Below are positions 1 through 64,000 of a stretch of 64,000 nucleotides of DNA, in pieces (the first letter of the stretch is position 1; every line of letters begins with the position of its first letter). The stretch is from Halostella litorea. Its GTDB lineage: Archaea > Halobacteriota > Halobacteria > Halobacteriales > Natronoarchaeaceae. Both the position numbers and the translations under genes were made by a program. The DNA lies in contig NZ_SJER01000001.1 in NCBI RefSeq assembly GCF_004785955.1, positions 248,001-312,000 on the forward strand, given 5' to 3'. A model generated the notes under the pieces. The model searched no databases and was not told the DNA's origin. It saw only the letters and a list, made by a program, of their open reading frames with translations.

Positions 1-491
1 TCGTCCATCATCCGGAAAAACCCGCGGAACGGGTGAGCGGTATCGTCCAGCATATCGACATCGTTCCGACCGTTTTGGACTCTCTAGGGCTCGAAATGCC
101 TGATAACTTACGGGGTAACGTCCTCCCTGCAGTCCACGAGTTCGCCTTCGCGGAGACGATCGAACAGACGATGGCCATGATTCGTACGGAAGACTGGAAA
201 TTAATCCAAACGAGAAAGAGAGAAGATCTGAAGTCGGAATACTGGTACCAGGAAGACGGCGAATTCGAACTCTATGATCTGGATGAAGATCCGAATGAAC
301 GGAGAAACGTAGCTGATCAGAACCCTTCCACCGTCCGTTATCTTCGGAAACAGCTAGACCGCGAGTTAGAACGGCAAATAAACACAGTCGAGGCCGAATC
401 CTCGAAGTCGGCCGAAATTGACGAGGATGAACTCGACAGTATTCAGGAACGGCTAGAAGCCTTGGGATATGCCGAGAGAGACAACACATGA
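1..491 (+). CDS. Sulfatase family protein, C-terminal part (5' end outside window)
   Basis: The reading frame is open from base 3 through the window edge to the stop at 491, so this is the last ~163 residues of a longer protein; the GTG at 33 is internal. The visible part has the typical sulfatase C-terminal features: a segment reading HIDIVPTVLDSLGLEMP followed by LRG, then a region of the type ELYDLDEDPNERRNVAD that closes many sulfatase/alkaline phosphatase-superfamily hydrolases. The catalytic Cys/Ser and metal ligands lie upstream and are not visible. The next gene is a glycosyltransferase 27 bases downstream, so a role in a surface polysaccharide locus is likely. Substrate cannot be told. 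Confidence 0.85.
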   Translation, partial: VHHPEKPAERVSGIVQHIDIVPTVLDSLGLEMPDNLRGNVLPAVHEFAFAETIEQTMAMIRTEDWKLIQTRKREDLKSEYWYQEDGEFELYDLDEDPNERRNVADQNPSTVRYLRKQLDRELERQINTVEAESSKSAEIDEDELDSIQERLEALGYAERDNT

Positions 492-518
492 GCGGGATAT
501 CGAACGAATAATACAGTC

Positions 519-1676
519 ATGAAAGAGGTTGCACTCATCGCAGGGCCGTACCTATCTCCTGATAGTATCAAACCATGGGAACATCTACACAACAACAGTG
601 AGGTTGACGTCACTGCCTTCGAGAGCAAGCCATCGAAGTTCGATACATCAACCCTCTCTGTCCCCGTCGAAAAGTTACACTGGATCGACGGTAAAGCAAG
701 TTTATTCGGCCATAAGTACTTCTTTGCGAAAGCTTTGACGAAACTCCGTCTCCCGTCTAATATCTTGACTGGAATCCGGAAACTGAGTGAGTACGACGTC
801 ATCCACATTCTGGAGAATTACCATGTGTTCTCGTTACAGGCCGCTATCGTTGCGCGGAGATCGGATACGCATCTCTTCATGTCAGCTGGGGAAAATATTC
901 CATATCCACTGTACCAGCGAAATCCCCTGCAGTGGTGGACAAAGAAGTTCGTAAACGACTCCGTTGATGCAGTGAATACGACGACTCCAATGGCGAAACG
1001 GGCGCTGATCCACGAGGGGGTGGATCATAAGAAGATATCGGTGATCCCAAATGCCGTCGATACTTCGAAATTTAAACCAACCTCTGATCCCGATATTTCC
1101 GACCTGAGTCTACCAAATGATATCGAGGATTCGTTGAATATACTGTTCGTCCACGGTCTCAATGAACAGAAAGGAGTTCCGTATCTGTTGGATGCCTTCG
1201 AACATATCCGAACGAACTTTGACGCTCGCCTTATCCTTCTCGGTGAAGACAAACTGTCCGAAGATCGGACCGAGATGATACGAAATTCGGATGACATCAT
1301 CTGGCAAGAACGTATTCCCTACTCGGAAATGCCCAAGGTATACAATATTTCCGACATATCTATCCTTCCGAGCGTGACGATGGTGAACAACCAAGAACAG
1401 TTCGGAGTAGCTGTCATCGAAGCGATGGCCTGTGGCTTACCGACGGTCGTTACCGACGTCGGCGGCCTCCCTTACGTCGTGGAGGCGGAAGAGACATCCA
1501 AGGTGATTCAGGAACGATCAGTCGATCAGATCGTGTCAGCTCTCGTAGAGTTGCTCGAATCCTCTCAACTACGAAGTAGACTGGGGAAGAATGGTCGAGA
1601 GCGGGCAGTCTCTAAATTCGGTAAAGAGGTCGTTGCAGACCAGCTTTTCGAATATTACGAGAACAGCGCAGAGTGA
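519..1676 (+). CDS. GT4-type glycosyltransferase
   Basis: 385 residues, the usual length for family GT4. The N-terminal half is a variable acceptor domain. The C-terminal GT1-fold domain starts near residue 205 (NILFVHGLNEQKGVPYLLDA) and carries the nucleotide-sugar-binding E-x7-E region near 293-306 (EQFGVAVIEAMACG) followed by GLPTVVTDVGG. It should transfer a sugar from an NDP-sugar donor to a glycan or lipid-linked acceptor on the cytosolic face of the membrane. It follows the sulfatase gene by 27 bases and is probably in the same operon. Donor and acceptor are unknown. Confidence 0.88.
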   Translation: MKEVALIAGPYLSPDSIKPWEHLHNNSEVDVTAFESKPSKFDTSTLSVPVEKLHWIDGKASLFGHKYFFAKALTKLRLPSNILTGIRKLSEYDVIHILENYHVFSLQAAIVARRSDTHLFMSAGENIPYPLYQRNPLQWWTKKFVNDSVDAVNTTTPMAKRALIHEGVDHKKISVIPNAVDTSKFKPTSDPDISDLSLPNDIEDSLNILFVHGLNEQKGVPYLLDAFEHIRTNFDARLILLGEDKLSEDRTEMIRNSDDIIWQERIPYSEMPKVYNISDISILPSVTMVNNQEQFGVAVIEAMACGLPTVVTDVGGLPYVVEAEETSKVIQERSVDQIVSALVELLESSQLRSRLGKNGRERAVSKFGKEVVADQLFEYYENSAE

Positions 1677-1828
1677 ACGGATGGATTGCGGCGAGAACCC
1701 AGCGGCCGGTAGGGAATTTCTAGGCTTTTCGCCCGAAAGGGGTTAGTAACTCAGTACTCCCAGTCTGATTTCATGGGTTCTCTGCGAGATCCGATATCGA
1801 TACGCGAGAGGGCCCTATATCGGATGCT

Positions 1829-2614
1829 TCACAGACCTAGGCTTCTCTTGAATTTATCGGCAAACCGAGAGAGTTGCCAGTCTAATTGTGTTACAGTGGC
1901 TGGAGCACCTACTCGCGGCAAGAGAACAGGATCCGAAGAGATGTTGGTCGACCGATCCGCTATAAGGCCGCATCGATGTGTCGCTTCAACGACCGCGTGT
2001 GACTCCTCGTTATATCTCCCGTAAGGATACGCGAATCGTTCAATCGTTAGATCGAATTCCTCTTCCAATACGTGTTTGCCCCTGACGATTTCTTCCTTGA
2101 TCTCCGTTTTGGAGAGGTCGTTCAGGTTGGGGTGTGAATACGTGTGATTTCCGATGGTAACGAGGTCGTGTTCTGCTAACTCTCTGACCTGGTCTGTACT
2201 CATGATTACGCCTTTCTCTCCCTCGGGGACTCCCAGCCGTGAATACAATATCTCTGAACGATCATCGATAAACGCTCCGTTCATGAATACCGTCGCCGGT
2301 ACGTTGTACTCTTCAAGGAGAGGGACAACAGTGTCGTAGAAGTCTCTGTAGCCGTCGTCAAATGTCAGCACTACCCCCCGCTTAGTATCGAACAGCTCAT
2401 CAAGGTCGACGATCTCGTAGTGGTTTTTCAGGAATTGGATTTGCTTTTCAAATTCCTTGACTGATGTTTCACTCCACGGTTTCTCACCTATCGAATGGTA
2501 TAGGAGGATGACCCGGTCAACCGGTGAGAAATCGATATATCGTCTGGATTCATGGTAGAGATGACCGATGGATCGCCAAATAGTTTGGCTGAGGGACATC
2601 ATGGATTTACGCAT
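1829..2614 (-). CDS. Polysaccharide deacetylase (NodB-fold, CE4-like)
   Basis: 261 residues. The NodB motif 1 TFDDGY lies at 84-89 with the two metal/catalytic Asp residues, motif 2 GNHTYSHPNLN has His157 and His161, and RFAYPYGRYN lies near 193-202. These are the zinc-binding and substrate-groove motifs of carbohydrate esterase family 4, which remove N- or O-acetyl groups from polysaccharides. No clear signal peptide is visible, so where it acts is uncertain. It converges with the glycosyltransferase gene, and the context suggests exopolysaccharide or S-layer glycan modification. The ATG at 2614 was chosen because the translation before LLYHSIG has the normal length. Confidence 0.87.
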   Translation of the reverse strand: MRKSMMSLSQTIWRSIGHLYHESRRYIDFSPVDRVILLYHSIGEKPWSETSVKEFEKQIQFLKNHYEIVDLDELFDTKRGVVLTFDDGYRDFYDTVVPLLEEYNVPATVFMNGAFIDDRSEILYSRLGVPEGEKGVIMSTDQVRELAEHDLVTIGNHTYSHPNLNDLSKTEIKEEIVRGKHVLEEEFDLTIERFAYPYGRYNEESHAVVEATHRCGLIADRSTNISSDPVLLPRVGAPATVTQLDWQLSRFADKFKRSLGL

Positions 2615-2905
2615 TCACGGCGGGCCTATAGTTCAATGTGGTATCGATATAGCCCCTTCGGTGTAGAACGCTTCTATCGGCCATTGGATTGGCTGTAACT
2701 AATGATGGTTACGCCATCAAGTAAGCGTCCACCGATACATCTCCAACCCCCAGAGACAGTCAACTCAGGCTTGGCTTTACCGCAATGAGTGGACCGACGC
2801 TCAGAAAGCAGATTCTCCGGATGACAGTGCAGCCAGCGACGATTCATGAGCTCAGTTAGTCATGACAGTCGAACGCCAGAAGTGTTCGCAGAATGGATTA
2901 TGGAA

Positions 2906-3317
2906 CTATTCGACAATGGCATAGAGGAAGCCTTGGCCTCCCCTGCCTCCGCGGATGCTCGTGTTGCCCTCATTGGCGCCGTTACACGTAGAGAAGGTCG
3001 AAGACCGTCTTCTTATCGCACCCTCGTGCTTCTCGCCCAACAGTTCTGCAACTAAGTTTGAGGTGACCTGATAGCTCGTATTGTCCTTGGTGCACGAATA
3101 CCGAACGTTATAGAGGTCGATATACTTGCTGTCGGCGAACGCACGCAAGTCCTCTGATCTGTATGTGGCACCGACGGTTTTCCTTTATTTTCTTCCCGTA
3201 GACGAATGTGTTGTGCGGGAAAGCCCCTCTCGCCGTGGGCGCAAGGACATTGTGGAGATCATCTAGTTCCGTTTCACGCTCTGGAACTTCCTCAGGTGAC
3301 CAAGAGTCTATGTACAC
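2906..3317 (-). pseudogene. Decayed orc1/cdc6 replication initiator relic
   Basis: Two overlapping frames on the minus strand together resemble the N-terminal third of archaeal Orc1/Cdc6. The first (from GTG 3317) reads SWSPEEVPERETELDDLHNV, then HNTFVYGK, which is the stretch leading into Walker A. One frame over, the match resumes as GATYRSEDLRAFADSKYIDL and continues through TSYQVTSNLVAELL. The shift falls at about 3185-3195, inside the P-loop, so no intact ATPase can be made. Similarity fades below about 3040. The DNA-binding C-terminal domain is absent. A TATA-like TTTATAAA lies just upstream (3319-3326). It is probably the remains of a plasmid replication gene. Confidence 0.72.
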
Positions 3318-3708
3318 TATTTATAAAATCATGGTGTTCGGAGCGTCTTCATTCTGGGAGTGAAGAACGACTACCCCATTCCGTCTGTTAATATACTACC
3401 GAATTCCCATGGCACAAGAGACTCTTCACAACACTCCCCTCCCCCCTCAATTTCTCTATGAATTATGCGGACATGGTGGGGTCCCCGACAGAGCAGCATT
3501 CACATTTTGCTGTAGGCACGTGTGAAAGGTTCAGCATCACATTCGTGAAGGATGAGAATAATCTGACGTGGCGCAGGATGCTCATCCATGCCGCTGTCAA
3601 CGGGGACCCTGGCCGGGCAGGATGTCGGAGGCTATTCGACCGAGCCTATCGCTTAGACACCGCCCTGGAGACGAGGCTCCGCTTCCTATATATTTCTCAT
3701 CTCTGTCC
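3318..3708. other. Gene-free stretch between cdc6 relic and virB4
   Basis: About 390 bases with no convincing coding frame. The left end holds a TATA-like box (3319-3326) reading toward the cdc6 relic. A C-rich run (cccctcccccctc) lies near 3437-3450. I could not see origin-recognition-box copies or an AT-rich unwinding element, so an active origin is not supported. Confidence 0.4.
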
Positions 3709-5700
3709 TCAATCGACCATCTCAGCCTCGTACTCACTCGCCCGCACCCGCAACGGAAACCACCCTTCTCCGTCAACCCCCAACAACGCCTCCGAGAATC
3801 CGTCTTCTTCGTTGCCAGCCTTCGCGCTCCGTACCCACTCTACTTCACGCTCGCTCAACCCGAACCACTCCGCGAGTTTCTCTGTTTCCTCCTGCACACG
3901 ATGAATCACCGTCATCGAACAGAGATTCGCGATCGTCTGGGCTTCGGGCGTCAGGGAGAACTCACCGCCAGTCTGCGTGATAAAGTGCAACGACAGGTCG
4001 TAGTGTCTGCTGTGCCGGACGGCCATCTCCAAGAACTCCAATGATGTCGAATCGCCCATCAGGTAGTGGGCCTCGTCGACGACGAAAACTACCTTCTCGT
4101 CGGCCTGTTTCGCACGCTCGTATACAGCGTTGAAGATCACCTGCATCATCAGACTCGTCTCGGTCCGGCCACGAACGCCCTCTTCCTGGTTCAAATCGAG
4201 ATAGAGCACCTTCGAGTCCAAATCCAGCTCCGTCGGCGCGGCCAGGTTCGCCAGGTCCCCACCCTCTCGGAACGACGGGCGGAGGTCTTTGAGCAGCGAC
4301 TGGGAATCGGTGCGCACACTCTCCTGTTCTCCCTCGGTAGCGTACCCGAACTGTCCGGGCTCCGAAAGTAGATCCTCCAACACCGAAATCACGGTGCGGA
4401 CGGTCGGCGACTCGTTCGAATGCGTCTCCGGCTCTCTCGTGATCCCCTGGCGCTCGTAGGCGACCTGGACGGCCCGCCTGAGCGTTTGCTTTCGCTCCGC
4501 AAGGGGATTGTTCGCGACGTGGGCGAAAAACGTCTCGAAGAACGTGAGGACCCACGTGATCTGTTCTGCCCACGGGTCGAGGTCGGGGACGCTCGCCAGC
4601 ACCGACTCGGGCGTCGGCTGCAGTTCAAGCGGGTTGAACCCGCGCTTCCCGCCGACCGTGACGCGTTCGCCGCCGAGGGCCTCGTTCACGCCCGCAAAGC
4701 CCTCCAGCGGGTCGAGCATGATGATATGGGTGTCCGGGTCGTACATCGCCCGCCTGACGAGCTGGAGTTTCGTCGAGAATGATTTGCCCGCGCCGAGTTG
4801 CCCGATAACCATTGTACAGTATCCCGTCTCGCGGTTGAACCGATCGAGAATTACGGGGCTCTCGTTCAGCGCGTAGGTGCCATACTCGATACCCGGCTCC
4901 GCAAACGTCCCGGCGACGAAGGGAAACATCGCACCGACCGCGCCGCCGAGCACGGGAACCGTCGTCTCCATCGACTCCGCGAGCCGGTCCACAGCAACGG
5001 GAGCGCCAGACGACAGCGTCGCAAGTTGGTTCCACCGTGGTAGGACCGGCGTGAGGTTCGCCGGCGAGCGTCGTGCGGTGTTTGCCACAGCAGTCGCGTT
5101 GACGTCCTCTTCGCTATCGCCGCGAACGGTGAGATACATCGACGCGTCGAAGGCCTTCATCTGGGTGTTCCGCAGGACGTCGTAGAGTTCGCGGTAGTCC
5201 GCCAGATCCTTTTGCACACCGCGAGCGCCCGCTCGCCGTTTCTCAGCGAGGTACTCCTCGTCGGCCTCAAGGTCCTCGATCTGGTTCTCCAGCGAATCCA
5301 GGGTAGCGTTCGTATCCCGCGGTGCAAGATGCAGCGAGATGTCCGTGGTCCGCGTCTCCGCCGTCGCGTACAGCCCCTCAAAGAGTCCGTCTGCCGGCGA
5401 GTCAGGGAACTCGCTGACCCAGAACGACTTCGTCCACGTATCGCCGGTCCGGACGGCCCCCGAGCGGTGTTCGATACACGCCGGCGCAACGACCGACTGG
5501 TGGATATCCGGGATCCCATCGAGTGACGTCGCTCCCGCCTCGTAGGCGACTGTCGCTGTGCCCGCCGTCGTGGCGTGGCGGTCCTGTTCGTCGCCGTCCG
5601 AATCCATCGGTTCCGGCTGTCTCGTCTCCCTGTTTGGTCCGTCTTCTGCAACGTCCTCCGTCCTGGAGCCGAGAAACGGCAGTCTATCTCGAAGCCTCAT
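3709..5700 (-). CDS. virB4: VirB4/TrbE-type conjugation ATPase
   Basis: 663 residues. Walker A is GQLGAGKS (300-307) and Walker B is VVFVVDEAH (537-545), followed by a sensor-like segment in which LHFITQTGGEF resembles the FxTQ motif of the VirB4 family. The N-terminal ~280 residues resemble the CagE/TrbE/VirB4 N-domain. In bacteria this hexameric ATPase powers assembly of the conjugation channel and pilus; in haloarchaea homologues mark conjugative plasmids and ICEs. It is the last gene of a five-gene leftward operon and its ATG overlaps the stop of the upstream gene by 4 bases (5697-5700). Confidence 0.92.
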   Translation of the reverse strand: MRLRDRLPFLGSRTEDVAEDGPNRETRQPEPMDSDGDEQDRHATTAGTATVAYEAGATSLDGIPDIHQSVVAPACIEHRSGAVRTGDTWTKSFWVSEFPDSPADGLFEGLYATAETRTTDISLHLAPRDTNATLDSLENQIEDLEADEEYLAEKRRAGARGVQKDLADYRELYDVLRNTQMKAFDASMYLTVRGDSEEDVNATAVANTARRSPANLTPVLPRWNQLATLSSGAPVAVDRLAESMETTVPVLGGAVGAMFPFVAGTFAEPGIEYGTYALNESPVILDRFNRETGYCTMVIGQLGAGKSFSTKLQLVRRAMYDPDTHIIMLDPLEGFAGVNEALGGERVTVGGKRGFNPLELQPTPESVLASVPDLDPWAEQITWVLTFFETFFAHVANNPLAERKQTLRRAVQVAYERQGITREPETHSNESPTVRTVISVLEDLLSEPGQFGYATEGEQESVRTDSQSLLKDLRPSFREGGDLANLAAPTELDLDSKVLYLDLNQEEGVRGRTETSLMMQVIFNAVYERAKQADEKVVFVVDEAHYLMGDSTSLEFLEMAVRHSRHYDLSLHFITQTGGEFSLTPEAQTIANLCSMTVIHRVQEETEKLAEWFGLSEREVEWVRSAKAGNEEDGFSEALLGVDGEGWFPLRVRASEYEAEMVD

Positions 5701-6743
5701 TGTGTTGCCCCCGCGGTTGCGGTCGTCTCACGGTCGCGCCGACTCACCACCGGGCGCGTTCGAAGCACCCGTTCCATGTCGCCGTACTCGGGACGCTCGC
5801 CGGACCAGTACTCGCCGAGCAATTTCACGGCGTCAGCAGTCGCCACACGAGTCGCACTACAGCCGTCCATCTCGCGGATGCCGCCTTCGAGCCGCCGACA
5901 GCGTTCCGAGAGCGCGCTCGACATCGCTTCGTGCTGGGCGGCCTTCGCGGGGGCGAACCACGCCTGGACGAACAGCCCGAGGACGGGCACCGCAGTCAGC
6001 TTCTGACTCACGCTCTCGCGTTCGAACTGCACCTCGGCGGGGATCACGGGGACGACGACGTAGTGGTCCCGGATCGTCATGCGCCGATCTTCGAGGTCCC
6101 GACGGTACCACGCGACGTAGTGCTCGATGAGGGCTTGCAACTGCGAATTGTCCGCGACGTCGTCGTCACTCAACCGCGCTTCGTAGTGTGAGAGGTACTC
6201 CGAAACGGGGAACGGTTGGGTCGTCGAGTAGATCTGGATGGGGAACTCGACGACGGTGTTTAACAGGTCCTGAAACGCTTCTGCCTGTTCGCGCCACTGT
6301 TCGTCGGTCGCGAGCGCCATCGTCGGCCCGCTGACCTGGATGAGTCCCACGAGCGCCCCGTCCGTTCGTTCGAGCGCTTGCTGGTCGGAATGGACGCGCT
6401 CGATCGCGGTGTAGCCCTTCGCGGCGTCGTGTGCGATCTCCCGGTCGCTCCGGTGAAATCCGAGGACGGTCCCGATCCAGTCGAGACTGGTCGTGTAGGC
6501 CGGCGTCAGCGAGACGAAAAGCCCGCCGACCGCCATCGCACAGAGTGCGAGCGGGAGCGCGAACGTCTGGACCGGGTAGCCACCGACCGACAGCGACGGT
6601 GGCAACAGGACCTGCGTGACGAGGATGACGACGACGCCGGGGGCCATCCCGACCGCCAGGTCCGTCAGCGTGTATCTGCCGAACAGTTTCGTGCCTGTAC
6701 CGAGCGATTTCGGGATTCGTTTCGTGGGGTCGGTGTGACTCAT
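5697..6743 (-). CDS. Conjugation-operon membrane protein with VirB3/PrgI-like N-terminus
   Basis: 348 residues. Two closely spaced membrane helices lie at about 28-49 and 57-81 after a short basic N-terminus, followed by a ~260-residue soluble domain. A small two-helix protein placed directly before VirB4 is the position and topology of VirB3/PrgI. The long soluble tail may correspond to part of the VirB4 N-domain that is fused to VirB3 in other systems. It overlaps its neighbours by 4 bases on both sides, which indicates translational coupling. No enzymatic motif is visible. Confidence 0.7.
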   Translation of the reverse strand: MSHTDPTKRIPKSLGTGTKLFGRYTLTDLAVGMAPGVVVILVTQVLLPPSLSVGGYPVQTFALPLALCAMAVGGLFVSLTPAYTTSLDWIGTVLGFHRSDREIAHDAAKGYTAIERVHSDQQALERTDGALVGLIQVSGPTMALATDEQWREQAEAFQDLLNTVVEFPIQIYSTTQPFPVSEYLSHYEARLSDDDVADNSQLQALIEHYVAWYRRDLEDRRMTIRDHYVVVPVIPAEVQFERESVSQKLTAVPVLGLFVQAWFAPAKAAQHEAMSSALSERCRRLEGGIREMDGCSATRVATADAVKLLGEYWSGERPEYGDMERVLRTRPVVSRRDRETTATAGATQ

Positions 6744-8071
6744 GGGTCCTCGCGCCGCGTCGCATCCGCAGGTGGTCTATCGAACGTCGACTGGCCGCTC
6801 GACGGGTCGTCCATCCGGTCAGTTGTCTCTGCGTCAGTCGGATCCGGGGTGGTTGGTCCTTGCCCGGACGACGGGCCGTCACCGCGCTCCCGCATCGGGT
6901 CGACGCCGTCAGTCCGCCCCGGTAGCGCAGATGGCCCGTCGTTCGACCGACTCGAAGCGGTTCCGCCCGTATTGCCCTGTGTGGTATCTCCCTGGTCGGC
7001 TCCCGGTCGGCTGAACACGTCTTTGAGGCCGGCCCGCGTCGCGTGGACGCGCGAGCCCATCGCGTGGGCGCGGGAACCACTCGATCCGAGCGACGTCTGT
7101 CCGCTGCGGTCAACCGCGGGGTCACCCTGTGCCCCTCGCCTGAAGTTCCGGCCGCCCTGGACCGCTGTCTGTCCGCCCGTCCGTGTTCGGTCGATACGCG
7201 CTCGGGCGCGGTGTGACGAGGTTCGACGGGACGCCCTATCGGCGGCGAAAAACAGCGCGCCGGCCTGCCAGAACAGGACGACCGGTGCGGCGACGGCGAC
7301 GATGGGGATCACGAGCGCCGAGAGCCACGCGCCGAGGCCGCCCATCGTGAGGTCCAGCCCCCCGCCGAGGATCGCACCGAGTCTGAACAGGATCGCCACG
7401 GGGAGGGTCATGAACAGGAACGGAACGTAGAAGCCGGCCAGGCGGCGCATGAACCGCGAGACGAGAGCGAAGGGCCCGACGCCCGGGATCCAGAGGACGA
7501 TCAGGACCGGCATCAACAGGACGAACATGTAGAGGACGACCTGGCGCACGTAGTAGATGAGCGCGAGCAGGAGAAACAGCGTCAGGTCCACGGTCAGGGT
7601 GATCGCGAGTCCGAGGACGCCGAGTGCACTGAACGACAGCGTTTGAAACAGCGAGACTTCGGAGAGGTCGGGGACGAGAAACCCCGTGAGCGCGCTCACG
7701 AATCGCAGCGAAATGGCGGCCAGCCACCACCACGCGAGCACGCCGAGCAGCCCGGAGAACGCGCGTCGCTTCAACTTCGCTCGGTGATAGCCGCCGAAGA
7801 GGTGACTCGTCGTCTCAAGCAGGATGACGATCCCGATGGAGAGCGCCCACAGCATGAGCGAGAGCGGGACGATCGCTTCCCAGTAGTATTCGTACATCCC
7901 CGGCCACACGCCGTTCGTCGGCGCGGCGAAGACGGCGTTGGGGTGGGGCGTCCCGACGACCGTCCGAACCAGGTCGTCGACGTACGTCTCGATGAGCGAC
8001 GTGATGGGACTGAACAGCAGCGAGACGAACTCCGTGAGCGCGTCGACGATCGCATCGGTGAGCGCCCCCAT
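6740..8071 (-). CDS. Polytopic VirB6/TrbL-like conjugation membrane protein
   Basis: 443 residues. About six hydrophobic segments lie between residues 65 and 275 (for example PLSLMLWALSIGIVILLE, then WWLAAISLRF, then a long one from ITLTVDLTLFLLLALIYYV). The remaining ~165 residues form a hydrophilic, low-complexity, Gly/Ser/Asp/Thr-rich tail with many Arg. This is the layout of VirB6/TrbL inner-membrane channel subunits. It sits in the same operon as VirB4, overlaps the next gene by 4 bases and directly abuts the previous one. Assignment rests on topology and context, not on a sequence motif. Confidence 0.7.
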   Translation of the reverse strand: MGALTDAIVDALTEFVSLLFSPITSLIETYVDDLVRTVVGTPHPNAVFAAPTNGVWPGMYEYYWEAIVPLSLMLWALSIGIVILLETTSHLFGGYHRAKLKRRAFSGLLGVLAWWWLAAISLRFVSALTGFLVPDLSEVSLFQTLSFSALGVLGLAITLTVDLTLFLLLALIYYVRQVVLYMFVLLMPVLIVLWIPGVGPFALVSRFMRRLAGFYVPFLFMTLPVAILFRLGAILGGGLDLTMGGLGAWLSALVIPIVAVAAPVVLFWQAGALFFAADRASRRTSSHRARARIDRTRTGGQTAVQGGRNFRRGAQGDPAVDRSGQTSLGSSGSRAHAMGSRVHATRAGLKDVFSRPGADQGDTTQGNTGGTASSRSNDGPSALPGRTDGVDPMRERGDGPSSGQGPTTPDPTDAETTDRMDDPSSGQSTFDRPPADATRREDP

Positions 8072-9853
8072 TCAGACACCTCGCCACGGCGGCCAGATCC
8101 CCCACCCGGTCACGCGGTCCAGAATGTACACGGCGACCAGTACGGTCAGTACCGGGATGGCCATCCCGTACAGCGTTTCGAGCACGTCGATGACCGTCCC
8201 GCGAACGTAGGCCGTATCCGAATCGGCGACGTAACTGGGCGGGTTCTGCCACCAGCGCCCGGGCTCGTATCGTGCCGTCACCCCGCCGCCAGGGCTCGGG
8301 ATCGTCAGAACGGCGATCCCGGACTCGTTCGTCTGGACAGTCTGGCCCGCAAGGACGACCGCGCCGTATCGCCGCGTCGTGTCGATCGGCTCGCCCGTTT
8401 CTGCGTCCCTGAGCGTGACCCGTGCGGTGACGGTCTCCTCGGTCACGTTGGTGAGCGTCACGGTGAGGTTGCTCTCCGCGATGGGAATTTCCGCGAAGGT
8501 ATCGGCCGTCACGTTCGTCGAGACGCCCCGGACGAGCCCTGCCGCCGTCACCGACGAATCGATCAGGTTCCGCCGGTCCGGGTCATCGATCTTCGTCCGG
8601 GTCGCGATCCCGTAACTCCCGGTGTAGGGATCAGTGACGACGTCGAGTGCAACGTCCTCGGGGAGCTCGGGGGGCGCGATCTCCTCGCCGTAGGTTTCGA
8701 GCAGCGTGACGTTTCGGCGGGCGGAACTGGACGGTCCCGTTTCGCTCGGATACGCAACGACGTGCAGGGGGTGGAGCGGCGATCGTACCGTCTTGGTGTC
8801 GTCATCGTTCCGATAGACGAGTGCGTCCCAGCGGGGGTCGCGGGCCGAGTAAAACCGCCAGACACCCTGCACCTGACCGCCTGGTAGCGAGTAGCCCGCC
8901 CACGGCTGGTTCTTGTACGCGACGAGCCCGAGGTCGCCGTTCGGGTAGCGCCCGGTGAACCCAGAGACTCGAAGCGCGTACACAGTGACGTCGACCGCCG
9001 TCTCGACGGTGTGGGTCTCGGTCTGATACGTGACGGTGGTGTCCCATTCATCACAGCCCTCCTTGGGATCCGCACTCGCGTTCTCTATGGAGCCGTTCGT
9101 CTCCGTCGCCGTGTCGTTCCCGGCGACACAGACGGACACGCGATGGCGAAGCCGCACTTCGACGTCCGTCTCGACCGAGAGCGTGTGGTCAGTCCCCGAA
9201 TACGCATCGAGGTTGGCGTAGGTCAGTGTCGGCGTGTGTGTTGCCCCTGCTGTCGTCTCGACAGCGCCGTCGACGAGCAGTCGCGTCTCTGCGATCCGGT
9301 GGAACGTAAGCGACCATTCGCTTTGTCGTTCCGTCGATGCCGTATCGCGTGGGACGGCGACGCGATAGTCGGCCGTCGCAAGCACGCTCCCGTTCGGTGC
9401 GACGTAGTGGGGCTGATCCGTCCGTGACAGTTTCGCCCGCGTCGAGGGCTGGACCGCAAAGACCGCCACGTAGGCGTCTTTCACGAATCGGCCGTCCGAG
9501 AGCGTGGTGTTCGGGGGATGGACAGATACCGTCCGGTTCGTCTCGGGGAACTCCCGGTGGTCGCCGCTGTTCCACTGTTCGACCGCACGGGGTGGGGCGT
9601 TGAACGGAATGTCGGTGAGCGCTGCGAGCTCGGCCAGTTCGGCGTCGCTTCTGTTTGCGAGTTCCTCCGGGTCGGGGTCGTCCTCGTCGCCCGACCAGAG
9701 CGTCCGAAACGTCGAGTCGTTCAGGCCGTGGTCGGTTTCGTTCGGCGGGTCGAACGACTGGGCCGTACTCGCGGCATACACAGTCGAGCTGCCGACTAGC
9801 GAGACCGCAAAGACAGCGCCGACCAGCAGTGCCCACGGGCTTATAACCCGCAA
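8072..9853 (-). CDS. Large exported, C-terminally anchored protein of the conjugation operon
   Basis: 593 residues starting at TTG (9851-9853). An N-terminal signal or anchor helix (ALLVGAVFAVSLVGSSTVYA) is followed by a ~530-residue extracellular, Thr/Asp-rich region with predicted beta structure. A segment near the end, with EPIDTTRRYGAVVLAG and VLTIPSPGGGVTARYEPGRW, looks like an Ig/carboxypeptidase-regulatory-type beta domain. A final membrane helix (YGMAIPVLTVLVAVYIL) precedes a short cytosolic tail. It overlaps the preceding gene by 13 bases. It is likely a cell-surface part of the conjugation apparatus, perhaps an adhesin; no family is recognised with certainty. Confidence 0.72.
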   Translation of the reverse strand: MRVISPWALLVGAVFAVSLVGSSTVYAASTAQSFDPPNETDHGLNDSTFRTLWSGDEDDPDPEELANRSDAELAELAALTDIPFNAPPRAVEQWNSGDHREFPETNRTVSVHPPNTTLSDGRFVKDAYVAVFAVQPSTRAKLSRTDQPHYVAPNGSVLATADYRVAVPRDTASTERQSEWSLTFHRIAETRLLVDGAVETTAGATHTPTLTYANLDAYSGTDHTLSVETDVEVRLRHRVSVCVAGNDTATETNGSIENASADPKEGCDEWDTTVTYQTETHTVETAVDVTVYALRVSGFTGRYPNGDLGLVAYKNQPWAGYSLPGGQVQGVWRFYSARDPRWDALVYRNDDDTKTVRSPLHPLHVVAYPSETGPSSSARRNVTLLETYGEEIAPPELPEDVALDVVTDPYTGSYGIATRTKIDDPDRRNLIDSSVTAAGLVRGVSTNVTADTFAEIPIAESNLTVTLTNVTEETVTARVTLRDAETGEPIDTTRRYGAVVLAGQTVQTNESGIAVLTIPSPGGGVTARYEPGRWWQNPPSYVADSDTAYVRGTVIDVLETLYGMAIPVLTVLVAVYILDRVTGWGIWPPWRGV

Positions 9854-10254
9854 CTCGTGCCACCCGCGACGACGTTGTTGAGCAGGAACTGGACGATCGC
9901 CGTCCCGAGCGGGGCGACGATGATCCCCCAGACGACGGCCTGATTGCGGGCCTCCTTCAGTTCGAGTTTCTGGTCCGCCCGCCTGATCATCGGCGTAACG
10001 ACCGTTGCGCCGAGTGCAATGACGCCGCCGAGCAGCGGGCCGCCGAACTGGATGAGCGTAAACAGGTTCTTGATGGTCTCTGCCATGTCGGTGTCACAGA
10101 ACGCGGTCCCGGCGGATTGGGCAAGGACCGGTTCGACGGCGACGAGACTGAAGGCGATCGCTCCGAGCATGAGCCGGCGAACTCGTCGAGAACACAGGTG
10201 AGACGTGATTGGTGGGCGATCCGGATCGTCAGCGGTGGAATTTCGGGCTGGCAT
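9841..10254 (-). CDS. VirB2/TrbC-like small membrane protein, first gene of conjugation operon
   Basis: 137 residues. A signal-like hydrophobic stretch ending in a possible AQS cleavage site (LGAIAFSLVAVEPVLAQ, about 29-47) is followed by two membrane helices (about 62-85 and 107-127) with a short charged loop RRADQKLELKEARNQ between them. Signal plus two helices is the VirB2/TrbC pilin layout, and its place at the head of the operon fits. Divergent from the regulator at 10476, with a shared 220-base upstream region. Function is inferred from topology only. Confidence 0.65.
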   Translation of the reverse strand: MPARNSTADDPDRPPITSHLCSRRVRRLMLGAIAFSLVAVEPVLAQSAGTAFCDTDMAETIKNLFTLIQFGGPLLGGVIALGATVVTPMIRRADQKLELKEARNQAVVWGIIVAPLGTAIVQFLLNNVVAGGTSCGL

Positions 10255-10369
10255 TTCGTGTTTGAGATATCACTCACGGCAGGTCCAGAGCCGAATCCCC
10301 ATCGACCGCAGACATACCGGCGAGCGACGTCGTAGGTGTGAGACTGGAGTATCTGAACATAAGTATTAC

Positions 10370-10383
10370 CATTCGAACGAATG
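10370..10383. promoter_or_regulatory. Inverted repeat CATTCG-AA-CGAATG between divergent promoters
   Basis: Six-base arms with a 2-base spacer in the intergenic region between the conjugation operon (start 10254, minus) and the small winged-helix gene (start 10476, plus). The position suits an operator bound by that regulator. This is a proposal based on placement and symmetry. Confidence 0.4.
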
Positions 10384-10475
10384 CTTTAGATTCTGTTCGT
10401 ATTGTAGACCATCCGATACCGCAAGTCTCTGCCCTGCTGATTTATGTGGGTGATAGCTAGAGATAGTTACCAACA

Positions 10476-10742
10476 ATGTACCGCGAGGTTGAGTGGGCGG
10501 TCCCGGCCGACCCGTACATCCTGTCCGAGTTGGCCGCATACGAGGGATGGCACACTCCCAAGAACCTCGAACTGAACACCGAGTTCAGCAGGCAGTGGAT
10601 CGCACAGCGGTGCCGGGTGTACGTCGAACAGGGACTCACGGAACGTCACGAGGAGGATCCGGCCTACAGACTCACAATCGATGGCCGAGACATCGTTTCT
10701 GAGGAACTTGAATCAGGAGGGCCGATTAATCCGCCAGAGTAA
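10476..10742 (+). CDS. Small winged-helix regulator (PhiH1-repressor-like)
   Basis: 88 residues. The order helix, helix, recognition-like segment EFSRQWIAQRCRVYVEQGLT, then a wing ERHEEDPAYRLTIDGRDIV matches the short winged-helix proteins related to the PhiH1 repressor that abound in haloarchaeal mobile elements. A TATA-like ATTTATG at 10440-10446 lies 30 bases before the ATG, giving an essentially leaderless transcript. It is divergent from the conjugation operon, which makes it the natural candidate for the repressor of that operon. Confidence 0.72.
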   Translation: MYREVEWAVPADPYILSELAAYEGWHTPKNLELNTEFSRQWIAQRCRVYVEQGLTERHEEDPAYRLTIDGRDIVSEELESGGPINPPE

Positions 10743-11613
10743 CGTCGTTCAGCCCGGAGGACTCTCAGCTATCACGCTTGGGCATGACTTGCTGTTCGGA
10801 CCGTATCCGTTGTGAGCTCTTCTTGCTAAATCATGCGTAGACACCCGAACAGAACATCTTAGATAACCATATTTAGAACAATACTACCTTAGAATATAAT
10901 ATAGTATAGAATATATCATGGCTTGGTGTCGCAATAACATCTATAAATTCGATACTATATAATTAAAAGTTCTACTATAAGGTTGAAAAATACCCTTTCA
11001 TGGCCAAAATAGCGGATATAACTAATTGATAGTTAGGACACTTGGGTATATGGAAGTGGAATAGATAGCAACAGACTATTTATCTTATTATATTGGTTGT
11101 TCACTAAAATAACAATATTATGGCCAGTGTTGCGATCAATGGGTTTCGATCCTCATCTCGAATAGAAACAAGTCGAAATGTCACTAGAACAGGCTCGGCA
11201 ACACCCAGATCATACGAAACAGACAAACACAGCCGATCCGGCAATGAGTAGCTGCTATCTGTAACGATTACACCATTAGCGCTGTAATCCAAGCTGCCAC
11301 GGTTTACACCACTATATTTGTAATCGAATCCGTCCCCCGGCATATCCCCACTGAAACTGTCGTCCCGTATCGTGGGACGGAGAGTACTCTATTCAGTTCA
11401 TACCCACATCGGCTGATCACCTCGTAGAGGCGTTCTCACCCCCGAACAAGCGCCAGTAACAATTACATCGTGACCGCACTGGCCATCGCGGTTCTCTTAC
11501 TGTCCCTTCACACGGCCTGAGTGCCGCTCATCGACTCCTTCGCCCCAATTCGTTTCGTGGAAATGTCCGTCCCCGAGGAGTGAATTTATGTGTGATGACA
11601 GTGATCACGGAGC
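10743..11613. other. AT-rich, gene-poor spacer
   Basis: The core at about 10850-11110 is strikingly AT-rich (long runs such as aatataatatagtatagaa) against GC-rich surroundings. No convincing gene is present. A 79-residue minus-strand frame (11104-11343) is open but has no recognised feature. A hairpin CGTCCC-gtatcgt-GGGACG lies at 11361-11379. The region separates the conjugation block from the metabolic block and may be an insertion boundary or a former origin. Confidence 0.45.
11104..11343 (-). CDS. Hypothetical protein, doubtful
   Basis: A 79-residue frame from ATG 11343. It contains a beta-like, non-repetitive stretch (SYSLPDRLCLSVSYDLGVAE) and ends in a short hydrophobic tail. It lies in the AT-rich spacer, has no neighbour in operon and no recognisable family. 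It could be the remnant of a secreted protein or chance. The ATG has no obvious promoter. Confidence 0.25.
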   Translation of the reverse strand: MPGDGFDYKYSGVNRGSLDYSANGVIVTDSSYSLPDRLCLSVSYDLGVAEPVLVTFRLVSIRDEDRNPLIATLAIILLF

Positions 11614-12396
11614 ATGGCGAAAACCGACGACCACCCGACGATACAATCCGTTGATACCGCGTTCAGGGTGATCGAGGAACTTCGCGACCAGGAGGGGGCG
11701 GGCGTGACGGAGTTAGCCGAGAGCATGGACCTGCCGAAAAGCACCGTGTTCAACCAGCTCAAGACGCTACGCGAGCAAGCGCTGGTGGTAAAAGAGAACG
11801 GCGAGTATCACCTCGGGCTCCGGTTTCTGGAACTCGGAAGCTTCGTGAAGTACAAGCGGGACATCTACGAGAAAATAGAGCCGAAGGTCGAGGAGATCGC
11901 GGAGAAGACCGACGAACGAGCACACTTCGTCGTCGAGGAGCGTCGCCACGCGATCCACGTCCACACGAAGACCGGCGCGAACGCCGTGGAGAACGGCACG
12001 AACGCTGGGACGCGTCGGACCGACCTCCACGCGGTGGCGGCCGGGAAAGCGATCCTCGCTCACCTCCCCGAGTCGGAACTCGAAGCGTTCCTCGAAGAGA
12101 ACACGCTGGAGGCGTACACGGAGAACACGATCACCGACCGGGAGCAACTCCACGCGGAACTCGAACGGGTCCGCGAACGGGGATACGCCCAGAACGACGA
12201 GGAGTCGATGCTTGGACTCTGGGCGCTCGCCGCGCCGATACGGTATCCGAACGGCAAGCTACTGGGCGTTCTGAGCGTCTCGGGACCAACACACCGGATG
12301 AAAGGCGAACGGATGAAAAACGAGATCATCGACCTCCTGCTCGGGAGTTCGAACGAGATCGAGGTCAACGTCACCCACGCCCAGCAGAGTTCGTGA
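11614..12396 (+). CDS. IclR-family transcriptional regulator
   Basis: 260 residues. The N-terminal winged helix (about 10-70, with GVTELAESMDLPKSTVFNQL as the helix-turn-helix) is followed by the IclR effector-binding domain, with the hallmark DLHAVAAGKAILAHL near 137-151 and the closing GLWALAAPIRYPNGKLLGVL near 200-219. IclR proteins sense small carboxylic or aromatic ligands. A TATA-like AATTTATG (11583-11590) lies about 30 bases before the ATG. The fatty acid transporter operon starts 237 bases downstream, so it is the likely local regulator of that operon. Confidence 0.9.
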   Translation: MAKTDDHPTIQSVDTAFRVIEELRDQEGAGVTELAESMDLPKSTVFNQLKTLREQALVVKENGEYHLGLRFLELGSFVKYKRDIYEKIEPKVEEIAEKTDERAHFVVEERRHAIHVHTKTGANAVENGTNAGTRRTDLHAVAAGKAILAHLPESELEAFLEENTLEAYTENTITDREQLHAELERVRERGYAQNDEESMLGLWALAAPIRYPNGKLLGVLSVSGPTHRMKGERMKNEIIDLLLGSSNEIEVNVTHAQQSS

Positions 12397-12580
12397 TCTG
12401 CCCCGCAAATATTGCGAGTGCGTTCAGCAGCGTGGGACGATGAACCCCGGACCGCTTGTCTCCCGTTTCCACTCGACCGAGCCCGGAAGTACGAGCCGGT
12501 CGGAAATAGTTCATGAATAATGGTTTTTGTATTTTACATAATCTTTATATCCCTTCTTGAAGCCCTTCCTCGTGTAGTGT

Positions 12581-12596
12581 TCCCATATGACTGGGA
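12581..12596. promoter_or_regulatory. Inverted repeat TCCCA-tatgac-TGGGA upstream of the transporter operon
   Basis: Five-base arms with a 6-base centre, located about 40 bases downstream of a TATA-like CTTTATATC (12543-12551) and about 40 bases before the first transporter ATG. It lies in the leader region, where an IclR-type operator or a leader hairpin could sit. Confidence 0.35.
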
Positions 12597-12633
12597 TGCC
12601 AATCGCAACGCGGTCAGGGAGAGGTGTCAGTAG

Positions 12634-14046
12634 ATGAGTACAAGTACGAACAGGGGGCTCTTCACGAGGCTCGGCGACGGTGCAAGTGCGCTCGTCCAGC
12701 GGTTCCTGCCCGACGCGTTCATCTTCGCGCTGATGCTCACGTTCCTGACGATGATCCTCGCGGTCCTCCTCACCGACAAGGGGCCAGTAGGCGTCGTCAC
12801 GCACTGGGGCGAGGGGTTCTGGTACGTCCTCGCCTTCTCGATGCAGGCCTCGCTGGCCCTGCTCACGGGGTGGGCCTTCGCCGACTCACCGCCGATCAAA
12901 CGCGTACTGGGGAGAATCGCGGACATCCCGAGCACGCAGCGGCAGGCGATATTCGCGACCGCGGTCGTCGGACAGCTGTTCGGGCTGTTCCACTGGGGCG
13001 TCGTGCTCGTCGCGGGGGCGATCTTCGCCCGCGAGATCGGGATCGCGATGGAACAGAAGGGGATCGACGTCCACTACCCGCTGCTGGTCGCGACGGGCTA
13101 TGCCGGACTGTTGCCGTGGCACCAGGGGCTCTCCGGCGCGTCGCTGCTGCTGGTCGCGACGCCCGATCACTTCCTCGCGGGCGAGATCGGCGTCATTCCG
13201 GTGTCACAGACGATCTTCAACCCCGCGAACCTGATCATCGTCGCCGGCGTCGTGCTGGTGACGGTCGTCGTCATGCCGTTGATGGCCCCGGACAAGAAGG
13301 AGAACGTGATCACCGTTCCCGAGGACCAGCTCCAGAAGGTCCAGCAACCGGTCACGGACGGGGGCGGCGAGGCGGCGAGCCCCCACCGTCTCCGGGATGC
13401 CGGCTACAAGCGGCTCCTGTTGGACACCAAGGCGGTCGGCGTCGGCCTCGGGTTGCTCATCTGGGCGTATCTGGGCTACATGTTCGCGACGAACGACTTC
13501 ATGGACGTGTTCAACCTGAACATCTTCATCTCCGTGATGTTCGGGCTCGGGTTCATTTTCCACGGGACCCTCCGGAGTTACATCGACGTGTTCCGGGACG
13601 CGATACGGGGTGCGAGCCAGATCCTCATCCAGTTCCAGTTCTACGGCGGGATCATGGGGATCATGGCGTGGTCGGGGCTCGCGACGCTCATCGCGCAGAC
13701 GGCCGCCCAGTACTCCACGGAGACCACGTGGTACCTCGCGGCGTTCCTCTCGGCGGGCACCGTCAACTTCTTCGTCCCCTCCGGCGGCGGCCAGTGGGTC
13801 GTCACGGGCCAGGTGATGATCGACGCCGCGCAGGGCATCCCCGGCGTCGCCCTCGACAAGACGATGATCGCGTTCGCGATGGGCGACCAGTGGACGAACA
13901 TGATCCAGCCCTTCTGGGCGCTCCCCGCCCTCGGCATCGCGGGGCTGTCGATACGGGACATCATGGGCTACGTCGGTGTGCTGTTCCTGTTCAGCGGCGC
14001 AGTGATGGGCGTCGGTGCGCTGCTCATGGGACTGGGGGTACTCTAG
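12634..14046 (+). CDS. Short-chain fatty acid transporter (AtoE family), first copy
   Basis: 470 residues, ten or more hydrophobic segments. The sequence follows the AtoE/short-chain fatty acid transporter family: an N-terminal FLPDAFIFALMLTFLTMILA helix, GLFHWGVVLVAGAIFAREI, LPWHQGLSGASLLLVATP, and the late GTVNFFVPSGGGQWVVTGQV segment typical of the family. It should move acetoacetate or other short-chain carboxylates across the membrane. It is the first gene of a two-gene operon downstream of IclR. The ATG at 12634 follows a purine-rich GGGAGAGGTG that could act as a weak ribosome site. Confidence 0.87.
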   Translation: MSTSTNRGLFTRLGDGASALVQRFLPDAFIFALMLTFLTMILAVLLTDKGPVGVVTHWGEGFWYVLAFSMQASLALLTGWAFADSPPIKRVLGRIADIPSTQRQAIFATAVVGQLFGLFHWGVVLVAGAIFAREIGIAMEQKGIDVHYPLLVATGYAGLLPWHQGLSGASLLLVATPDHFLAGEIGVIPVSQTIFNPANLIIVAGVVLVTVVVMPLMAPDKKENVITVPEDQLQKVQQPVTDGGGEAASPHRLRDAGYKRLLLDTKAVGVGLGLLIWAYLGYMFATNDFMDVFNLNIFISVMFGLGFIFHGTLRSYIDVFRDAIRGASQILIQFQFYGGIMGIMAWSGLATLIAQTAAQYSTETTWYLAAFLSAGTVNFFVPSGGGQWVVTGQVMIDAAQGIPGVALDKTMIAFAMGDQWTNMIQPFWALPALGIAGLSIRDIMGYVGVLFLFSGAVMGVGALLMGLGVL

Positions 14047-14054
14047 GAGGTGAG
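14047..14054 (+). promoter_or_regulatory. Perfect Shine-Dalgarno GGAGGTGA
   Basis: Eight bases complementary to the haloarchaeal 16S rRNA 3' end, immediately after the stop TAG (14044-14046) of the first transporter and 5 bases before the ATG at 14060. It decides the start of the second transporter: an ATG at 14055 is out of frame and too close. Such perfect sites are typical of internal operon genes in haloarchaea. Confidence 0.85.
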
Positions 14055-14059
14055 ATGCT

Positions 14060-15445
14060 ATGGCAACCGAAACCGACACCACGGACGCCGGTCAGGGAGA
14101 CGCCGAGGAGGACTTCGTTCCGTTCCTCGGGCAGTTCTTCCCGGAATCGCTGACGCTTGCGGCGCTGCTCGCGGTCCTGGCGCTGCTCGCGACGACGCCT
14201 TACCTCGGCGTCGTCGAACAGTTCGAACTGTTCTCGACTGGGTTCTTCGCGCTGTTTACGGTCCAGATGCCGCTCATCCTCCTGTGGGTCCTCTCGGCGA
14301 CTATCGTCGAGTCCGAACGGATGGGGCGGGCCTTCGACTGGCTCGTCGGCGTCCTCCCGACGGGGAGTCAGGGGGCGGTTATCTACGCCACCGGCGTCGT
14401 CGCGCTGGTGTTCGGGTGGATCAACTGGGCGCTCGGGCTCATCGGCGCGTTCTGGATCGGGCGACGGCTCTGTCAGCGCGCGGAGGCGGCCGGGACCCGC
14501 GTCCACTACCCGGCGGTGCTGACCGCGGCGCTGCTCTCGCTCGTCGTCACGAACGTCGGCCTTTCGAGTCCCGGCGCGCTCATGATGGCCGATAGCTCCG
14601 GGACGACGAACTTCCTCGTCGATCCGGAGGTCGGGGACGTCGTCGTCAACATGGTGCCGTTCCTGACGCATCCGGCGACCGCCATCTCCGTCGTCGTCTT
14701 CGTGCTCACCCTGCCCGCGCTGCTGGCGGTTCTCGCGCCGAGCGCCGAGGCCGACCGCACGCCGGTTTCGGCCTTCGCCGACGTTGGCCGGGGGAGCATC
14801 GCGGAGGCGCTCGATTACTACTCGCCGCCGCCCCGCGAGGACTGGGTGTTCGCCGACAGGCTCGAACAGTCCCGGGCGATCGCCGTCGTCACGTTCCTGC
14901 TGGGTGCGATCTCGTTCGGCGGGTACTTCCTCGAGGGCGGGCGGTTGACGCTGCTGTGGCTCCTGTTCGGGCTGATGATGGTCGGGATCCTCGTCCACGG
15001 GCGGCCGATGGCCTTCGCGGAGAAGGTCACCGATGCGACGCGGTGGGCGAACCACGTCGCGATCCCGTTCCTGCTGTACGCCGTCGTGTTCGCGCTGCTG
15101 TCGGCGGCGGGGCTGTACGCGGGCATCGGCGACGCGTTCGCCGCGACCGGGTTCACGCAGGCCGTCTCCTACCTCGCGGCGCTCGTCCTCGGCACGTTCG
15201 TCCCCAGTCCCGGGTCGGTCTGGGTCATCCAGGGGCCCGCGCTCGTCGCGGCCGGGGCCGACCTGGTCCCGTCGCTCGTCTCCGTGATGTATGGGGCTGG
15301 CGTCTCGAACCTCTGGCTCGGCTTCCTGTTCGTCGGGATCATCACGACGGTGTACGGGTTCGACTGGCGTGAGTACGTCAGGTACGCGGCCGCCGTGACC
15401 GCCTACGTCTCCCTCGTCGTGATCGCGTTGCTGATCGCGTTCTAA
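14060..15445 (+). CDS. Short-chain fatty acid transporter (AtoE family), second copy
   Basis: 461 residues, many membrane helices. It shares the family landmarks with the preceding gene (FLGQFFPESLTLAALLAVLA, an INWALGLIGAFWIGRRL segment, LVLGTFVPSPGSVWVIQGPA near the C-terminus in place of the GGGQW loop of the first copy). The two proteins are clearly paralogous but diverged, which suggests either a two-component transporter or different substrates. It lies in the same operon, 13 bases after the first gene. Confidence 0.85.
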   Translation: MATETDTTDAGQGDAEEDFVPFLGQFFPESLTLAALLAVLALLATTPYLGVVEQFELFSTGFFALFTVQMPLILLWVLSATIVESERMGRAFDWLVGVLPTGSQGAVIYATGVVALVFGWINWALGLIGAFWIGRRLCQRAEAAGTRVHYPAVLTAALLSLVVTNVGLSSPGALMMADSSGTTNFLVDPEVGDVVVNMVPFLTHPATAISVVVFVLTLPALLAVLAPSAEADRTPVSAFADVGRGSIAEALDYYSPPPREDWVFADRLEQSRAIAVVTFLLGAISFGGYFLEGGRLTLLWLLFGLMMVGILVHGRPMAFAEKVTDATRWANHVAIPFLLYAVVFALLSAAGLYAGIGDAFAATGFTQAVSYLAALVLGTFVPSPGSVWVIQGPALVAAGADLVPSLVSVMYGAGVSNLWLGFLFVGIITTVYGFDWREYVRYAAAVTAYVSLVVIALLIAF

Positions 15446-15523
15446 CTCCTTTTGGTCGGAGTTTCGCGCCCCATCGCGTGCGGACGGGGGAACCTTCTTA
15501 TCGGGAGCGTGCGACGTAGTGCC

Positions 15524-16312
15524 ATGGTCATCGGCGTCCCGCTCGAACTGGCGCTGGTGTTGGTCGCGATCGCATTGGTTTCGGGAGTCGGCTGTACGAC
15601 GATCGGGCCGGGCGGGATCTTCGTCACGGTCGCGCTGTACCTGCTGACGCCGCTCTCGTCCGCCGAGGTCGCGGGGACGGCACATGTCACGTTCATCGCC
15701 GTGGGCGTGCTCGGCGCGGCCGCGTACGCTCGGTCGGGGGAGTTAGCCAGTACGGACGGTCCTCTGCTGGCGGGGATCCTGAGCGGAACGAGCATCCTCG
15801 GCGCGGTCGCCGGTGCCCGGATGAACACCTACGTCTCCAGGCGGCTGTTCGGCATCGTCCTCGGCGTGGTCGCCGGGGTCACCGGGGTCGCCTTGCTCTA
15901 CCGCCGACGGACCGAACTGGACTCGGTCGTCGCCCTCGACCCTGGCGAGTGGCGCGGCAGAGTCGCGTTCGGGACGCTCGGGTTCTCGCTCGGCGTGACG
16001 GCCGGCCTCGTCGGCGTCGGCGGCCCCGTCTTCGCCGTGCCGGCGCTGGTGCTGTTCGGCGTGCCGATGCTGCTCGCGGTCGCCGTCGCGCAGGTGCAGG
16101 CCGTCTTTATCTCGGGGTTCGCGACCGCGGAGTACCTCACACAGGACGCCGTCTCGGGCCGTTACGCGCTCCTCGTCGGCGTTCCGCTCGTGGTCGGCGC
16201 GCTCGGCGGGTGGGTCGTCGCCCACCGCGTCGACCCGGACCGGCTGAAAGCCGCGCTCGGCGTCGTCCTGATCGGCGTCGGTCTGTATCTCGTCGTGTTT
16301 CCGCCGGGATAG
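15524..16312 (+). CDS. TSUP (TauE/SafE) family membrane transporter, first copy
   Basis: 262 residues with seven to eight hydrophobic segments. The TSUP N-terminal repeat VSGVGCTTIGPGGIFVTVAL and the matching second-half GVTAGLVGVGGPVFAVPALV (two inverted DUF81-type repeats) are clear. The family exports or imports small organic anions such as sulfite, sulfoacetate or 2-carboxylates. The in-frame TTG at 15452 is rejected: a TATA-like CTTCTTA at 15494-15500 points to a leaderless start at ATG 15524. It is close to the transporter operon but has its own promoter. Confidence 0.86.
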   Translation: MVIGVPLELALVLVAIALVSGVGCTTIGPGGIFVTVALYLLTPLSSAEVAGTAHVTFIAVGVLGAAAYARSGELASTDGPLLAGILSGTSILGAVAGARMNTYVSRRLFGIVLGVVAGVTGVALLYRRRTELDSVVALDPGEWRGRVAFGTLGFSLGVTAGLVGVGGPVFAVPALVLFGVPMLLAVAVAQVQAVFISGFATAEYLTQDAVSGRYALLVGVPLVVGALGGWVVAHRVDPDRLKAALGVVLIGVGLYLVVFPPG

Positions 16313-16418
16313 TCGGGTCGTGGGGGCGGTTGAACTGCGACGACTCGAAGCGCACCCCGCGTCAGGGGTGTGAACACGCCCCAAAATTATATACACATTC
16401 GGATATCAAATACCGCTG

Positions 16419-17711
16419 ATGCGCAGGCTCCGATCCGCAGCTAGACGTATCACAGTCGTCGCAGGTGTGGCGCTCGTGGAACTCGTCTCGTACCTCTCGC
16501 TCGATCGGTACGGGAGGGGGTTAAACAGCATCCCGACGGTCGTGATGGAGGAGTTCCCCGAGATCGACAAGGAACTACTGGAGAAGTTCAGCAGCTTCGA
16601 CCCGGAACTCGGCTGGGCACCTCAGCCGAACACGACGAAGCAGAAAGACACCGGCGAACACCTCCCCGGCGAGGAGGTCAGGACGGTGGTCACGTACTCC
16701 ACGGACGAGTACGGTAGCCGCGTCTGTCCGGCGCGGGACCGGGACCCGGACGCCGACCTGACGGTGTCGACGTTCGGCGACTCCTACTGTTTCTGTCGCG
16801 AGGTCGACGACGACGAGACGTTCCAGAACTACCTCGCGAAGAACCTCGATACGCACGTCGGCAACTACGGCGGCGGGAACTACGGGCTCGACCAGGCCCT
16901 GCTCCGACTGAAGCGGGTGTATCCGGACGACCCTTCGGACTACGTCTGCATGATCGTCACCGCCTCCTCTATCGCACGCATCCTGAGCGTCTGGAAGCAC
17001 TATCAGGAGTTCGGCAACGTCCTCGCGGTCAAGCCGCGCTACACCCTCGAGGACGGCGAACTGAAGCTCATCGAGAACCCGATATCCGAGAAGGAAGACC
17101 TCCGACACCTGCGGGGGTACGCCGACTTCCTCCGGAGCAACGACTACCACTACGAACACTGGTTCAAGCCGCACCTGGCGTCGTTCCCGTACACGGACGA
17201 CTTCCTGCGGAACTCGGACCACGTCCGCTACTCGCTGTACTCGGCGCTCAAGGAGGTCGAGGAGAAGTTCGAGATCGACGTCCCCGGCATCGACTGCGGC
17301 GAGCGGATCGCACAGGCCAACGTGCGGCTGGAACAGCCCCGGGTCAGATACCACGAGGATCTGTTCGACGAGCACGAGGACCTGTTCACCGCCATCCTCG
17401 GCGAGTTCGTTTCCTACGCCGAGGAGCAGGACTTCACGCCCGTGTTCGTGATGGTCCAGCAGTTGCGCTACGCGACGTATGAGGAGGAACACGGGGCGAT
17501 CTACGGCGACCTCCTCGACCGGATCGACGAGCAGTACTCGGATCTCGTCACGATCGATATGGCGAACCATCTCGGCGGAGGCGGCGACGTCGAGTCCCTG
17601 TACGTCGATCGCGGCGAGGGCGGCCACTACAGCCCCGAGACGAACGAGCGGATGGCCGACGTCCTCGTCGACGAGGTGTTCGCAGACGAGGCCCCCGAAC
17701 AGCACGCATGA
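16419..17711 (+). CDS. SGNH/GDSL-like membrane-anchored hydrolase or acyltransferase
   Basis: 430 residues. An N-terminal anchor helix (about 10-28) is followed by an SGNH-fold domain: block I STFGDSYCFCREV (about 112-124) with the GDS serine, block II GNYGGGNYGLDQALLRL with the conserved Gly/Asn, and a C-terminal block V GGHYSPETNERMADV with the His. This layout is seen in AlgX/AlgJ-like and other envelope SGNH proteins that handle acetyl groups on glycans. The usual Asp three residues before the His is replaced by an RGEGGH context, so catalysis is uncertain. TATA-like AATTATAT at 16385-16392. It lies between two TSUP genes. Confidence 0.7.
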   Translation: MRRLRSAARRITVVAGVALVELVSYLSLDRYGRGLNSIPTVVMEEFPEIDKELLEKFSSFDPELGWAPQPNTTKQKDTGEHLPGEEVRTVVTYSTDEYGSRVCPARDRDPDADLTVSTFGDSYCFCREVDDDETFQNYLAKNLDTHVGNYGGGNYGLDQALLRLKRVYPDDPSDYVCMIVTASSIARILSVWKHYQEFGNVLAVKPRYTLEDGELKLIENPISEKEDLRHLRGYADFLRSNDYHYEHWFKPHLASFPYTDDFLRNSDHVRYSLYSALKEVEEKFEIDVPGIDCGERIAQANVRLEQPRVRYHEDLFDEHEDLFTAILGEFVSYAEEQDFTPVFVMVQQLRYATYEEEHGAIYGDLLDRIDEQYSDLVTIDMANHLGGGGDVESLYVDRGEGGHYSPETNERMADVLVDEVFADEAPEQHA

Positions 17712-17781
17712 GTCCCACACAGCTCGTGACTCGACGGCGGCTGCTCGATACGACACGGAACGGGATACGACCTGAGGGCCG

Positions 17782-18561
17782 ATGTTGACCTTCCCGTTCG
17801 ACCCGCCGCTCCAGGTCCTGCTGGTCGTCATCGCCCTGTTCTCGGGCATCGGCATCACCACGATCGGGCCGGGCGGGATCTTCGTGACGATCGCGTTGTA
17901 CTCGCTAACGCCGCTTTCCTCGAACATGGTCGCGGGGACGGCACACTCGACGTTTATCGCCACGGGGCTTGTCGGGAGCGCAGCGTACGTCCACTCCGGC
18001 GAGATGCGGACCGGCGAGGGGCGCGTCATGGCGATCATCCTCAGCCTCGCCAGCGTCGTCGGGGCGCTGATCGGCGCGTACGTGAACTCCTTCGTCCCGC
18101 GATCGGTGTTCGGCGTTCTCCTCGGGGTACTGGCGATGGCGACAGGCATCACCATCGTGTATCGCGAACGCCGGCAGCTCAGCCCGCTGTATGAACTCGA
18201 TGCGACAGAACCGCAGGGCCGCCTCGTCCTCGGAGTTCTGGGGTTCGCTCTCGGGGTCGCGAGTGGGCTCCTCGGCGTCGGCGGGCCGGTGATCGCCGTG
18301 CCGGCGCTCGTGCTCGTCGGCGTACCGATGCTGCTTGCGGTCGCCGTCGCGCAGTTCCAGTCGATCTTCATCGCCGTGTTCGCGACCACGGGCTATCTGG
18401 CGCAGGGGAACGTGTCGCTCCCGCTCGCTATCCTGGTCGGGACGCCGCTTCTCGTGGGCGTCGTCGCCGGGTGGAAGGTCGCCCACCTGATCGATCCGAA
18501 CCGGTTGAAGGTTGCCCTCGGAGTCGTCCTGTTCGCGGTAGGTCCGTATTTGGCGCTCTAG
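17782..18561 (+). CDS. TSUP (TauE/SafE) family membrane transporter, second copy
   Basis: 259 residues and closely similar to the TSUP protein at 15524 (compare GIGITTIGPGGIFVTIALYS here with GVGCTTIGPGGIFVTVALYL there, and GVASGLLGVGGPVIAVPALV in the second repeat). The pair looks like a tandem duplication with the SGNH gene between or inserted. The ATG at 17782 begins MLTFPFDPPLQVLLVV. It converges with the TFB gene across an AT-rich spacer. Confidence 0.86.
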   Translation: MLTFPFDPPLQVLLVVIALFSGIGITTIGPGGIFVTIALYSLTPLSSNMVAGTAHSTFIATGLVGSAAYVHSGEMRTGEGRVMAIILSLASVVGALIGAYVNSFVPRSVFGVLLGVLAMATGITIVYRERRQLSPLYELDATEPQGRLVLGVLGFALGVASGLLGVGGPVIAVPALVLVGVPMLLAVAVAQFQSIFIAVFATTGYLAQGNVSLPLAILVGTPLLVGVVAGWKVAHLIDPNRLKVALGVVLFAVGPYLAL

Positions 18562-18819
18562 TCTTTTCTATCTGGAAATCAGTTAATCCACTTATAGAAT
18601 ATAGATAATTATGAACTACTATACGTCCGGTAAGTGAACCTGAGAGGTTCATCGAGTCCAGTAGAACCCCCACCAGAATAGCCTTATTAGTAATACTAAC
18701 CCCCATTCAAAGAGTAAATAGAGGCGGGCTAGTAGTCCTTAGAGATGTGATTATAGCACAATACTATAAGGAGGTAATAGTAGTGTTACGAGTGGAATGA
18801 CGTGTGAATTGAAAATTCC
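18562..18819. other. AT-rich convergent spacer with hairpin
   Basis: 258 bases between two convergent genes. It is AT-rich like the spacer at 10850-11110 and holds a perfect inverted repeat TGAACCT-gag-AGGTTCA at 18635-18651. A hairpin here could help transcript termination or be a protein site. No gene is visible. Confidence 0.45.
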
Positions 18820-19770
18820 TTACCCAAGTATCCCATCGAGTTCGGCAGACCGCTTCCGAAGCGTATTCTCACTCACGTTGCCCGCTTCGGCTAACGCCGC
18901 CTGGGTGAGCGAGACATCCTGTTCGACACCCGCGTAGTACAGACAACCCGCTGCAACGCCCGCGGGATTGCGTCCGTTCGCCAACCCGTGCTTCTCCGAA
19001 CGCGTCGCCAATTCGAGCGCACGACGGCGAACACGCGCCGGAACCAACTCCCTGCACGCCGACGCACAGCTCGCGACGAACGCCTGCGGCCGCCGAACGG
19101 GGACGTCTAAGCCGAGTTCGGTGTTGAGAACGCCGTATGCCCGCCAGATGTCTCGTTCCTCACACGAGGACACCGCCGCGAGTTCTCCGACGGTAAGGAG
19201 CGTCTCTCGGCACCGACACGCCGCGTACACGCTTGCGGCCGCCATCGACTCGACCGACCGTCCGACAAGCAGTGATTCGGACTGAGCCTCTCGGAACACC
19301 CGGCTCGCCTCCTCACGACAGGCAAACGAGAGGTCGAGGCTACTGGTCAACCTGGCTATCTCTCCGCAGGCGTGTGCGAGGTTTCGGTCCGCTGTCCCGT
19401 CGAACTGTCCCCGACGCTGTTGGATCCGCAATCGGTTGAGCGTCCGGCGTTTCCGCTGGCTCAGTTTGTTCCCGTTTCCGTCCCGTCGGTAACCGATGGA
19501 CGTGACGAGTCCGCGGTCGTGTCGTGCGGGCGTCAACGGCGCGCCAGTCTGTTCACGGGTCTCTGTGTCGTTGCGGTCCCGCGGCGTCGCAGCGTGGTCG
19601 AGTCGGTACTCGTCTGTGATGAGCCCGCATTCGGTACAAGCCGTCTCGCCGTCCGCCGTGCGAAGCGTCCCGTCACAGTCCGGACACGCCGTCCCGGGAT
19701 TTTCGGATGAAGTTGTCTCTAGGGGCAGGTCTTCGTCGAAGCCACTGTCGTAGGTGTCTCTGAGCGACAT
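18820..19770 (-). CDS. tfb: Transcription initiation factor TFB (extra copy in accessory region)
   Basis: 316 residues from ATG 19770. The N-terminal zinc ribbon has Cys29, Cys32, Cys45 and Cys48 (ACPDCDG...ACTECG); the B-finger/linker and two cyclin-like repeats follow, the first from about LRIQQRRGQ and the second from about QAFVASCASACREL. It recruits RNA polymerase to TATA/TBP. Haloarchaea carry several TFBs that divide promoters among them, and accessory copies are common on plasmids. A longer frame to 19875 is rejected because the added part is just the promoter region (the GTTTATCG motif translated). Shares a promoter motif with the SWIM gene at 20418. Confidence 0.92.
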   Translation of the reverse strand: MSLRDTYDSGFDEDLPLETTSSENPGTACPDCDGTLRTADGETACTECGLITDEYRLDHAATPRDRNDTETREQTGAPLTPARHDRGLVTSIGYRRDGNGNKLSQRKRRTLNRLRIQQRRGQFDGTADRNLAHACGEIARLTSSLDLSFACREEASRVFREAQSESLLVGRSVESMAAASVYAACRCRETLLTVGELAAVSSCEERDIWRAYGVLNTELGLDVPVRRPQAFVASCASACRELVPARVRRRALELATRSEKHGLANGRNPAGVAAGCLYYAGVEQDVSLTQAALAEAGNVSENTLRKRSAELDGILG

Positions 19771-19804
19771 AGTTCGTATCGAGACGGACGAATTCGCCCG
19801 CCCC

Positions 19805-19827
19805 GCACCCCTCAGGGGGCGATAAAC
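19805..19827 (-). promoter_or_regulatory. GTTTATCG + CCCCTGAGGGG promoter motif, copy 1 (TFB)
   Basis: Read on the minus strand: GTTTATCGCCCCCTGAGGGG followed by TGC. TTTATC (19821-19826) fits a TATA box and the palindrome lies just downstream of it, where a repressor could block transcription start. The TFB ATG is about 54 bases from the box. The same arrangement is found at 20445-20467. Confidence 0.6.
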
Positions 19828-19968
19828 TACTGCGGGGAGCGTCATCCGATTCGGGTGAGTCCGTTCCTCGCCCAAACGACGGCAAACGTAGCACCTGAAA
19901 ACCCTCCTACCCTACGCGCTTTCTCCGTGTTGGAGGTGGGGCGTGTCCGTGAGTTCTACACCGCGTTC

Positions 19969-20418
19969 TCACTGCTCGTCGTTCGAAAGGGAACGATATC
20001 CCGTTCTAACGCATTCCCAACACGGAAAGTCGGTACTGAGTTCGGAACACTCACAGTCGGTTGGTCCCTCCGCCATCCTGTCCGTTTCAGTGGATTCGGG
20101 TGTCGCGCTCGGCTCTTTCGTCGGGACACCACCGTCCGCAGCGACCTGCCTGTCTATTGCGGCGTCGAGGACGGGGTTTCGGATCGCCACCGCGACGCGG
20201 TGTTTGCACGCGCCGTCGTACGCGGCGTTGGCAGGGCACTCACAGTCACTTGGAAGCCCGTCTTCGACTGTCACGAGGTACTCGTGGTTTTCCGGGTCGG
20301 CGTGGCTCCCGTTTCGTACGCGAACGCCTTCGGCTTCGATCGAGAACTCGAAGGCCTCGTACTGGGCGCGTTTGATCACTCGCTTCGTCACGTCCAATCT
20401 CGCTAGTGGTGCTGTCAT
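19969..20418 (-). CDS. SWIM zinc-finger domain protein
   Basis: 149 residues from ATG 20418. The SWIM signature CxC-x9-CxH is present as Cys59, Cys61, Cys71 and His73 within DCECPANAAYDGACKHRVAV. A second Cys cluster (DCECSELSTDFPCWECV) lies near the C-terminus and may bind a second metal. SWIM domains bind DNA or proteins. Stand-alone SWIM proteins are frequent in haloarchaeal mobile regions. The extra 10 residues of the longer frame to 20448 fall in the promoter motif and are not used. It is next to the TFB gene, in the same direction. Confidence 0.82.
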   Translation of the reverse strand: MTAPLARLDVTKRVIKRAQYEAFEFSIEAEGVRVRNGSHADPENHEYLVTVEDGLPSDCECPANAAYDGACKHRVAVAIRNPVLDAAIDRQVAADGGVPTKEPSATPESTETDRMAEGPTDCECSELSTDFPCWECVRTGYRSLSNDEQ

Positions 20419-20444
20419 TGGTCGGTGCAGGCGAGGAATCGCCC

Positions 20445-20467
20445 GCACCCCTCAGGGGACGATAAAC
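20445..20467 (-). promoter_or_regulatory. GTTTATCG + CCCCTGAGGGG promoter motif, copy 2 (SWIM gene)
   Basis: Read on the minus strand: GTTTATCGTCCCCTGAGGGG then TGCGGG. It matches copy 1 at 19805-19827 in 22 of 23 positions. The TTTATC box is about 46 bases before the SWIM ATG (20418). The near-identity of two promoters of unlike genes argues for a shared regulator. Confidence 0.6.
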
Positions 20468-20783
20468 GACCGGCGGGTGGAGTACAGCGAGACAGATCTG
20501 ATAGCTATTGCACCATGCGTTCCCACGAGAGGTTTCTAACGGTCCTTGCTCTCTTCGGAGGGGCAACAAACAATCTTCTAGTCCGCACTGGCAGAAGTGT
20601 TGTCTACGTCTACATCATCGAGAAGGGGAGAATCGACAGCATCCAGAGACGAGAATTAACCAACGGCGGGTGCAAAGTTACGCTGTTGTTGGTTAACCTG
20701 CTTGCGAACAGCCCAGCAGGTGCATCTGTCAGGAAACTATTCCTCGAAGTAAGAATTATATCTTTAGCCCTGCAAACTCAGGT
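20449..20783. other. Divergent promoter region between SWIM gene and winged-helix/TumE-like pair 1
   Basis: 335 bases without a convincing gene. The left end carries the SWIM promoter motif; the right end has a TATA-like AATTATATC (20754-20762) about 25 bases before the ATG at 20784. Nothing else is seen. Confidence 0.5.
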
Positions 20784-21317
20784 ATGTCCAAGACAGACCC
20801 CGAGGATGGGCCGCCCCCTTTCGAAGATGCGTTCGCCAGCGACGACGTCGAACAACGCATCTACGGCACTATCCTGCAGACCCGTGAGCCGACGACTGCG
20901 AGTGCCATTGCTGATGCCGCCGACTGCGACCCGAAGACCGCCCGGAAGTACCTTGGCTGGTTCGACGATTTGGGGATCGTCACCCGGCACGATAGTCATC
21001 CGGCCACCTACGAACGGAATGATGCGTATTTCGAGTGGCGACGCATCAACCAGCTCGCAGGCGACCACTCCGTCGAGGAACTCCAAGAACTCGTTCGTGA
21101 GATGACGACGCGCATCGCCGAGTACGAAGACACGTACGATGCCGCGTCACCGGCCGCTGTCGATGCCGTCGCCGCCGCGGAGGCCAGCGACGAACGAACC
21201 ATCGACGACGTGTACAGCGACCTCGCCGATTGGGCGACCGCTCGTGAGGAGCGTGAGCGCTACGAACGCGCTCGCCAGCAGCGCACAGGTGGCAAGCGCG
21301 AACAGGCCTCCGGGTAG
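20784..21317 (+). CDS. Winged-helix protein of HTH/TumE-like pair 1 (DUF7342-like)
   Basis: 177 residues. An N-terminal winged helix (EQRIYGTILQTREPTTASAI then CDPKTARKYLGWFDDLGIV) is followed by RHDSHPATYERNDAYFEWRR and a helical, probably coiled-coil tail. The same architecture recurs at 26065 and 42050. By analogy with antitoxins of type II systems it could repress its own operon and bind the product of the next gene, which starts 8 bases after its stop. Leaderless transcript likely. I infer DUF7342 membership from the sequence pattern. Confidence 0.75.
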   Translation: MSKTDPEDGPPPFEDAFASDDVEQRIYGTILQTREPTTASAIADAADCDPKTARKYLGWFDDLGIVTRHDSHPATYERNDAYFEWRRINQLAGDHSVEELQELVREMTTRIAEYEDTYDAASPAAVDAVAAAEASDERTIDDVYSDLADWATAREERERYERARQQRTGGKREQASG

Positions 21318-21324
21318 TCTCCCG

Positions 21325-21762
21325 ATGGTACCACCGTCAGGTGATGGTGGGAGTCCTGCTCCCATCGACCGTCCCATCCTCGAGTTCCTCCAGACGCGGC
21401 TCCAAGCGACGAGGCAGATCTCCCGAGCGACCGTCACGGACGCGAGCGGACATCTGGAGCTTCAGGTCATCTTTGCCCCGTCGTACTACCCGGAGACCGT
21501 CGACGAAGTACAGTTGACCGTCCGTTGGTACACGAATGACGACTTCAAATTCCACTATCGAGAGGAACACACTGGCCACGACTGGGAATGCCGGTGGGAT
21601 CGACACCCGAACCCCCACAATACACGGGACCACTTTCATCCACCTCCTACTGCCCCGACACCAGGCGAAGATGTATCGTGGCCGGACGACCATCGTGACG
21701 TCGTTGAGCTAGTTCTCGAGGAGATCGAAGACCGGATCGCAGCACTCTGGAAAAGTGAGTAG
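21325..21762 (+). CDS. TumE-like (DUF6516-like) protein of pair 1, putative toxin
   Basis: 145 residues from ATG 21325; the frame extends upstream to 21139 but that part overlaps the preceding gene. The core is beta-rich, VDEVQLTVRWYTNDDFKFHY, then WECRWDRHPNPHNTRDHFHP, and a final amphipathic helix. The Arg-Trp-Asp/His-rich block is reminiscent of the RYDNAPHH...PHHKH block of TumE-type toxins (DUF6516). Paralogues occupy the same position at 26593 and 41591. No biochemical function is proven; toxin role is inferred from pairing with a winged-helix protein. Confidence 0.65.
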   Translation: MVPPSGDGGSPAPIDRPILEFLQTRLQATRQISRATVTDASGHLELQVIFAPSYYPETVDEVQLTVRWYTNDDFKFHYREEHTGHDWECRWDRHPNPHNTRDHFHPPPTAPTPGEDVSWPDDHRDVVELVLEEIEDRIAALWKSE

Positions 21763-21769
21763 GGAGCGA

Positions 21770-22090
21770 TCATTCTTCTGCCTGCTCTGTGAGTTCTCGA
21801 CGAAGCGTCTTCCCCGAGCAGCGTTTCGCATTGATGACCTTGCCGTCCTCGACGGTCACGAGCGCGTATTTCGCGGTTGAAATGTACCCCTTCGGCGCGA
21901 CTTTCACGCCGACCAGTACGCCGTTGGGGAGCGTCACTGTCTCAAGTATCGTTCCCTCTTCGCGCTTCGGATAGAGTTCTCTGAGGACGTGCTTGATCAC
22001 CGCTGTCCGAGTCTCCGGATTGAGGCCTTCGCCCACAGGAATCCTTCGTGAGCAGGCATCATTGTCGTTTGGTCGGAACTCAGTCCACAA
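21770..22090 (-). CDS. Conserved hypothetical protein
   Basis: 106 residues from TTG 22090; no ATG is present and the frame stays open a further ~45 bases upstream to a TGA, so the true start is uncertain or the 5' end has been lost. The C-terminal half is beta-rich (LPNGVLVGVKVAPKGYISTA, then ALVTVEDGKVINAKRCSGKT). I do not recognise the family. It converges with the TumE-like gene of pair 1 (7-base gap). An inverted repeat lies upstream at 22134-22159. Confidence 0.5.
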   Translation of the reverse strand: MWTEFRPNDNDACSRRIPVGEGLNPETRTAVIKHVLRELYPKREEGTILETVTLPNGVLVGVKVAPKGYISTAKYALVTVEDGKVINAKRCSGKTLRRELTEQAEE

Positions 22091-22133
22091 CCCTTGTCCA
22101 CCGGCACGCGAGGCGACGAGGTCGAGAACATAT

Positions 22134-22159
22134 CAAACCGTAAGCTTGCATGCGGTTTG
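22134..22159. promoter_or_regulatory. Inverted repeat CAAACCG...CGGTTTG
   Basis: Seven-base arms (22134-22140 and 22153-22159) separated by 12 bases that contain AAGCTT. It lies upstream of the hypothetical gene ending at 21770 and downstream of the OB-fold gene, so it could be an operator or a terminator hairpin. Confidence 0.35.
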
Positions 22160-22231
22160 TATGGCTCCTACGATTTGGATGGTTCATACCCACTCTCCCA
22201 TCCTCTAACAGCAAAAAAGAGACGAGGCTGG

Positions 22232-23101
22232 CTACCGTTGGCCCCTTACTCCGTGTGAGACGATCCGCGACCACCCCGTCAGTGCGACCGACACTCGCCC
22301 CTGGTACCAGTTCTTGGCGACCCCTCTGAACGTCACGTCTTCGCCTTCCCGCACCATCCCCTGCCTGCTCTTTCGCCAGACCGTGAACTTGATCCGGCCG
22401 CTCTCGTCTTCAATGAGTCCGACCTGCTGGATTGCGGGGTTACTTGGATTCCACAGTTGGGTCACAGTTCCCCGAATATCCACTTCTCGCCGCGAGACGT
22501 CCTGTACGGCTGCGATCGGAACTACCTGTCCCGGTGCCTGCTCCAACTCCTCGTACACGCCCACGACTGCGCTCGTGATCTCCGTGCCGTCCGCAACACG
22601 CTCTGCCAGCCGCCGACTGATCGCCGCCCGCGACCATCCTGCCAGCTTCTCGTCCAACCGCATCGCCTGCTCGTTCACCGCTCCCAGTTCTTCACGCGAC
22701 AACTCCGTTTGTGGGTCCGCCCGCTCCGGGTCCAACCACGGGTCGACGCTCCCCGCTCGTTTCTCGAACGCCGCCCGCCACTCGTCGCTATCCGCCGCCA
22801 CCGCCCGTCGGGTCCGTTTCTCTCTGTCTGATTCCTGTTCCCTGTCGCCCCGAGTCCTCGTCCGTTCGACTTCCCACGCCCGCGCTTCCAGTCGCTCCTG
22901 GGCTTCCAACGTTTGCCCGAACAATCGCCCCTCGACCGCCCGCTCGTCCGCGTAGTCGATCTTTGCCTGAATCTCCTGTGCGACGCTCGCTCGCAGGTCC
23001 AGTCGGCCCTCGCTTTGCTCGACTCCCTCCGCGCCCGCTTCGTGTTCACTCGTCTGTGCCCGACCCGCAGGTTCATTACCGCGTAGGTTCGTACTTGACA
23101 T
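22232..23101 (-). CDS. OB-fold single-stranded DNA-binding (RPA-like) protein
   Basis: 289 residues. The N-terminal ~170 residues are Glu/Arg-rich and helical. From about 190 an OB-fold begins: REVDIRGTVTQLWNPSNPAI, then GLIEDESGRIKFTVWRKSRQ, then EGEDVTFRGVAKNWYQGRVS, the pattern of archaeal RPA-type OB domains. It probably binds single-stranded DNA during plasmid replication or repair. An IS element is inserted so that its target-site duplication ends 4 bases before the ATG (23099-23101), cutting the gene off from its original promoter. Confidence 0.8.
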   Translation of the reverse strand: MSSTNLRGNEPAGRAQTSEHEAGAEGVEQSEGRLDLRASVAQEIQAKIDYADERAVEGRLFGQTLEAQERLEARAWEVERTRTRGDREQESDREKRTRRAVAADSDEWRAAFEKRAGSVDPWLDPERADPQTELSREELGAVNEQAMRLDEKLAGWSRAAISRRLAERVADGTEITSAVVGVYEELEQAPGQVVPIAAVQDVSRREVDIRGTVTQLWNPSNPAIQQVGLIEDESGRIKFTVWRKSRQGMVREGEDVTFRGVAKNWYQGRVSVALTGWSRIVSHGVRGQR

Positions 23102-23104
23102 TGG

Positions 23105-23112
23105 AATCTCTC
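23105..23112. repeat. 8-bp target-site duplication AATCTCTC, left copy
   Basis: Directly abuts the left inverted repeat of the IS element at 23113. An identical octamer follows the right inverted repeat at 24525-24532. An 8-bp duplication is known for ISH1-type members of the IS5 family. Confidence 0.9.
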
Positions 23113-23164
23113 GGCTCTGTTGAATTCCTTAGTGAGTTACAGGTTCAGTCGGTAGTTTGAGTAG

Positions 23165-23986
23165 ATGCAGCCCCTCCCAAAGTCTCGGTTGCTCCGATTT
23201 GTCGAGGAAGCATTTCAGTTAGCCCAACGTGCCGTAGCTCGGTACTCCTCGAAGTTCTCGAAACAACGCTATACGCTCCATCAGCACATCGTTCTCCTCT
23301 GTCTCAAAGTTCGGAAGAACACAACGTATCGCACACTCCTCGACGAACTCATCGAGATGCCCCGTATTCGGAACGCGATCAATCTCAGTGAACTCCCTGC
23401 GCCATCTACGCTATGCAAAGCGTTCGATAGACTCGATATGGCTGTCTGGCGAGTGCTGCTCAATCTCTCTGTTTCACTGCTTCCGACTAACGGTGTTACG
23501 GGGGTCGACGCCTCAGGGTTTGACCGCAGTCACGCCTCGAAGCACTACACGAAACGAGCCAAACTCACGATTCAGCAACTCAAAGTAACACTGCTGGTCG
23601 ATTCCAAAGTGAACGCTGTCCTCGATTTACATGTGACGACGACACGAAAACACGATAGCCAGATCGCTCCGTCGTTGATCAAACGCAATCCCGAGACTAT
23701 CGACATCCTGCTCGGGGACAAAGGTTACGACGACCAGAAAATTAGACGGCTTGCCCGTCAACACGGGATTCGTCCACTAATCAAGCATCGTGAGTTCACA
23801 TCGCTTCACAAGGCATGGAATGCACGCTTAGACGCCGATCTCTACGGTCAACGGAGTCAATCAGAGACAGTCAACTCAACACTCAAGCGGAAGTACGGCG
23901 CATTCGTCCGGTCACGACGCTGGTGGAAGCAGTTCCGTGAACTCGCTCTTGCGTGTATCGTCCACAATCTTGACAAAGCAATCTAA
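23165..23986 (+). CDS. IS5-family DDE transposase
   Basis: 273 residues. Catalytic DDE residues fit Asp115 (GVTGVDASGFDRSH), Asp185 (ILLGDKGYDDQ) and Glu234 in YGQRSQSETVNSTLKRKYG, the last being the Y-R-E-K signature of IS5/IS4-type enzymes. It looks full length and intact. It cuts and rejoins the element at its terminal repeats. Start ATG is about 50 bases inside the left repeat. Confidence 0.93.
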   Translation: MQPLPKSRLLRFVEEAFQLAQRAVARYSSKFSKQRYTLHQHIVLLCLKVRKNTTYRTLLDELIEMPRIRNAINLSELPAPSTLCKAFDRLDMAVWRVLLNLSVSLLPTNGVTGVDASGFDRSHASKHYTKRAKLTIQQLKVTLLVDSKVNAVLDLHVTTTRKHDSQIAPSLIKRNPETIDILLGDKGYDDQKIRRLARQHGIRPLIKHREFTSLHKAWNARLDADLYGQRSQSETVNSTLKRKYGAFVRSRRWWKQFRELALACIVHNLDKAI

Positions 23987-24048
23987 CGACCAGTACAGGC
24001 GACCCACAGATCGTTCGGTACAGCGACCGAATCAACCTACACAACTTC

Positions 24049-24381
24049 TTATAAGTCGTCGAAGTCAGCAACGGTAGTCGCCATGCCTAGAAACATCAAC
24101 CCAAACCCAGCGGCACCTGCCGGGATCGAGCTCTGTAGGAGGAATCCGCCGGTGAACGCACTAACACCGCCAACAATAGCTCCACGCTTCCTTGCCGGGG
24201 CGGCCTCACGAGAGAGAGAAATAAACGTTCGGCGATGTGCTATCATCATTGAACTCACAGCCACATAGAGCGGTAATAGTGAGATTGTAAGCAAGTGATC
24301 TGTCGCAGCGAATTCTGCGACGGATGCCGTAACTAACAGTCCAACAAGTAGTGACACAGCGTACCGGAGGGCACGACGCAT
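24049..24381 (-). CDS. Passenger membrane protein inside the IS element
   Basis: 110 residues from ATG 24381 (a longer frame to 24432 is possible). Three to four hydrophobic segments (YAVSLLVGLLVTASVAEFAA, HLLTISLLPLYVAVSSMMIA, AIVGGVSAFTGGFLLQSS, AGAAGFGLMFLGMATTVADF). No family is recognised. It lies wholly between the transposase stop and the right inverted repeat, so it moves with the element. Its role is unknown; a host-benefit gene or a captured fragment are both possible. Confidence 0.65.
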   Translation of the reverse strand: MRRALRYAVSLLVGLLVTASVAEFAATDHLLTISLLPLYVAVSSMMIAHRRTFISLSREAAPARKRGAIVGGVSAFTGGFLLQSSIPAGAAGFGLMFLGMATTVADFDDL

Positions 24382-24524
24382 ATCCCGAACTGTGGTTACT
24401 GCGGCTAAAAAAACCATCTGTGTTACATACACTCGCCAACTGGTTTTTTCCGGTTATTATGCACGTGTAGTGTTCAGTAGATTCACGTGAACAATTCTCT
24501 AAAGAAGAGGATTTCAACAGAGCC

Positions 24525-24532
24525 AATCTCTC
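24525..24532. repeat. 8-bp target-site duplication AATCTCTC, right copy
   Basis: Identical to 23105-23112 and directly adjacent to the right inverted repeat end at 24524. Confidence 0.9.
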
Positions 24533-24599
24533 CGATTCCGAAGGCGCTCACCGCGCCGACGACCGCGACACTAATCGCGGTTTTCTACACACACCGACA

Positions 24600-24970
24600 G
24601 ACTCATCGACACCGTCACCGCTTGCGCGCCGCTCGCGCCTTCACGAGCGCCCTCGGGCGCGAGTGGCGCGCTCCCGAGATGGAACCATCCAGCACCGCGC
24701 CGCCGTCAGGCCCGCCGCGAGCGACCAGCACACAAGCCGGTTGTCGGTCCCGTCGGTTCGAGCGCAGCGAGAACGGCCGGACCGAAAGCGCGCTTGGTGC
24801 TGGCGTCGAAACCACACGCCCGGACCGTGGCCGAGCCCCCGAGGCCGCGAAAGCCCGGACTGGTCGGTCGCGAGCGTTCCGAGGCACTGCGGTCGTGCCT
24901 CGGCTGCGAACGGCGACTCGTCGCCGTGAGCGGGCGGCGGGCGAAAGGAGGCGCGCGGGGCGAGCTAGAA
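24600..24970. repeat. Very GC-rich non-coding block with dispersed-repeat core
   Basis: About 370 bases rich in CGCG-type words and short palindromes (for example gcgccctcgggcgcgag near 24649-24665). Open frames exist on both strands but their translations are Arg/Ala-rich and look like artefacts of base composition. The stretch 24711-24776 is similar to 52725-52800: both contain CCCGCCGCGAGCG, then GACCAnCACAnnAGCCGGTT, then AGCGCnGCGnGAACGG. It is a dispersed haloarchaeal repeat of unknown role. Confidence 0.55.
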
Positions 24971-25007
24971 TAGTCAGAAGCAGGAAACCACTACGGCGGT
25001 ACTGTGC

Positions 25008-25449
25008 CTACTCAGATCTGACTACCAGTTCTGGATCGAGGCGTTCGAAAATGCCGTCGAAATCGTCGTCGAAGCTCACGATTCGGTCGATGGAACGCAA
25101 CTGACAGTGAGCAACGGAAACGGCATCGGTAAAGCTCAGTGACTGATCTGCGTACGTTTCGAATACATCGAGTGCAGCGTCGAAGATGTCGGGCTCGACG
25201 AATTCCAACCGAAACACGTCCGGGAAGTCCCTCTTGCCGAGAATTCGATCACCAACTGTGCGTGCCGCTTCAAAGCTACCAGTTCGTTTCCGGGTGAGCG
25301 TGATGACTTCGTCGAAGGAGTAGTCGTTCGTGTAGGGCTGACCGAATTCCCCATCAAGTAGCCGCTCGAAAAACCCGTATGCTTCGTCATGTCGGGTCGC
25401 GTCTACATCGTGGTGTACATAACACCCCTGTATCGATGAAGACACTCAT
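25008..25449 (-). pseudogene. vapC-type PIN toxin with early frameshift
   Basis: The ATG at 25449 overlaps the antitoxin stop (ATGA, 25446-25449) and reads MSVFIDTGV, the normal start of a PIN-domain VapC including the first catalytic Asp. At about 25421 the frame shifts; the continuation YVHHDVDATRHDEAYGFFER and the rest of the PIN domain (with SLSFTDAVS and IVSFDDDFD carrying the later acidic residues) lies one frame over. Comparison with the expected GVFYVHH suggests two T residues lost from a short T run. As read, no complete toxin is made. Confidence 0.8.
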
Positions 25450-25721
25450 TCGTAGAGTATATCGTCGATATCCGATTCGTCGGTTTCTTTTCCTGACTCG
25501 ACTGTCCCCTCGTGAAATGCCGCTTTGGTTGTTCCTGATATCGGCACGCGTTCCTCGCGAAACGACTCGATCAAGTCCGTTTTTGAGGCGACTGCTTCGT
25601 TGACGAGTCGTTCGAGTAATTCTTGCTGCGTAACCTTTGTCCCCGTCTTCACCCGGATCTCCGCCTGTAATCGTTCAAGGCGGGATTTCGTTTCTTCGTC
25701 TATCTTCACGAAGGTCACCAT
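25446..25721 (-). CDS. VapB-type antitoxin
   Basis: 91 residues. N-terminal VTFVKIDEETKSRLERLQAE resembles the beta strand and first helix of ribbon-helix-helix DNA-binding domains; VTQQELLERLVNEAV follows as the second helix, and an acidic C-terminal tail (TDESDIDDILYE) is typical for toxin neutralisation. Stop and toxin start overlap as ATGA. TATA-like TATAAAAT at 25755-25762 on the minus strand and an inverted repeat between it and the ATG suggest autoregulation. Confidence 0.8.
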   Translation of the reverse strand: MVTFVKIDEETKSRLERLQAEIRVKTGTKVTQQELLERLVNEAVASKTDLIESFREERVPISGTTKAAFHEGTVESGKETDESDIDDILYE

Positions 25722-25728
25722 ATCACAC

Positions 25729-25744
25729 GGTAGTAAGGTCTACC
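25729..25744 (-). promoter_or_regulatory. Putative VapB operator GGTAG-n6-CTACC
   Basis: Inverted repeat located between the TATA-like box and the vapB ATG (25721). A second symmetrical pair, ACTAGT on either side of the TATA region, lies just beyond. Position suggests binding by the antitoxin itself. Confidence 0.45.
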
Positions 25745-25804
25745 AAGTCACATTTTATACTAGTTCCTGACACTAGTCCCTCCACCTGTGGACGAACGCT
25801 GTGA

Positions 25805-26014
25805 TTAGTTCTCCGTGGTACTGTCGTATATCGCTTCGAATTCCTGCTCTCCTCGGATCAACTCATCCATGCCTTCAGTGAGCGTTACCTCTCCGAACAC
25901 GGTTGCTCAGTAGTACGCATACAGTCCGTCCTGTCCTCGCTCGGGACATCGGCGCTTCTCAATAAGACCGACAGCAACGAGCTCGTTGTATAGCCTAATC
26001 CAGCGTGTGCACAT
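25805..26014 (-). pseudogene. Fragment of a winged-helix-type regulator with in-frame stop
   Basis: A 70-codon frame from ATG 26014 reads WIRLYNELVAVGLIEKRRC, then GQDGLYAYY, then a TGA (codon 36), then ATVFGEVTLTEGMDELIRGE and QEFEAIYDSTTEN. The parts before and after the TGA look like one protein: the wing of a winged helix followed by a short regulatory tail. A single change CGA to TGA would explain the break. The N-terminal half of the winged helix is missing. It lies between the VapBC and the second HTH/TumE-like pair. Confidence 0.6.
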
Positions 26015-26064
26015 ATATTTGAAAGATACGAAGATATATTGAGGATAGGTTCCTACAGATAGGT

Positions 26065-26592
26065 ATGACTGAGTTCGATCCGGCCCCGGAGTCCGACGAT
26101 ACCCAGCGACGGTGGCAGACCCGAACAGACACGTTTGGTCGTGTCTACGATGTCGTCCTCGGGATTACGTCTCCAACTGCATACACCGAGATCGCTGAGC
26201 TTGCGGACTGTTCTCCGAACGCCGCGAAAAAGCACCTTGAACGCTTAGCGGAGATGGGCATCACTCGAGCCAATAGAGACAGCCGCCCGGCGACATACGA
26301 GCGAAACGAAGGATATCTCGAATGGCAGGATGCCACCCGGATCGCGTCCGAACTCTCTGTCGAGGAGATCATCGACCGAGTTGAGGCGCTTGAAGCGCAG
26401 CGGACGGAATACGAAGCGCAGTTCGAGACGGATGATCCAACAGCCGTCAACGTCTTTGACCACGGTGATCACGAAACCATCCACGAGCGGATGACCGCAG
26501 TGAGCGAGTGGCAGGGAGTGATTCGGGACATCAGGCTGTACGAACTTGCTCGCCAACTTTCCCAAAACGACGGGCATCTGATTCCGGCTTAA
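26065..26592 (+). CDS. Winged-helix protein of HTH/TumE-like pair 2 (DUF7342-like)
   Basis: 175 residues. Same layout as the protein at 20784: winged helix (VYDVVLGITSPTAYTEIAEL, CSPNAAKKHLERLAEMGI), then the shared block NRDSRPATYERNEGYLEWQD, then helices ending in DIRLYELARQL. A TATA-like AGATATATT (26031-26039) lies about 27 bases before the ATG. The stop TAA is followed directly by the ATG of the next gene, a tight coupling. Confidence 0.75.
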   Translation: MTEFDPAPESDDTQRRWQTRTDTFGRVYDVVLGITSPTAYTEIAELADCSPNAAKKHLERLAEMGITRANRDSRPATYERNEGYLEWQDATRIASELSVEEIIDRVEALEAQRTEYEAQFETDDPTAVNVFDHGDHETIHERMTAVSEWQGVIRDIRLYELARQLSQNDGHLIPA

Positions 26593-27042
26593 ATGAATCC
26601 GCCGCCGGAAGATAAAGCGCCCCGATCGACAGGCCCACCGGATCGACAGACGCTACTCCTGCTGGAGCGCCATCTTGTGTCGGATTCACTCGTCGCCGAA
26701 ACTGCGTTTGACCCGGATTCCTATGAACCCCGATTGCTTCGTGGATTGCTTGAGGCTGGCCGATACCCGGACTCGGTGACTGCAGCCCGACTCGACATTC
26801 GATGGTTCACAACCGGTGATTTCTCGGTCCACTACGTCGAGGAACACGAGAGCGGGGAACGCTGGGAGTGTCGCTGGGACCGTCACCCGAACACGCACAA
26901 CACCCGGTTACACTTTCATGAGCCACCGTCAACCACCGAAACCACCGATCTCGAACTGCTTTCGCTTCATCCACTCGAAGTATACTCTACCGTCTGCACG
27001 GCAATAGAGCAACGCATAGAGACACTGTGGTCCGCTGAGTAG
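26593..27042 (+). CDS. TumE-like (DUF6516-like) protein of pair 2, putative toxin
   Basis: 149 residues. Shares with the pair-1 protein the core VTAARLDIRWFTTGDFSVHY, GERWECRWDRHPNTHNTRLH and FHEPP, and the C-terminal helix EQRIETLWSAE. The start ATG touches the TAA of the upstream gene with no gap. Putative toxin by pairing and by resemblance to TumE; function untested. Confidence 0.68.
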   Translation: MNPPPEDKAPRSTGPPDRQTLLLLERHLVSDSLVAETAFDPDSYEPRLLRGLLEAGRYPDSVTAARLDIRWFTTGDFSVHYVEEHESGERWECRWDRHPNTHNTRLHFHEPPSTTETTDLELLSLHPLEVYSTVCTAIEQRIETLWSAE

Positions 27043-27150
27043 AGGGTCTCATACCGGATTTTGTGACCGACAGCAGCGTGTATCGCACGGTATCATCGAG
27101 GGGAGGACACTCTCCTCGGGAACAGGTCCGCTGGATCCTCCGGGAATCCG

Positions 27151-27288
27151 CTACTCGGTCGCAAGTTCGTCGTAGATATCCTCGTGTTCGTCGAGATCCT
27201 GTCGGCCAAGAAAACGGATGAGATACCGCCGCGCCTCTTCGGGGGACATCTCATCAGGGATCTCTGGTTGATCGCTTCCAGTGGCCAT
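27151..27288 (-). CDS. 45-residue acidic small protein downstream of doc
   Basis: Begins MATGSDQPEIPDEMSPEEAR and ends DLDEHEDIYDELATE, with a YLIRFLGRQ core. It follows the Doc/Fic gene in the same direction (stop of doc region at 27291, ATG here at 27288), so it is almost certainly co-transcribed. Very acidic composition is normal for haloarchaea. It could be a third component of the toxin-antitoxin locus; no family recognised. Confidence 0.6.
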   Translation of the reverse strand: MATGSDQPEIPDEMSPEEARRYLIRFLGRQDLDEHEDIYDELATE

Positions 27289-27290
27289 GC

Positions 27291-27845
27291 TTAGCTTCCA
27301 CTATGAGGGTCCTGTTCATAACCGTTCGGTTCGTTGGATGAGCTCTCATCAGTTGCTTCGTGCTCTTCCGTCCCCGACAACTGGGTTGTGCCGTCGATAC
27401 GGGATAGCCAAAGGTTGATCGTCGCTTCATATTCCGGTGCGAGCGGCTCTGTGTGCGCTTGCAGATATTCGATCACATCGTCCTCATTGACACTGGCCTC
27501 GTCCGTCGCGAACGCCTTCAGAATCTCTTTGACCCTTCGATCGTAGTCGAACCGGTGGCCATTGAGGGCGTAGAAAATCCGGGTCGACATGAGCGCCGTT
27601 CGCTTATTCTCATCCACGAATGGATGATTTGCCACTATGAGCCGAAGCAGCTGCAATGCGTTCTCATGGAGCGACTCGGGAACGTGACCGAAATGCCCCT
27701 CTTGAATGTGTTCAACGGTGTATTCGATATCGTCTGGTGAGGAGATACCAGCCGCTGTATCCGTGTTCGACTCTACGATTAATCGGTGAATCTCACGGAT
27801 ATCAGCAGCCGACAGATAGCTGAGTGACTTCGGCTCCTCGGTCAT
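27291..27845 (-). CDS. doc: Doc-type Fic-domain protein
   Basis: 184 residues from ATG 27845. The Fic motif is HPFVDENKR (74-82), followed by TALMSTRIFYALNGHRF, in a protein of Doc-like organisation with an added ~60-residue Ser/Glu-rich tail. Doc toxins phosphorylate EF-Tu/aEF1A and inhibit translation; the usual Gly of HPFxDGNKR is Glu here. The 7-residue extension to 27866 is not used because the ATG at 27845 overlaps the stop of the upstream small frame (TAATG). Confidence 0.82.
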   Translation of the reverse strand: MTEEPKSLSYLSAADIREIHRLIVESNTDTAAGISSPDDIEYTVEHIQEGHFGHVPESLHENALQLLRLIVANHPFVDENKRTALMSTRIFYALNGHRFDYDRRVKEILKAFATDEASVNEDDVIEYLQAHTEPLAPEYEATINLWLSRIDGTTQLSGTEEHEATDESSSNEPNGYEQDPHSGS

Positions 27846-28048
27846 TATCGATCTCCTCTGTGACAACGTTTATCTAACCACTGCTTTTTGTGGCCGACTT
27901 GCTTCGTACCACGCTCCGTTTGGACTACTTCCACCTCGGTATCCGGAGCTATATCTGAGATCCCGTCATACACGGAACTGAAACGCACGAGAATGCCCTC
28001 AGCCAAGCGAGATCCGATGACCTCAGACGAAAACGCAAACGCGAACAC
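27845..28048 (-). CDS. Possible antitoxin of the Doc locus
   Basis: A 67-codon frame whose TAA overlaps the doc ATG by one base (TAATG), as expected for a coupled antitoxin. The C-terminal part (VYDGISDIAPDTEVEVVQTE, then KKQWLDKRC) looks protein-like. The start is uncertain: the ATG at 28048 would overlap the divergent gene at 28017, so one of the internal GTG codons may be used. No family is recognised. Confidence 0.4.
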   Translation of the reverse strand: MFAFAFSSEVIGSRLAEGILVRFSSVYDGISDIAPDTEVEVVQTERGTKQVGHKKQWLDKRCHRGDR

Positions 28049-28190
28049 GGACTCCCTCGGTGACTGTCCGCACTGCGAAACGATGCTCTCCCGCCGGCAC
28101 GTCCTCGTGGAGTACGAGACGGCTGCCGGGCAGAAACACTACGCCGAATGTCCGCAGTGTCAGGACGTAGTCCGGCCACAACCGGAGTAA
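28017..28190 (+). CDS. 57-residue zinc-ribbon protein
   Basis: Starts MTSDENANANTDSLGDCPHC. Two knuckles, CPHC and CPQC, are separated by about 30 residues with beta-strand character (RHVLVEYETAAGQKHYAE), which is a typical zinc ribbon. A longer frame to 27888 is rejected because it overlaps the opposite Doc locus. It is followed 5 bases later by the gene at 28196 and is probably in operon with it. Confidence 0.68.
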   Translation: MTSDENANANTDSLGDCPHCETMLSRRHVLVEYETAAGQKHYAECPQCQDVVRPQPE

Positions 28191-28195
28191 CAGTC

Positions 28196-28597
28196 GTGCC
28201 TACTTTCGATATCGATCGAGAGCGGATCAACCTGTTTCACGTCGGCTTCGAGTACATCTTCTCGGAGTACTTCGACCAAGATGAACTCTTTCAGGACCTC
28301 AATCCGTACTACGACCCCGACCAGTATCGCTTCGCCGTACCCGCAGACGAGATCGACGATATCACCTCCCGACTCGAAGACGCCTACTACGATCCGGTAC
28401 TCGTTGAAGACCTCGAACCATACTGCGTAGTAAAGGAGAAATACACGAAACACGCGGACATTCTTCGAGAGTCAGTCGCGACTTGGGAGCGACGTGGGAA
28501 TCTCTTCTTCTTGCTCCCGGACGAACTCACCGTAACGGAAGCGATCGAAGCGGGTGCCACGCCAATCGAGGACACGGAGTTCATCGTCGGGCTATGA
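28196..28597 (+). CDS. Conserved hypothetical protein
   Basis: 133 residues from GTG 28196, 5 bases after the zinc-ribbon stop. It is acidic and rich in Tyr/Phe (NLFHVGFEYIFSEYFDQDE, PYYDPDQYRF). No catalytic motif or membrane segment is visible. I do not recognise the family. It probably acts with the small zinc-ribbon protein. Confidence 0.65.
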   Translation: MPTFDIDRERINLFHVGFEYIFSEYFDQDELFQDLNPYYDPDQYRFAVPADEIDDITSRLEDAYYDPVLVEDLEPYCVVKEKYTKHADILRESVATWERRGNLFFLLPDELTVTEAIEAGATPIEDTEFIVGL

Positions 28598-28632
28598 CGA
28601 GTTGGCACGCAGCGAGTTTCCCGTTCACGCCA

Positions 28633-29301
28633 CTACCAGTCGTCGCCGATCCGTTCCCGGGCGTCTTCGTACCCCTCGTTCGTCCGCCAGCGTATGCCCG
28701 TATCGACGTGTTCGACGACGTAGCGTCCCCGACAGGCACCGCAGCGACGCTGTTCGGGGTCGGTCACGCTCTCTGAGGCTCGATGCCGGTCGGCGCGCCA
28801 CGAACACGCCGGGTCAGTACAGCGAAGTACCAGCCGCGCGTCGCTGAACGACCGGCAGTGCCTCGGCACATCGAGTTCAGCTGCTTTCGCTTGGAATCGT
28901 TCGCCGTGCGTCGACTCGCCAAAGTGCTGGAACTCCCAGGCGTGGACGAGTTCGTGGCGGATCACCTCGGTGAACTCCTTCCATCCGTACTCCTCGTAGG
29001 CTGCCCAGGTGAGTCGGATCGTCACCGACTCCGACTGACGGTCGAACAGACACACCCCCGCCCGTCGCTTGGCACGCTCCGAAAGTTCCCACTCGACCGA
29101 GTCGGTGTCGACGTCGATGGCGACCGATTCGGCGTACGACCGGGCACGTTCGAGGAACTCCGCCCGCGTCGTCGGGGCGGATGCTGTCCTGGCCGACGCG
29201 CCTTCGCTGGCCGATCGGGTCGTCGCTTTCGTCTCAACCGACTCGTCTGTGGAGTCCATCCGAAATCGTTCGTCCGCCAGTGTCGTCTGCTCGCCCGGCA
29301 T
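28633..29301 (-). CDS. SprT-like zinc metalloprotease domain protein
   Basis: 222 residues from ATG 29301. The HExxH zinc motif is HELVH (116-120) with the third ligand in HFGESTHGERF about ten residues on, as in SprT/Spartan. A C-terminal zinc ribbon has LRCTDPAC and RRCGACRGRY. The N-terminal ~50 residues are Thr/Ser/Ala-rich and disordered. Spartan-type proteases clear DNA-protein crosslinks; SprT-like proteins are common in haloarchaeal plasmids near replication genes. It lies 77 bases downstream of the gene at 29387-29614. Confidence 0.85.
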   Translation of the reverse strand: MPGEQTTLADERFRMDSTDESVETKATTRSASEGASARTASAPTTRAEFLERARSYAESVAIDVDTDSVEWELSERAKRRAGVCLFDRQSESVTIRLTWAAYEEYGWKEFTEVIRHELVHAWEFQHFGESTHGERFQAKAAELDVPRHCRSFSDARLVLRCTDPACSWRADRHRASESVTDPEQRRCGACRGRYVVEHVDTGIRWRTNEGYEDARERIGDDW

Positions 29302-29386
29302 TAGAGCCACCGGTTGGTGTGGGATACTGCCGGAACGAGCTCTCGGCGTTCACGAGGAAACGTACCAAGACTGCGTCTCCCCCGCC

Positions 29387-29614
29387 TCATCGGGATCGCG
29401 CTCGTTGCCGTCGAAGCACATCCGCTCGCCGTTTGAGTCGTTCAAGGACCGCCAGTCGAGCTTCGTGGCTGTTCTCGTGGGCAACGCACGCCCGAAGCGT
29501 CTCCATGTCGTCGATGGTCTCGATCCCGGCGCGAAGCAACCGTGGATCCGTCGAGAGTCGCTGTGCCGGGGTGAGCCGGTTCGGATTCGACTCAGTCGGT
29601 AGTTTGTTGGCCAT
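29387..29614 (-). CDS. 75-residue helical protein with HEN motif
   Basis: Starts MANKLPTESNPNRLTPAQRL. The rest is helical and Arg-rich, with DDMETLRACVAHENSHEARL and a basic end KRRADVLRRQRARSR. The second half has the look of a nucleic-acid-binding helix pair. No family recognised. Its promoter has the GTTTATCG box at 29644-29651, so it may belong to the same regulon as TFB and the SWIM gene. Confidence 0.65.
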   Translation of the reverse strand: MANKLPTESNPNRLTPAQRLSTDPRLLRAGIETIDDMETLRACVAHENSHEARLAVLERLKRRADVLRRQRARSR

Positions 29615-29909
29615 TGAATTTGCGTCTCCACCCCGTGAGACGCGATAAACTCCTGTGGGGCGTTGAGACGTTTGTGTTCAGAGCGCGATGTGCTGTTGCA
29701 CAGGCTCCGCAAGTGTTTTCCCACGCGAAGCCGGTATATATTGAAGGCGTCATAAAAGAGTTCACACACTATAACGGTGTTGAGTCCTATCTATCGTTAG
29801 ATACAGTGGAGCTACGAAATAGGACGCATCGTAGTCCCTGAATGTATTGCCCGCTTCGACGTATTGGCCGGGAATTTTTCATAGTGTTCTGTATTGGTTC
29901 GGTAAATCC
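29615..29909. other. Intergenic region before the kinase
   Basis: No gene seen apart from the promoter at 29626-29651. A perfect inverted repeat TATCTA-tcgt-TAGATA lies at 29788-29803, about 105 bases before the kinase ATG (29910). It could be an operator or a hairpin. Confidence 0.45.
29626..29651 (-). promoter_or_regulatory. GTTTATCG-type promoter, divergent copy 3
   Basis: Minus strand: GTTTATCGCGTCTCACGGGG then TGGAG. It shares GTTTATCG and GGGGTG with the two perfect copies at 19805 and 20445, but the palindrome here is CGTCTC...GAGACG instead of CCCCTGAGGGG. The box is about 33 bases before the ATG at 29614. Confidence 0.45.
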
Positions 29910-30947
29910 ATGAGTGGGGTAACTGAGGCAGATTTTCAATCGCTGGTTGACTATCTTGACGGGATAGCGATTTGGATCTATTCTGAGCCAGATGAGTTTG
30001 AGTATATCAGTTCTGGTGCGGAGGGAATTTGGGGGATCTCTGCTGAGACCATACAGAATGATCCGTCCAAGTTAGTTGAACGCATCCACCCGGAAGACGT
30101 TGAAACTGTGCTGTCGCAAATGGAAGCCGGTCCCGAACAGGTTTCTGAGGAATCGTATGAGAGTCGGGCTGTACATCCGGATGGGACGATACGTTGGGTC
30201 CACACTCGGCAGATCCCACTACGAGACGACGACGGCACGCTACAGAGAATAATCGGCATCTGTACAGATATCACCGAACAAAAGCGCCGTGAGCAAGAAT
30301 TTGAAGCTCTCAATCGAGTTCTCCGCCACGATATCCGTAATGATATGAGCGTCGTCCTGGGATGGGGAGAGATTCTCGAAGCACACGTTGATAGCGAGGG
30401 AGAGGACCTACTGGAGAAGATGATGTCAGCTTCAGACCACGTCGTGGAACTCACCGAGATTGCACGGGATTACGCTGAGACGATTGGAAGCACTGAGCAG
30501 ATGGAAATCAAACCGGTTTCGCTCCATCCGATTCTTACACAGGAAATTGAGCTTCGACGCGAGTTCTTTCCACAGGCGGAGTTCAACGTTACCAGCGAGA
30601 TCCCGGATGTCGAAGTGATGGCAAATGAGATGTTGTCCTCTGTCTTCCGTAATTTGTTGAATAATGCGGTCCAACACAACGACAAAAGTGAACCTGTTAT
30701 CGAAGTTCGTGTAGAGACACAGGGTGAGAGCGTCACGATTCACATCGCGGATAATGGGCCGGGGATCCCCCCGTGAACTGAGAGAGTCGCTGTTTGAAGA
30801 AGGACAGAAGGGGATAGGCAGTTCAGGAACCGGTATGGGCTCTATCTAGTCAAAGAACTCCTTGAACAGTATGCTGGAGATATCGAGGTTAGTAAAAATA
30901 CCCCGACAGGATCCGTATTTCACGTTGAACTTCCCCGTCCAGATTAG
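29910..30947 (+). pseudogene. PAS-domain sensor histidine kinase with two compensating frameshifts
   Basis: From ATG 29910 the protein has an N-terminal PAS/PAC domain (about 15-130, closing with GICTDITEQKRREQEFEALN), the H-box NRVLRHDIRNDMSVV, and an HATPase domain with the N-box FRNLLNNAVQHN and G1 box DNGPGIPP. The frame then hits TGA at 30774-30776. One frame over, ELRESLFEEGQKGIGSSGTG continues the ATPase lid, and from about 30840 the original frame resumes as GLYLVKELLEQYAGD and runs to TAG 30945-30947. A one-base gain and a one-base loss about 65 bases apart therefore scramble the ATP lid and introduce stops. Confidence 0.82.
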
Positions 30948-31073
30948 TCTCTTTCCCCCTACGCTTTTTCTTAGATACAGATAAATCCGACATCTCATTA
31001 CACAAGAGATGCAGCGATAGGTGTCCCGAAATTACCACCGACTCTGCATTCCCCGACAGCCGGTTCTGGAAGA

Positions 31074-32231
31074 GTGGTATATAGAGATGTGCAACGTATC
31101 GGCTCCTCTAAAGCACAGTTCGGAGCGGATGGCAAAATCGCGATATTCGGGCCGGGCCGTGGTGCTGATATTGATGATTATGTAGACCCGAATGACACAG
31201 ATTCACCTGTCGAAGATGCGCTGGCGATTGCTGAGGATATCGGTGACGCGACAATTGTGCTGCCTTACCATGGTCACATCATCGACACCGGCCCGATATT
31301 CGCCCGACCGCGCGTCACGGTCGTCGGGAACAGATGCACCGTCGAAATCACGGGCGACCAAGGCGGACTGATATCAGACCTGAGCGCTGCCGCTGTTGAC
31401 AGCAGCGGAGAGCTGACGTACAAGTTTGACATCGAGGGGAGCCTCACGATCAAGGGCCAGGGCCCCAACTCCGGGCAGGGCGGATATGCCGTTGAACAAG
31501 TCGACGGCTTTGCGGAATGTATCTGGGACGGGCAAACCGTTAGAAACTGGGACGGGGCCGCGTGGCTGGAGCGTCAAGGCGCGGCGAATTACGACAACGA
31601 ATTTACCCACCTTCGATTCACCAACGTGGACGCTGGAGGCGCACCGGGAGTCATCGTGTCTCGTGACGGGGGTGCCCCCGAGACATGGCATTTTCTTTCT
31701 GGGAAGCCTGTCGATGATGGATCGGGGAGCGACTCCCGGTTCCTTCGTAATGACGGCACAGGGGGGTTCGGTCCGGAAAACATTGATGTTATAAACGTCG
31801 GCGGGACTCTTGCAGAATTGGTCAGGGCAGATACTGGAACACAGGTTAGCGTGTCAATGTGGAACTACGAGCCAGTTGGGAAAAATTCATCAAGTAAAGT
31901 ATTCCGTGGAAGTGGTCAATGGGACATTGGCCCTGGAAGAGTGAACGATAAGGGCGCGAGTTATAGCATTGATGAGGTCTTTAGCTTAGACCCCGCGGTT
32001 GGGACTGAAGTTCGACCGGCAAAAATAGACGCCAATATCACTATCAATAATTCTCGTTGCGCTATATTCAATGATAGCGGCAATCCGTGGACTTGGGGCG
32101 GCACAGCCGCGCAATTAGATAATCTCACAGGAGGCGTCTTATCCGCCCCGGTCTTCTGTGAGGGCGATGGTGTTTACAAAAAATCCACCTTCACAGGATA
32201 CGACGGCGGTACGGACGGCCGGAAAGTGTGA
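31074..32231 (+). CDS. Large beta-rich protein, pectate-lyase/tailspike-like
   Basis: 385 residues from GTG 31074. Gly/Asp-rich repeats of short strands (IFARPRVTVVGNRCTVEITG, GEAD-type turns, GSLTIKGQGPNSGQGGYAVE) suggest a right-handed beta-helix as in tailspikes and surface proteins. The coding frame is open back to 30975 and the translation before the GTG (VPKLPPTLHSPTAGSGRV) looks genuine, yet no ATG/GTG/TTG lies there, so the true 5' end may be lost. It lies between kinase and glycan genes; a cell-surface or virus-derived role is possible. Confidence 0.6.
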   Translation: MVYRDVQRIGSSKAQFGADGKIAIFGPGRGADIDDYVDPNDTDSPVEDALAIAEDIGDATIVLPYHGHIIDTGPIFARPRVTVVGNRCTVEITGDQGGLISDLSAAAVDSSGELTYKFDIEGSLTIKGQGPNSGQGGYAVEQVDGFAECIWDGQTVRNWDGAAWLERQGAANYDNEFTHLRFTNVDAGGAPGVIVSRDGGAPETWHFLSGKPVDDGSGSDSRFLRNDGTGGFGPENIDVINVGGTLAELVRADTGTQVSVSMWNYEPVGKNSSSKVFRGSGQWDIGPGRVNDKGASYSIDEVFSLDPAVGTEVRPAKIDANITINNSRCAIFNDSGNPWTWGGTAAQLDNLTGGVLSAPVFCEGDGVYKKSTFTGYDGGTDGRKV

Positions 32232-32370
32232 GCGCCTCAGCCCCAATCCGAAATTAAATTCGCAAAATAACGGTTCAACACTTCGCCAGCTAAAGGGGCT
32301 GGGCCTGCCGTCAGAGAGTAGCCGATGAACCTAACCACAGATAGAAGTGTATCCATTGTGAACTGATACT

Positions 32371-33231
32371 ATGAACCTTTCACAGCGAATATTCCAGGCA
32401 GTTGGCGGCCGGGGGATAGGCCAATACGTTCCATTTTCAGACCAGCTTTCAGATATTCTTCACCGGGCGAGTGTATCATCTAACGCACCTGCCGGCCAGG
32501 TGTACGGAAATCAACTTTATATCGATCCCAATGACTGCTCGTATACTGCGAAGGCAATCTCCAGAGGTGAAATTGTAAACCGAGGGGAGCTGGAGTTTTA
32601 CAAGTCGAATATTGAACCTGGCATGACTATAGTAGACATTGGGGCGAATATCGGCTATTTTACTGTCGTGTTTGCCAGTTTGGTAGGAAATCAAGGGCAC
32701 GTATATGCGTTTGAACCAGTGGCCGAGAGTGTTGATATCCTGAACAAGAATCTCTCTACAAATGGCCACAGTAATGTCACTATCGAACATGCTGCAGTAT
32801 CGGACAGTGGGGGTGAGACGGCTATATTTGGAAATGAAAATCAACGAGGACACTCGAGTATTCTATCACCCGTACACGAAAACGATGAAGAATTGGGCAC
32901 GGTGCAAACCACCACAATTGACACTTACTTCACTGATACTGTGGTTGATTTTATGAAAATAGATGCAGAAGGGGCCGAACCTAGAATTATTTCAGGAGCG
33001 GAGGATTGTTTAGAGAGTCATCAGCCAAAGATACTAATGGAGTTAAATCCGACTTTGTGGGAATCTGACCCCGAAGATACGATCGAATACCTTTCAGATA
33101 TTGGTTATTCTTTCCAACAATTGACGGATGATGGTTTAAATAAAATCACCAAAAAAGAGTTGTATAATTTGTTTGACGAACTTGATGGCAACTACAACCA
33201 CACAGACATCGTTCTTCAACCCAATTCTTGA
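32371..33231 (+). CDS. FkbM-family SAM-dependent methyltransferase
   Basis: 286 residues. SAM motif I is GMTIVDIGANIGYFTVVFA (near residues 87-105), followed by GHVYAFEPVAESVDILNKNL, TIEHAAVSDSGGETAIFG and VVDFMKIDAEGAEPRIISGA, the full set of FkbM-family landmarks. Such enzymes O-methylate sugars of surface glycans, including haloarchaeal N-glycans. Base composition is lower in GC than the core genes. Context with a GT39-type transferase supports glycan modification. Confidence 0.88.
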   Translation: MNLSQRIFQAVGGRGIGQYVPFSDQLSDILHRASVSSNAPAGQVYGNQLYIDPNDCSYTAKAISRGEIVNRGELEFYKSNIEPGMTIVDIGANIGYFTVVFASLVGNQGHVYAFEPVAESVDILNKNLSTNGHSNVTIEHAAVSDSGGETAIFGNENQRGHSSILSPVHENDEELGTVQTTTIDTYFTDTVVDFMKIDAEGAEPRIISGAEDCLESHQPKILMELNPTLWESDPEDTIEYLSDIGYSFQQLTDDGLNKITKKELYNLFDELDGNYNHTDIVLQPNS

Positions 33232-33340
33232 TGGCGTTTTGTGTGCATTGTATCAAAACTGCTTGAACCATCTCTCGCAACAAGGTTTGGCCAGCAAAAG
33301 TGGACGCTAAGATGCGAGATCGGGGCTTTCAGTAACAAAT

Positions 33341-34852
33341 CTACGCCGAATTATACTTACAGACAACAACCCGTTGATATTCTTCACATCCAACAAGCAA
33401 ATGTGTGTCGTTGAAATTATTCATGATTTCATCATTTCTACCATGAGTGTACGAAAACACAGCCCACACTGAGTTTGATTGTTTTACCGATGGTGGAAGT
33501 CTATTTTGAGCTTCTGGGGAGGCCTGTGTTTTAACCGTCAGATCGCCACTATAGTAATATCTAAAGTTGGGTTCAGTGTATGAATTTGTCAGGTAGATCA
33601 ATCTATCTGTTGCGTCTGTATTTGATTCGATGTGATTGGTTGCTTGCCGCCACTCTCCCCGTTCCTCATTCATATAGATTCCTGAAAGTGGGATCAATGC
33701 AGTCACGATTAAAACACAGACGAGAGCAATTCGAGCATAGTCGCGATTGATTTGAGTTACGCCGATGGCAACAAGCAAATAAATTCCAAGAGATGCCGGT
33801 GCAGTATATCGGACGGTATAAATCGGTATAGCAAGATAGGAAATCATGAACGGCAGAATGATCGGCATGGCTGCCCACGGAACTAATACCGCCCCTTGCA
33901 GTAGGCTCTTTTCTTCAGAGCCAACTTTGGACGGTGAGACAGCCGCACCACGGAGCCTTGGGAAAAGTACCAAGATCGCGACGAGGATTAATAGTGCGAT
34001 GCCTACTGCAAGCGCATAATTGAGCGCAGAAAATGGAAGCGGACCAAAATATTGGATTAGTGGAGCGAACAGTTCTTTCACGCCTGGAAGAAAGGTCCTT
34101 GCCCCCTCTTGATTGCTTGATTTGGTGGCGAGGATATAAATCCAGGGTGAGATAAGAGTCAATAGAGCAACCTGGCTAACAGCCCACCTCACCACAAGCG
34201 ACTCTTCTTGGAGATAGCTGAAAATATCAGCCACCCCATGTCGCTCTGAATCAGAAATCCATCGAGAAACCAGTATCGTTGCAATAGTCACGTTTTGAGC
34301 AACGACTACAAACAGCGCAAAAGCGTGGGTCATCGCCAAAAGAAATGTTGACACGGTGTAAACGACTATCCGCCTCCAAGAGGGCTGTGAAATACTACCC
34401 AGAAGCGTAAGATACGATACCGCTGTTAATAGTATAAGTAGTGCATACATCCGCGCTTCTTGTGCGAATAGAACCTGGTACGGGGCAACCACCACAACGA
34501 TAGCTGCGATAAGGCCACTTTGACGTGAATGGATTTTTCGGCCAATTTCGGCTATCACAGGGACTGTGGCAGCACTCGCAACAATTGAGAGAGAACGAAG
34601 GGCAAGTTCTGAGGTACCAAATACAGTGACGATCGGCTTGAGAAGGACGTAGTAGAGTGGGGGATGCACGTCATCGACTGGCAGCTCCAGAACCAATCCA
34701 ATATAGGAGTATTCGCGGAGGAAGTGTAGTGTAAACGCTTCATCCAACCATAGTGCATCAGTTATGTCTATAAGGCGCAAAATGATTGCAGCAACGAACA
34801 ATATGAGAAGAATAATCCTCCACCGTCTTGTCTGAAACCGTCTTAGTTTCAT
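33341..34852 (-). CDS. GT39/ArnT-type membrane glycosyltransferase
   Basis: 503 residues with about 11 membrane helices. The first periplasmic loop has the acidic catalytic motif DALWLDEAFTLHF, followed by the VDDVHPPLYYVLLKP segment that is conserved in dolichyl-phosphate-mannose mannosyltransferase-like proteins. A soluble C-terminal tail follows the last helix. It uses a lipid-phosphate-linked sugar donor on the outer face of the membrane. It converges with the FkbM gene. Confidence 0.84.
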   Translation of the reverse strand: MKLRRFQTRRWRIILLILFVAAIILRLIDITDALWLDEAFTLHFLREYSYIGLVLELPVDDVHPPLYYVLLKPIVTVFGTSELALRSLSIVASAATVPVIAEIGRKIHSRQSGLIAAIVVVVAPYQVLFAQEARMYALLILLTAVSYLTLLGSISQPSWRRIVVYTVSTFLLAMTHAFALFVVVAQNVTIATILVSRWISDSERHGVADIFSYLQEESLVVRWAVSQVALLTLISPWIYILATKSSNQEGARTFLPGVKELFAPLIQYFGPLPFSALNYALAVGIALLILVAILVLFPRLRGAAVSPSKVGSEEKSLLQGAVLVPWAAMPIILPFMISYLAIPIYTVRYTAPASLGIYLLVAIGVTQINRDYARIALVCVLIVTALIPLSGIYMNEERGEWRQATNHIESNTDATDRLIYLTNSYTEPNFRYYYSGDLTVKTQASPEAQNRLPPSVKQSNSVWAVFSYTHGRNDEIMNNFNDTHLLVGCEEYQRVVVCKYNSA

Positions 34853-34985
34853 AGTATGTGTTTATAAAGTCTCATTATTAAGGATTGCTGGTGACGTCTG
34901 CAAAATTCTCAATGGGATAACTAAGACAAACTGAATATGGTTTACGGGATTGGCAATAAAGACGACTTAAAACGCGAATATTAAC

Positions 34986-35225
34986 CTACTCTATAGTTGG
35001 CGAAATTTTAGTTTGGGCAATAAAGGAAACAAAGCTCACAAATAGAAGAAAAGAAATGGCGAGGGCGTAAGCGATCAGCAGTAACAATGTTTCTGAATAG
35101 TGATAAACTGAATAAAATGCTATAATTGGGATGGCGTAGATTAAATATAATCCAAACTTCGCAGAGTATGATTCGATAGCTCCCAGGTAGTGATGAACCA
35201 TACATAGATGATTTAGAAACGACAC
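34986..35225 (-). CDS. Small membrane protein, tentative
   Basis: 79 residues with two to three hydrophobic stretches (LIYAIPIIAFYSVYHY, LLLLIAYALAISFLLFVSFV). AT-rich region. Homology is not recognised. It could be a real small membrane protein next to the GT39 gene or a chance frame in AT-rich DNA. Confidence 0.35.
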   Translation of the reverse strand: MSFLNHLCMVHHYLGAIESYSAKFGLYLIYAIPIIAFYSVYHYSETLLLLIAYALAISFLLFVSFVSFIAQTKISPTIE

Positions 35226-35320
35226 AAAAGTGCCACGGTTGGTATTGGTATATAGTAAAGACCAAATTCAAGATCTAATCAGTGATATAAGCCCGCTCAC
35301 TAAACAGGTGGTTCAGCGTC

Positions 35321-35362
35321 TGGAGTCCCGGGAATTGTCACCGGTTCTGCATTCTCCGAAAG
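35321..35362 (+). repeat. Imperfect copy of the 31021-31058 segment
   Basis: The stretch from gtcccggg to ccgaaag matches the 5' region of the tailspike-like gene (gtcccgaaa to ccgacag) at about 30 of 37 positions, with one base of difference in length. Both translate to a LPP/LSP-T/V-LHSP motif. See finding. Confidence 0.5.
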
Positions 35363-35443
35363 ATAGTACTGCATGAGGAGAAGACACGAGTGATTTACAA
35401 ACTGGTTCTTTCCTTTGAGGATACGGTAACTATCGGGTGGGAG

Positions 35444-35833
35444 CTAACACTCCTGAATCGGTTCAAAACCGAAGCCGGTCGTTCCATCTTCGTGAAGTGT
35501 GTACTCGATACCGATACAGGGTTCGGAGAGATCGTGTTGGGAAAACTCCGACGGGTGAAGATGCGCGGCATCGATGTATACCGAATACCGTCCCGGAGTT
35601 TCCACAGGGTCGTCTATTCGGACTGTTTCCTGATCGGGAGTAGTTCCGAGTTGGTAAACATCGGCGAAGACTTCCTCGTCGTTTCTCTCGATGGTTACAT
35701 CGAGGGAAGTGGATTCATCACGCTCGTTTTTGAGGCGGAGCCAGGGGATCGTCTTTTTTGGCGGCCCCATGAGACCGAGACACCCACTCGAAAGGGTGCC
35801 GACGCAGACCCCGAGCAGGGTTCGCCGATGCAT
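35444..35833 (-). CDS. Tat-exported lipoprotein, function unknown
   Basis: 129 residues from ATG 35833. The signal MHRRTLLGVCVGTLSSGCLG has the twin Arg and a lipobox LSSGC, the usual haloarchaeal Tat lipoprotein arrangement. The mature part is beta-rich (LRLKNERDESTSLDVTIERN, ETPGRYSVYIDAAHLH) and looks like an Ig-like or small beta-barrel domain. A frame to 35860 adds nine residues before the signal and is not used. The overlapping plus-strand frame (35390-35878) is rejected. Confidence 0.75.
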   Translation of the reverse strand: MHRRTLLGVCVGTLSSGCLGLMGPPKKTIPWLRLKNERDESTSLDVTIERNDEEVFADVYQLGTTPDQETVRIDDPVETPGRYSVYIDAAHLHPSEFSQHDLSEPCIGIEYTLHEDGTTGFGFEPIQEC

Positions 35834-35932
35834 GTGATTCAGGGGATCCTCTCGAAACAAAAAGAGTTGGGTGGCTAAAATCGCGATTTACTTATGTTAT
35901 TTAGTATCAAACTACATAGGTTCTTAAATATG

Positions 35933-36035
35933 TTAAAATGAATGTCTAGCCGCTGTCCCAAAGGTAGCTTGACCTACTGGAATGACATTGATACTCTCCG
36001 AATACCGGATCGCGTTCAGAGCTCGAATAGCATCC
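35933..36035 (-). pseudogene. Possible fragment of a PIN (VapC) toxin
   Basis: The minus-strand frame ending at TAA 35933-35935 reads RRDAIRALNAIRYSESINVI then PVGQATFGTA. This resembles the middle of haloarchaeal VapC PIN domains, where a helix with ALxAIRxS is followed by xVxPVDxxTF. Both ends are missing. The match is short and uncertain. Confidence 0.35.
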
Positions 36036-36164
36036 CTGCGGACGAGTTTGTACAGTGTGGGGGTAGCAGTTTAGAAAGGATGGACTGTGTGGTGAAAAGT
36101 GGGCGATAAGCAACATCACCAGAGCGGATGCTGTCAAAAAGCCGGATAGCAGATCCATGATGTG

Positions 36165-36313
36165 TGTCATCTTCGCCCGCTCGGGCGTAGAACGCCCCAG
36201 CACATCACTAGATGTGACTACTGGCCCTTTACATCCGCAAAGACACCGAGAACGTCATCGAGCGTGACGGTCTCAGTATATCGTTCGCTGTCTCCACGTT
36301 CGTCTTTGCTCAT
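36165..36313 (-). pseudogene. N-terminal fragment of winged-helix regulator with frameshift
   Basis: From ATG 36313 the frame reads MSKDERGDSERYTETVTLDD then VLGVFADVKG, the standard start of a haloarchaeal winged-helix family in which the next residues are PVVTSSDV. One C is missing at about 36224 (ggc-cag instead of ggc-cca-g), producing Gln-stop. One frame over, VVTSSDVLGRSTPERAKM follows and then the similarity ends abruptly. This is a decayed and truncated regulator. Confidence 0.65.
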
Positions 36314-36450
36314 AAAGAAACGACACACCGACCAGTAAATTGTCCTTGTAGTGTACCCCATATGTAAGCACCACACGGCCTGTACAAGAAGCAGTAAACA
36401 ACAGCACAACAAGCGTCTCTATTGGTCGCGTCTCTGAGTACCCCACTAAC

Positions 36451-36580
36451 CCAACGGGTGGGACTGAAAGGGGCCGCCGTCTCGACGTTCCCGGACGACA
36501 CAAGGACCACAGGAGCGAGCACCGGCGAGCGACGAGGACCGCAGCGAGTCCCGACAGTCGAGACGGCGGGGGCTTTCTCC
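36451..36580 (+). ncRNA. Hairpin-bearing non-coding element with GTGGGACTGAAAGGGG signature
   Basis: Starts with ACGGGTGGGACTGAAAGGGG (36454-36473). A perfect 13-bp inverted repeat follows: CCGCCGTCTCGAC at 36474-36486 and its complement GTCGAGACGGCGG at 36557-36569, enclosing a purine-rich loop. GGGGCTTTC follows the second arm. No gene overlaps convincingly. From memory, sequences with the same GTGGGACTGAAAGGGG start and GGGGCTTTC end recur in haloarchaeal genomes; whether it is transcribed is not known. Confidence 0.4.
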
Positions 36581-36608
36581 CCCTTACGTAATCGGACTCT
36601 GTGGGGGA

Positions 36609-37076
36609 TCAGTTCTCAAGAAACCGATTCAACCGATCGAATTCGGCCGGAGAGAGAATAACCTCGGTATCGAACGCATCAAACCGCTCGAAGTCGTGAT
36701 CTATCGTCAGGACCGTATTCACCCCTTCGTCGATCGCTACTTGGGCATAGTAACCGTCCCACCCGCCAATATTTGCGTCACTGGCCGCAGATAACCCGTC
36801 AGAAACTATCTCTTCGGGCATCTCATCATACCAGTGGATTCGCTTTGCATCCATGAAATTCTGTAGTAGTCGGGACGCATCCGCGTTTGAGTGCCCGTAG
36901 TACGTCGTCAAAACGGTGTGTGCACCGAACAGCGCAGGATACGGGACTACCGCATCGATGTCACCAGTGATGGCGTCTCGGACGTACGAGAGCGCAGCAT
37001 CACGGCCCGGGGCTGTTGTGTGTGCAAGTGCAATGACCCCGACATCGAAAAGGTACGGGCCACGGACGTCACTCAT
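36609..37076 (-). CDS. PIN-domain toxin (VapC-like) of AbrB-VapC pair
   Basis: 155 residues from ATG 37076. PIN features: YLFDVGVIALAHT with the first Asp, a middle segment EEIVSDGLSAASDANIGGWD with the second acidic pair, and VNTVLTIDHDFERF with the final Asp residues. PIN toxins cut specific RNAs. The ATG lies inside the antitoxin's last codons (8-base overlap, 37069-37076), so the two are translationally coupled. Intact, unlike the VapC at 25008. Confidence 0.85.
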   Translation of the reverse strand: MSDVRGPYLFDVGVIALAHTTAPGRDAALSYVRDAITGDIDAVVPYPALFGAHTVLTTYYGHSNADASRLLQNFMDAKRIHWYDEMPEEIVSDGLSAASDANIGGWDGYYAQVAIDEGVNTVLTIDHDFERFDAFDTEVILSPAEFDRLNRFLEN

Positions 37077-37353
37077 CGCCGTCGTTCTCCGTGCCGCGAC
37101 GAATAGCCTCTCGGTGACTCCGGGCAATGGGATCGGCCCCTTCAGTAAGTGGAGTCGTCTCTCCACGCTCCGAAGCCGTTTCCTCGACGAGTTGTTCCAT
37201 CCGTTCGAGGATTTCGTCCGGATCGTCTTCGGGTTCGACGACTGCTTTCCCGTCTTCTTCGTGAATGGCTACTTCCGTGCCGGGCGTAATCCCGAGACGC
37301 TCTCGTACCTCCTGTGGGAGGACGATTCGCCCTTTTGAATCCACTTTCGCCAT
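37069..37353 (-). CDS. AbrB/SpoVT-type antitoxin
   Basis: 94 residues. N-terminal AbrB swapped-hairpin domain: MAKVDSKGRIVLPQEVRERL, then GTEVAIHEEDGKAVVEP. An acidic helical C-terminal part probably wraps the toxin. The ATG at 37353 abuts a perfect 21-bp palindrome (37354-37374), a strong hint of autoregulation. Confidence 0.88.
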   Translation of the reverse strand: MAKVDSKGRIVLPQEVRERLGITPGTEVAIHEEDGKAVVEPEDDPDEILERMEQLVEETASERGETTPLTEGADPIARSHREAIRRGTENDGDE

Positions 37354-37374
37354 GTTCCCACTTCAAGTGGGAAC
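37354..37374 (-). promoter_or_regulatory. Perfect palindromic operator abutting the abrB start
   Basis: GTTCCCACTT-c-AAGTGGGAAC: 10-bp arms with one central base, ending directly at the ATG of the AbrB gene. A TATA-like TTATCTT (37377-37383, minus) lies directly upstream. The AbrB-VapC complex could shut off its own leaderless transcript by binding here. Confidence 0.7.
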
Positions 37375-37539
37375 AAGATAACCGTTTGGGTAGCGTCCGA
37401 ATTCCACGGATCGATGTGGAGAAGAATTCCACCCACGGGGTCGTCTAGGTTAACGACACGGCCCACTAATCGGGACGTTTATGCAATCTTCAGCGAAGGG
37501 AGGCGTACTCCGACGTCCGCCGTGACGTTTCCCTGACCA

Positions 37540-40500
37540 ATGCCGAAGCCAAATCCACCTACTGACGACACGCCGGATCCGCTCCGGTCACCTGAGCGAC
37601 CTCCCGCCGGTCCGGATTCGGACGAAGATACCGCCGATCAGCCTTCCCGTTTCGACGAATCAGTCGTTTCACAACCGACTAGAGATGACAGGACAGACAC
37701 GAGCCATTCCGAATCCGAATCGCCCCAGTACATCCGAGTCACGCCGACCGAGACGCCGCTGTCGGTCGAAACGGCGAAGACACACTTCGAGCGACTCCAC
37801 CGTCTCACGACGAGCGATGACGACGGTGGGCTGTTTTCCCGACTCTTTGGAGCCGACGATTCACTCACGCTCGAATGCTTACTCGTCACGACCGACGACG
37901 ACGACCGCCCGACGCGGTACTACTTCGGGATCTCCGATCCGTCGGCACTCGACCCACTGCAGCGGATTCTCCGCGGGCTCTTTCCGAACACGTACGAACT
38001 GCGACGGGACGACCGCATCGCAACGGCACTGCCACACCTGCTCGGGCTTGCCACTCCCGCGACCAGCGAACCGGCCGACACCCCTGACGAGCAGCCAGTA
38101 CCTCAGAGCCATCCCACGTCCGAGGAGCAACTACAACCCACAGAGCCGCCTATAGCGGCGGTCGAGTTCCGTGCACGACCGGAACGTCCCGCTGACTGGC
38201 AAACCCAGCTGACGCCCTTCGAGGCGTTTCTATCGGACGACACCGACCGGCCGCCGCTCGCAGGCGTCCTGGAGGCGATGGCGACACAGTCCGGGTCGAT
38301 GGTGTATCAGACACTCCTCCGACCGAAGCGCGATTGGACGAGCGACGCCGAAGCCAGAATGCAAGCGCTCGAAGCGGCCGCAGACACCACCGGCGACCAA
38401 CTGCGAAACGCCATTACCGGCCCGCCGGATCCGGCTGCTGAACGATCCATTCTCCCGGACAGCGACCGCGTCCGACTCGACGAGCTGGCGGCGAGAGAGA
38501 CTCGCCACTGTTTCGTGGTCAACGCCCGCGTCGTCGCCCGCTCGTCGGCCGACTCGCCGGACGACTTACCAGACGACCGTCCAATGCCGGATCTCGGCGG
38601 CCTCGAGACGGCCTTTACGCCCGTTGGCCGCACCTGCTATCCGATCCGGGGGCGACTGCGGACCGGCGCGGACGCACTCACCGTCGCCCGGGCTATCCGC
38701 GACCGGACGGTTCAACCGCCATCACGCACGCTTCGCTCTCGATTGCCCGGCGTCCGCTCGGAGACGCCGGGAATCGTCGCCGATCCGCAGGAGGTGGGGA
38801 ACTTCACGCTCGTCGACGGCAGTCGGTTGCCCACTGACGCCGCCCGGGCGCTTGCGTCGCCGCCGTCCGAACGGACGGCACTCCCCCGTCCGCCGGCGAG
38901 TGAACTCGAACGGTACCACACCGAGGGGCTGACGCTTGGTCGCCCGCTCACACAGGACGGGACGGGCGATCCGACCTCCATTGCCCTGCCGCCCGGACTC
39001 CAGTCGCTCCACCTCGCGTGGCTCGGCAAGACGGGGTCCGGAAAGAGCATCGCTCTGCTGAACGCGATCCTAGACAATCACGCCGCTTCCGACGGCGCGA
39101 CGATCCTCATCGACCGGAAAGGCGACGGCATGCCCGAGACGTACATGCGGGCCCACAAGCGCCGCTATGGCTCGCTCGACGACGTGTACTATTTCGACTG
39201 TTCGAGGCTCCTGCCGGCGATCTCCTTTTTCGACATTCGGGAACAACTGGACGCAGGCATCAGCCGAACTACGGCGGTCGCAGACGTCGTCGACCACCAC
39301 ATCGAGGTGCTCAAAGCGCTCATGGGCACTGAACAGTTCGAGCGGGCGGTCCGCTCGCCGGACATCATCCGCTATCTCGTGAAGGCGCTGTTCGACCCGG
39401 TCCACGGGTCGGATGCGTACACGTACGACGACCTGCTTGCTGCCACGGACCGGATGCGGGCCACGCGGGATCCGCCAACGGTGAGCGACCCGAACCTGGA
39501 TGCGATGCTGGCCGGTGTCACTACGGGCGACCAGCGGTCCTACGACGCGGTGATGAAAGGCGTCTCGAACCGCATCGAAAAGGTCCCCGTCGACGACCGA
39601 CTGGCCCGCCTGTTCAATCACGTCCCTGCGGGCGACGATCCTCACTTCGACCTCCGGGCACTGCTGGACGAGGACGTGGTCATCGTCTTCGACACGGGTG
39701 GCCTCCGCACGGAGAGCCAGCGGGCGATCACCCTCGTCATGCTCTCACAGCTCTTTACCGCGCTCAAACGCCGCGCGGCGGAAGAAGACCGCCGATTCGA
39801 CACCCACGGGCTCGGTGGCGATGACACGGACACGAGCGAGGGTGGAGACGCCACCGACGTGGACCGCCCGCTCGTCAACCTCGTGGTCGAGGAGGCCGCG
39901 GGCGTCGCCACGACGGGACTGATGGCCGACTTGCTCGCACAGTCCCGAAGCTTCGGGCTCTCGGTGACGCTTGCGATGCAGTTTCCCGGCCAACTCCGAG
40001 ACCGGGACCCGAAGGCCTACGCCGAGCTGCTGAACAACGTCTCGACTATCGTCACGGGGAACGTCGCCGTCGACCGCGATCTGGCAGAACGTGTAGCCAC
40101 CGCGGATATCGACGCCAAAGCGATGGGCACACGGTTGCGAGCGATCAGACGGGGCCAGTGGCTCGTCCGCTTGCCCGCAGCCTTCGGCGAGCCCGAGCCC
40201 CGGCCGTTTCTCGTCGAGTCCGCGCCGCTTCCTCCCGGGCACCCCGGAGGAGATGACTCACTTTCGTCGGCCGAGGAACGGGCGTTCCAGGCAGCACTCA
40301 CCGTGGTCGAGAGCCGGACGAAACTGGCGTGTGGCATCGACGTTGCGGAGACGACACTGTCGACGGCCTCCAAGCACGCAACCGCCCCGTCCGGTGATCC
40401 GCCATCCGATACCTCGACGGCCCCCAGCGGGCAAAGTGCGGCCGAGAGCGAGCCGACAGCCGGTGGTCCGAGTAACTCACTGCTGCCGTATACGAAACGG

Positions 40501-41427
40501 TTCCCCAGTTGTATCGACTACGATCGGAACGCACACGCGATCTGCTGTGGAGCCTGTGACCGCCGGTACGATGCGACGCTCGATGGTCTCACCAGGGCAA
40601 TCGAGTGCTGTCACTCGCTGGAAGATGTCGACCGCGAGGACATCCCCGTCCTCACGTCGAACCTGAAGCTCACGCCAGACGAACGTATCGAACGCGACCT
40701 CACTGGTCGCAAGCCGTATTTCCTGCAGGCGGTCTATGCTGCCCAACACGGCCACTACGACCCTGACGTGGAGTACGACCTCGTCACCGACAGCATGGTC
40801 CGGCTCCAGGAGTACGTCGGTATCGACGACGAGTCCATCCAGGAACTCATCGAGGGTGGATTGCTCTCACAGGACGGCAACTTCCCCCACCGGCTGTACA
40901 CGGTTACGCCCGAAGGTCGGGATGCGATCGGTATCAGCCACCGCGAGGGGATCGCCTACGGCGACGGCAAGGGGGACCTGAGCGAGTCGAGCTTGCACGT
41001 CCTGATGGTCGAAGTCGGGAAGCGGTACATCGAGCAGGCGTTCGTCGACGACGAGGACACAGAGGTCGCCGAGGCCGTCTCGTACTACGAGGTCGGCGAG
41101 CATCGCCTGGACGCCGCGGGCATCGACGAGAACGGCAACGTGGTCGTCACGCTCGAAGCAGAACGCATGAACAACGACCGGGCCCGGGCGGTTCCCGACG
41201 ATTACGATAAGATGGCCGGGCTGGCTCCCGAGGCGGCCATCTGGGTCGTGAAGAACCGCGACGCCGCCCACGACGTGCTCGAGGCGCTGAACGATCCACT
41301 CGACGGCCCGGCCCGCGTCGAGAAGACCTACTCCAGAAACAGCCCGCCACAGCGCTTTACCATCGACACGCCCGGACTGACCGAGATACACACGGTGCAG
41401 TACGTCCGGGACTCACTGTTGTCGTAG
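37540..41427 (+). CDS. VirD4/TraG/HerA-like conjugative coupling ATPase
   Basis: 1295 residues. Walker A GKTGSGKS lies at 496-503 and Walker B LVNLVVEEAAG at about 778-788, followed by LAMQFPGQL as a sensor-type motif. The ~480-residue N-terminal region is low-complexity then mixed; the C-terminal ~300 residues after the ATPase include a Cys-rich patch (ICCGACDRRYD) and a winged-helix-like end (GLLSQDGNFPHRLYTVTPEG). It should pump DNA to the conjugation channel, working with VirB4 although the two genes are 32 kb apart. TATA-like GTTTATG at 37479-37485. Confidence 0.85.
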   Translation: MPKPNPPTDDTPDPLRSPERPPAGPDSDEDTADQPSRFDESVVSQPTRDDRTDTSHSESESPQYIRVTPTETPLSVETAKTHFERLHRLTTSDDDGGLFSRLFGADDSLTLECLLVTTDDDDRPTRYYFGISDPSALDPLQRILRGLFPNTYELRRDDRIATALPHLLGLATPATSEPADTPDEQPVPQSHPTSEEQLQPTEPPIAAVEFRARPERPADWQTQLTPFEAFLSDDTDRPPLAGVLEAMATQSGSMVYQTLLRPKRDWTSDAEARMQALEAAADTTGDQLRNAITGPPDPAAERSILPDSDRVRLDELAARETRHCFVVNARVVARSSADSPDDLPDDRPMPDLGGLETAFTPVGRTCYPIRGRLRTGADALTVARAIRDRTVQPPSRTLRSRLPGVRSETPGIVADPQEVGNFTLVDGSRLPTDAARALASPPSERTALPRPPASELERYHTEGLTLGRPLTQDGTGDPTSIALPPGLQSLHLAWLGKTGSGKSIALLNAILDNHAASDGATILIDRKGDGMPETYMRAHKRRYGSLDDVYYFDCSRLLPAISFFDIREQLDAGISRTTAVADVVDHHIEVLKALMGTEQFERAVRSPDIIRYLVKALFDPVHGSDAYTYDDLLAATDRMRATRDPPTVSDPNLDAMLAGVTTGDQRSYDAVMKGVSNRIEKVPVDDRLARLFNHVPAGDDPHFDLRALLDEDVVIVFDTGGLRTESQRAITLVMLSQLFTALKRRAAEEDRRFDTHGLGGDDTDTSEGGDATDVDRPLVNLVVEEAAGVATTGLMADLLAQSRSFGLSVTLAMQFPGQLRDRDPKAYAELLNNVSTIVTGNVAVDRDLAERVATADIDAKAMGTRLRAIRRGQWLVRLPAAFGEPEPRPFLVESAPLPPGHPGGDDSLSSAEERAFQAALTVVESRTKLACGIDVAETTLSTASKHATAPSGDPPSDTSTAPSGQSAAESEPTAGGPSNSLLPYTKRFPSCIDYDRNAHAICCGACDRRYDATLDGLTRAIECCHSLEDVDREDIPVLTSNLKLTPDERIERDLTGRKPYFLQAVYAAQHGHYDPDVEYDLVTDSMVRLQEYVGIDDESIQELIEGGLLSQDGNFPHRLYTVTPEGRDAIGISHREGIAYGDGKGDLSESSLHVLMVEVGKRYIEQAFVDDEDTEVAEAVSYYEVGEHRLDAAGIDENGNVVVTLEAERMNNDRARAVPDDYDKMAGLAPEAAIWVVKNRDAAHDVLEALNDPLDGPARVEKTYSRNSPPQRFTIDTPGLTEIHTVQYVRDSLLS

Positions 41428-41590
41428 TGTTCAGATCCGGATTTTCTCTATTCTCCTGGGTTGGACCGGCTTTCTTTTGCAACTAGTCTCTGTTCTGGAG
41501 CGAGGTACAGAATGAACCGTGTCTCCCCGACAATTGACCCAGTTATCTTTCTACGAGGAGAAAATCCTGCCGTAAACGGCGCGGAGGACG

Positions 41591-42046
41591 TCACTGGGAG
41601 TCCAGGGATTGGTATGTCGGGCGTACGGTTTCGAGGAGTTCCTCGACGATTTCCCAGAGGATCAGCGAGGGTGTCTCGTGTTCGAACCTACGCTCCCAGC
41701 GGTCTGCTTCGTTGGCGGCCCTGTACTGAAAATGAGCTCGACCGAGGTTTGGGTGGTCCTCGTCTTGATGCCATCCAGCATGAAACCCCGTATTCGGGTC
41801 AGTATAGTCGACGCGAAACCAATCGTGCGGATTCTGTCGATACCACGTGACGGATAGCTCCGGCGGTTGGGGCCCCGTCGGTGGGGTCAGTCGTGCTGGT
41901 TCAAAACTTGCTTGGAGTCGCTTGGCCTCGATTTCGTCCGGGATGTATTCCACTGCAGCGATCTGTGGGATACGATCGAGGACGTCCTGCTTTAATTGGG
42001 AGTACAGGTTTGCGTTTGGGTCACTACCGGGATGGGGGACTGACAT
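41591..42046 (-). CDS. TumE-like (DUF6516-like) protein of pair 3, putative toxin
   Basis: 151 residues. Diverged relative of the proteins at 21325 and 26593: ELSVTWYRQNPHDWFRVDYT, then FHAGWHQDEDHPNLGRAHFQ in place of WECRWDRHPN.HNTR.HFHPP, and a C-terminal helix. ATG 42046 follows the stop of the winged-helix partner by 3 bases. The order (winged helix first) is the same as in the two other pairs. Confidence 0.62.
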   Translation of the reverse strand: MSVPHPGSDPNANLYSQLKQDVLDRIPQIAAVEYIPDEIEAKRLQASFEPARLTPPTGPQPPELSVTWYRQNPHDWFRVDYTDPNTGFHAGWHQDEDHPNLGRAHFQYRAANEADRWERRFEHETPSLILWEIVEELLETVRPTYQSLDSQ

Positions 42047-42049
42047 CCG

Positions 42050-42592
42050 TCAGTTACTGGCCTCGGCGAACTCCGTGGTTGGGGCCAGGAAGTCCCATTC
42101 GCGAATGGCGAATCCGACGATTCGGACGCGCCGCTGCAAATGCTCCCACTCGCGTGCGATCGCCCGGCGGTGATCTTCTTCGTCGCCATCGAGGCGCTGA
42201 TCGGCGAGCGTCCCGCGAAGCTGATTCGGCGATTCGACGTCGAATTCGTCCTCCCAGTCGCGGATCTGTGCCTTCATTTCGGCGAGACGGTCCGTGAGTT
42301 CCTCGACGGAGTGCCCGCTATCCCGAAGACGCATTGCCTCCTGCATCGCCTGCCGGCGGTAATCAGGGTAGTAGGTGGTGTGAGTGGCACTCTCATCACG
42401 ACGAAGGATACCGTCGGCTACAAGCCGCTCGAGGACACGCTTGGTCGGCTCGTGTGACCAATCGGCTTCCGTGGCGATCCAATTTGCCGTTTGTGGCTCC
42501 GAGAGCTGTCGGGCGACCATCCGCACCCGGTCTTCCCCGGTAGTTTCCTGATCCAAACCTCCCCACTCGGGATTTGCTTCGTCTGCAGTCAT
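42050..42592 (-). CDS. Winged-helix protein of HTH/TumE-like pair 3 (DUF7342-like)
   Basis: 180 residues. Winged helix (VRMVARQLSEPQTANWIATE, HEPTKRVLERLVADGIL) then RRDESATHTTYYPDYRRQAM, matching RxDSxPATYERN in the other copies, then helices and a C-terminal REWEHLQRRVRIVGFAIREW block. TATA-like TATATTAAG at 42616-42624 (minus strand). Located just downstream of the coupling ATPase, on the opposite strand. Confidence 0.72.
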   Translation of the reverse strand: MTADEANPEWGGLDQETTGEDRVRMVARQLSEPQTANWIATEADWSHEPTKRVLERLVADGILRRDESATHTTYYPDYRRQAMQEAMRLRDSGHSVEELTDRLAEMKAQIRDWEDEFDVESPNQLRGTLADQRLDGDEEDHRRAIAREWEHLQRRVRIVGFAIREWDFLAPTTEFAEASN

Positions 42593-42764
42593 GTATCACG
42601 ATTCGCAGCTTATCTTAATATAGGTTTGGCCGGTTAGCTATATATCGAACCTACTGCGCAACTCATATCGATACGATCACGCGGGTCGCTGGAACTCGGC
42701 GTTAGTAGTATCCACCGAACCGTGGACAGGCAGGGATGAATCGATACCACTTTACCCATACCGG

Positions 42765-44174
42765 TCACCTGCTGATTATCCGTTGGAAAAGTGTCCAGAC
42801 TCGCGATTTGCTTCGACCGCTCTGTTGGGCTGCTTCGCGTTCGGCACAGCGGTCGTCTGCAGCCTGTCGTGCTCTCACGAGTCGTTCGTTCCGCCGTTCG
42901 AGGTCTTTGATACGGGCTGTTAATTCCGCTATCGTCTCTAGGTGTGTTGCGTTTCGTTCTCGGAGTTCGTGGAGTGTGGCCTCCCGACGGGTTTGTTGGT
43001 CACTGACGGTACCGTCGGGATCGTCCGACGACCCATCGGTATCTGTTCCCGGTGATTCACGGCGGACTGTCGAGTCGGGGGTCGACCGTGACTGGGAGTG
43101 AGACCGACGAGGATTAGCATCCGTTCTTGGGGTCGGCTCCGTATCCGTGCGGGAACCGGTGGGCTCGTAGAACTCGCTGGTGCCGGCGGTTGCACGTTCG
43201 GCCGTCTTCTCGCCGTACGTGGACCCGTCGCTGAAGTGGACTTCGTCCCATTTCTCGCGATGCAGACCGGAGCGTGCGAACAGTCGGTTCACGCGGTCGG
43301 TGTCGCCGCCGGTCCAGAACGCGAGCATGGAACAGAGCGCCATGTCGGCCTCGGAGTGGCTGTCGTAGCCGCTGGTGTTCCCCTGCCACAGTCTGGCGAA
43401 CTTTTCACCGTTGGCCGCAGCTCGTGCTCGGTCGAGCAAGGCCGTATCGGAGAGCGACGCTGCTGTCGGTGATTGTGTTCCTGTGGTCGTTTCCGTTTCT
43501 GTCCCCGATCCCGTGTCGGCGTTGGTTCGCGGGTTCGATTCTCTAGTGTCTGTCCCGGGAGCCGTCGATTCGACGGTATCGGATCGGTCGGGCGCGAGGT
43601 ACTCTGCGTACACGGTTTCCAGTTCCGTCGTCCGCAGTTCGACCGTCTCCGGAGTGCCGGCGACGTGGTCGCCAGTGACGGTGAAATACCGGGCGTCCTC
43701 GTACAGTTCGATATCGCCGCTTCGATTGCGCTCTCCCGGAAGCCGGCCGCGAACGAGCACGTGATACCCGGTTCCGGATGGGCTCACTTCGGTGTAGGAG
43801 GCAAGCGTCGAAATCACGGACTTGGCCCACGTGTCGGGGTGTCCGGTCTCGGGGTCACGACAGCTATCGAGGTCGACGCCGACGAACGGATCCTCGGCGG
43901 TGAACACGAATCCCAGGCCGTCTGCCGTCTCGTTGCGGACTGCAGTCGCCGGTTCCAGTGTCGCCTGTGCATCCTGGTAGCGTCCCCAGGTGTCCGGGTC
44001 TGTGGCAGAGGCGTACTGGCCCGTCGCGGCGTCGATGGGGACCTTGGTCGATTTCCCGTCACGCGTCTGCTCACGCCAGCAGAGCCACTGATCTCTCGTA
44101 CGCAACACCTCGGGAACGGTCGCCGTCGATGGGGGTGTTTGGGAGGCTGTCATCGTTGGGGTCTCATTCGCCAC
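42765..44174 (-). CDS. Primase-polymerase-like plasmid replication protein
   Basis: 469 residues. The N-terminal AEP-like domain has LGFVFTAEDPFVGVDLDSCR (catalytic DxD-like) and SPSGTGYHVLVRGRLPG; a low-complexity Thr/Ser/Asp linker follows (about 195-245). The block LLDRARAAANGEKFARLWQG through WTGGDTDRVNRLFARSGL resembles the helix-bundle domain of NrS-1-like viral primase-polymerases. The C-terminal part is a long disordered stretch plus a coiled coil (about 395-450). It probably primes DNA synthesis of the element. No helicase domain is present. Confidence 0.8.
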   Translation of the reverse strand: MANETPTMTASQTPPSTATVPEVLRTRDQWLCWREQTRDGKSTKVPIDAATGQYASATDPDTWGRYQDAQATLEPATAVRNETADGLGFVFTAEDPFVGVDLDSCRDPETGHPDTWAKSVISTLASYTEVSPSGTGYHVLVRGRLPGERNRSGDIELYEDARYFTVTGDHVAGTPETVELRTTELETVYAEYLAPDRSDTVESTAPGTDTRESNPRTNADTGSGTETETTTGTQSPTAASLSDTALLDRARAAANGEKFARLWQGNTSGYDSHSEADMALCSMLAFWTGGDTDRVNRLFARSGLHREKWDEVHFSDGSTYGEKTAERATAGTSEFYEPTGSRTDTEPTPRTDANPRRSHSQSRSTPDSTVRRESPGTDTDGSSDDPDGTVSDQQTRREATLHELRERNATHLETIAELTARIKDLERRNERLVRARQAADDRCAEREAAQQSGRSKSRVWTLFQRIISR

Positions 44175-45231
44175 TCAGGTGCGTGCGATCCGTTCTCAGT
44201 GAGTCCACACACCTGATTGGTGTATGCACGTTCGTGGGGGTGTACATCGGGTCGATACGGTCCGATTCACGTGGTGGTTCTTGGGTGTTTCTACACGCCA
44301 CTACTGGGCGAGAGAGGGGTTGTACGGGCCGGGTAGGTGTTCTCGCTCTCGCTCCGGTGGTGTACATCTCCCGTATGCTCCGGAGAGAAGCCGTTTCGTG
44401 GACGATTGTATGATGTGTGGACGGTCATGGGGACCCGGCCACTCCGAGGGAATGATACGGTGTGGGTTTCCCCGCAGTCCGAGGCCCGGAGACGGCCGTT
44501 TTCAGTGGGGCTTCTCCGGTAGTACTGCGATCGGACAGGAATTAATTCGGATCGGAAACCGAGTGACGGTATCCGGTTGTACGAATTTGGGATGCCCGTA
44601 TTGACAGGTATATCTCTCAGTTGTGTCAGTTTGTGCGAGCCCCGGCAGTTTCCCATTCGGCCGCTATGGCTGTTCTCGGGGGTTTTTTGGGTCGCGTATG
44701 GTGTTCGGGGGTCTGTCGGTGCCGAATTCGTTCAAGCGATGTTTTCGGGGGTTTCAGTGCGATTGTACGGGTATGTGCGGATTGCATGCGGAGACGAGCG
44801 AGGTGTGTGCTTGGTGGGCCGTCGTAGCGTTCTGTCGTCATTGCTCTAAGAGACTGCGAGAGGCCGCATATTGTCCGATATGCCCGGATACTCGTTGCAT
44901 GCTCTGCTGGAACACGGATGTTGATCTGCATCGCCGAACATAGCCGAGTACACGGGGTGAGACCACTACCAATTGCGGATACGCCGACTTCGTGTACGGC
45001 CCGTCACGGCGATTGCCTACTCTCTACTATCCTTCGAACACTCCGTTACTGATCCATCCGTCGAGGCTGTTGCGGTGCTAACGTACTCTCCGCCTGGAAC
45101 CACAAGGTGATGAACCGAGGAGATGTAGTAACACCTCAACGGTGGCGACCAGTTCAATTTTCTCGACCACCGAACGCCGCAGGAGGAGTCGTCGGTGCTC
45201 ACCGGGACCGGCCGTCGGGGTCGGTCGTCGG
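44175..45231. other. 1.06-kb region without a convincing gene; possible element boundary
   Basis: The left part (44200-44560) has repeated GTGTACAT-type words (near 44238-44246 and 44360-44370) and several TGTACGGG-like words. The middle holds one Cys-rich frame (44773-44943), listed separately. The right part has nothing recognisable. Base composition is lower in GC than the flanking core genes from 45232 on, so the mobile block probably ends here; I saw no tRNA or direct repeat to mark the end. Confidence 0.45.
44773..44943 (+). CDS. Cys-rich 56-residue frame, doubtful
   Basis: From ATG 44773: MCGLHAETSEVCAWWAVVAF, then CRHCSKRLREAAYCPICPDT and RCMLCW. Four C-x2-C knuckles are more than chance would usually give and could form two zinc ribbons. 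The opposite strand is also open over the same bases, there is no partner gene, and no promoter stands out. Confidence 0.35.
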   Translation: MCGLHAETSEVCAWWAVVAFCRHCSKRLREAAYCPICPDTRCMLCWNTDVDLHRRT

Positions 45232-46872
45232 CTACGCGTCGTCGGAGGCTCCGACGCGGTCCTGTCGGTCGAGGTAGTCCGCGACCCCGGCCCGGAGCGC
45301 CTCCTCGGGCCCGAGGACGCAGTCGCGTCGGAGGTCCGGGAACTGCCCGGCAAGGAGCTCCGGGATCACCGGTTCGCCGGCGGCGATCTCCTCGACGGAC
45401 CGTCCGCGGAAGTGCGAGCGCAGGATGTCCGAGACGGCCCGGCTGACCGCACAGCTTTCGGCGTCGACGGCGATCCCCTCGACGACTCCCTCCGGGGAGA
45501 CCGATACGGCGAACGACGCCTCGTCGCCGCAGGTCAGTTCCCGGCGCGAGATCCGGATCGTCGGGTCGTCAACCGTCGCGTCGCCGCTCCCCTCGGCGTG
45601 GTGTTCGGCGATCTTCCCGTGGTAGCGGTCCGAAGCGAGGTGGGCCGGCAGTTCCTCCTGCGCTCCGTCGACCGCGGCGACCAGCGCGTCGACCTCGGCT
45701 TTCGTGTTGTAGACGTAAAACGAGGCCCGGACGGAACCGGGCACGTCCATCGCGTCGTGGAGCGGCTGCGTACAGTGGTCGCCCGCGCGGACGGCGATCC
45801 CCCGGGCGTTCAGCAACGACGAGAGGTCGTGACCGTGGACCCCGTCGACGTTGAACGAGACGAGCCCCGTTCGTTCCCGCCCCGCCGGCGGACCGTACGT
45901 TTCCACGTGGTCCCTAGTCGCCAGGCGCTCCAGGGCGTACTGGGCCAGTTCGTTTTCGTGCTCACGAACGGCGTCCATGCCGATGTCTTCTAGGTAGTCG
46001 ACCGCCGCAGCGAGCGCGATCCCCTCGGCTATCGGCGGCGTCCCGGCCTCGAACTTCCAGGGTAGCCCGTTCCAGGTAGCCTCGTCGAGTGAGACACGGT
46101 CGATCATCCCACCGCCGTACAGGAACGGCTCCATCTCCTCAAGGAGGTGGCGCTTCCCGTAGAGCCCGCCGATCCCGGTAGGACCTGCCATCTTGTGCCC
46201 GGAGAAGGCGAAGAAATCGAGGTCCAGTGCCTCGACGTCGACGGGTCGTGTCGGGGCCGACTGCGCGCCGTCGACGAGGATACGAGCGTCGTGCTCGTGG
46301 GCGAGGTCCGCGAGTTCGCCGACGGGGTTGACCGTCCCGAGCACGTTCGAGACGTGGGTGACCGCGACGACGGCGGTGTCGTCACCGACTAACTCTGCGG
46401 CGTGATCCATGTCGAGCCGTCCGTCGTCATCTACCCGGACGAACCGGATGTCGGCTCCCGTCCGTTCGGCGACCTGTTGCCAAGTGACGAGCGTGGCGTG
46501 GTGTTCCATCTCGGTCGTCACGATCGCGTCGCCCGGACCGAGTTCGGTTAGGCCGAGCCCATGCGCAACGAGGTTCACGCTCTCGGTGGCATTTTTCGTA
46601 AACACCAGCTCCTCGCGGCCGCCGTTCGCTCCGAGGAAATCGGCGACTCGGTCGTGGGCCTCCTCGTAGGCGACCGAAGCTTCGTGGCTGAGGGCGTGGA
46701 TGCCGCGATGGACGTTGGCGTTGTAGCCGCCGTAGAACTCCTCGAAGACGTCGTACACCTGCTCGGGGGTCTGGGTGGTCGCGGCGTTGTCGAGGTAGAC
46801 GAGCGGCGATCCCTCGACCGTCCGGTCCAGCGCCGGGAAGTCCTCCTTGAGCGCCAGCGGGTCGCAGGTCAT
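45232..46872 (-). CDS. sufS: Cysteine desulfurase SufS fused to SufU-type scaffold
   Basis: 546 residues. Residues 1-410 are a class-V, SufS-type desulfurase: PLP-binding Lys227 in FFAFSGHKMAGPTG and active-site Cys367 in GIAVRAGDHCTQPL. Residues about 415-540 are an IscU/SufU-like domain with three candidate zinc/sulfur Cys in RRELTCGDEAS, VDAESCAVSRAVS and LRRDCVLGPEE. SufS takes sulfur from cysteine and SufU accepts it for Fe-S cluster assembly, so the fusion joins donor and acceptor in one chain. Core-genome composition. Confidence 0.92.
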   Translation of the reverse strand: MTCDPLALKEDFPALDRTVEGSPLVYLDNAATTQTPEQVYDVFEEFYGGYNANVHRGIHALSHEASVAYEEAHDRVADFLGANGGREELVFTKNATESVNLVAHGLGLTELGPGDAIVTTEMEHHATLVTWQQVAERTGADIRFVRVDDDGRLDMDHAAELVGDDTAVVAVTHVSNVLGTVNPVGELADLAHEHDARILVDGAQSAPTRPVDVEALDLDFFAFSGHKMAGPTGIGGLYGKRHLLEEMEPFLYGGGMIDRVSLDEATWNGLPWKFEAGTPPIAEGIALAAAVDYLEDIGMDAVREHENELAQYALERLATRDHVETYGPPAGRERTGLVSFNVDGVHGHDLSSLLNARGIAVRAGDHCTQPLHDAMDVPGSVRASFYVYNTKAEVDALVAAVDGAQEELPAHLASDRYHGKIAEHHAEGSGDATVDDPTIRISRRELTCGDEASFAVSVSPEGVVEGIAVDAESCAVSRAVSDILRSHFRGRSVEEIAAGEPVIPELLAGQFPDLRRDCVLGPEEALRAGVADYLDRQDRVGASDDA

Positions 46873-46874
46873 CG

Positions 46875-47030
46875 TCAGATCCGCCGCCGGATTCCGACCA
46901 TCATGATGGCTAGTACGGGGACGGTCTGAGCAAGCTCCCAGCGGGCCGCCTTCCCGAATCGTTCGTTCCCGGCGACGACCGGACCCCCTCGCTCCTCGCG
47001 GCGGGTTCCCGGACGGTCGATCGTGGCCAC
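46875..47030 (-). CDS. 51-residue small protein upstream of the sufS fusion
   Basis: From GTG 47030: MATIDRPGTRREERGGPVVA, then ERFGKAARWELAQ and a hydrophobic end TVPVLAIMMVGIRRRI. The stop TGA (46875-46877) is 2 bases before the sufS ATG and the frame begins directly after the gene at 47033, so it sits neatly in a three-gene leftward cluster. A C-terminal membrane helix with Arg after it is plausible. No family recognised. Confidence 0.5.
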   Translation of the reverse strand: MATIDRPGTRREERGGPVVAGNERFGKAARWELAQTVPVLAIMMVGIRRRI

Positions 47031-47032
47031 GG

Positions 47033-47338
47033 TTACACCTCCAGTTCGGTCGCGTCGCTCACTTCGAACCGCATGACTTCGGGCTCGCCGGCCAGCAGGT
47101 CGGGCAGCCGGTCCTCGAACGCCTGGAAGTGGTCAGTCCCGATGTGGGACTCGAAGGCGTCCCCGTCCTCGTACCGCTCGACGAAGCGGATCGTGTTCTC
47201 GTCGACCACGTCCGTGGTCGCCCGGTAGTCGATCGTTCCCGGTTCCTCGTTGGACTCCGCGACGAGCGTCTCCACGAGATCCATCGCTTCGTCCCAGTGA
47301 TCCGGATCGATCGGGAAGGCCGCGTGAACGACTATCAT
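47033..47338 (-). CDS. Antibiotic biosynthesis monooxygenase (ABM) domain protein, first copy
   Basis: 101 residues from ATG 47338; the longer frame to 47389 covers the divergent promoter. The ABM ferredoxin-like fold is seen in MIVVHAAFPIDPDHWDEAMD, then PGTIDYRATTDVVDENTIRF, VERYEDGDAFESHIGTDHFQ. ABM proteins are small heme- or quinone-handling monooxygenases. Close relative at 53642. Divergent from the small membrane protein at 47363. Confidence 0.82.
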   Translation of the reverse strand: MIVVHAAFPIDPDHWDEAMDLVETLVAESNEEPGTIDYRATTDVVDENTIRFVERYEDGDAFESHIGTDHFQAFEDRLPDLLAGEPEVMRFEVSDATELEV

Positions 47339-47362
47339 TCCGGACGACCTGTTTCTGCAGGC

Positions 47363-47527
47363 ATGAAAAATAACCAACGGTTCGGTCACTTCAAGCGGGG
47401 GCCGTTTTTCCTGTTTCAGATCGCGCTGTCGGCCGTTGCCCTAGTTGTCTGGGTCCGTGACGGCACGCCCGGACTTGCGACGCTCAGAGCGGTGCTGACG
47501 GACGTACCGGCGATGATCACGAAGTAA
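47363..47527 (+). CDS. 54-residue membrane protein
   Basis: Starts MKNNQRFGHFKRGPFFLFQI and has one membrane helix (FLFQIALSAVALVVWV) followed by an amphipathic end. It lies 24 bases from the divergent ABM gene start. No family recognised. Longer frame upstream overlaps the ABM gene and is rejected. Confidence 0.6.
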   Translation: MKNNQRFGHFKRGPFFLFQIALSAVALVVWVRDGTPGLATLRAVLTDVPAMITK

Positions 47528-47613
47528 GCCGAATTTTCATCGTCCGCGAGCGGACCACGCTCCCGCCACAATAGTTATTTATTTGAACGGTGTTAGCCGG
47601 GCGTAGGTCCCCA

Positions 47614-47769
47614 ATGGTCGATCTTTCCGCCGTTTTCTCGCTCGTGTTCGGGGACGATTCCCGAACCATCCGGGAGTGTCGTCGGTGTGGGACCACATTG
47701 CGTACCGAGGAGGATGATACCACGTGTCCGAACTGTGGCTGCGAAGATATCGCTGAATACATGCTATAA
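47614..47769 (+). CDS. 51-residue zinc-ribbon protein
   Basis: Not long enough for most gene callers. MVDLSAVFSLVFGDDSRTIR then ECRRCGTT and CPNCGCEDIAEYML: a CxxC-x14-CxxC ribbon. Small single zinc-ribbon proteins of this kind are common in haloarchaea and often of unknown role. A TATA-like TTATTTAT (47574-47581) lies about 35 bases before the ATG. Confidence 0.7.
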   Translation: MVDLSAVFSLVFGDDSRTIRECRRCGTTLRTEEDDTTCPNCGCEDIAEYML

Positions 47770-47848
47770 ATATATTCTTCTGGACGAATTTCGAATAATC
47801 TCCTCGTATCCAGAACGTTTTTACTCTCGCAACTAATGTCAATACACT

Positions 47849-48292
47849 ATGGGTTCGGAGCGCGTGCGGTACGTCCCCAAAGTGTGTGCATACGTTACTC
47901 GCGGCGGCGGGAGCGAACTCCTCGTGTTCGAAGGCCCCGACCACGCGGGACTGCAGGTTCCGAAGGGAACGGTCGAGCCCGGCGAGACACTGCAAGAGGC
48001 GCTCCTCCGGGAGGTCAAGGAGGAAAGCGGGCTGGACCTCCCGACCTCGGTCGACTGTGTCGCCCGGGACATCTGGGCCCGTCGGCAGTCGAAGTACTAC
48101 GTTCGGCACTTCTACCACGCGACCGTCAAAGACACCCTTGACACCTGGACGCACGTCGTCACCGGCGACGGCGACGAGGCGGGCAAGCGGTTCGAATACA
48201 GCTGGGTCGACCTGCCGGCAGACCGCGGGTTCGCGCTGGATCTCGACGACTACGTCGGGATGCTGCCCTCGCCCGTGAAGGCGGTTCAGTGA
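47849..48292 (+). CDS. NUDIX hydrolase
   Basis: 147 residues with a canonical NUDIX box G-x5-E-x7-REVKEESGL at 40-62 (GTVEPGETLQEALLREVKEE). It hydrolyses nucleoside diphosphate derivatives with Mg; the substrate cannot be deduced. Short leader with a T-rich box (TTTTTACT, 47817-47824) about 25 bases before the ATG. Confidence 0.88.
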   Translation: MGSERVRYVPKVCAYVTRGGGSELLVFEGPDHAGLQVPKGTVEPGETLQEALLREVKEESGLDLPTSVDCVARDIWARRQSKYYVRHFYHATVKDTLDTWTHVVTGDGDEAGKRFEYSWVDLPADRGFALDLDDYVGMLPSPVKAVQ

Positions 48293-48412
48293 CGCCTGCG
48301 GTTACCGGCCCGGAACCGACGCCGCCGAAAATTGAACGACCAGCAGGCTGATCTCTCATCACCTCGTTGGCAGCCCCCGGATAAGAGCCGTCCCCCGAGG
48401 TGTGGTGTCCGG

Positions 48413-49705
48413 CTACCCCGCGCGATGGTGGAGCCACGCCGCACAGCCGAGCGCGACGAGTCCGCTCACGGCGGCGATGCCGAACGCGACGCGATAGCCG
48501 AGCAGCGTGTACACCCGACTGCCCGCCACCGTCTCGCCCGTCCAGAAGACGTCGAGGGCCCAGCCCATGACGCCCGGCAAGACGGCCGCGCCGAGGAAGC
48601 TCAGCCCGTTTATCGTGCCCGTCGCGGTGCCCGACCGCGCCGCCGTATGGCGCTCCTTGATGACGGTGTAGGAGAGCGTGAACCCGCCGAGCAGGAACAT
48701 CACGCCGAAGAAGACCAGCCCGACGTACCACAGCGGCGGCGTCCCGAGAACGACGATGCTCGCGTACGCGAGGAAGTACACCACGGCGGAGACGAGGATG
48801 ATCCCGGTCCGCTCTTTCAGTCGGTCCGAGAGCCACCCGAGGATAGGCGACCCGAACACGAGGCCGGCGTTGCCGGCGAGCGTGTACAGCGACGCGGTCC
48901 GGACGGAGACGTCGTAGGCTTGCACGACGTAGGGCACGCCCCACAGCCCCATGACGGTGAAGTTCATCCCCGCGGCGAAAAACAGCATCGTACCCATGAT
49001 CCAGGTGTCGCGCCTGTCGAACACCGCCCTGACGCCGTCGAGCACCTCCGAGAAGCTCTGTTCGGTGGATTCGGGCGTGCCCTCGACGGCCGCCAGCCCG
49101 GCGTCGGCCGGCGTGTCCCGGACGAGGACGAACACCGCCGCGGTGAGGGCGAACCCGGCCAGGCCGACGCCGAGCAGGCCGTCGCGCCAGCCGACGGCCG
49201 CGACGAGGACGGCGAGCGGCGTCGCCGCGAGGAGCCCGCCGACCGCCGACGCCGAGAGCGTCAGCCCCGTCACGGTCGCGAACTCGTCGGCCCGGAACCA
49301 GTTGGCACAGTACCGCAGCGTCGCGATGTAGATGACGCCGCCGCCGAGCCCGATGAGCACGCGGGCGAGAAAGCCGGCAAGGTAGGTGCCGCTGAACGAG
49401 AACCAGACGACGCCGAGGCCCATCACGGCCGAACCGAGCGTCGCGACCCGGCGCGTTCCCCACCGGTCGGTGAGGATGCCCGCGAACAACTGCATCGGGG
49501 CGTAGATGTAGAAAAACGCCGAGTGGAGCAAGCCGAGCTCCGCGCCCGTCGTGTCGAACACCCGGCTGAGGGTGTCCGCGAGGACGCCCGTCGAGACGCG
49601 GTGGAAGTTGACGAGGACGAACGCGCCGGCGAGGGCCGCCCAGCCGACCCACCGGCGCGTGGTCGGGTCGTCCCAGACGCGACGGAACATGCTAACGGGG
49701 ACCAT
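48413..49705 (-). CDS. Major facilitator superfamily (MFS) transporter
   Basis: 430 residues with 12 predicted helices. MFS landmarks: loop 2-3 signature GILTDRWGTRRVATLGSA (the GxxxDRxGRR motif) and in the second half GWLSDRLKERTGI. Substrate unknown. It converges with the NUDIX gene and is divergent from the small downstream genes. Confidence 0.88.
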   Translation of the reverse strand: MVPVSMFRRVWDDPTTRRWVGWAALAGAFVLVNFHRVSTGVLADTLSRVFDTTGAELGLLHSAFFYIYAPMQLFAGILTDRWGTRRVATLGSAVMGLGVVWFSFSGTYLAGFLARVLIGLGGGVIYIATLRYCANWFRADEFATVTGLTLSASAVGGLLAATPLAVLVAAVGWRDGLLGVGLAGFALTAAVFVLVRDTPADAGLAAVEGTPESTEQSFSEVLDGVRAVFDRRDTWIMGTMLFFAAGMNFTVMGLWGVPYVVQAYDVSVRTASLYTLAGNAGLVFGSPILGWLSDRLKERTGIILVSAVVYFLAYASIVVLGTPPLWYVGLVFFGVMFLLGGFTLSYTVIKERHTAARSGTATGTINGLSFLGAAVLPGVMGWALDVFWTGETVAGSRVYTLLGYRVAFGIAAVSGLVALGCAAWLHHRAG

Positions 49706-49782
49706 AGCCGTGCTGTCAGATATATCTACCGAGGGATTCGGGGGTCGTTACCGCCGGATGACGTGTTGGAGACTCGCGCCCA

Positions 49783-50550
49783 CTAGCGTGCGACCGCCCA
49801 GAACCGAACGCTCTGGGGGACGTCCCACAGTATCTCGGGGAGTGAACTGTCGGCCGGGTCGTTCTCGACGACCTCGTGTCGCTGGTGTTCGATCAGCCGC
49901 CGGACCTCGAACCCGGCGTCGACGAGCGCGTTGTGAAGGTCGGCCACGGTTCGGTCGAACACCGTCAGCACCGAGTCGTAGTCGTCAATCGATATCTCCC
50001 GGGGGCCCGAATCCATGTAGCTCCCGTCTATACGCCCCGACTCCGCATCGAGGGCCTCGTAGAGGGGGTGGGGCACGCTCAGAACGAAGACCCCCTCGTC
50101 CCGGAGTACGCGCCGTGCCTCGCCGACTGCCTCGTCGAGGCGGTCGACCATCTGGAACGCCGCCTCGGACGACGCGACGTCGAACCCGTCGTCGGCGAGT
50201 GGGACGTTCGTCACGTCGCCCTGGACGAACCGCGCGTCGACGCCGTAGAAGTCCCGCAACCGCCTCGCGTGTCGCAGTTGTTCGCCCGAGAAATCGACGC
50301 CGACGACGGTGTCAGCCCCCAACCCCGCGGTTCCGACGCTTCCCTGTCCGCCGCCGCAGCCGAGTTCGACGTAATCCTTCCCCTCGACGGAGTCGAGGAT
50401 CTCCGGCTGGTGGCCGCCCGGAGCGTCCGGCGCGAACGGCGACGGCGCGGGCGGGAGGTCCCCGTCTGCCGTGTCGGCGTTCCAGGTGGACTGGAACGCG
50501 TCGCTCCACTCGTCCCACAGCCGTCGGTTTTCGCGCCTGTGGTCCGGCAT
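49783..50550 (-). CDS. Class I SAM-dependent methyltransferase
   Basis: 255 residues. Motif I VELGCGGGQGSV (near 76-87), motif Post-I VVGVDFSGEQLRHAR, and FVQGDVTNVPLADDGFDVAS (motif II with the acidic pair) identify a Methyltransf_11/25-type fold. N-terminal RENRRLWDEWSDAFQSTWN is typical of haloarchaeal members. Substrate unknown. Confidence 0.87.
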   Translation of the reverse strand: MPDHRRENRRLWDEWSDAFQSTWNADTADGDLPPAPSPFAPDAPGGHQPEILDSVEGKDYVELGCGGGQGSVGTAGLGADTVVGVDFSGEQLRHARRLRDFYGVDARFVQGDVTNVPLADDGFDVASSEAAFQMVDRLDEAVGEARRVLRDEGVFVLSVPHPLYEALDAESGRIDGSYMDSGPREISIDDYDSVLTVFDRTVADLHNALVDAGFEVRRLIEHQRHEVVENDPADSSLPEILWDVPQSVRFWAVAR

Positions 50551-50731
50551 TGGCCCACGTTGCTCCGGGGTGGAGTATGAACGTTCCCCCAGTTCGAGAC
50601 ACTGTCACACGCCGGAGTGACGCTTCCGGCGTCGTGGAGGGGCCGGGAGTTCTGCCACGCTTCGGGTCTAGGAAGGGGGACCGAACCGGCGAAACGTTTC
50701 TAACACCCGATGGGATCGTTTGTAGTACTGC

Positions 50732-51691
50732 ATGTCGTCAGATCGGCCGACTGATCCGGCGGGGATGTCACCGGACGACGCGTTCGCCGCGCTGGGCAAC
50801 GAAACCCGGATCGAAACGCTTCGAGTGCTGGGCGACGCCGATCGTCCCCTCCCGTTCTCGGAGTTGAAAGACCGGGTCGGGATGCGGGACTCGGGCCAGT
50901 TCAATTACCACCTCGACGAACTCCGGGGACACTTCGTTCGGCAGGTCGAGAGCGAGTACGTCCTCAGCCAGACCGGCCAGCGGGTGGTCGAAGCCATTCT
51001 CTCCGGGACGGTCACTGACGCGCCCGTCGTCGAGCCGACGGAGATCGACCAGGAGTGCCACTTCTGCGGCGGGACCGTGGCCATCAGCTACCAGCAGGAA
51101 CAGGTCGACATTCACTGCACGGAGTGTGACGGGCGACTAGGGGAGTCGCTCGAATCGAGTACGCTCGATCTGCCGGCGGATTTCGGCTGGCTCGGTGCAC
51201 TTCCGCTCCCGCCCGCCGGCGTTCGGGATCGCGATCCCGAAGAGGTGCTCCTGGCCGCGACGACGCTCGGCCAAAGCGAGTACGTAGCAGCGAGCCAGGG
51301 CGTCTGTCCCCGGTGTTCGGCGACGGTGTCCCGCGAACTCCGGGCGTGTCCGGACCACCACGCGGACGACGGGATCTGTTCGACGTGTGGGCACCGCCGG
51401 GAGGTGCTGTTCTCGGCGCGGTGTCGCGTGTGTAACTTCGCGACGGGTGGCGGTCCCGTGATGGCGCTGTTTTCGGATGCCGATTTCCTCTCGCATCTCC
51501 TCGCACACGGCATCAACCCGGTCGCGCCGGACTCCACGATGGAACTCTACGGGGCGCTCCACAACTACGACGTCGAGATTGACGGGCCCGACGCGACCCG
51601 CGTCACGATCACGCACACGCTCGGTGATGACACGTTCACGAAGACGCTCGGCGACGAACTCCCGGTGACGACTAGTCGAGAAACAGCCTGA
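50732..51691 (+). CDS. ArsR-like winged-helix protein with zinc-ribbon C-terminal domain
   Basis: 319 residues. N-terminal ArsR-type winged helix (AALGNETRIETLRVLGDADR, FSELKDRVGMRDSGQFNYHL). Then several Cys pairs: CHFCGG/CTEC, CPRC, CSTC and CRVC, enough for two or three zinc ribbons. The last ~80 residues are a mixed alpha/beta domain. A common haloarchaeal regulator type of unknown target. It overlaps the convergent NUDIX-like gene by 20 bases. Confidence 0.82.
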   Translation: MSSDRPTDPAGMSPDDAFAALGNETRIETLRVLGDADRPLPFSELKDRVGMRDSGQFNYHLDELRGHFVRQVESEYVLSQTGQRVVEAILSGTVTDAPVVEPTEIDQECHFCGGTVAISYQQEQVDIHCTECDGRLGESLESSTLDLPADFGWLGALPLPPAGVRDRDPEEVLLAATTLGQSEYVAASQGVCPRCSATVSRELRACPDHHADDGICSTCGHRREVLFSARCRVCNFATGGGPVMALFSDADFLSHLLAHGINPVAPDSTMELYGALHNYDVEIDGPDATRVTITHTLGDDTFTKTLGDELPVTTSRETA

Positions 51692-52217
51692 TGTCCGCCG
51701 CTTCCGCCTCGATGTCGTCCGGGTCCTCCGCCCGAATCGCCGCCTCGTCCAGTTCGGTCACCCACTTGACGGCTGCGTCCTCGCCTTCGGCCATCTCACT
51801 CGCCGTCTCCGCATCGACGGGGCTTGCACGGAAGACGAACTGGTGTACGGTCGCCGAGTCGTCGCCGTCCGCTTGCTGGTACGTCACCCGTGTCGCCCGC
51901 TCGACCCCGACGATGGTCGGGGTCACGCCGGTCAGCGTCTCGACGGCCTCCCGCGCCCGGGCCGCGAAGTCCTCCCCCTCCGCGACTTCGACGTACGGGA
52001 GCGTCCAGCCGTGAACGCCGTCCCAGAGCAGCAACTCCCCGGATTCGCTCGTGACGCCGACTCCGACGAGACCGGCTTTTCCTCGCCAGTGGTCGAGGCC
52101 TGATGGGGGAAGCGAGTCGGTTTCCTCCTCGACGGCGACGTCGCTTCGCTCGGCGAGCGTTTCGGGGTCGGTCACCGACTCGATGACCTCCGACGAGTCG
52201 TGCGTGTGGTCGCTCAT
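51672..52217 (-). CDS. NUDIX-fold protein with degenerate NUDIX box
   Basis: 181 residues. The fold is suggested by GKAGLVGVGVTSESGELLLW, then WTLPYVEVAEGEDFAARARE and AVETLTGVTP, where a NUDIX box would be. The second Glu of REUxEE is missing (REAVETLTG), so metal-dependent hydrolysis is doubtful and the protein may be a sensor or inactive. It overlaps the small upstream gene by 4 bases (ATGA). Confidence 0.72.
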   Translation of the reverse strand: MSDHTHDSSEVIESVTDPETLAERSDVAVEEETDSLPPSGLDHWRGKAGLVGVGVTSESGELLLWDGVHGWTLPYVEVAEGEDFAARAREAVETLTGVTPTIVGVERATRVTYQQADGDDSATVHQFVFRASPVDAETASEMAEGEDAAVKWVTELDEAAIRAEDPDDIEAEAADIRLFLD

Positions 52218-52330
52218 CGTGTCCGGGACCCTCGGGTCGCGGTGTGGTCGACTTCGAAGACGAACGTTCCGTTGCGCCGGACGACTTCGCCGCAGAACTC
52301 GATGCGGAAGTCGTCGGAGTCGTACGACAT
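52214..52330 (-). CDS. 38-residue protein coupled to the NUDIX-fold gene
   Basis: MSYDSDDFRIEFCGEVVRRN, then GTFVFEVDHTATRGSRTR. Its TGA overlaps the next ATG (ATGA, 52214-52217). A TATA-like CTTATTG (minus, 52350-52356) lies about 25 bases before its ATG. It looks like the beginning of a beta-barrel or a small stand-alone protein; the coupling makes it likely to be translated. Confidence 0.5.
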   Translation of the reverse strand: MSYDSDDFRIEFCGEVVRRNGTFVFEVDHTATRGSRTR

Positions 52331-52508
52331 GCCCACAGGAACGGCCGAGGGCACAATAAGTCCGCGCAGAAGTATATTTCTGTACCCTGGCCCGTTGCCC
52401 CCGTTCGTGACGCTCGCGCCGTTTGATGACTCATCGGGTCTTGCTCGGCTGGGAGCACGACTCGAAGGGACAACCCAACTCTCCTTCGAACCCCGTACGA
52501 GGGACCGC

Positions 52509-52826
52509 TCAGCGATGGATCCGGCGCGTGAGCGTGAACACGAACAGCGCGATGAAGAACGCCCCAAGGAACCCCTGTGCGGAACTGAGCAGCCGCGTCA
52601 GCAGCGTCGTCCCGCCGGGGATATCGCCGAAGATCAACGTGACGAAGCTCTGGATGCTGAACACGAGCGCGGAGACGGCGCTCGCATCGGCCAGGACGTC
52701 CCGCGCGCGACCGACCCCGTCGCGCCCGCCGCGAGCGCTCACGAGTGACCAACACAGGAGCCGGTTACCGATATCGGCGGGCGTAGCGCTGCGGGAACGG
52801 GCGGCACCGAAACGCGTTTCCGACAA
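52509..52826 (-). pseudogene. C-terminal fragment of a pore-loop ion-channel protein joined to repeat DNA
   Basis: The last ~55 codons read ALVFSIQSFVTLIFGDIPGG, LLTRLLSSAQGFLGAFFIAL and FVFTLTRRIHR. This is the pore helix, selectivity-like TLIFGD and last helix of two-TM channel (Ion_trans_2) proteins. The rest of the channel is missing. The N-terminal half of the frame comes from a dispersed GC-rich repeat (52725-52800). A truncated gene is more likely than a functional one. Confidence 0.55.
52725..52800. repeat. Dispersed GC-rich repeat, second copy
   Basis: Similar to 24711-24776 (shared CCCGCCGCGAGCG, GACCAnCACAnnAGCCGGTT and AGCGCnGCGnGAACGG). The two copies are 28 kb apart, one in accessory DNA next to an IS element and one beside a truncated channel gene. 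Confidence 0.5.
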
Positions 52827-52927
52827 CGCTGTTCAGAAACTCGGTCATTACTACACGTAAAATACCTTTGAGCCTTCCGGTTCATCTGATCGGTACCGAC
52901 AGGGCTTGTATCCCACGGATTCGATGG

Positions 52928-53572
52928 ATGAACGGAACACCGATGACGCGGAACCTCTTTCCCGACCGGATCGAAACGAGCCGCCTCGTCTTCGAACGCC
53001 TGCGCCACGGGACCGTCGACCCGTTCGAACTCTACGAGTTCGTCTCCCGGGACGACTGGCAGGGCGACGCGACCGAACACATGCCGTGGTTCCGGTTCCA
53101 GCGGGTGGACCAGGTCGAGGAGTTCGTCGACGAGGCCGAACGGCAGTGGGACGACTGGGACGCCGCGCGCTACCTCCTGCGCTCGAAGGACGAGGGCGGC
53201 GACATCGTCGGCACCACCGCCTACAGCCCCGACTGGGAGTCGCGGCGGGCGGGGTCGGGTATCGTGCTGGCGAAACAGTACTGGGGGCGGGAGTACGGGG
53301 TCGAACGGGCGTCGGCGTTTATCGAACTGACGTTCGAGCGGTACGACCTCGACGCCTACTACACGACCTGCGCCGCCGACAATGACCCCTCGCGGCGCAT
53401 GATCGAGAAATACGTCGAGCGGTACGGCGGCCGCCACGAAGGGCTGTTGCGGCACCACTCACCGCGCCCGAACGGCGAGGTGACCGACCAGCACCGGTTC
53501 AGTATCGTCCGCAGCGAGTACGAGTCCGCGACGCGGGGGACGGAAACGCTGGATTTCGCAGTCGACTGGTAG
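52928..53572 (+). CDS. GNAT-family N-acetyltransferase (RimJ/RimL type)
   Basis: 214 residues. The start ATG 52928 (MNGTPMTRNLFPDRIETSRL) was chosen over the TTG at 52868; ATG 52943 is also possible. ETSRLVFERLRHGT, then GTTAYSPDWESRRAGSGIVL and KQYWGREYGVERASAFIELT are the acceptor and acetyl-CoA-binding landmarks of the RimJ/RimL branch. Substrate unknown. Confidence 0.86.
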   Translation: MNGTPMTRNLFPDRIETSRLVFERLRHGTVDPFELYEFVSRDDWQGDATEHMPWFRFQRVDQVEEFVDEAERQWDDWDAARYLLRSKDEGGDIVGTTAYSPDWESRRAGSGIVLAKQYWGREYGVERASAFIELTFERYDLDAYYTTCAADNDPSRRMIEKYVERYGGRHEGLLRHHSPRPNGEVTDQHRFSIVRSEYESATRGTETLDFAVDW

Positions 53573-53641
53573 GTGGCTCCGCCCCGTCTCCGGCACGGAC
53601 CGAAGGCGAAGGACGCGTCCGCCAGGTATCGCGACGGCCCG

Positions 53642-53977
53642 TCAGGCCGAATCCCCGTCGAGGTCGTCCGCGGTAAAGCGGTGAACGTGGGCCTCCCCGT
53701 TCACGACGTTGACCGTCTCCATCGGGCCGTCGACCAGGTCCGGAAGCCGATCCATGAACTCCTCGTAATGCTCGGACTCGGTGTGTGCCGTCCAGGCCGC
53801 TTCGTCCTCGTACTGTTCGAAGAACCGCACGGTAGCGGACGCCTCGATGTCGACCATCGCCCGATACCGGACCGTCCCGTCCTCCGCCCGCGACCGCTCC
53901 GCGAGGGTCGCGATGAACTCCTTCGCCTCGTCGAAGCGGTCCGGGTCGATCGGGATGCTCGAATGGACGACTATCAT
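53642..53977 (-). CDS. Antibiotic biosynthesis monooxygenase (ABM) domain protein, second copy
   Basis: 111 residues from ATG 53977. Clear paralogue of 47033-47338: MIVVHSSIPIDPDRFDEAKE, TVRYRAMVDIEASATVRFFE, QYEDEAAWTAHTESEHYEEF. Single-domain ABM fold. Divergent from the universal stress gene. Confidence 0.82.
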   Translation of the reverse strand: MIVVHSSIPIDPDRFDEAKEFIATLAERSRAEDGTVRYRAMVDIEASATVRFFEQYEDEAAWTAHTESEHYEEFMDRLPDLVDGPMETVNVVNGEAHVHRFTADDLDGDSA

Positions 53978-54143
53978 CACTCGTACGACCGAGCCGTGTC
54001 GTATGAAATCCCCGGTGGTGTGGAAAACTCTAACACGAATCATGGGTCCGCTCGCATAGCGGGTCGGTCGTCCCTGAAAACGGGACCCGCGCCGCCATGC
54101 ACAGGGTAACATTCAATGTCTGTGCGTTTGAATATTTAAATTG

Positions 54144-54593
54144 ATGTACGACCGAATCCTGCTCTCGACGGACGGTACGGTCGCGTCCGAACGGGCCGAG
54201 TCACACGCGCTCGACCTCGCCGCCGCTCACGACGCCGTCCTCCACGTACTCTACGTCGTCGACGAGGACGTCGTGACCGCCTACAGCGGCGACGAGTACG
54301 TCGACGAAGCCGAAAGCCCCGAGCACGGCCTCGAGGAACGCGCGGAGGAGACGCTGTCGGAACTCCGCCGCCGCGCAGCGGAGGCCGGCGTCGACGTCGA
54401 GACGTCGATACGACACGGCCAGCCAGCGGAGACCATCGTGGGATACGCGGACGACCACGACCTGGACCTGCTCGTGCTCGGGACCAAGCGGCGGCCGGAC
54501 GAGTACCGCGCCCTGCTGGGGAGCGTCACCGACCGCGTCCTCCGGTTGACCACCCGGCCAGCCACCGTCGTGAAAACCGAGGTCGGCGAGTAG
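54144..54593 (+). CDS. Universal stress protein (UspA family)
   Basis: 149 residues from ATG 54144. MYDRILLSTDGTVASERAES at the N-terminus and the nucleotide-binding end DLLVLGTKRRPDEYRALLGS, TDRVLRLTTRPATVVKTE (a G-2x-G-9x-G(S/T)-like motif, here with variations) are diagnostic. USPs bind ATP and respond to stress. TTG three bases upstream is an alternative. Confidence 0.88.
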   Translation: MYDRILLSTDGTVASERAESHALDLAAAHDAVLHVLYVVDEDVVTAYSGDEYVDEAESPEHGLEERAEETLSELRRRAAEAGVDVETSIRHGQPAETIVGYADDHDLDLLVLGTKRRPDEYRALLGSVTDRVLRLTTRPATVVKTEVGE

Positions 54594-54824
54594 CGACCGG
54601 CCGGGCAGTAGCGACCGCCGTCGGCCACAACGGCGCGACGGCGGCGAACGCTTGGTCGACGCCGCCCGGGAGTCCCCCGGTGAGTCGAAGGACAGCCACA
54701 GCCGCTTCGACGAGGAAAGCGCGCCGGGGCCGCCCTGCACCTCCGCCAGGGGCCGGAACGGCGTTCGTTACCCTGAGCGAAACGGGGATACGTGGTCGGG
54801 TTGAACGACCCGACGACCACCGAC

Positions 54825-55667
54825 ATGGATACCGACCCGCTTATCGGTTCGATCGCCCGAGCCACGGAACCCATCAGGGAACGGCTCCACGAGTACCGAC
54901 GGAAGATCGACGCCGAAAACCCGTCCGGCGACACGCAGGTCGCGGCGGACGACTGGGCGGACGGCCTGTTCTACGAGGAGTTCGTCGACGCGGGGTTCGT
55001 CGGCGAGTACGCCAGCGAGGAGCGGTCGGACGTCGTCGACGTCGGGGACGGATACGGACTCACCATCGACCCGCTGGACGGGTCGTCGAACCTGCTCTCG
55101 AACTCCGTCACCGGTGCGGCGATCGGCGTGTACGACGCGCCGCTTCCCGCGCGGGGCCGCGACCTCGTCGCGGGGGCGATCGTCCTGTTCGGGTCGTACA
55201 CGACGGTGACGGTCGCGACGGACGACGGCGTGACGCGTCACGTCGTCTCCGACGGCAGGGTCGTCGACCGCGATCCGGTGGCGATGCCCGACCGGGGCGA
55301 TATCTACGGCTACGCCAGCACCCGGGCGGAGACGTCCGACGACCTCCAGGCGGTCCTCGACGAGGTCGGACGGACGCGGAAGGTCCGGTACAGCGGTGCG
55401 ATGGTCGCCGACGCCGCCCAGTTGCTAACCCACGGGGGCGTTCTGGTGTATCCTGCCCGGTCGTCGGCGCCGGAGGGCGACCTCCGCCTGCAGTACGAGT
55501 CGAACCCGGTGGCGTACATCGTCGAGCGAGCGGGCGGCGCGTCCTCCGACGGGACGGGGTCGATCCTCGACGTTGAGCCGACGAACCTGCATCAGCGTAC
55601 CCCGACCGTCCTCGGGTCGCCGGAACTGGTCGACCGCGTCGCGGAAGCGATACCGGCCGAGCAGTAG
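54825..55667 (+). CDS. fbp: Class I-type fructose-1,6-bisphosphatase family
   Basis: 280 residues from ATG 54825 (a GTG at 54792 would add 11 residues). Metal motif IDPLDGSSNLLSNSVTGAAI and the substrate-binding KVRYSGAMVADAAQLL plus a late LHQRTPTVLGSPELV fit the FBPase/inositol-phosphatase superfamily, most like class I FBPase of haloarchaea. It removes the C1 phosphate from fructose-1,6-bisphosphate in gluconeogenesis. Confidence 0.85.
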   Translation: MDTDPLIGSIARATEPIRERLHEYRRKIDAENPSGDTQVAADDWADGLFYEEFVDAGFVGEYASEERSDVVDVGDGYGLTIDPLDGSSNLLSNSVTGAAIGVYDAPLPARGRDLVAGAIVLFGSYTTVTVATDDGVTRHVVSDGRVVDRDPVAMPDRGDIYGYASTRAETSDDLQAVLDEVGRTRKVRYSGAMVADAAQLLTHGGVLVYPARSSAPEGDLRLQYESNPVAYIVERAGGASSDGTGSILDVEPTNLHQRTPTVLGSPELVDRVAEAIPAEQ

Positions 55668-55740
55668 TCTTGTTCTTGTAGTACAATTCTGTGGCGTCGT
55701 ATCCGCCACGAACCGGTTCAGGGTGACCCCGCGGGCCCCG

Positions 55741-57396
55741 TCACTGCCACGTCTCCCGGTCCACCCGAAACTCGTCGGGCGGGAGGTCCGGGACGGTCGA
55801 GGCGGTGGACTTCTCCCGCGTGATCCGTGCGTATCGGCGGAGTTCGTCGACGGTGCCGGTGTCTGCGTCCGCGTACACCTCCGTGCTTTCCTGTTCCCGC
55901 GTTCGGCCCGCCATGTTCTCCAGGACGTGTTTCGACGACAGTTCGTGGAGCGCGGCGGCCGCGACGTCGGCCTCGTCGAGCCGGTCGTGCAACTGCCGGA
56001 GCTTGCGGTTGCGCTCCTCGAGGAACGACGCCTCGATCCCCTCGGAGTCGCCGCCGGGGTACCCCCAGTTGTACTCGCTGAACCACAGCGGCTTCCCCAG
56101 GGTGTCGTGGGCCGCCGCTATCTTCTCGTCGAGCAGCGCGGCGGCCTCGTCGGCCGGGAGGTCGTAGTGGGCCTCGCCGACCCACCAGTGGAGCGAGCAC
56201 GCGTCGATGCAGTCCGGGCGGTGGTCCTCGACGAAGTCGTTCCGGCCGTCGGGCCAGCCGTGGGTGCCCGTCGTCAGCAGCTGGTCGCCGGCCAGTTCCT
56301 TCACGTACGGCCCCACCTCCTCGATCCACGGCCGGATCGTCTGGCTGTCGCGCTCCCACGCGTTGAGGTACTCGACCTCGTTGCCGAGTTCCCACAGCAT
56401 GATCGTGGGGTCGTCGCGGTACTCGACCCCGGTGAACCGGTTCTCGTGGGTCAACAGCTCCTCGACCCACTGCTTGTACAGCTCGATGCACCCCTCGTCG
56501 TGGTAGAAGTCGTTTATCCCCTCGGCGGTGTCCGACCGATGGACGAACCCGGGGACGTTGGCCGCGAGGTTCTCCTCGGGGTCGGTGCGGTAGCTCGGCG
56601 CGCCGCTGACGATGGGGACCGCCAGCCGGACGTTGCGGCGCTTCGCCCGGACGATCACCTCGTCGAACCGGCTGAAGAACTCCGCGTTGTCCTCGCCGGG
56701 GAACGGCCCGCCGTACTGGACGGGCACGTTCCAGCCGAAGGCGCGGGCGACGGTCGCGCCAACGCGGTCGAGCCCCTCGAACATGTAGGGCCGCATGCGG
56801 TCGTGATGCGGGTGGCCGAACCCGAACGTGAACTCCCCGCTCGGGTTCACCCCCGAGAGGTAGAACGTCCCGTCGTCGAGCGCGAACGACGTCCCGTCGA
56901 CGCCGACGAACGACGCCGGGGACTGCTCGACCCGGACGCTCGTCCGCGCCCGGGCGAGTTCGGAGCCGTCCGCGCTGACCGCGCCCTCGAACCGCCGCTC
57001 GCCGACGCGCAGCACCTCCCGCTCGGCCGCGAGCGTTTCGGTCCCCTCGGCCGGGATGGAGACGTCCTTGGTCGCGACGACGCCCTCCGCAGTCCCGAGG
57101 GTCAACTGCCCGTCGAACGCGTCCGGTCCGGGGTTGTGCGCGGTGAGTTTGACCGTGACCGTGTCGGTCTGTCGGGCCGGGGCGGGGTCGGCTTCGAGGG
57201 CCGTTATCTCGACGGACGCCTGCGGCGTCGCTGTCGCTGTCCGGTCCCGCGTGGGGGACGACGTCGATTCACCCTCCGCCGGCGACGTCGCGCTCGTCCC
57301 CGCGGCGTCGTCGAGGACGCCGGAACAGCCCGCGAGCGAGCCGGTTCCCCCGACCGCCGCGAGCAGCCACCGTCGGGAGACGCCTTCGTCGGTCAT
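55741..57396 (-). CDS. Secreted glycoside hydrolase family 5 (mannanase-like), Tat lipoprotein
   Basis: 551 residues from ATG 57396. Tat lipoprotein signal SRRWLLAAVGGTGSLAGCSG with twin Arg and lipobox LAGC. A Thr/Ser-rich linker and an Ig-like domain (about 65-160) lead to a (beta/alpha)8 catalytic domain: acid/base Glu in MLWELGNEVEYLN and nucleophile Glu in KPLWFSEYNWGYPG. This pattern fits endo-beta-mannanase-like GH5. The protein is anchored outside the cell and degrades plant or algal polysaccharides. Confidence 0.87.
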   Translation of the reverse strand: MTDEGVSRRWLLAAVGGTGSLAGCSGVLDDAAGTSATSPAEGESTSSPTRDRTATATPQASVEITALEADPAPARQTDTVTVKLTAHNPGPDAFDGQLTLGTAEGVVATKDVSIPAEGTETLAAEREVLRVGERRFEGAVSADGSELARARTSVRVEQSPASFVGVDGTSFALDDGTFYLSGVNPSGEFTFGFGHPHHDRMRPYMFEGLDRVGATVARAFGWNVPVQYGGPFPGEDNAEFFSRFDEVIVRAKRRNVRLAVPIVSGAPSYRTDPEENLAANVPGFVHRSDTAEGINDFYHDEGCIELYKQWVEELLTHENRFTGVEYRDDPTIMLWELGNEVEYLNAWERDSQTIRPWIEEVGPYVKELAGDQLLTTGTHGWPDGRNDFVEDHRPDCIDACSLHWWVGEAHYDLPADEAAALLDEKIAAAHDTLGKPLWFSEYNWGYPGGDSEGIEASFLEERNRKLRQLHDRLDEADVAAAALHELSSKHVLENMAGRTREQESTEVYADADTGTVDELRRYARITREKSTASTVPDLPPDEFRVDRETWQ

Positions 57397-57547
57397 GTAC
57401 ACTGGACGGGAAGACAGGTAGATTATGTTATCGGGCGGGCGATGTGCACGGCGTGCACGCCGCCGACGGTGCGGCCTCGCACGGGCGTCTTCGACGGATC
57501 CTCGCCCGAGGGACAGAGGCATCACCGCCGGCGTCCAACACCCGTAC

Positions 57548-58492
57548 ATGCTCAGGGACACTTCCGGGATCCACCACGTCACGGGGATCGTCCGCAGCGC
57601 GCGGGCGAACATCGACTTCTACGGGGAGGTGCTCGGCCTCCGCCCAGTCAAGCGGACGGTGAACTTCAACGACAAGTTCACGCGGCACCTCTTCTACGGC
57701 GACGAGACGGGATCGCCGGGGACCGTCCTGACGTTCTTCCCGTACCCAGGCGAGGAGGACGGCCGGCCCGGCAAGCCCCAGATCACCGCCGCCGCGGTGA
57801 CGATCCCGCGGGGCTCGGTGTCCTACTGGCGGGACCGACTCGCGGACCGCGGCGTCGCCGTCGACGGCCCGTTCGAGCGGCTCGGCGAGACGGTCCTCCG
57901 GGCGTCCGACCCCGACGGCACGCGGATCGAACTCGTCACCGGCGAGTCCGACGTCGAGCCGTGGGCGGACGGACCGGTCCCGGCCGAGCACGCCATCCGC
58001 GGGATCCACGGCGTCACGTTGCTCTCGACGAGCGTCTACGTCACCGCGAGCGTGCTGGAGACGCTCGGGTTCGACCTCGTCGGCCAGGCGGGCGACCGGG
58101 TCAGGTATCGGGCGGCGGGCGACCGCGCGACGGTCGTCGACCTGCTCGACCGGGACGCCGAGTTCGGCCGCGAGGGGGCCGGGACCATCCACCACGTCGC
58201 CGTCCGCGTCCCAGAGAAGGACCAGCTCTACGAGTGGCACGACCTGTTCCGGGACCGCGAGTACGACGTGTCGCGGGTGAAAGACCGCCACTTCTTCCAC
58301 TCGCTGTACGTCCGCGAGCCGGGCGGGATCCTGTTCGAACTCGCCACGGAGACGCCGGGACTCGCCGCCGACGCCGGGACCGACGAACCCGCGGAGTCGC
58401 TGTTCCTGCCGCCGTGGCTCGAGGAGGACCGGGAGATGATCGAGGGGCAACTGCCCCCGCTCGACCCCGCCACCGGATCGGAGCCGGAGTGA
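57548..58492 (+). CDS. VOC-family ring-cleavage dioxygenase/glyoxalase-like protein
   Basis: 314 residues from ATG 57548. Two pairs of VOC modules: GIHHVTGIVRSARANIDFYG at the start and HGVTLLSTSVYVTASVLETL at about residue 157, with metal-ligand His in HHVAVRVPEKDQLYEWHD and Glu in GGILFELATETPG. Similar proteins are annotated as putative ring-cleaving dioxygenases (MhqO-like). The stop TGA overlaps the next ATG by one base (58492), so the esterase is co-translated. Confidence 0.83.
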   Translation: MLRDTSGIHHVTGIVRSARANIDFYGEVLGLRPVKRTVNFNDKFTRHLFYGDETGSPGTVLTFFPYPGEEDGRPGKPQITAAAVTIPRGSVSYWRDRLADRGVAVDGPFERLGETVLRASDPDGTRIELVTGESDVEPWADGPVPAEHAIRGIHGVTLLSTSVYVTASVLETLGFDLVGQAGDRVRYRAAGDRATVVDLLDRDAEFGREGAGTIHHVAVRVPEKDQLYEWHDLFRDREYDVSRVKDRHFFHSLYVREPGGILFELATETPGLAADAGTDEPAESLFLPPWLEEDREMIEGQLPPLDPATGSEPE

Positions 58493-59154
58493 TGGACGGG
58501 AACGCCGACTCGGCCGGCCCGAACGAGGACCCGCACCGGGGCCAACCGATCGAGACGGCGGGCGCACCGCCGCAGGCCGCGGAGACGGCGGTCGTCATGC
58601 TCCACGGCCGCGGGTCGACGGCCGGGAACGTCCTCACGCTCATCGACGAGTTCCTCCACCACGGCGCGATGTACCTCGCCCCGCAGGCGGCACACAGCTC
58701 CTGGTACCCCCGCTCGGGGTACGCGCCGCTCGACGACAACGAGCCGTGGATCACCTCGGCGCTCGCCCGCATCGACCGCGCGATGGAAACCGCCGCCGAC
58801 GCCGGCGTGCCCGCGGAGCGGACGGTGCTCCTCGGATTCTCGCAGGGCGGCTGTCTCGCCGCCGAGTACGTCGCGCGAAACCCCGAGCGATACGGCGGCC
58901 TCGTGGTGCTGTCCGGGAGCCTGCTCGGCCCGGAGCCGGGGGCCGACTACGCCGGCTCGCTCGACGGGACGCCCGTCTTCCTGGGGTGCAGTTCCGAGGA
59001 CCCGTACGTCGCCGCCGAGCGCGTCCGCGAGTCAGCGGCCGCCTTCGAGCGCCTCGGCGGCGACGCGGAGTACAGGCTCTACGACGACCTGGGCCACGCG
59101 ATCAACGACGACGAGGTCGGGCGGATAAACGCGCTCATCGATCGGCTGGACTGA
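58492..59154 (+). CDS. Alpha/beta-hydrolase (phospholipase/carboxylesterase family)
   Basis: 220 residues. Oxyanion region VVMLHGRGSTAGNVLTLIDE, nucleophile elbow VLLGFSQGGCLAAEYVARNP (Ser), GCSSEDPYVAAERVRES (Asp) and GHAINDDEVGRIN (His) complete the triad. Paired with the VOC gene as MhqD/MhqO are in bacteria, where the pair handles quinones; the same partnership is inferred here. Confidence 0.87.
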   Translation: MDGNADSAGPNEDPHRGQPIETAGAPPQAAETAVVMLHGRGSTAGNVLTLIDEFLHHGAMYLAPQAAHSSWYPRSGYAPLDDNEPWITSALARIDRAMETAADAGVPAERTVLLGFSQGGCLAAEYVARNPERYGGLVVLSGSLLGPEPGADYAGSLDGTPVFLGCSSEDPYVAAERVRESAAAFERLGGDAEYRLYDDLGHAINDDEVGRINALIDRLD

Positions 59155-59213
59155 TCGGGCGGACTAGCCGGGTGGCCGACCTGTGAAGGCCCGCGTCCCC
59201 TCGGCGGGACCCC

Positions 59214-59573
59214 CTACTCGGCGTGGCGGTCGATCAGGGACCGGAGCCGGTCCTCGCTTTGCACCCCGACGACCTCCTCGACCTGCTCGCCGTCGGCGAA
59301 CAGGGCCAGCGTGGGGACGCCGCGGACGCCGTGGGCGTCGGCGAGTCGCTGGTTCGCGTCCACGTCGACCTTCGCGACCGCGGCCTCGGTGTCGGCGGCC
59401 AGCGTCTCGACGACCGGTTCGAGCATCCGACACGGCCCGCACCAGTCGGCGTAGAAGTCGACGAGCACGATGTCGTTGGCCTCGACGATCGTATCGAGAT
59501 CCGAACGGCCGTCGACGTGGACGGGTTCAGGGGGCGTTGCGGCGTTCGTCTCCGCGGAATCGACTGTCATCAC
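59214..59573 (-). CDS. Thioredoxin
   Basis: 119 residues. WCGPCRMLEPVVETLAADTE carries the redox-active CGPC, and RGVPTLALFADGEQVEEVVG holds the cis-Pro. A short acidic extension precedes the fold. A reducing partner for cytosolic enzymes. Confidence 0.93.
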   Translation of the reverse strand: MMTVDSAETNAATPPEPVHVDGRSDLDTIVEANDIVLVDFYADWCGPCRMLEPVVETLAADTEAAVAKVDVDANQRLADAHGVRGVPTLALFADGEQVEEVVGVQSEDRLRSLIDRHAE

Positions 59574-59686
59574 CTGTTAGTACGGTCCAGTAGTAGTTAA
59601 CAGTTTTGGGAAGAAAGTACAATACCACGGGCCGCCACGCGTGGACGGAGCGAAAGCGACGCTATCGGGAGCGAAAACGGGAGGGG

Positions 59687-60091
59687 CTACCCTTCGACCG
59701 AGGGGGTGGACGCGTCCGCGTCCTCGTACTTCGTCTCGAACTCCTGGATGAGCTGGCCCATCTTGGCGTACCAGTCGTTGAGCAGCCGCTGCATGTTCCC
59801 GGCGATCTGCGACGGGTCCGTCGGCCGGTAGACGTGGTAGTAGCCGCCCTGCTCGTAGTTGACCTGCTCCTTCTGGATGAAGCCGGCCTGCAGCAGCCGC
59901 TGAACGGCGCGGTATGCGGTCGACCGCTCCCGGTCGACGGCGTCCGCGATCTCGTCGACGGTCAGGGGGTCCTCGGTACCGACCAGCGTCTGAAACACGT
60001 CCCTGTCGAGCTGTTTGAGCCCGTGGAAACACTCGAGAAGCCCCTCGCACTCCATGTCCCGCTGGAGTTGTTCGCTCATCGAATCCGGCAT
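59687..60091 (-). CDS. Winged-helix transcriptional regulator (TrmB/HTH type)
   Basis: 134 residues from ATG 60091 (ATG 60079 also possible). Helix-turn-helix TVDEIADAVDRERSTAYRAV is followed by QRLLQAGFIQKEQVNYEQGG and YYHVYRPTDPSQIA, the wing. A Trp/Tyr-rich helix LNDWYAKMGQLIQEFETKYE probably dimerises. This is a widespread haloarchaeal regulator type; targets unknown. Confidence 0.82.
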   Translation of the reverse strand: MPDSMSEQLQRDMECEGLLECFHGLKQLDRDVFQTLVGTEDPLTVDEIADAVDRERSTAYRAVQRLLQAGFIQKEQVNYEQGGYYHVYRPTDPSQIAGNMQRLLNDWYAKMGQLIQEFETKYEDADASTPSVEG

Positions 60092-60271
60092 CAGTATCAC
60101 GAGAGCGTAGGCCCCAGGCGGTTATAAGACTTGTGTAGAGAACATACAATCCTCTACGGAGGCGCTCCCGACGCGACGAACCCCGCCGTCGACGTGTCGC
60201 TCCTCGTCGTGCGACCGGATTCACTCGTCGAGATACTCGACGCGTCGCTCGTCGGGTAGTTCGCTGAAAAG

Positions 60272-60346
60272 TGCTCCGGCAGGGATTTGAACCCTGGTCC
60301 TTGCCGTGAGAGGGCAAGATGATTGGCCGGACTACACCACCAGAGC
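60272..60346 (-). tRNA. tRNA-Glu (anticodon CUC)
   Basis: Minus strand from 60346: acceptor GCTCTGG pairs with CCGGAGC (60273-60279) and the discriminator is A. Anticodon stem TTGCC/GGCAA encloses loop CTCTCAC, giving anticodon CUC (Glu, codon GAG). T-arm CAGGG-TTCAAAT-CCCTG. CCA is not encoded, as usual in archaea. The 5' half (60300-60346) is repeated perfectly at 63042-63088, so this tRNA is the attachment site of the mini-element. Confidence 0.93.
60300..60346 (-). repeat. 47-bp attachment repeat, copy inside intact tRNA-Glu
   Basis: Identical over 47 bases to 63042-63088, from the anticodon stem to the 5' end of the tRNA. Marks one end of the integrated element. Confidence 0.92.
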
Positions 60347-60769
60347 ATTTCGCATCTGTTGGCCTCAGACACCCATCATCGGGCGTCTTCGTCTTCCGCA
60401 CTCGATTGAACGCACCGTTCGTATATAAATGGCACGAAATTGTCTCAAAAACATAGCCGGTTCACTGGACAGACTATCCCCCATTACTTCTTGCGAACTT
60501 CCTTGTTCCAAGCTATCAAGACTGAGGGAATATATAATAAGAATTATAAATCCCCCTTTTAATCTGATATAGTGGTTTTGCCGACTCAATGTATTCCAAC
60601 AGGCTAATTGAAACATGAACTGAGCTGGTCACTACACCTTTGGGTTAAACAATATCCGACATCAATGAATCATAACTCACTATCGGTACCGCAGATAGAA
60701 TATCTCCTGACGGTATGGTCAGCAGAAAATTATTAATAGAATGCCATCATCTTATCAGGATAGATTCTA
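60347..60769. other. Gene-free AT-rich leader of the mini-element
   Basis: 423 bases. A TATA-like TTTATATA (minus strand, 60422-60429) lies about 76 bases upstream of the tRNA 5' end and is the only visible candidate promoter that the displaced tRNA could now use. An AAATTATTAATAG (60727-60739) lies about 30 bases before the cargo ATG at 60770. No further gene is visible. Confidence 0.5.
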
Positions 60770-61000
60770 ATGATTGAGTATGTTCAGTATCTTGCTTTCG
60801 CTGGTATAGGTGCGGTTGGGTATGGATTTGCAAATCGAGTGGGGTCAATATTGGCAGAAGGAGGAGTTGATCGCGTCAAAGCCGACACAATTGGTCGCGA
60901 TGACCAAGCTGACAACTCCCAAGTTCTTGAGAAAATGGACCGCCTTAGAGAGGAGAAGAAGAAAGCAATTGAAAAAAGGACAAGAAGATCCAAGAAGTAG
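60770..61000 (+). CDS. Mini-element cargo protein, upstream frame (possibly frameshifted)
   Basis: 76 residues: a membrane helix YVQYLAFAGIGAVGYGFANR, then a charged coiled-coil segment KMDRLREEKKKAIEKR. The end after the A6 run at 60972-60977 (RTRRSKK) is out of frame with the likely continuation. In the -1 frame the coiled coil goes on as KKDKKIQEVEDRLTDYERIT and joins the frame that ends at 61749. The full product would be ~326 residues. No family recognised. Confidence 0.6.
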   Translation: MIEYVQYLAFAGIGAVGYGFANRVGSILAEGGVDRVKADTIGRDDQADNSQVLEKMDRLREEKKKAIEKRTRRSKK

Positions 61001-61749
61001 AAGATCGGTTAACCGACTATGAGCGAATCACTCGATCACTGAAGCAAGATAGCTTAGCAAGGGAGCGACTGATAGAAAGATATTGGAAACCTCTACATGC
61101 AGTCCTAATTTGCTTTGCATCCCAAAAGGATAGTGATGGAAATACAAAGAAGTTTATAAGAGATAAATTAGAGGAGAAATATACTCTACACCGTCTCACT
61201 GGTTTTACCTATATTATTCCTCCTGCTGACGTACCCGATGTACTGAAAAAGAATCGAAATACACGGGAAGACATCAGGGAATGGATTAAGACAGACTTCT
61301 ATGAAGAGAACCCTAAAGCTCGCTCAACGATTTGCTTTGCTGGCGTTGTGGATCTCCGTAACGTCTATTCAAGAACCGACCATTCCAAAGAAGATAGAGT
61401 ATCGTTCTTTAGCACAATTGACGAAGAGCTTGATTTAGAAGAGATATTTAATGAGAATGACTTTTCAAAGCTATTGGCATCAAAAGGCGTTAATCTCACA
61501 AAAATGATAGAAGAAGGGGACATTGCATTTTTTGCTTCCAAATCAATTACAACTTCTGAGTTAGATACCATACACGATAATCAGGATGAAATTGAATCCA
61601 ATCTGGGTGATCCGAATCTGAAAGAATTAGCAAATATGCAGAAAGACACAATCGAGGAAGTCATAGCACCATATCTCTCAGACCCATCAGAAGTAGCTGA
61701 ATCAATAATTGAAGAAGCATCCATTTGGAGTCGAGAGTTGTATGAATGA
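60972..61749 (+). CDS. Mini-element cargo protein, downstream frame (possible -1 frameshift product)
   Basis: Continuation in the -1 frame relative to the ORF starting at 60770. It reads KKDKKIQEVEDRLTDYERIT, YWKPLHAVLICFASQKDSDG, GFTYIIPPADVPDVLKKNRN, then TICFAGVVDLRNVYSRTDHS and a helical, acidic C-terminal third ending WSRELYE. No start codon of its own is obvious upstream of GTG 61348. It lacks known catalytic motifs. Candidate defence, immunity or regulatory gene because of its position as the sole cargo of an integrative element. Confidence 0.55.
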
Positions 61750-61786
61750 GGTGATTTTGTCCTTCACATAGACCGGATTTTCGTCT

Positions 61787-62899
61787 TCACCAGAGTTGAT
61801 TTAGAGTTTTACTACGATCTTCCGGGCTAACGTTATCATAGCGAGCAGTAGTTTCAATATTTTTATGACGCAATTGTTCTTTTGTTGCCTTTAGATCACG
61901 TTTCTTAGTCATTGCGGTGGCAACACTATGGCGAAGAGTGTACCAGCTCATTGTCCGACCGGCAGGATCAATGCTTGCTTCCTCGATGAGTTTTTGGATG
62001 AGATAGCGGAGGGAAGACGAACTGTAAGGATTGTCCTCTCGGGTCAACCAGAGCAGGTCGCTATCGGTGTACTTCGGATAGAGTTCACGTTCATCAAGCC
62101 AGCGTTCGAGAGCGGCTGAAGTCTTTTCGTTGAGTCCCACGGTCCAGTTCTCTGTGTTTTTACTGGACTCATCGGCGGGGATTCGGAGGACACTATTTTT
62201 CGTATCAACCCAGTAGGTCTTGGCGCGTTCCACCTCAATGGGTCGAAGGCCCGCATCGGTACTCGCATAAACGAGTGAAGTGATTTTCCAGCCATTAGCT
62301 TTTTTCCAGTCATCGGGTTTGACTTCGTGCTTGGGCTTGTCGAACCGTTGAGCGAGGTGGCCTTTCCACCGATCTCGTTGGTCTGGACTGAGGTCGCTGT
62401 ATCGAGGAACTGTGGCATAGTCGCGGGCAGCCGCACGAAGTTTCCGTACTTCTTCGGGACGGAGGATGTCCTTTAGGCGGTTGCCGGAATTGTCCTTAAA
62501 ATTCCGTTCAAAATCGAGTTCAGGACCATTGTAAGTGAGCTGTCGCCATTTGTAGAGACGTTTGAGGGCAGTTTGCACGGTAGCTTTGCTGCTGCCAGCT
62601 TCGTCCCCTCGATGAAGATGTTTGAGATATTGGTTTGCATGGTCGTTGTCGATGGCAGTGAAATATCGGTCTTCTTGTGACCACACCCATCGATAAAATT
62701 GGTCAGTTCGGTAGGCAGTATTAGTGACGGTATTTTCGGAGTATCCTTCCCACTTGCCGGGGTCCTTGCCCTCTTTGAGGAGCCATGTGATGAACTGTTC
62801 TCGTTCAGTTCGATAGTCCATTAACTGCTTTTCTGGCAGTTGATCCTCTGAGTTCTGCGTGATGACTGGGAATTGTGACAAATCGATTTCGTTTTTCAT
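61787..62899 (-). CDS. int: Tyrosine recombinase (XerC/D-type integrase)
   Basis: 370 residues. SAM-like N-terminal core-binding domain (about 30-135, VTNTAYRTDQFYRWVWSQED), then the catalytic domain with Arg in STDAGLRPIEVERAK, the box II YTLRHSVATAMT (His-x-x-Arg with Tyr at the first His), His in LRHKNIETTARYDNV and the nucleophile Tyr in the same motif. It catalyses integration and excision at the tRNA-Glu repeat. Its ATG is 143 bases from the outer repeat copy at 63042. Confidence 0.92.
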   Translation of the reverse strand: MKNEIDLSQFPVITQNSEDQLPEKQLMDYRTEREQFITWLLKEGKDPGKWEGYSENTVTNTAYRTDQFYRWVWSQEDRYFTAIDNDHANQYLKHLHRGDEAGSSKATVQTALKRLYKWRQLTYNGPELDFERNFKDNSGNRLKDILRPEEVRKLRAAARDYATVPRYSDLSPDQRDRWKGHLAQRFDKPKHEVKPDDWKKANGWKITSLVYASTDAGLRPIEVERAKTYWVDTKNSVLRIPADESSKNTENWTVGLNEKTSAALERWLDERELYPKYTDSDLLWLTREDNPYSSSSLRYLIQKLIEEASIDPAGRTMSWYTLRHSVATAMTKKRDLKATKEQLRHKNIETTARYDNVSPEDRSKTLNQLW

Positions 62900-62922
62900 T
62901 GAGTCGGCCTCTATTTGTTAAC

Positions 62923-62952
62923 AACCCACTTTCTTGTCGCAGATAGTGGGTT
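62923..62952. promoter_or_regulatory. Inverted repeat AACCCACT...AGTGGGTT upstream of int
   Basis: Eight-base arms (62923-62930 and 62945-62952) with a 14-base spacer, located 24 bases before the integrase ATG. It could be the integrase binding site, an operator or part of the attachment arm-site. Confidence 0.45.
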
Positions 62953-63041
62953 TTGTTTCGTGTTGCGCGAAGACGCATACTACCGTTTTGGGTGCTGAGG
63001 CCGATGAAAATGGGTGAAGTCCTTTTTTCCGTTTAATCACG

Positions 63042-63088
63042 CTTGCCGTGAGAGGGCAAGATGATTGGCCGGACTACACCACCAGAGC
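63042..63088 (-). repeat. 47-bp attachment repeat, outer copy (tRNA-Glu 5'-half remnant)
   Basis: Perfect copy of 60300-60346. Immediately outside it, on the minus strand, a TATA-like TTAAATTA (63114-63121) lies about 30 bases upstream, which is the natural tRNA promoter left behind with the remnant. Confidence 0.92.
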
Positions 63089-63237
63089 GCATCCTATGCT
63101 AAACCGGGCTGGTAATTTAACGGTTGCGCTTCGTCGCCGCCGTGTGGCGGTTCACCGTATCATAGTGTTCGCGCTCGCCAAGCGCCGACGCTCGCCGATA
63201 CGGTACAAGCCCCGACAACCAGTGAGCGCAAACGCTA

Positions 63238-64000
63238 TCACTCCTCGTCGAACGGCGAACCGGCCGCCGCCGGTTCGTTGCCCTCGAGGCTGATGATGTT
63301 CTCGCGGCCGACGCGGAGCTTGCTTATCGTGCCCTCCTCGTCCATCTCCGAGAGCAGCATGCTCACCTTCGACTTCGACCACTCGGTCTCCTCGACGATG
63401 TTGACCTGCTTCATCCGGCCGCCGTTCTCCTCCAGCAGCGCGACGACGCGGTCCTCGTCGGAGAGCATCTCGGCCTCGTCGACCGCCGGTTCGGCCGCCG
63501 CGTCGGTCCCTCCGTCGGCGTCGCCGGCGGCCCCGGGCGTCCCGCCGTCGCCGTCACCGTCGTCGACGTCCGTCCCGCCGCGGTCGAACAGCGCGTCCCC
63601 CCGGCCCAGCGCGACGGCCGCGACGACGCCGGCGACGAGCAGGACCACCACGCCGACCATCGGCAACAGCCCGTCGGTCGACGACTCGTCGCCCGCGTCC
63701 GAGGGGTCTCCGGCGTCTGTCGTCCCCGTGCCGTCCGTCCCGTCGCCGGGCGAGGTCGACCCGTCGTCCGTGGTCGTCTCCGTCGCGAGCGCAGGCGGTT
63801 CGAGCACCGCGCGCGGTCGGTTGTCGGTGAAACGCCGCTCGCCCCGCCAGGTCACGGTGTCGCTGTCGGCGAGGGTGCCGGCGGACTGCTCGCCGTCCGG
63901 GGAAACGGCGGCGAAGGCGAGGCCCTCGCCGGCGACGAGGACGAGCGCCTGGTCCGGTCCGACGTACAGGCCGCCATCGAACACGTCGCCGACGACGACG
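63238..64000 (-). CDS. Membrane-anchored winged-helix protein, N-terminus outside window
   Basis: The minus frame is open to the window edge (VVVGD before the GTG at 63984), so the 5' end is missing. Visible parts in order: an extracellular domain with VGPDQALVLVAGEGLAFAAV, a low-complexity Asp/Gly/Thr linker, one membrane helix (LLPMVGVVVLLVAGVVAAVA), an acidic cytosolic linker, and a C-terminal winged helix DRVVALLEENGGRMKQVNIV, EETEWSKSKVSMLLSEMDEE, GTISKLRVGRENIISLEG. One-component membrane regulators of this type are typical of haloarchaea. Confidence 0.8.
   Translation of the reverse strand, partial: VVVGDVFDGGLYVGPDQALVLVAGEGLAFAAVSPDGEQSAGTLADSDTVTWRGERRFTDNRPRAVLEPPALATETTTDDGSTSPGDGTDGTGTTDAGDPSDAGDESSTDGLLPMVGVVVLLVAGVVAAVALGRGDALFDRGGTDVDDGDGDGGTPGAAGDADGGTDAAAEPAVDEAEMLSDEDRVVALLEENGGRMKQVNIVEETEWSKSKVSMLLSEMDEEGTISKLRVGRENIISLEGNEPAAAGSPFDEE

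Follow-up and report, generated by a model that had tools for sequence, protein, structure and literature searches.

The window analysed here, a 64,000-nt stretch of the Halostella litorea assembly GCF_004785955.1, holds an integrated tRNA-targeting element whose tyrosine integrase retains its conserved catalytic positions. The explanation that best accounts for the locus as a whole, and which we consider probable, is that the attP of this element carries the 5′ half of tRNA-Glu(CUC), and that integration would rebuild the tRNA, re-supply it with a promoter, and swap the promoters of tRNA and integrase. Integration through a tRNA gene's 5′ half is known from pTN3 and others but is rare, and the element is a haloarchaeal variant of it.

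The element and its tRNA site

ARAGORN found one tRNA in the window, a tRNA-Glu(CTC) at 60271-60346 on the minus strand, and its 5′ part (positions 1–47) is present a second time on the upstream side of the integrase gene. The two copies form a direct repeat that is identical at 47/47 positions, with the identity ending at both borders. The features are as follows:

60271..60346, minus strand: intact tRNA-Glu(CUC), positions 1–47 in the int-distal repeat copy, 48–76 chromosomal (ARAGORN)
60300..60346, minus strand: att repeat, int-distal copy, within the intact tRNA (repeat comparison)
60361..60405, minus strand: distal attP arm, tRNA coordinates −14 to −58, in the new 5′ flank of the tRNA (inverted partner of the int-side arm)
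60394..60429, minus strand: promoter-like block of the element, TTTATATA (60422-60429) plus GAGTGC (60398-60403), similar in the elements G311, G372, and G259
60770..61000, plus strand: cargo, first reading frame, 76 aa (ORF list, homologue comparison)
60973..61749, plus strand: cargo, second reading frame, 258 aa (homologue in G048 with one unbroken frame, 61% identity)
61787..62899, minus strand: tyrosine integrase, 370 aa (ORF; Pfam Phage_integrase, E 1.1e-18)
62923..62952, minus strand: 8-bp inverted repeat AACCCACT/AGTGGGTT directly upstream of the integrase start
62958..63002, minus strand: int-side attP arm, tRNA coordinates 87 to 131 (inverted-repeat search)
63042..63088, minus strand: att repeat, int-proximal copy, the displaced tRNA 5′ part (1–47), still behind the native promoter
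63117..63130, minus strand: native tRNA promoter (BRE/TATA, AGCGCAACCGTTAA), beginning 42 nt upstream of position 1 (PWM 12.1 at −42)

An earlier note on this DNA had described the perfect 47-bp repeat, integration within the tRNA gene by an internally encoded tyrosine recombinase, and the origin of the 5′ half and upstream DNA of the intact tRNA from the element, and all of this was borne out, the repeat positions being exact. The attB lies in the 5′ half of the tRNA gene, as judged from the repeat, and the arrangement of an intact tRNA, a same-orientation 5′ fragment upstream, and an integrase between them follows the configuration rule in the available portion of PMC4383910. Between the repeats lie about 2.7 kb with a GC content of 44%, as opposed to 68% and 71% in the flanks, that encode the integrase and one broken cargo gene. 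The integrase is a single open frame apart from both att copies, its conserved positions are present (R219, K247, Y320, R323, H345, Y354), and it is homologous to the haloarchaeal tRNA-Glu integrase family of 3′-type relatives, with up to 55% identity over 361 residues. It had been considered that close relatives might share the structure with no empty sites among them; instead, the locus is empty in 4/4 same-genus genomes (G001–G004), as joined flanks without the element align across the junction (L005, 177 bp, 95%; L006, 1050 bp, 72%; L007, 148 bp, 88%; L012, 214 bp, 79%), and no integrase match was found in these genomes at E 0.001.

The single cargo gene of the earlier note stands for the homologues, which have one open frame, but not for this copy, in which the two overlapping frames indicate a gene that is broken by a frameshift, real or a sequencing error, around 60972-60977. 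No convincing function was obtained from Pfam, PHROGs, PADLOC, or NCBIfam; the profile hits are weak, many being coiled-coil matches, and wherever a curated cut-off exists they fall well short of it. In DL31, the integrase Halar_0055 adjoins a cargo homologue in the same convergent layout, and the integrase of our element has no match in the DL31 stretch around Halar_0055 at E 1e-3. The frameshift could be taken as a sign that the locus has decayed and become immobile, or that it arose in assembly; we regard this as very improbable, as the two repeat copies match exactly and lie in a single 1.46-Mb contig, the integrase reads as one open frame, and the same arrangement exists in other genomes. 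Among these, G311 holds a related element with a period of 2,680 bp, and the window element, which had been thought to be among the smallest possible, is therefore not the smallest.

Native and putative element promoters

The native tRNA promoter is conserved in the same-genus empty sites L006, L007, and L012. In the integrated state it faces the tRNA 5′ remnant and then, 142 bp further on, the integrase gene, with no run of five or more T residues in these 142 bp, and the view that it drives only a remnant could thus not be upheld. For the element side, we used a promoter matrix built from 42 host tRNA upstream sequences (41 Rfam matches and the ARAGORN-only Arg(gcg)_28, the window tRNA being excluded). 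No promoter was found there at the usual tRNA distance (−60 to −16), where the score of −4.7 is below those of all 42 host tRNA calls. Further upstream, at about −84 to −45, there is a promoter-like block that recurs in four tRNA-Glu 5′ elements: the block of the window element matches those of G311 (score 26), G372 (40), and G259 (38), each with 0/300 shuffles, and the match between G311 and G259 is weak (score 17, 35/300). The spacing from TATA to GAGTG is 25–26 nt in the window element, G311, and G372, and G259 has no such composite. The TATA-start composite (spacing 24–27), which was picked after the sequences had been viewed, is found upstream of 5/42 host tRNA calls, with a shuffled mean of 0.01 and a maximum of 1, and the TTTATATA site is outside the top hits of the matrix. 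In other 5′ elements, the 81-bp repeat of G126 includes the host promoter and G054 has a 13-of-14 copy of the host promoter, both of which are consistent with a need to retain a promoter. The 3′-type relatives L052, L151, and L155 likewise have TATA boxes, at −70 to −74, and the block may therefore primarily be the integrase promoter of the circle. From the sequence, it appears that an element-borne replacement promoter drives the rebuilt tRNA and that the native promoter is left to the integrase. The earlier idea that the element supplies a new tRNA promoter is thus favoured by the conserved block, although none was seen at the usual distance.

The alternative that the tRNA is silent after integration, with GAG decoded by tRNA-Glu(UUC) and the element tolerating or exploiting the silence, could account for the lack of a canonical promoter at −60 to −16, and one tRNA-Glu(UUC) gene is indeed present in the genome. 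Against it stand the intact tRNA, the recurrence of the promoter-like block in four elements with divergent integrases, and the predominance of GAG, which makes up 266/376 Glu codons in 16 window ORFs selected by a rough composition filter, and we judge it to be quite unlikely. Expression from another copy of the same tRNA, as had also been suggested, finds no basis among the 42 typed tRNAs (of 43 tRNA matches, the untyped one being C1:150876-150973), where the window copy is the only tRNA-Glu(CUC). An intron-containing tRNA-Glu(UUC) was predicted by ARAGORN in L076 and is absent from the Rfam matches.

According to our preferred reading, attP carries the anticodon stem-loop of tRNA-Glu(CUC) together with the 5′ half of that tRNA. 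At a probable anticodon-loop crossover, the element contributes this half and its upstream flank, not the 3′ half, and thereby the chromosomal 3′ half has become part of an intact tRNA with element DNA as its 5′ flank. The block, which lies at and outside the outer border of the integrase arm, would drive the tRNA as a precursor whose leader, roughly 55 nt long, RNase P would trim, the native promoter would read via the 5′ remnant into the integrase gene, and integration would in this way exchange promoters between the two genes. It is a tentative extension, which we hold to be rather doubtful, that this constitutes a regulatory switch with integrase–tRNA coupling that has been kept in one haloarchaeal integrase lineage across host families: in the circle, the element promoter would read over attP into the integrase; integration would give this promoter to a tRNA found in single copy, and the integrase would receive the native tRNA promoter; and integrase bound to the arm in the tRNA 5′ leader would couple the integrase level to tRNA supply.

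Attachment arms and related elements

The inverted arms of the element (score 38, 0/500 shuffles) are centred on tRNA position 36.5, within the anticodon loop (35–41). Anticodon-loop-centred arms are common to the element and the 3′-type examples tested (L052, centre 36; L155, 36–37; L151, 37–39), plus G013 (42.5). Since the centre falls on or close to that loop in our element as in these four relatives, the site of crossover has probably stayed the same, the sole difference being which half is captured; strand exchange by our integrase probably takes place in the anticodon loop, as also seems to be the case for its relatives. The arms of the other 5′ elements are weak or off-centre: G311 (78/500 shuffles, centre 16.5), G372 (34/500, 29–30.5), G259 (2/500, 29), G054 (3/500, 31–34), G375 (0/500, about 30), and G126 (0/500, −16).

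Most of the related integrases that we read adjoin a tRNA whose 3′ half they carry, and 12/141 loci, the window element included, are 5′-sided (4 tRNA-Glu(CUC), 2 Arg, 1 Leu, 5 Ser). Some loci are counted more than once among the 141; a test with 60-mers gave 99 groups but also merges distinct loci with identical tRNA stretches (none of the 12 was merged), and the true number lies between 99 and 141. The first set of loci was searched on one strand only, where an opposite-strand tRNA would not appear. An intact tRNA at the int-distal end is also seen in G311, G372, and G259 (tRNA-Glu), G054 and G126 (Arg), and G375 (Leu), and the repeats of these six end at tRNA positions 34–44. A pattern census with up to 1 mismatch (392 genomes, 235 with a match) found second copies of the tRNA 5′ part only in the window genome, G013, and G324; it missed the real 5′ elements, whose repeats are too short to span the whole pattern, and these were recovered by reading 80 further integrase loci. 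Two family-wide searches returned 59 loci, mostly already read and 7 clearly new, and contained no further 5′ case: 47 had full tRNA matches, which is partly by construction since the classifying tRNA library includes the loci's own tRNAs, 3 had a 3′ part, 4 a 5′ part (all known), 2 an opposite-strand tRNA (both known), and 3 none.

These relatives also bear on the possibility that attP once held a complete tRNA gene whose int-proximal copy later lost its 3′ half by deletion. Near-complete tRNA copies do occur at both ends of related elements, in the 16-kb element of G013 (Glu) as well as in G236 and G337 (Ser), the virus HSTV-4 has an annotated tRNA-Thr before its integrase, and the core-to-integrase distance of our element is about 30 bp shorter than in its closest relatives L106 and L107. 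That distance is still in the range of the relatives, however, whose shortest gap is 117 bp from the tRNA 3′ end; the arms are symmetric around the anticodon loop; and deletions would have had to hit tRNA positions 34–44 repeatedly in six other elements. We therefore consider this alternative unlikely as a description of the element, and full-length duplication followed by deletion is a possible evolutionary route to it.

The position of the integrase within the family is unsure, as two trees gave different groupings with weak support. In the first (54 rows, without the other 5′ elements; L057, a short match holding a stop, L058, L060, L061, and L155, which are too short, and five identical-copy loci were omitted), it groups with L097 and the phage L160 (support 89/57); in the second (62 rows, with L048, L054, L110, L152, and L161 thinned out), it groups with G311, G372, and G259 (82/38). 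A phage collection contains 49 records with a related integrase, and when viral contigs were scanned by pattern, no relative could be confirmed for either the integrase or the second cargo piece.

Comparison with known systems

Most tRNA-integrating elements bring the 3′ half with them and in this way retain the host promoter; Islander lists 3,760 islands with 3′ fragments versus 159 with 5′ fragments (PMC4383910). The pTN3/TKV4-type integrases of Thermococcales use the tRNA 5′ half as attB, and the rebuilt tRNA is severed from its own promoter, as the available text of PMC8371274 and PMC5495485 has it, which resembles our element. In pTN3/TKV4, however, integration splits the integrase gene, whose promoter drives the tRNA, whereas here the integrase is one open frame that integration does not disrupt, so that the suicidal trait is absent, and it lies at the other end, the tRNA flank being the int-distal end. 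A 2021 review calls pTN3-like integrases unique in archaea in their 5′-half use, in the part available (PMC8371274), and one thaumarchaeal 5′-half case is named and others are cited in the accessible part of PMC6563490. We found no 5′ elements of haloarchaea in the literature searched, which is not to claim their absence from print. CalSub-E1 of Ca. C. subterraneum belongs to another lineage, and the promoter question does not arise in the available part of its description.

The haloarchaeal HVO_2815A/HF2-type integrases adjoin tRNA-Glu, with a truncated copy 5–48 kb away, according to the accessible text of PMC3119063, and probably represent the family of our 3′-type relatives. These integrases lie beside a complete tRNA, whereas that of our element lies beside the 5′ part (1–47) only, and the family trait of a complete tRNA beside the integrase, with the 3′ half in attP, is thus absent here. 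In the tRNA-dependent lysogeny of mycobacteriophages, too, an element must secure the supply of the tRNA it breaks (PMC10865867, available part), but in that case the broken tRNA stays broken and its role passes to a separate phage tRNA gene, whereas here it is rebuilt at the junction. In the present case one integrase family contains both modes of capture, with a similar att architecture in several members, and this makes the switch of the captured half, and the transcription of a tRNA found in single copy, testable in halophiles. The elements of about 2.7 kb (the window element and that of G311) are small enough to serve as convenient models.

The insertion, its genes and the host tRNA supply

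The window is haloarchaeal, and its element of 2.7 kb lies within a gene for tRNA-Glu(CTC). The features of this region are:

60271-60346, minus strand, tRNA-Glu(CTC) gene (tRNA prediction)
60770-61000 and 60973-61749, plus strand, cargo gene in two overlapping frames (ORF reading)
61787-62899, minus strand, tyrosine integrase of 370 aa (Pfam E 1.1e-18)

Bases 1-47 of the tRNA are repeated with 47/47 identity at 63042-63088, the displaced 5' part that we call the remnant, and the GC content is 44% between the repeat copies and 68% and 71% in the flanks. When the flanks are joined without the element, they match this locus in four genomes of the same genus, with the alignment running through the junction, and no integrase match was found in any of these four genomes. 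The element is thus an insertion. The sequence CGCAACCGTTAAA precedes the tRNA in three of the four genomes (the three whose upstream sequence was printed), and in our genome it is now placed ahead of the remnant.

The integrase residues R219, K247, Y320 and Y354 are conserved in 54/54 alignment rows and R323, H324 and H345 in 53/54; these are likely the catalytic positions, with Y320 presumably substituting for the usual HxxR histidine. An 8-bp inverted repeat lies shortly ahead of the integrase start (62923-62952), and the integrase start of a related element in genome G311 is also preceded by one, of 9 bp and different sequence (L243:950-983); both are possible operators.

The two cargo frames overlap near a short A-run. 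Homologues are single open frames, such as the 336-aa protein of G048, which is 61% identical where it aligns with the second piece, or Halar_0054 of strain DL31, and because of this our cargo gene is either broken, or frameshifts on translation, or contains a sequencing error. The second piece has homologues in 13 of the 392 genomes of the order, our own included.

As for the tRNA supply, 43 tRNA matches were found in the genome, one of which was left untyped; among the 42 typed tRNAs, the window copy is the only Glu(CTC), and there is one Glu(TTC) (C1:20782). In 16 window ORFs picked by a rough composition filter, GAG accounts for 266 of 376 Glu codons. Another genome, G324, has two tRNA-Glu(CTC) genes in tandem, about 240 bp start to start (L159:1704-2020).

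The tRNA half carried by related integrases

Halobacteria make up most of the named genomes that have a related integrase, the remainder being metagenome bins labelled Euryarchaeota or haloarchaea, and nearly all of the 49 phage records with such an integrase bear a Halorubrum or Haloarcula label. The DNA ahead of the integrase start was read on one strand in a first set of 61 loci, including our own. A tRNA match reaching the tRNA 3' end in integrase orientation was present in 56 of the 60 others; the remaining four comprised one 15-nt internal match and three loci without a match (one of which is cut by the edge of its contig). In loci with a known far end, such as L052, the tRNA copy there stretches from the anticodon loop up to the 3' end. 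A second set of 80 further loci gave 63 full tRNAs, 4 with only a 3' part, 6 with only a 5' part, 5 with an opposite-strand tRNA-Ser(TGA), and 2 with none. In total, 12 of the 141 loci read are 5'-sided, our own included; the number of separate loci among the 141 is at least 99 and at most 141, and no two of the 12 are the same locus.

A second relative in our own genome, at L097:5718-6924 on contig C4 (matched as two pieces, at 38% and 51% identity), lies downstream of a complete tRNA-Leu(TAG), which is the 3'-type arrangement. Upstream of the related integrase of virus HRTV-2 (L160, 619-672), a 54-nt match (96%) covers positions 32-85 of tRNA-Leu(GAG), a 3' part.

The six loci with a 5' part share the layout of our element, with the intact tRNA at the integrase-distal end.

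Loci sharing the layout of the element (genome, tRNA, repeat, period)
G311, tRNA-Glu, 44 bp, 2,680 bp
G372, tRNA-Glu, 42 bp, 10,856 bp
G259, tRNA-Glu, 44 bp, about 59.7 kb
G054, tRNA-Arg, 42 bp, 5,913 bp
G126, tRNA-Arg, 81 bp, 10,214 bp
G375, tRNA-Leu, 46 bp, 4,804 bp

The five tRNA-Ser(TGA) elements (L254-L258) represent a second 5'-sided geometry, in which the tRNA 5' end points towards the integrase in divergent orientation, and the far end holds a 5' remnant (G053, G314, G384) or a near-complete copy (G236, G337). A related 16-kb element in G013 (L158:2122-18217) has a near-complete tRNA-Glu(CTC) copy at each end, the distal one differing in the acceptor 5' strand.

The 12 5'-sided loci require 3 changes on a tree of 62 integrases (bootstrap 2-4; shuffled mean 11.1, 0/500 as low), and because the changes are so few, the 5' mode looks inherited within a few lineages. 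Our integrase groups with those of G311, G372 and G259, though with weak support (82/38), and it had a different place in an earlier tree that lacked these three.

According to the papers cited here, integration with the 5' half is rare (159 of 3,919 Islander islands; PMC4383910), pTN3-like integrases are known users of this half (PMC8371274, PMC5495485), one thaumarchaeal element is described along with further cases (PMC6563490), and haloarchaeal integrases adjoin tRNA-Glu with truncated copies downstream (PMC3119063). What appears new is the occurrence of the 5' mode, with an unsplit integrase, in a haloarchaeal family whose members mostly use the 3' half, together with the recurring promoter-like block described below.

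Attachment arms and probable crossover

In the attP of our element, the core has an arm of about 45 bp on either side, one at tRNA coordinates -14 to -58 and the other at 87 to 131; together they form an imperfect inverted repeat centred at 36.5, the anticodon loop being 35-41. The inverted arms score 38 (0/500 shuffles as high) and the direct orientation 16. Inverted arms are likewise centred at 36 in L052 (1/500), 36-37 in L155 (1/500), 37-39 in L151 (12/500) and 42.5 in the G013 element (0/500). The remaining 5' elements are less tidy, with centres at 29 in G259 (2/500), about 30 in G375 (0), 31-34 in G054 (3), 29-30.5 in G372 (34/500), 16.5 in G311 (78/500) and -16 in G126 (0/500). From these sequence comparisons, we conclude that our element shares its att architecture, and probably the crossover, with its 3'-type relatives and differs from them in which tRNA half it carries.

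At L151:4950-6795 (G048), tRNA-Glu(CTC) contains an insertion of 1.8 kb that has inverted arms and a copy of the tRNA 3' half; this stretch gave no match to the integrase family, and it is possibly an element mobilised in trans. At the distal ends of L052, L151 and L155, TTGCC-N-GGCAA inverted repeats lie directly upstream of the distal TATA box; they resemble the tRNA anticodon stem and are perhaps a core-type site of the integrase.

Candidate promoters of the rebuilt tRNA and the integrase

With a promoter matrix built from the 42 sequences upstream of tRNA calls in our genome (consensus ATCGAAACCCTTAT), the native promoter (63117-63130) reaches a score of 12.1, at -42. In the same zone on the element side, where an integrase arm covers the usual promoter position, the best score is -4.7, under all 42 host sequences. 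In the four tRNA-Glu 5' elements, a block of the form TTTATATACG..CGGTGCGTTCAATCGAGTGCGGAAG is located at roughly -84 to -45. Block similarity is 40, 38 and 26 for ours versus G372, G259 and G311, 42 for G311-G372 and 46 for G372-G259 (each 0/300 shuffles), and weak for G311-G259 (17, 35/300). TATA and GAGTG, a motif picked after the sequences had been looked at, are separated by 25-26 nt in three of these elements, G259 having no composite; the composite (24-27 nt) occurs upstream of 5/42 host tRNA calls (shuffled mean 0.01).

The tRNA-Arg elements have a different predicted solution to the promoter problem: the 81-bp repeat of G126 contains the host promoter, and G054 has a 13/14 copy of it at the same distance. 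In pTN3-like elements, the integrase promoter is described in a review as expressing the rebuilt tRNA (PMC8371274). Since a TATA box is also present in 3'-type elements, at -70 to -74, the block may originally have been a promoter reading through attP into the integrase in the circle.

In the integrated state, the integrase lies 142 bp from the remnant, with the native promoter now directed through the remnant at it. No run of five T occurs within these 142 bp, and the native promoter would now read through the remnant to the integrase.
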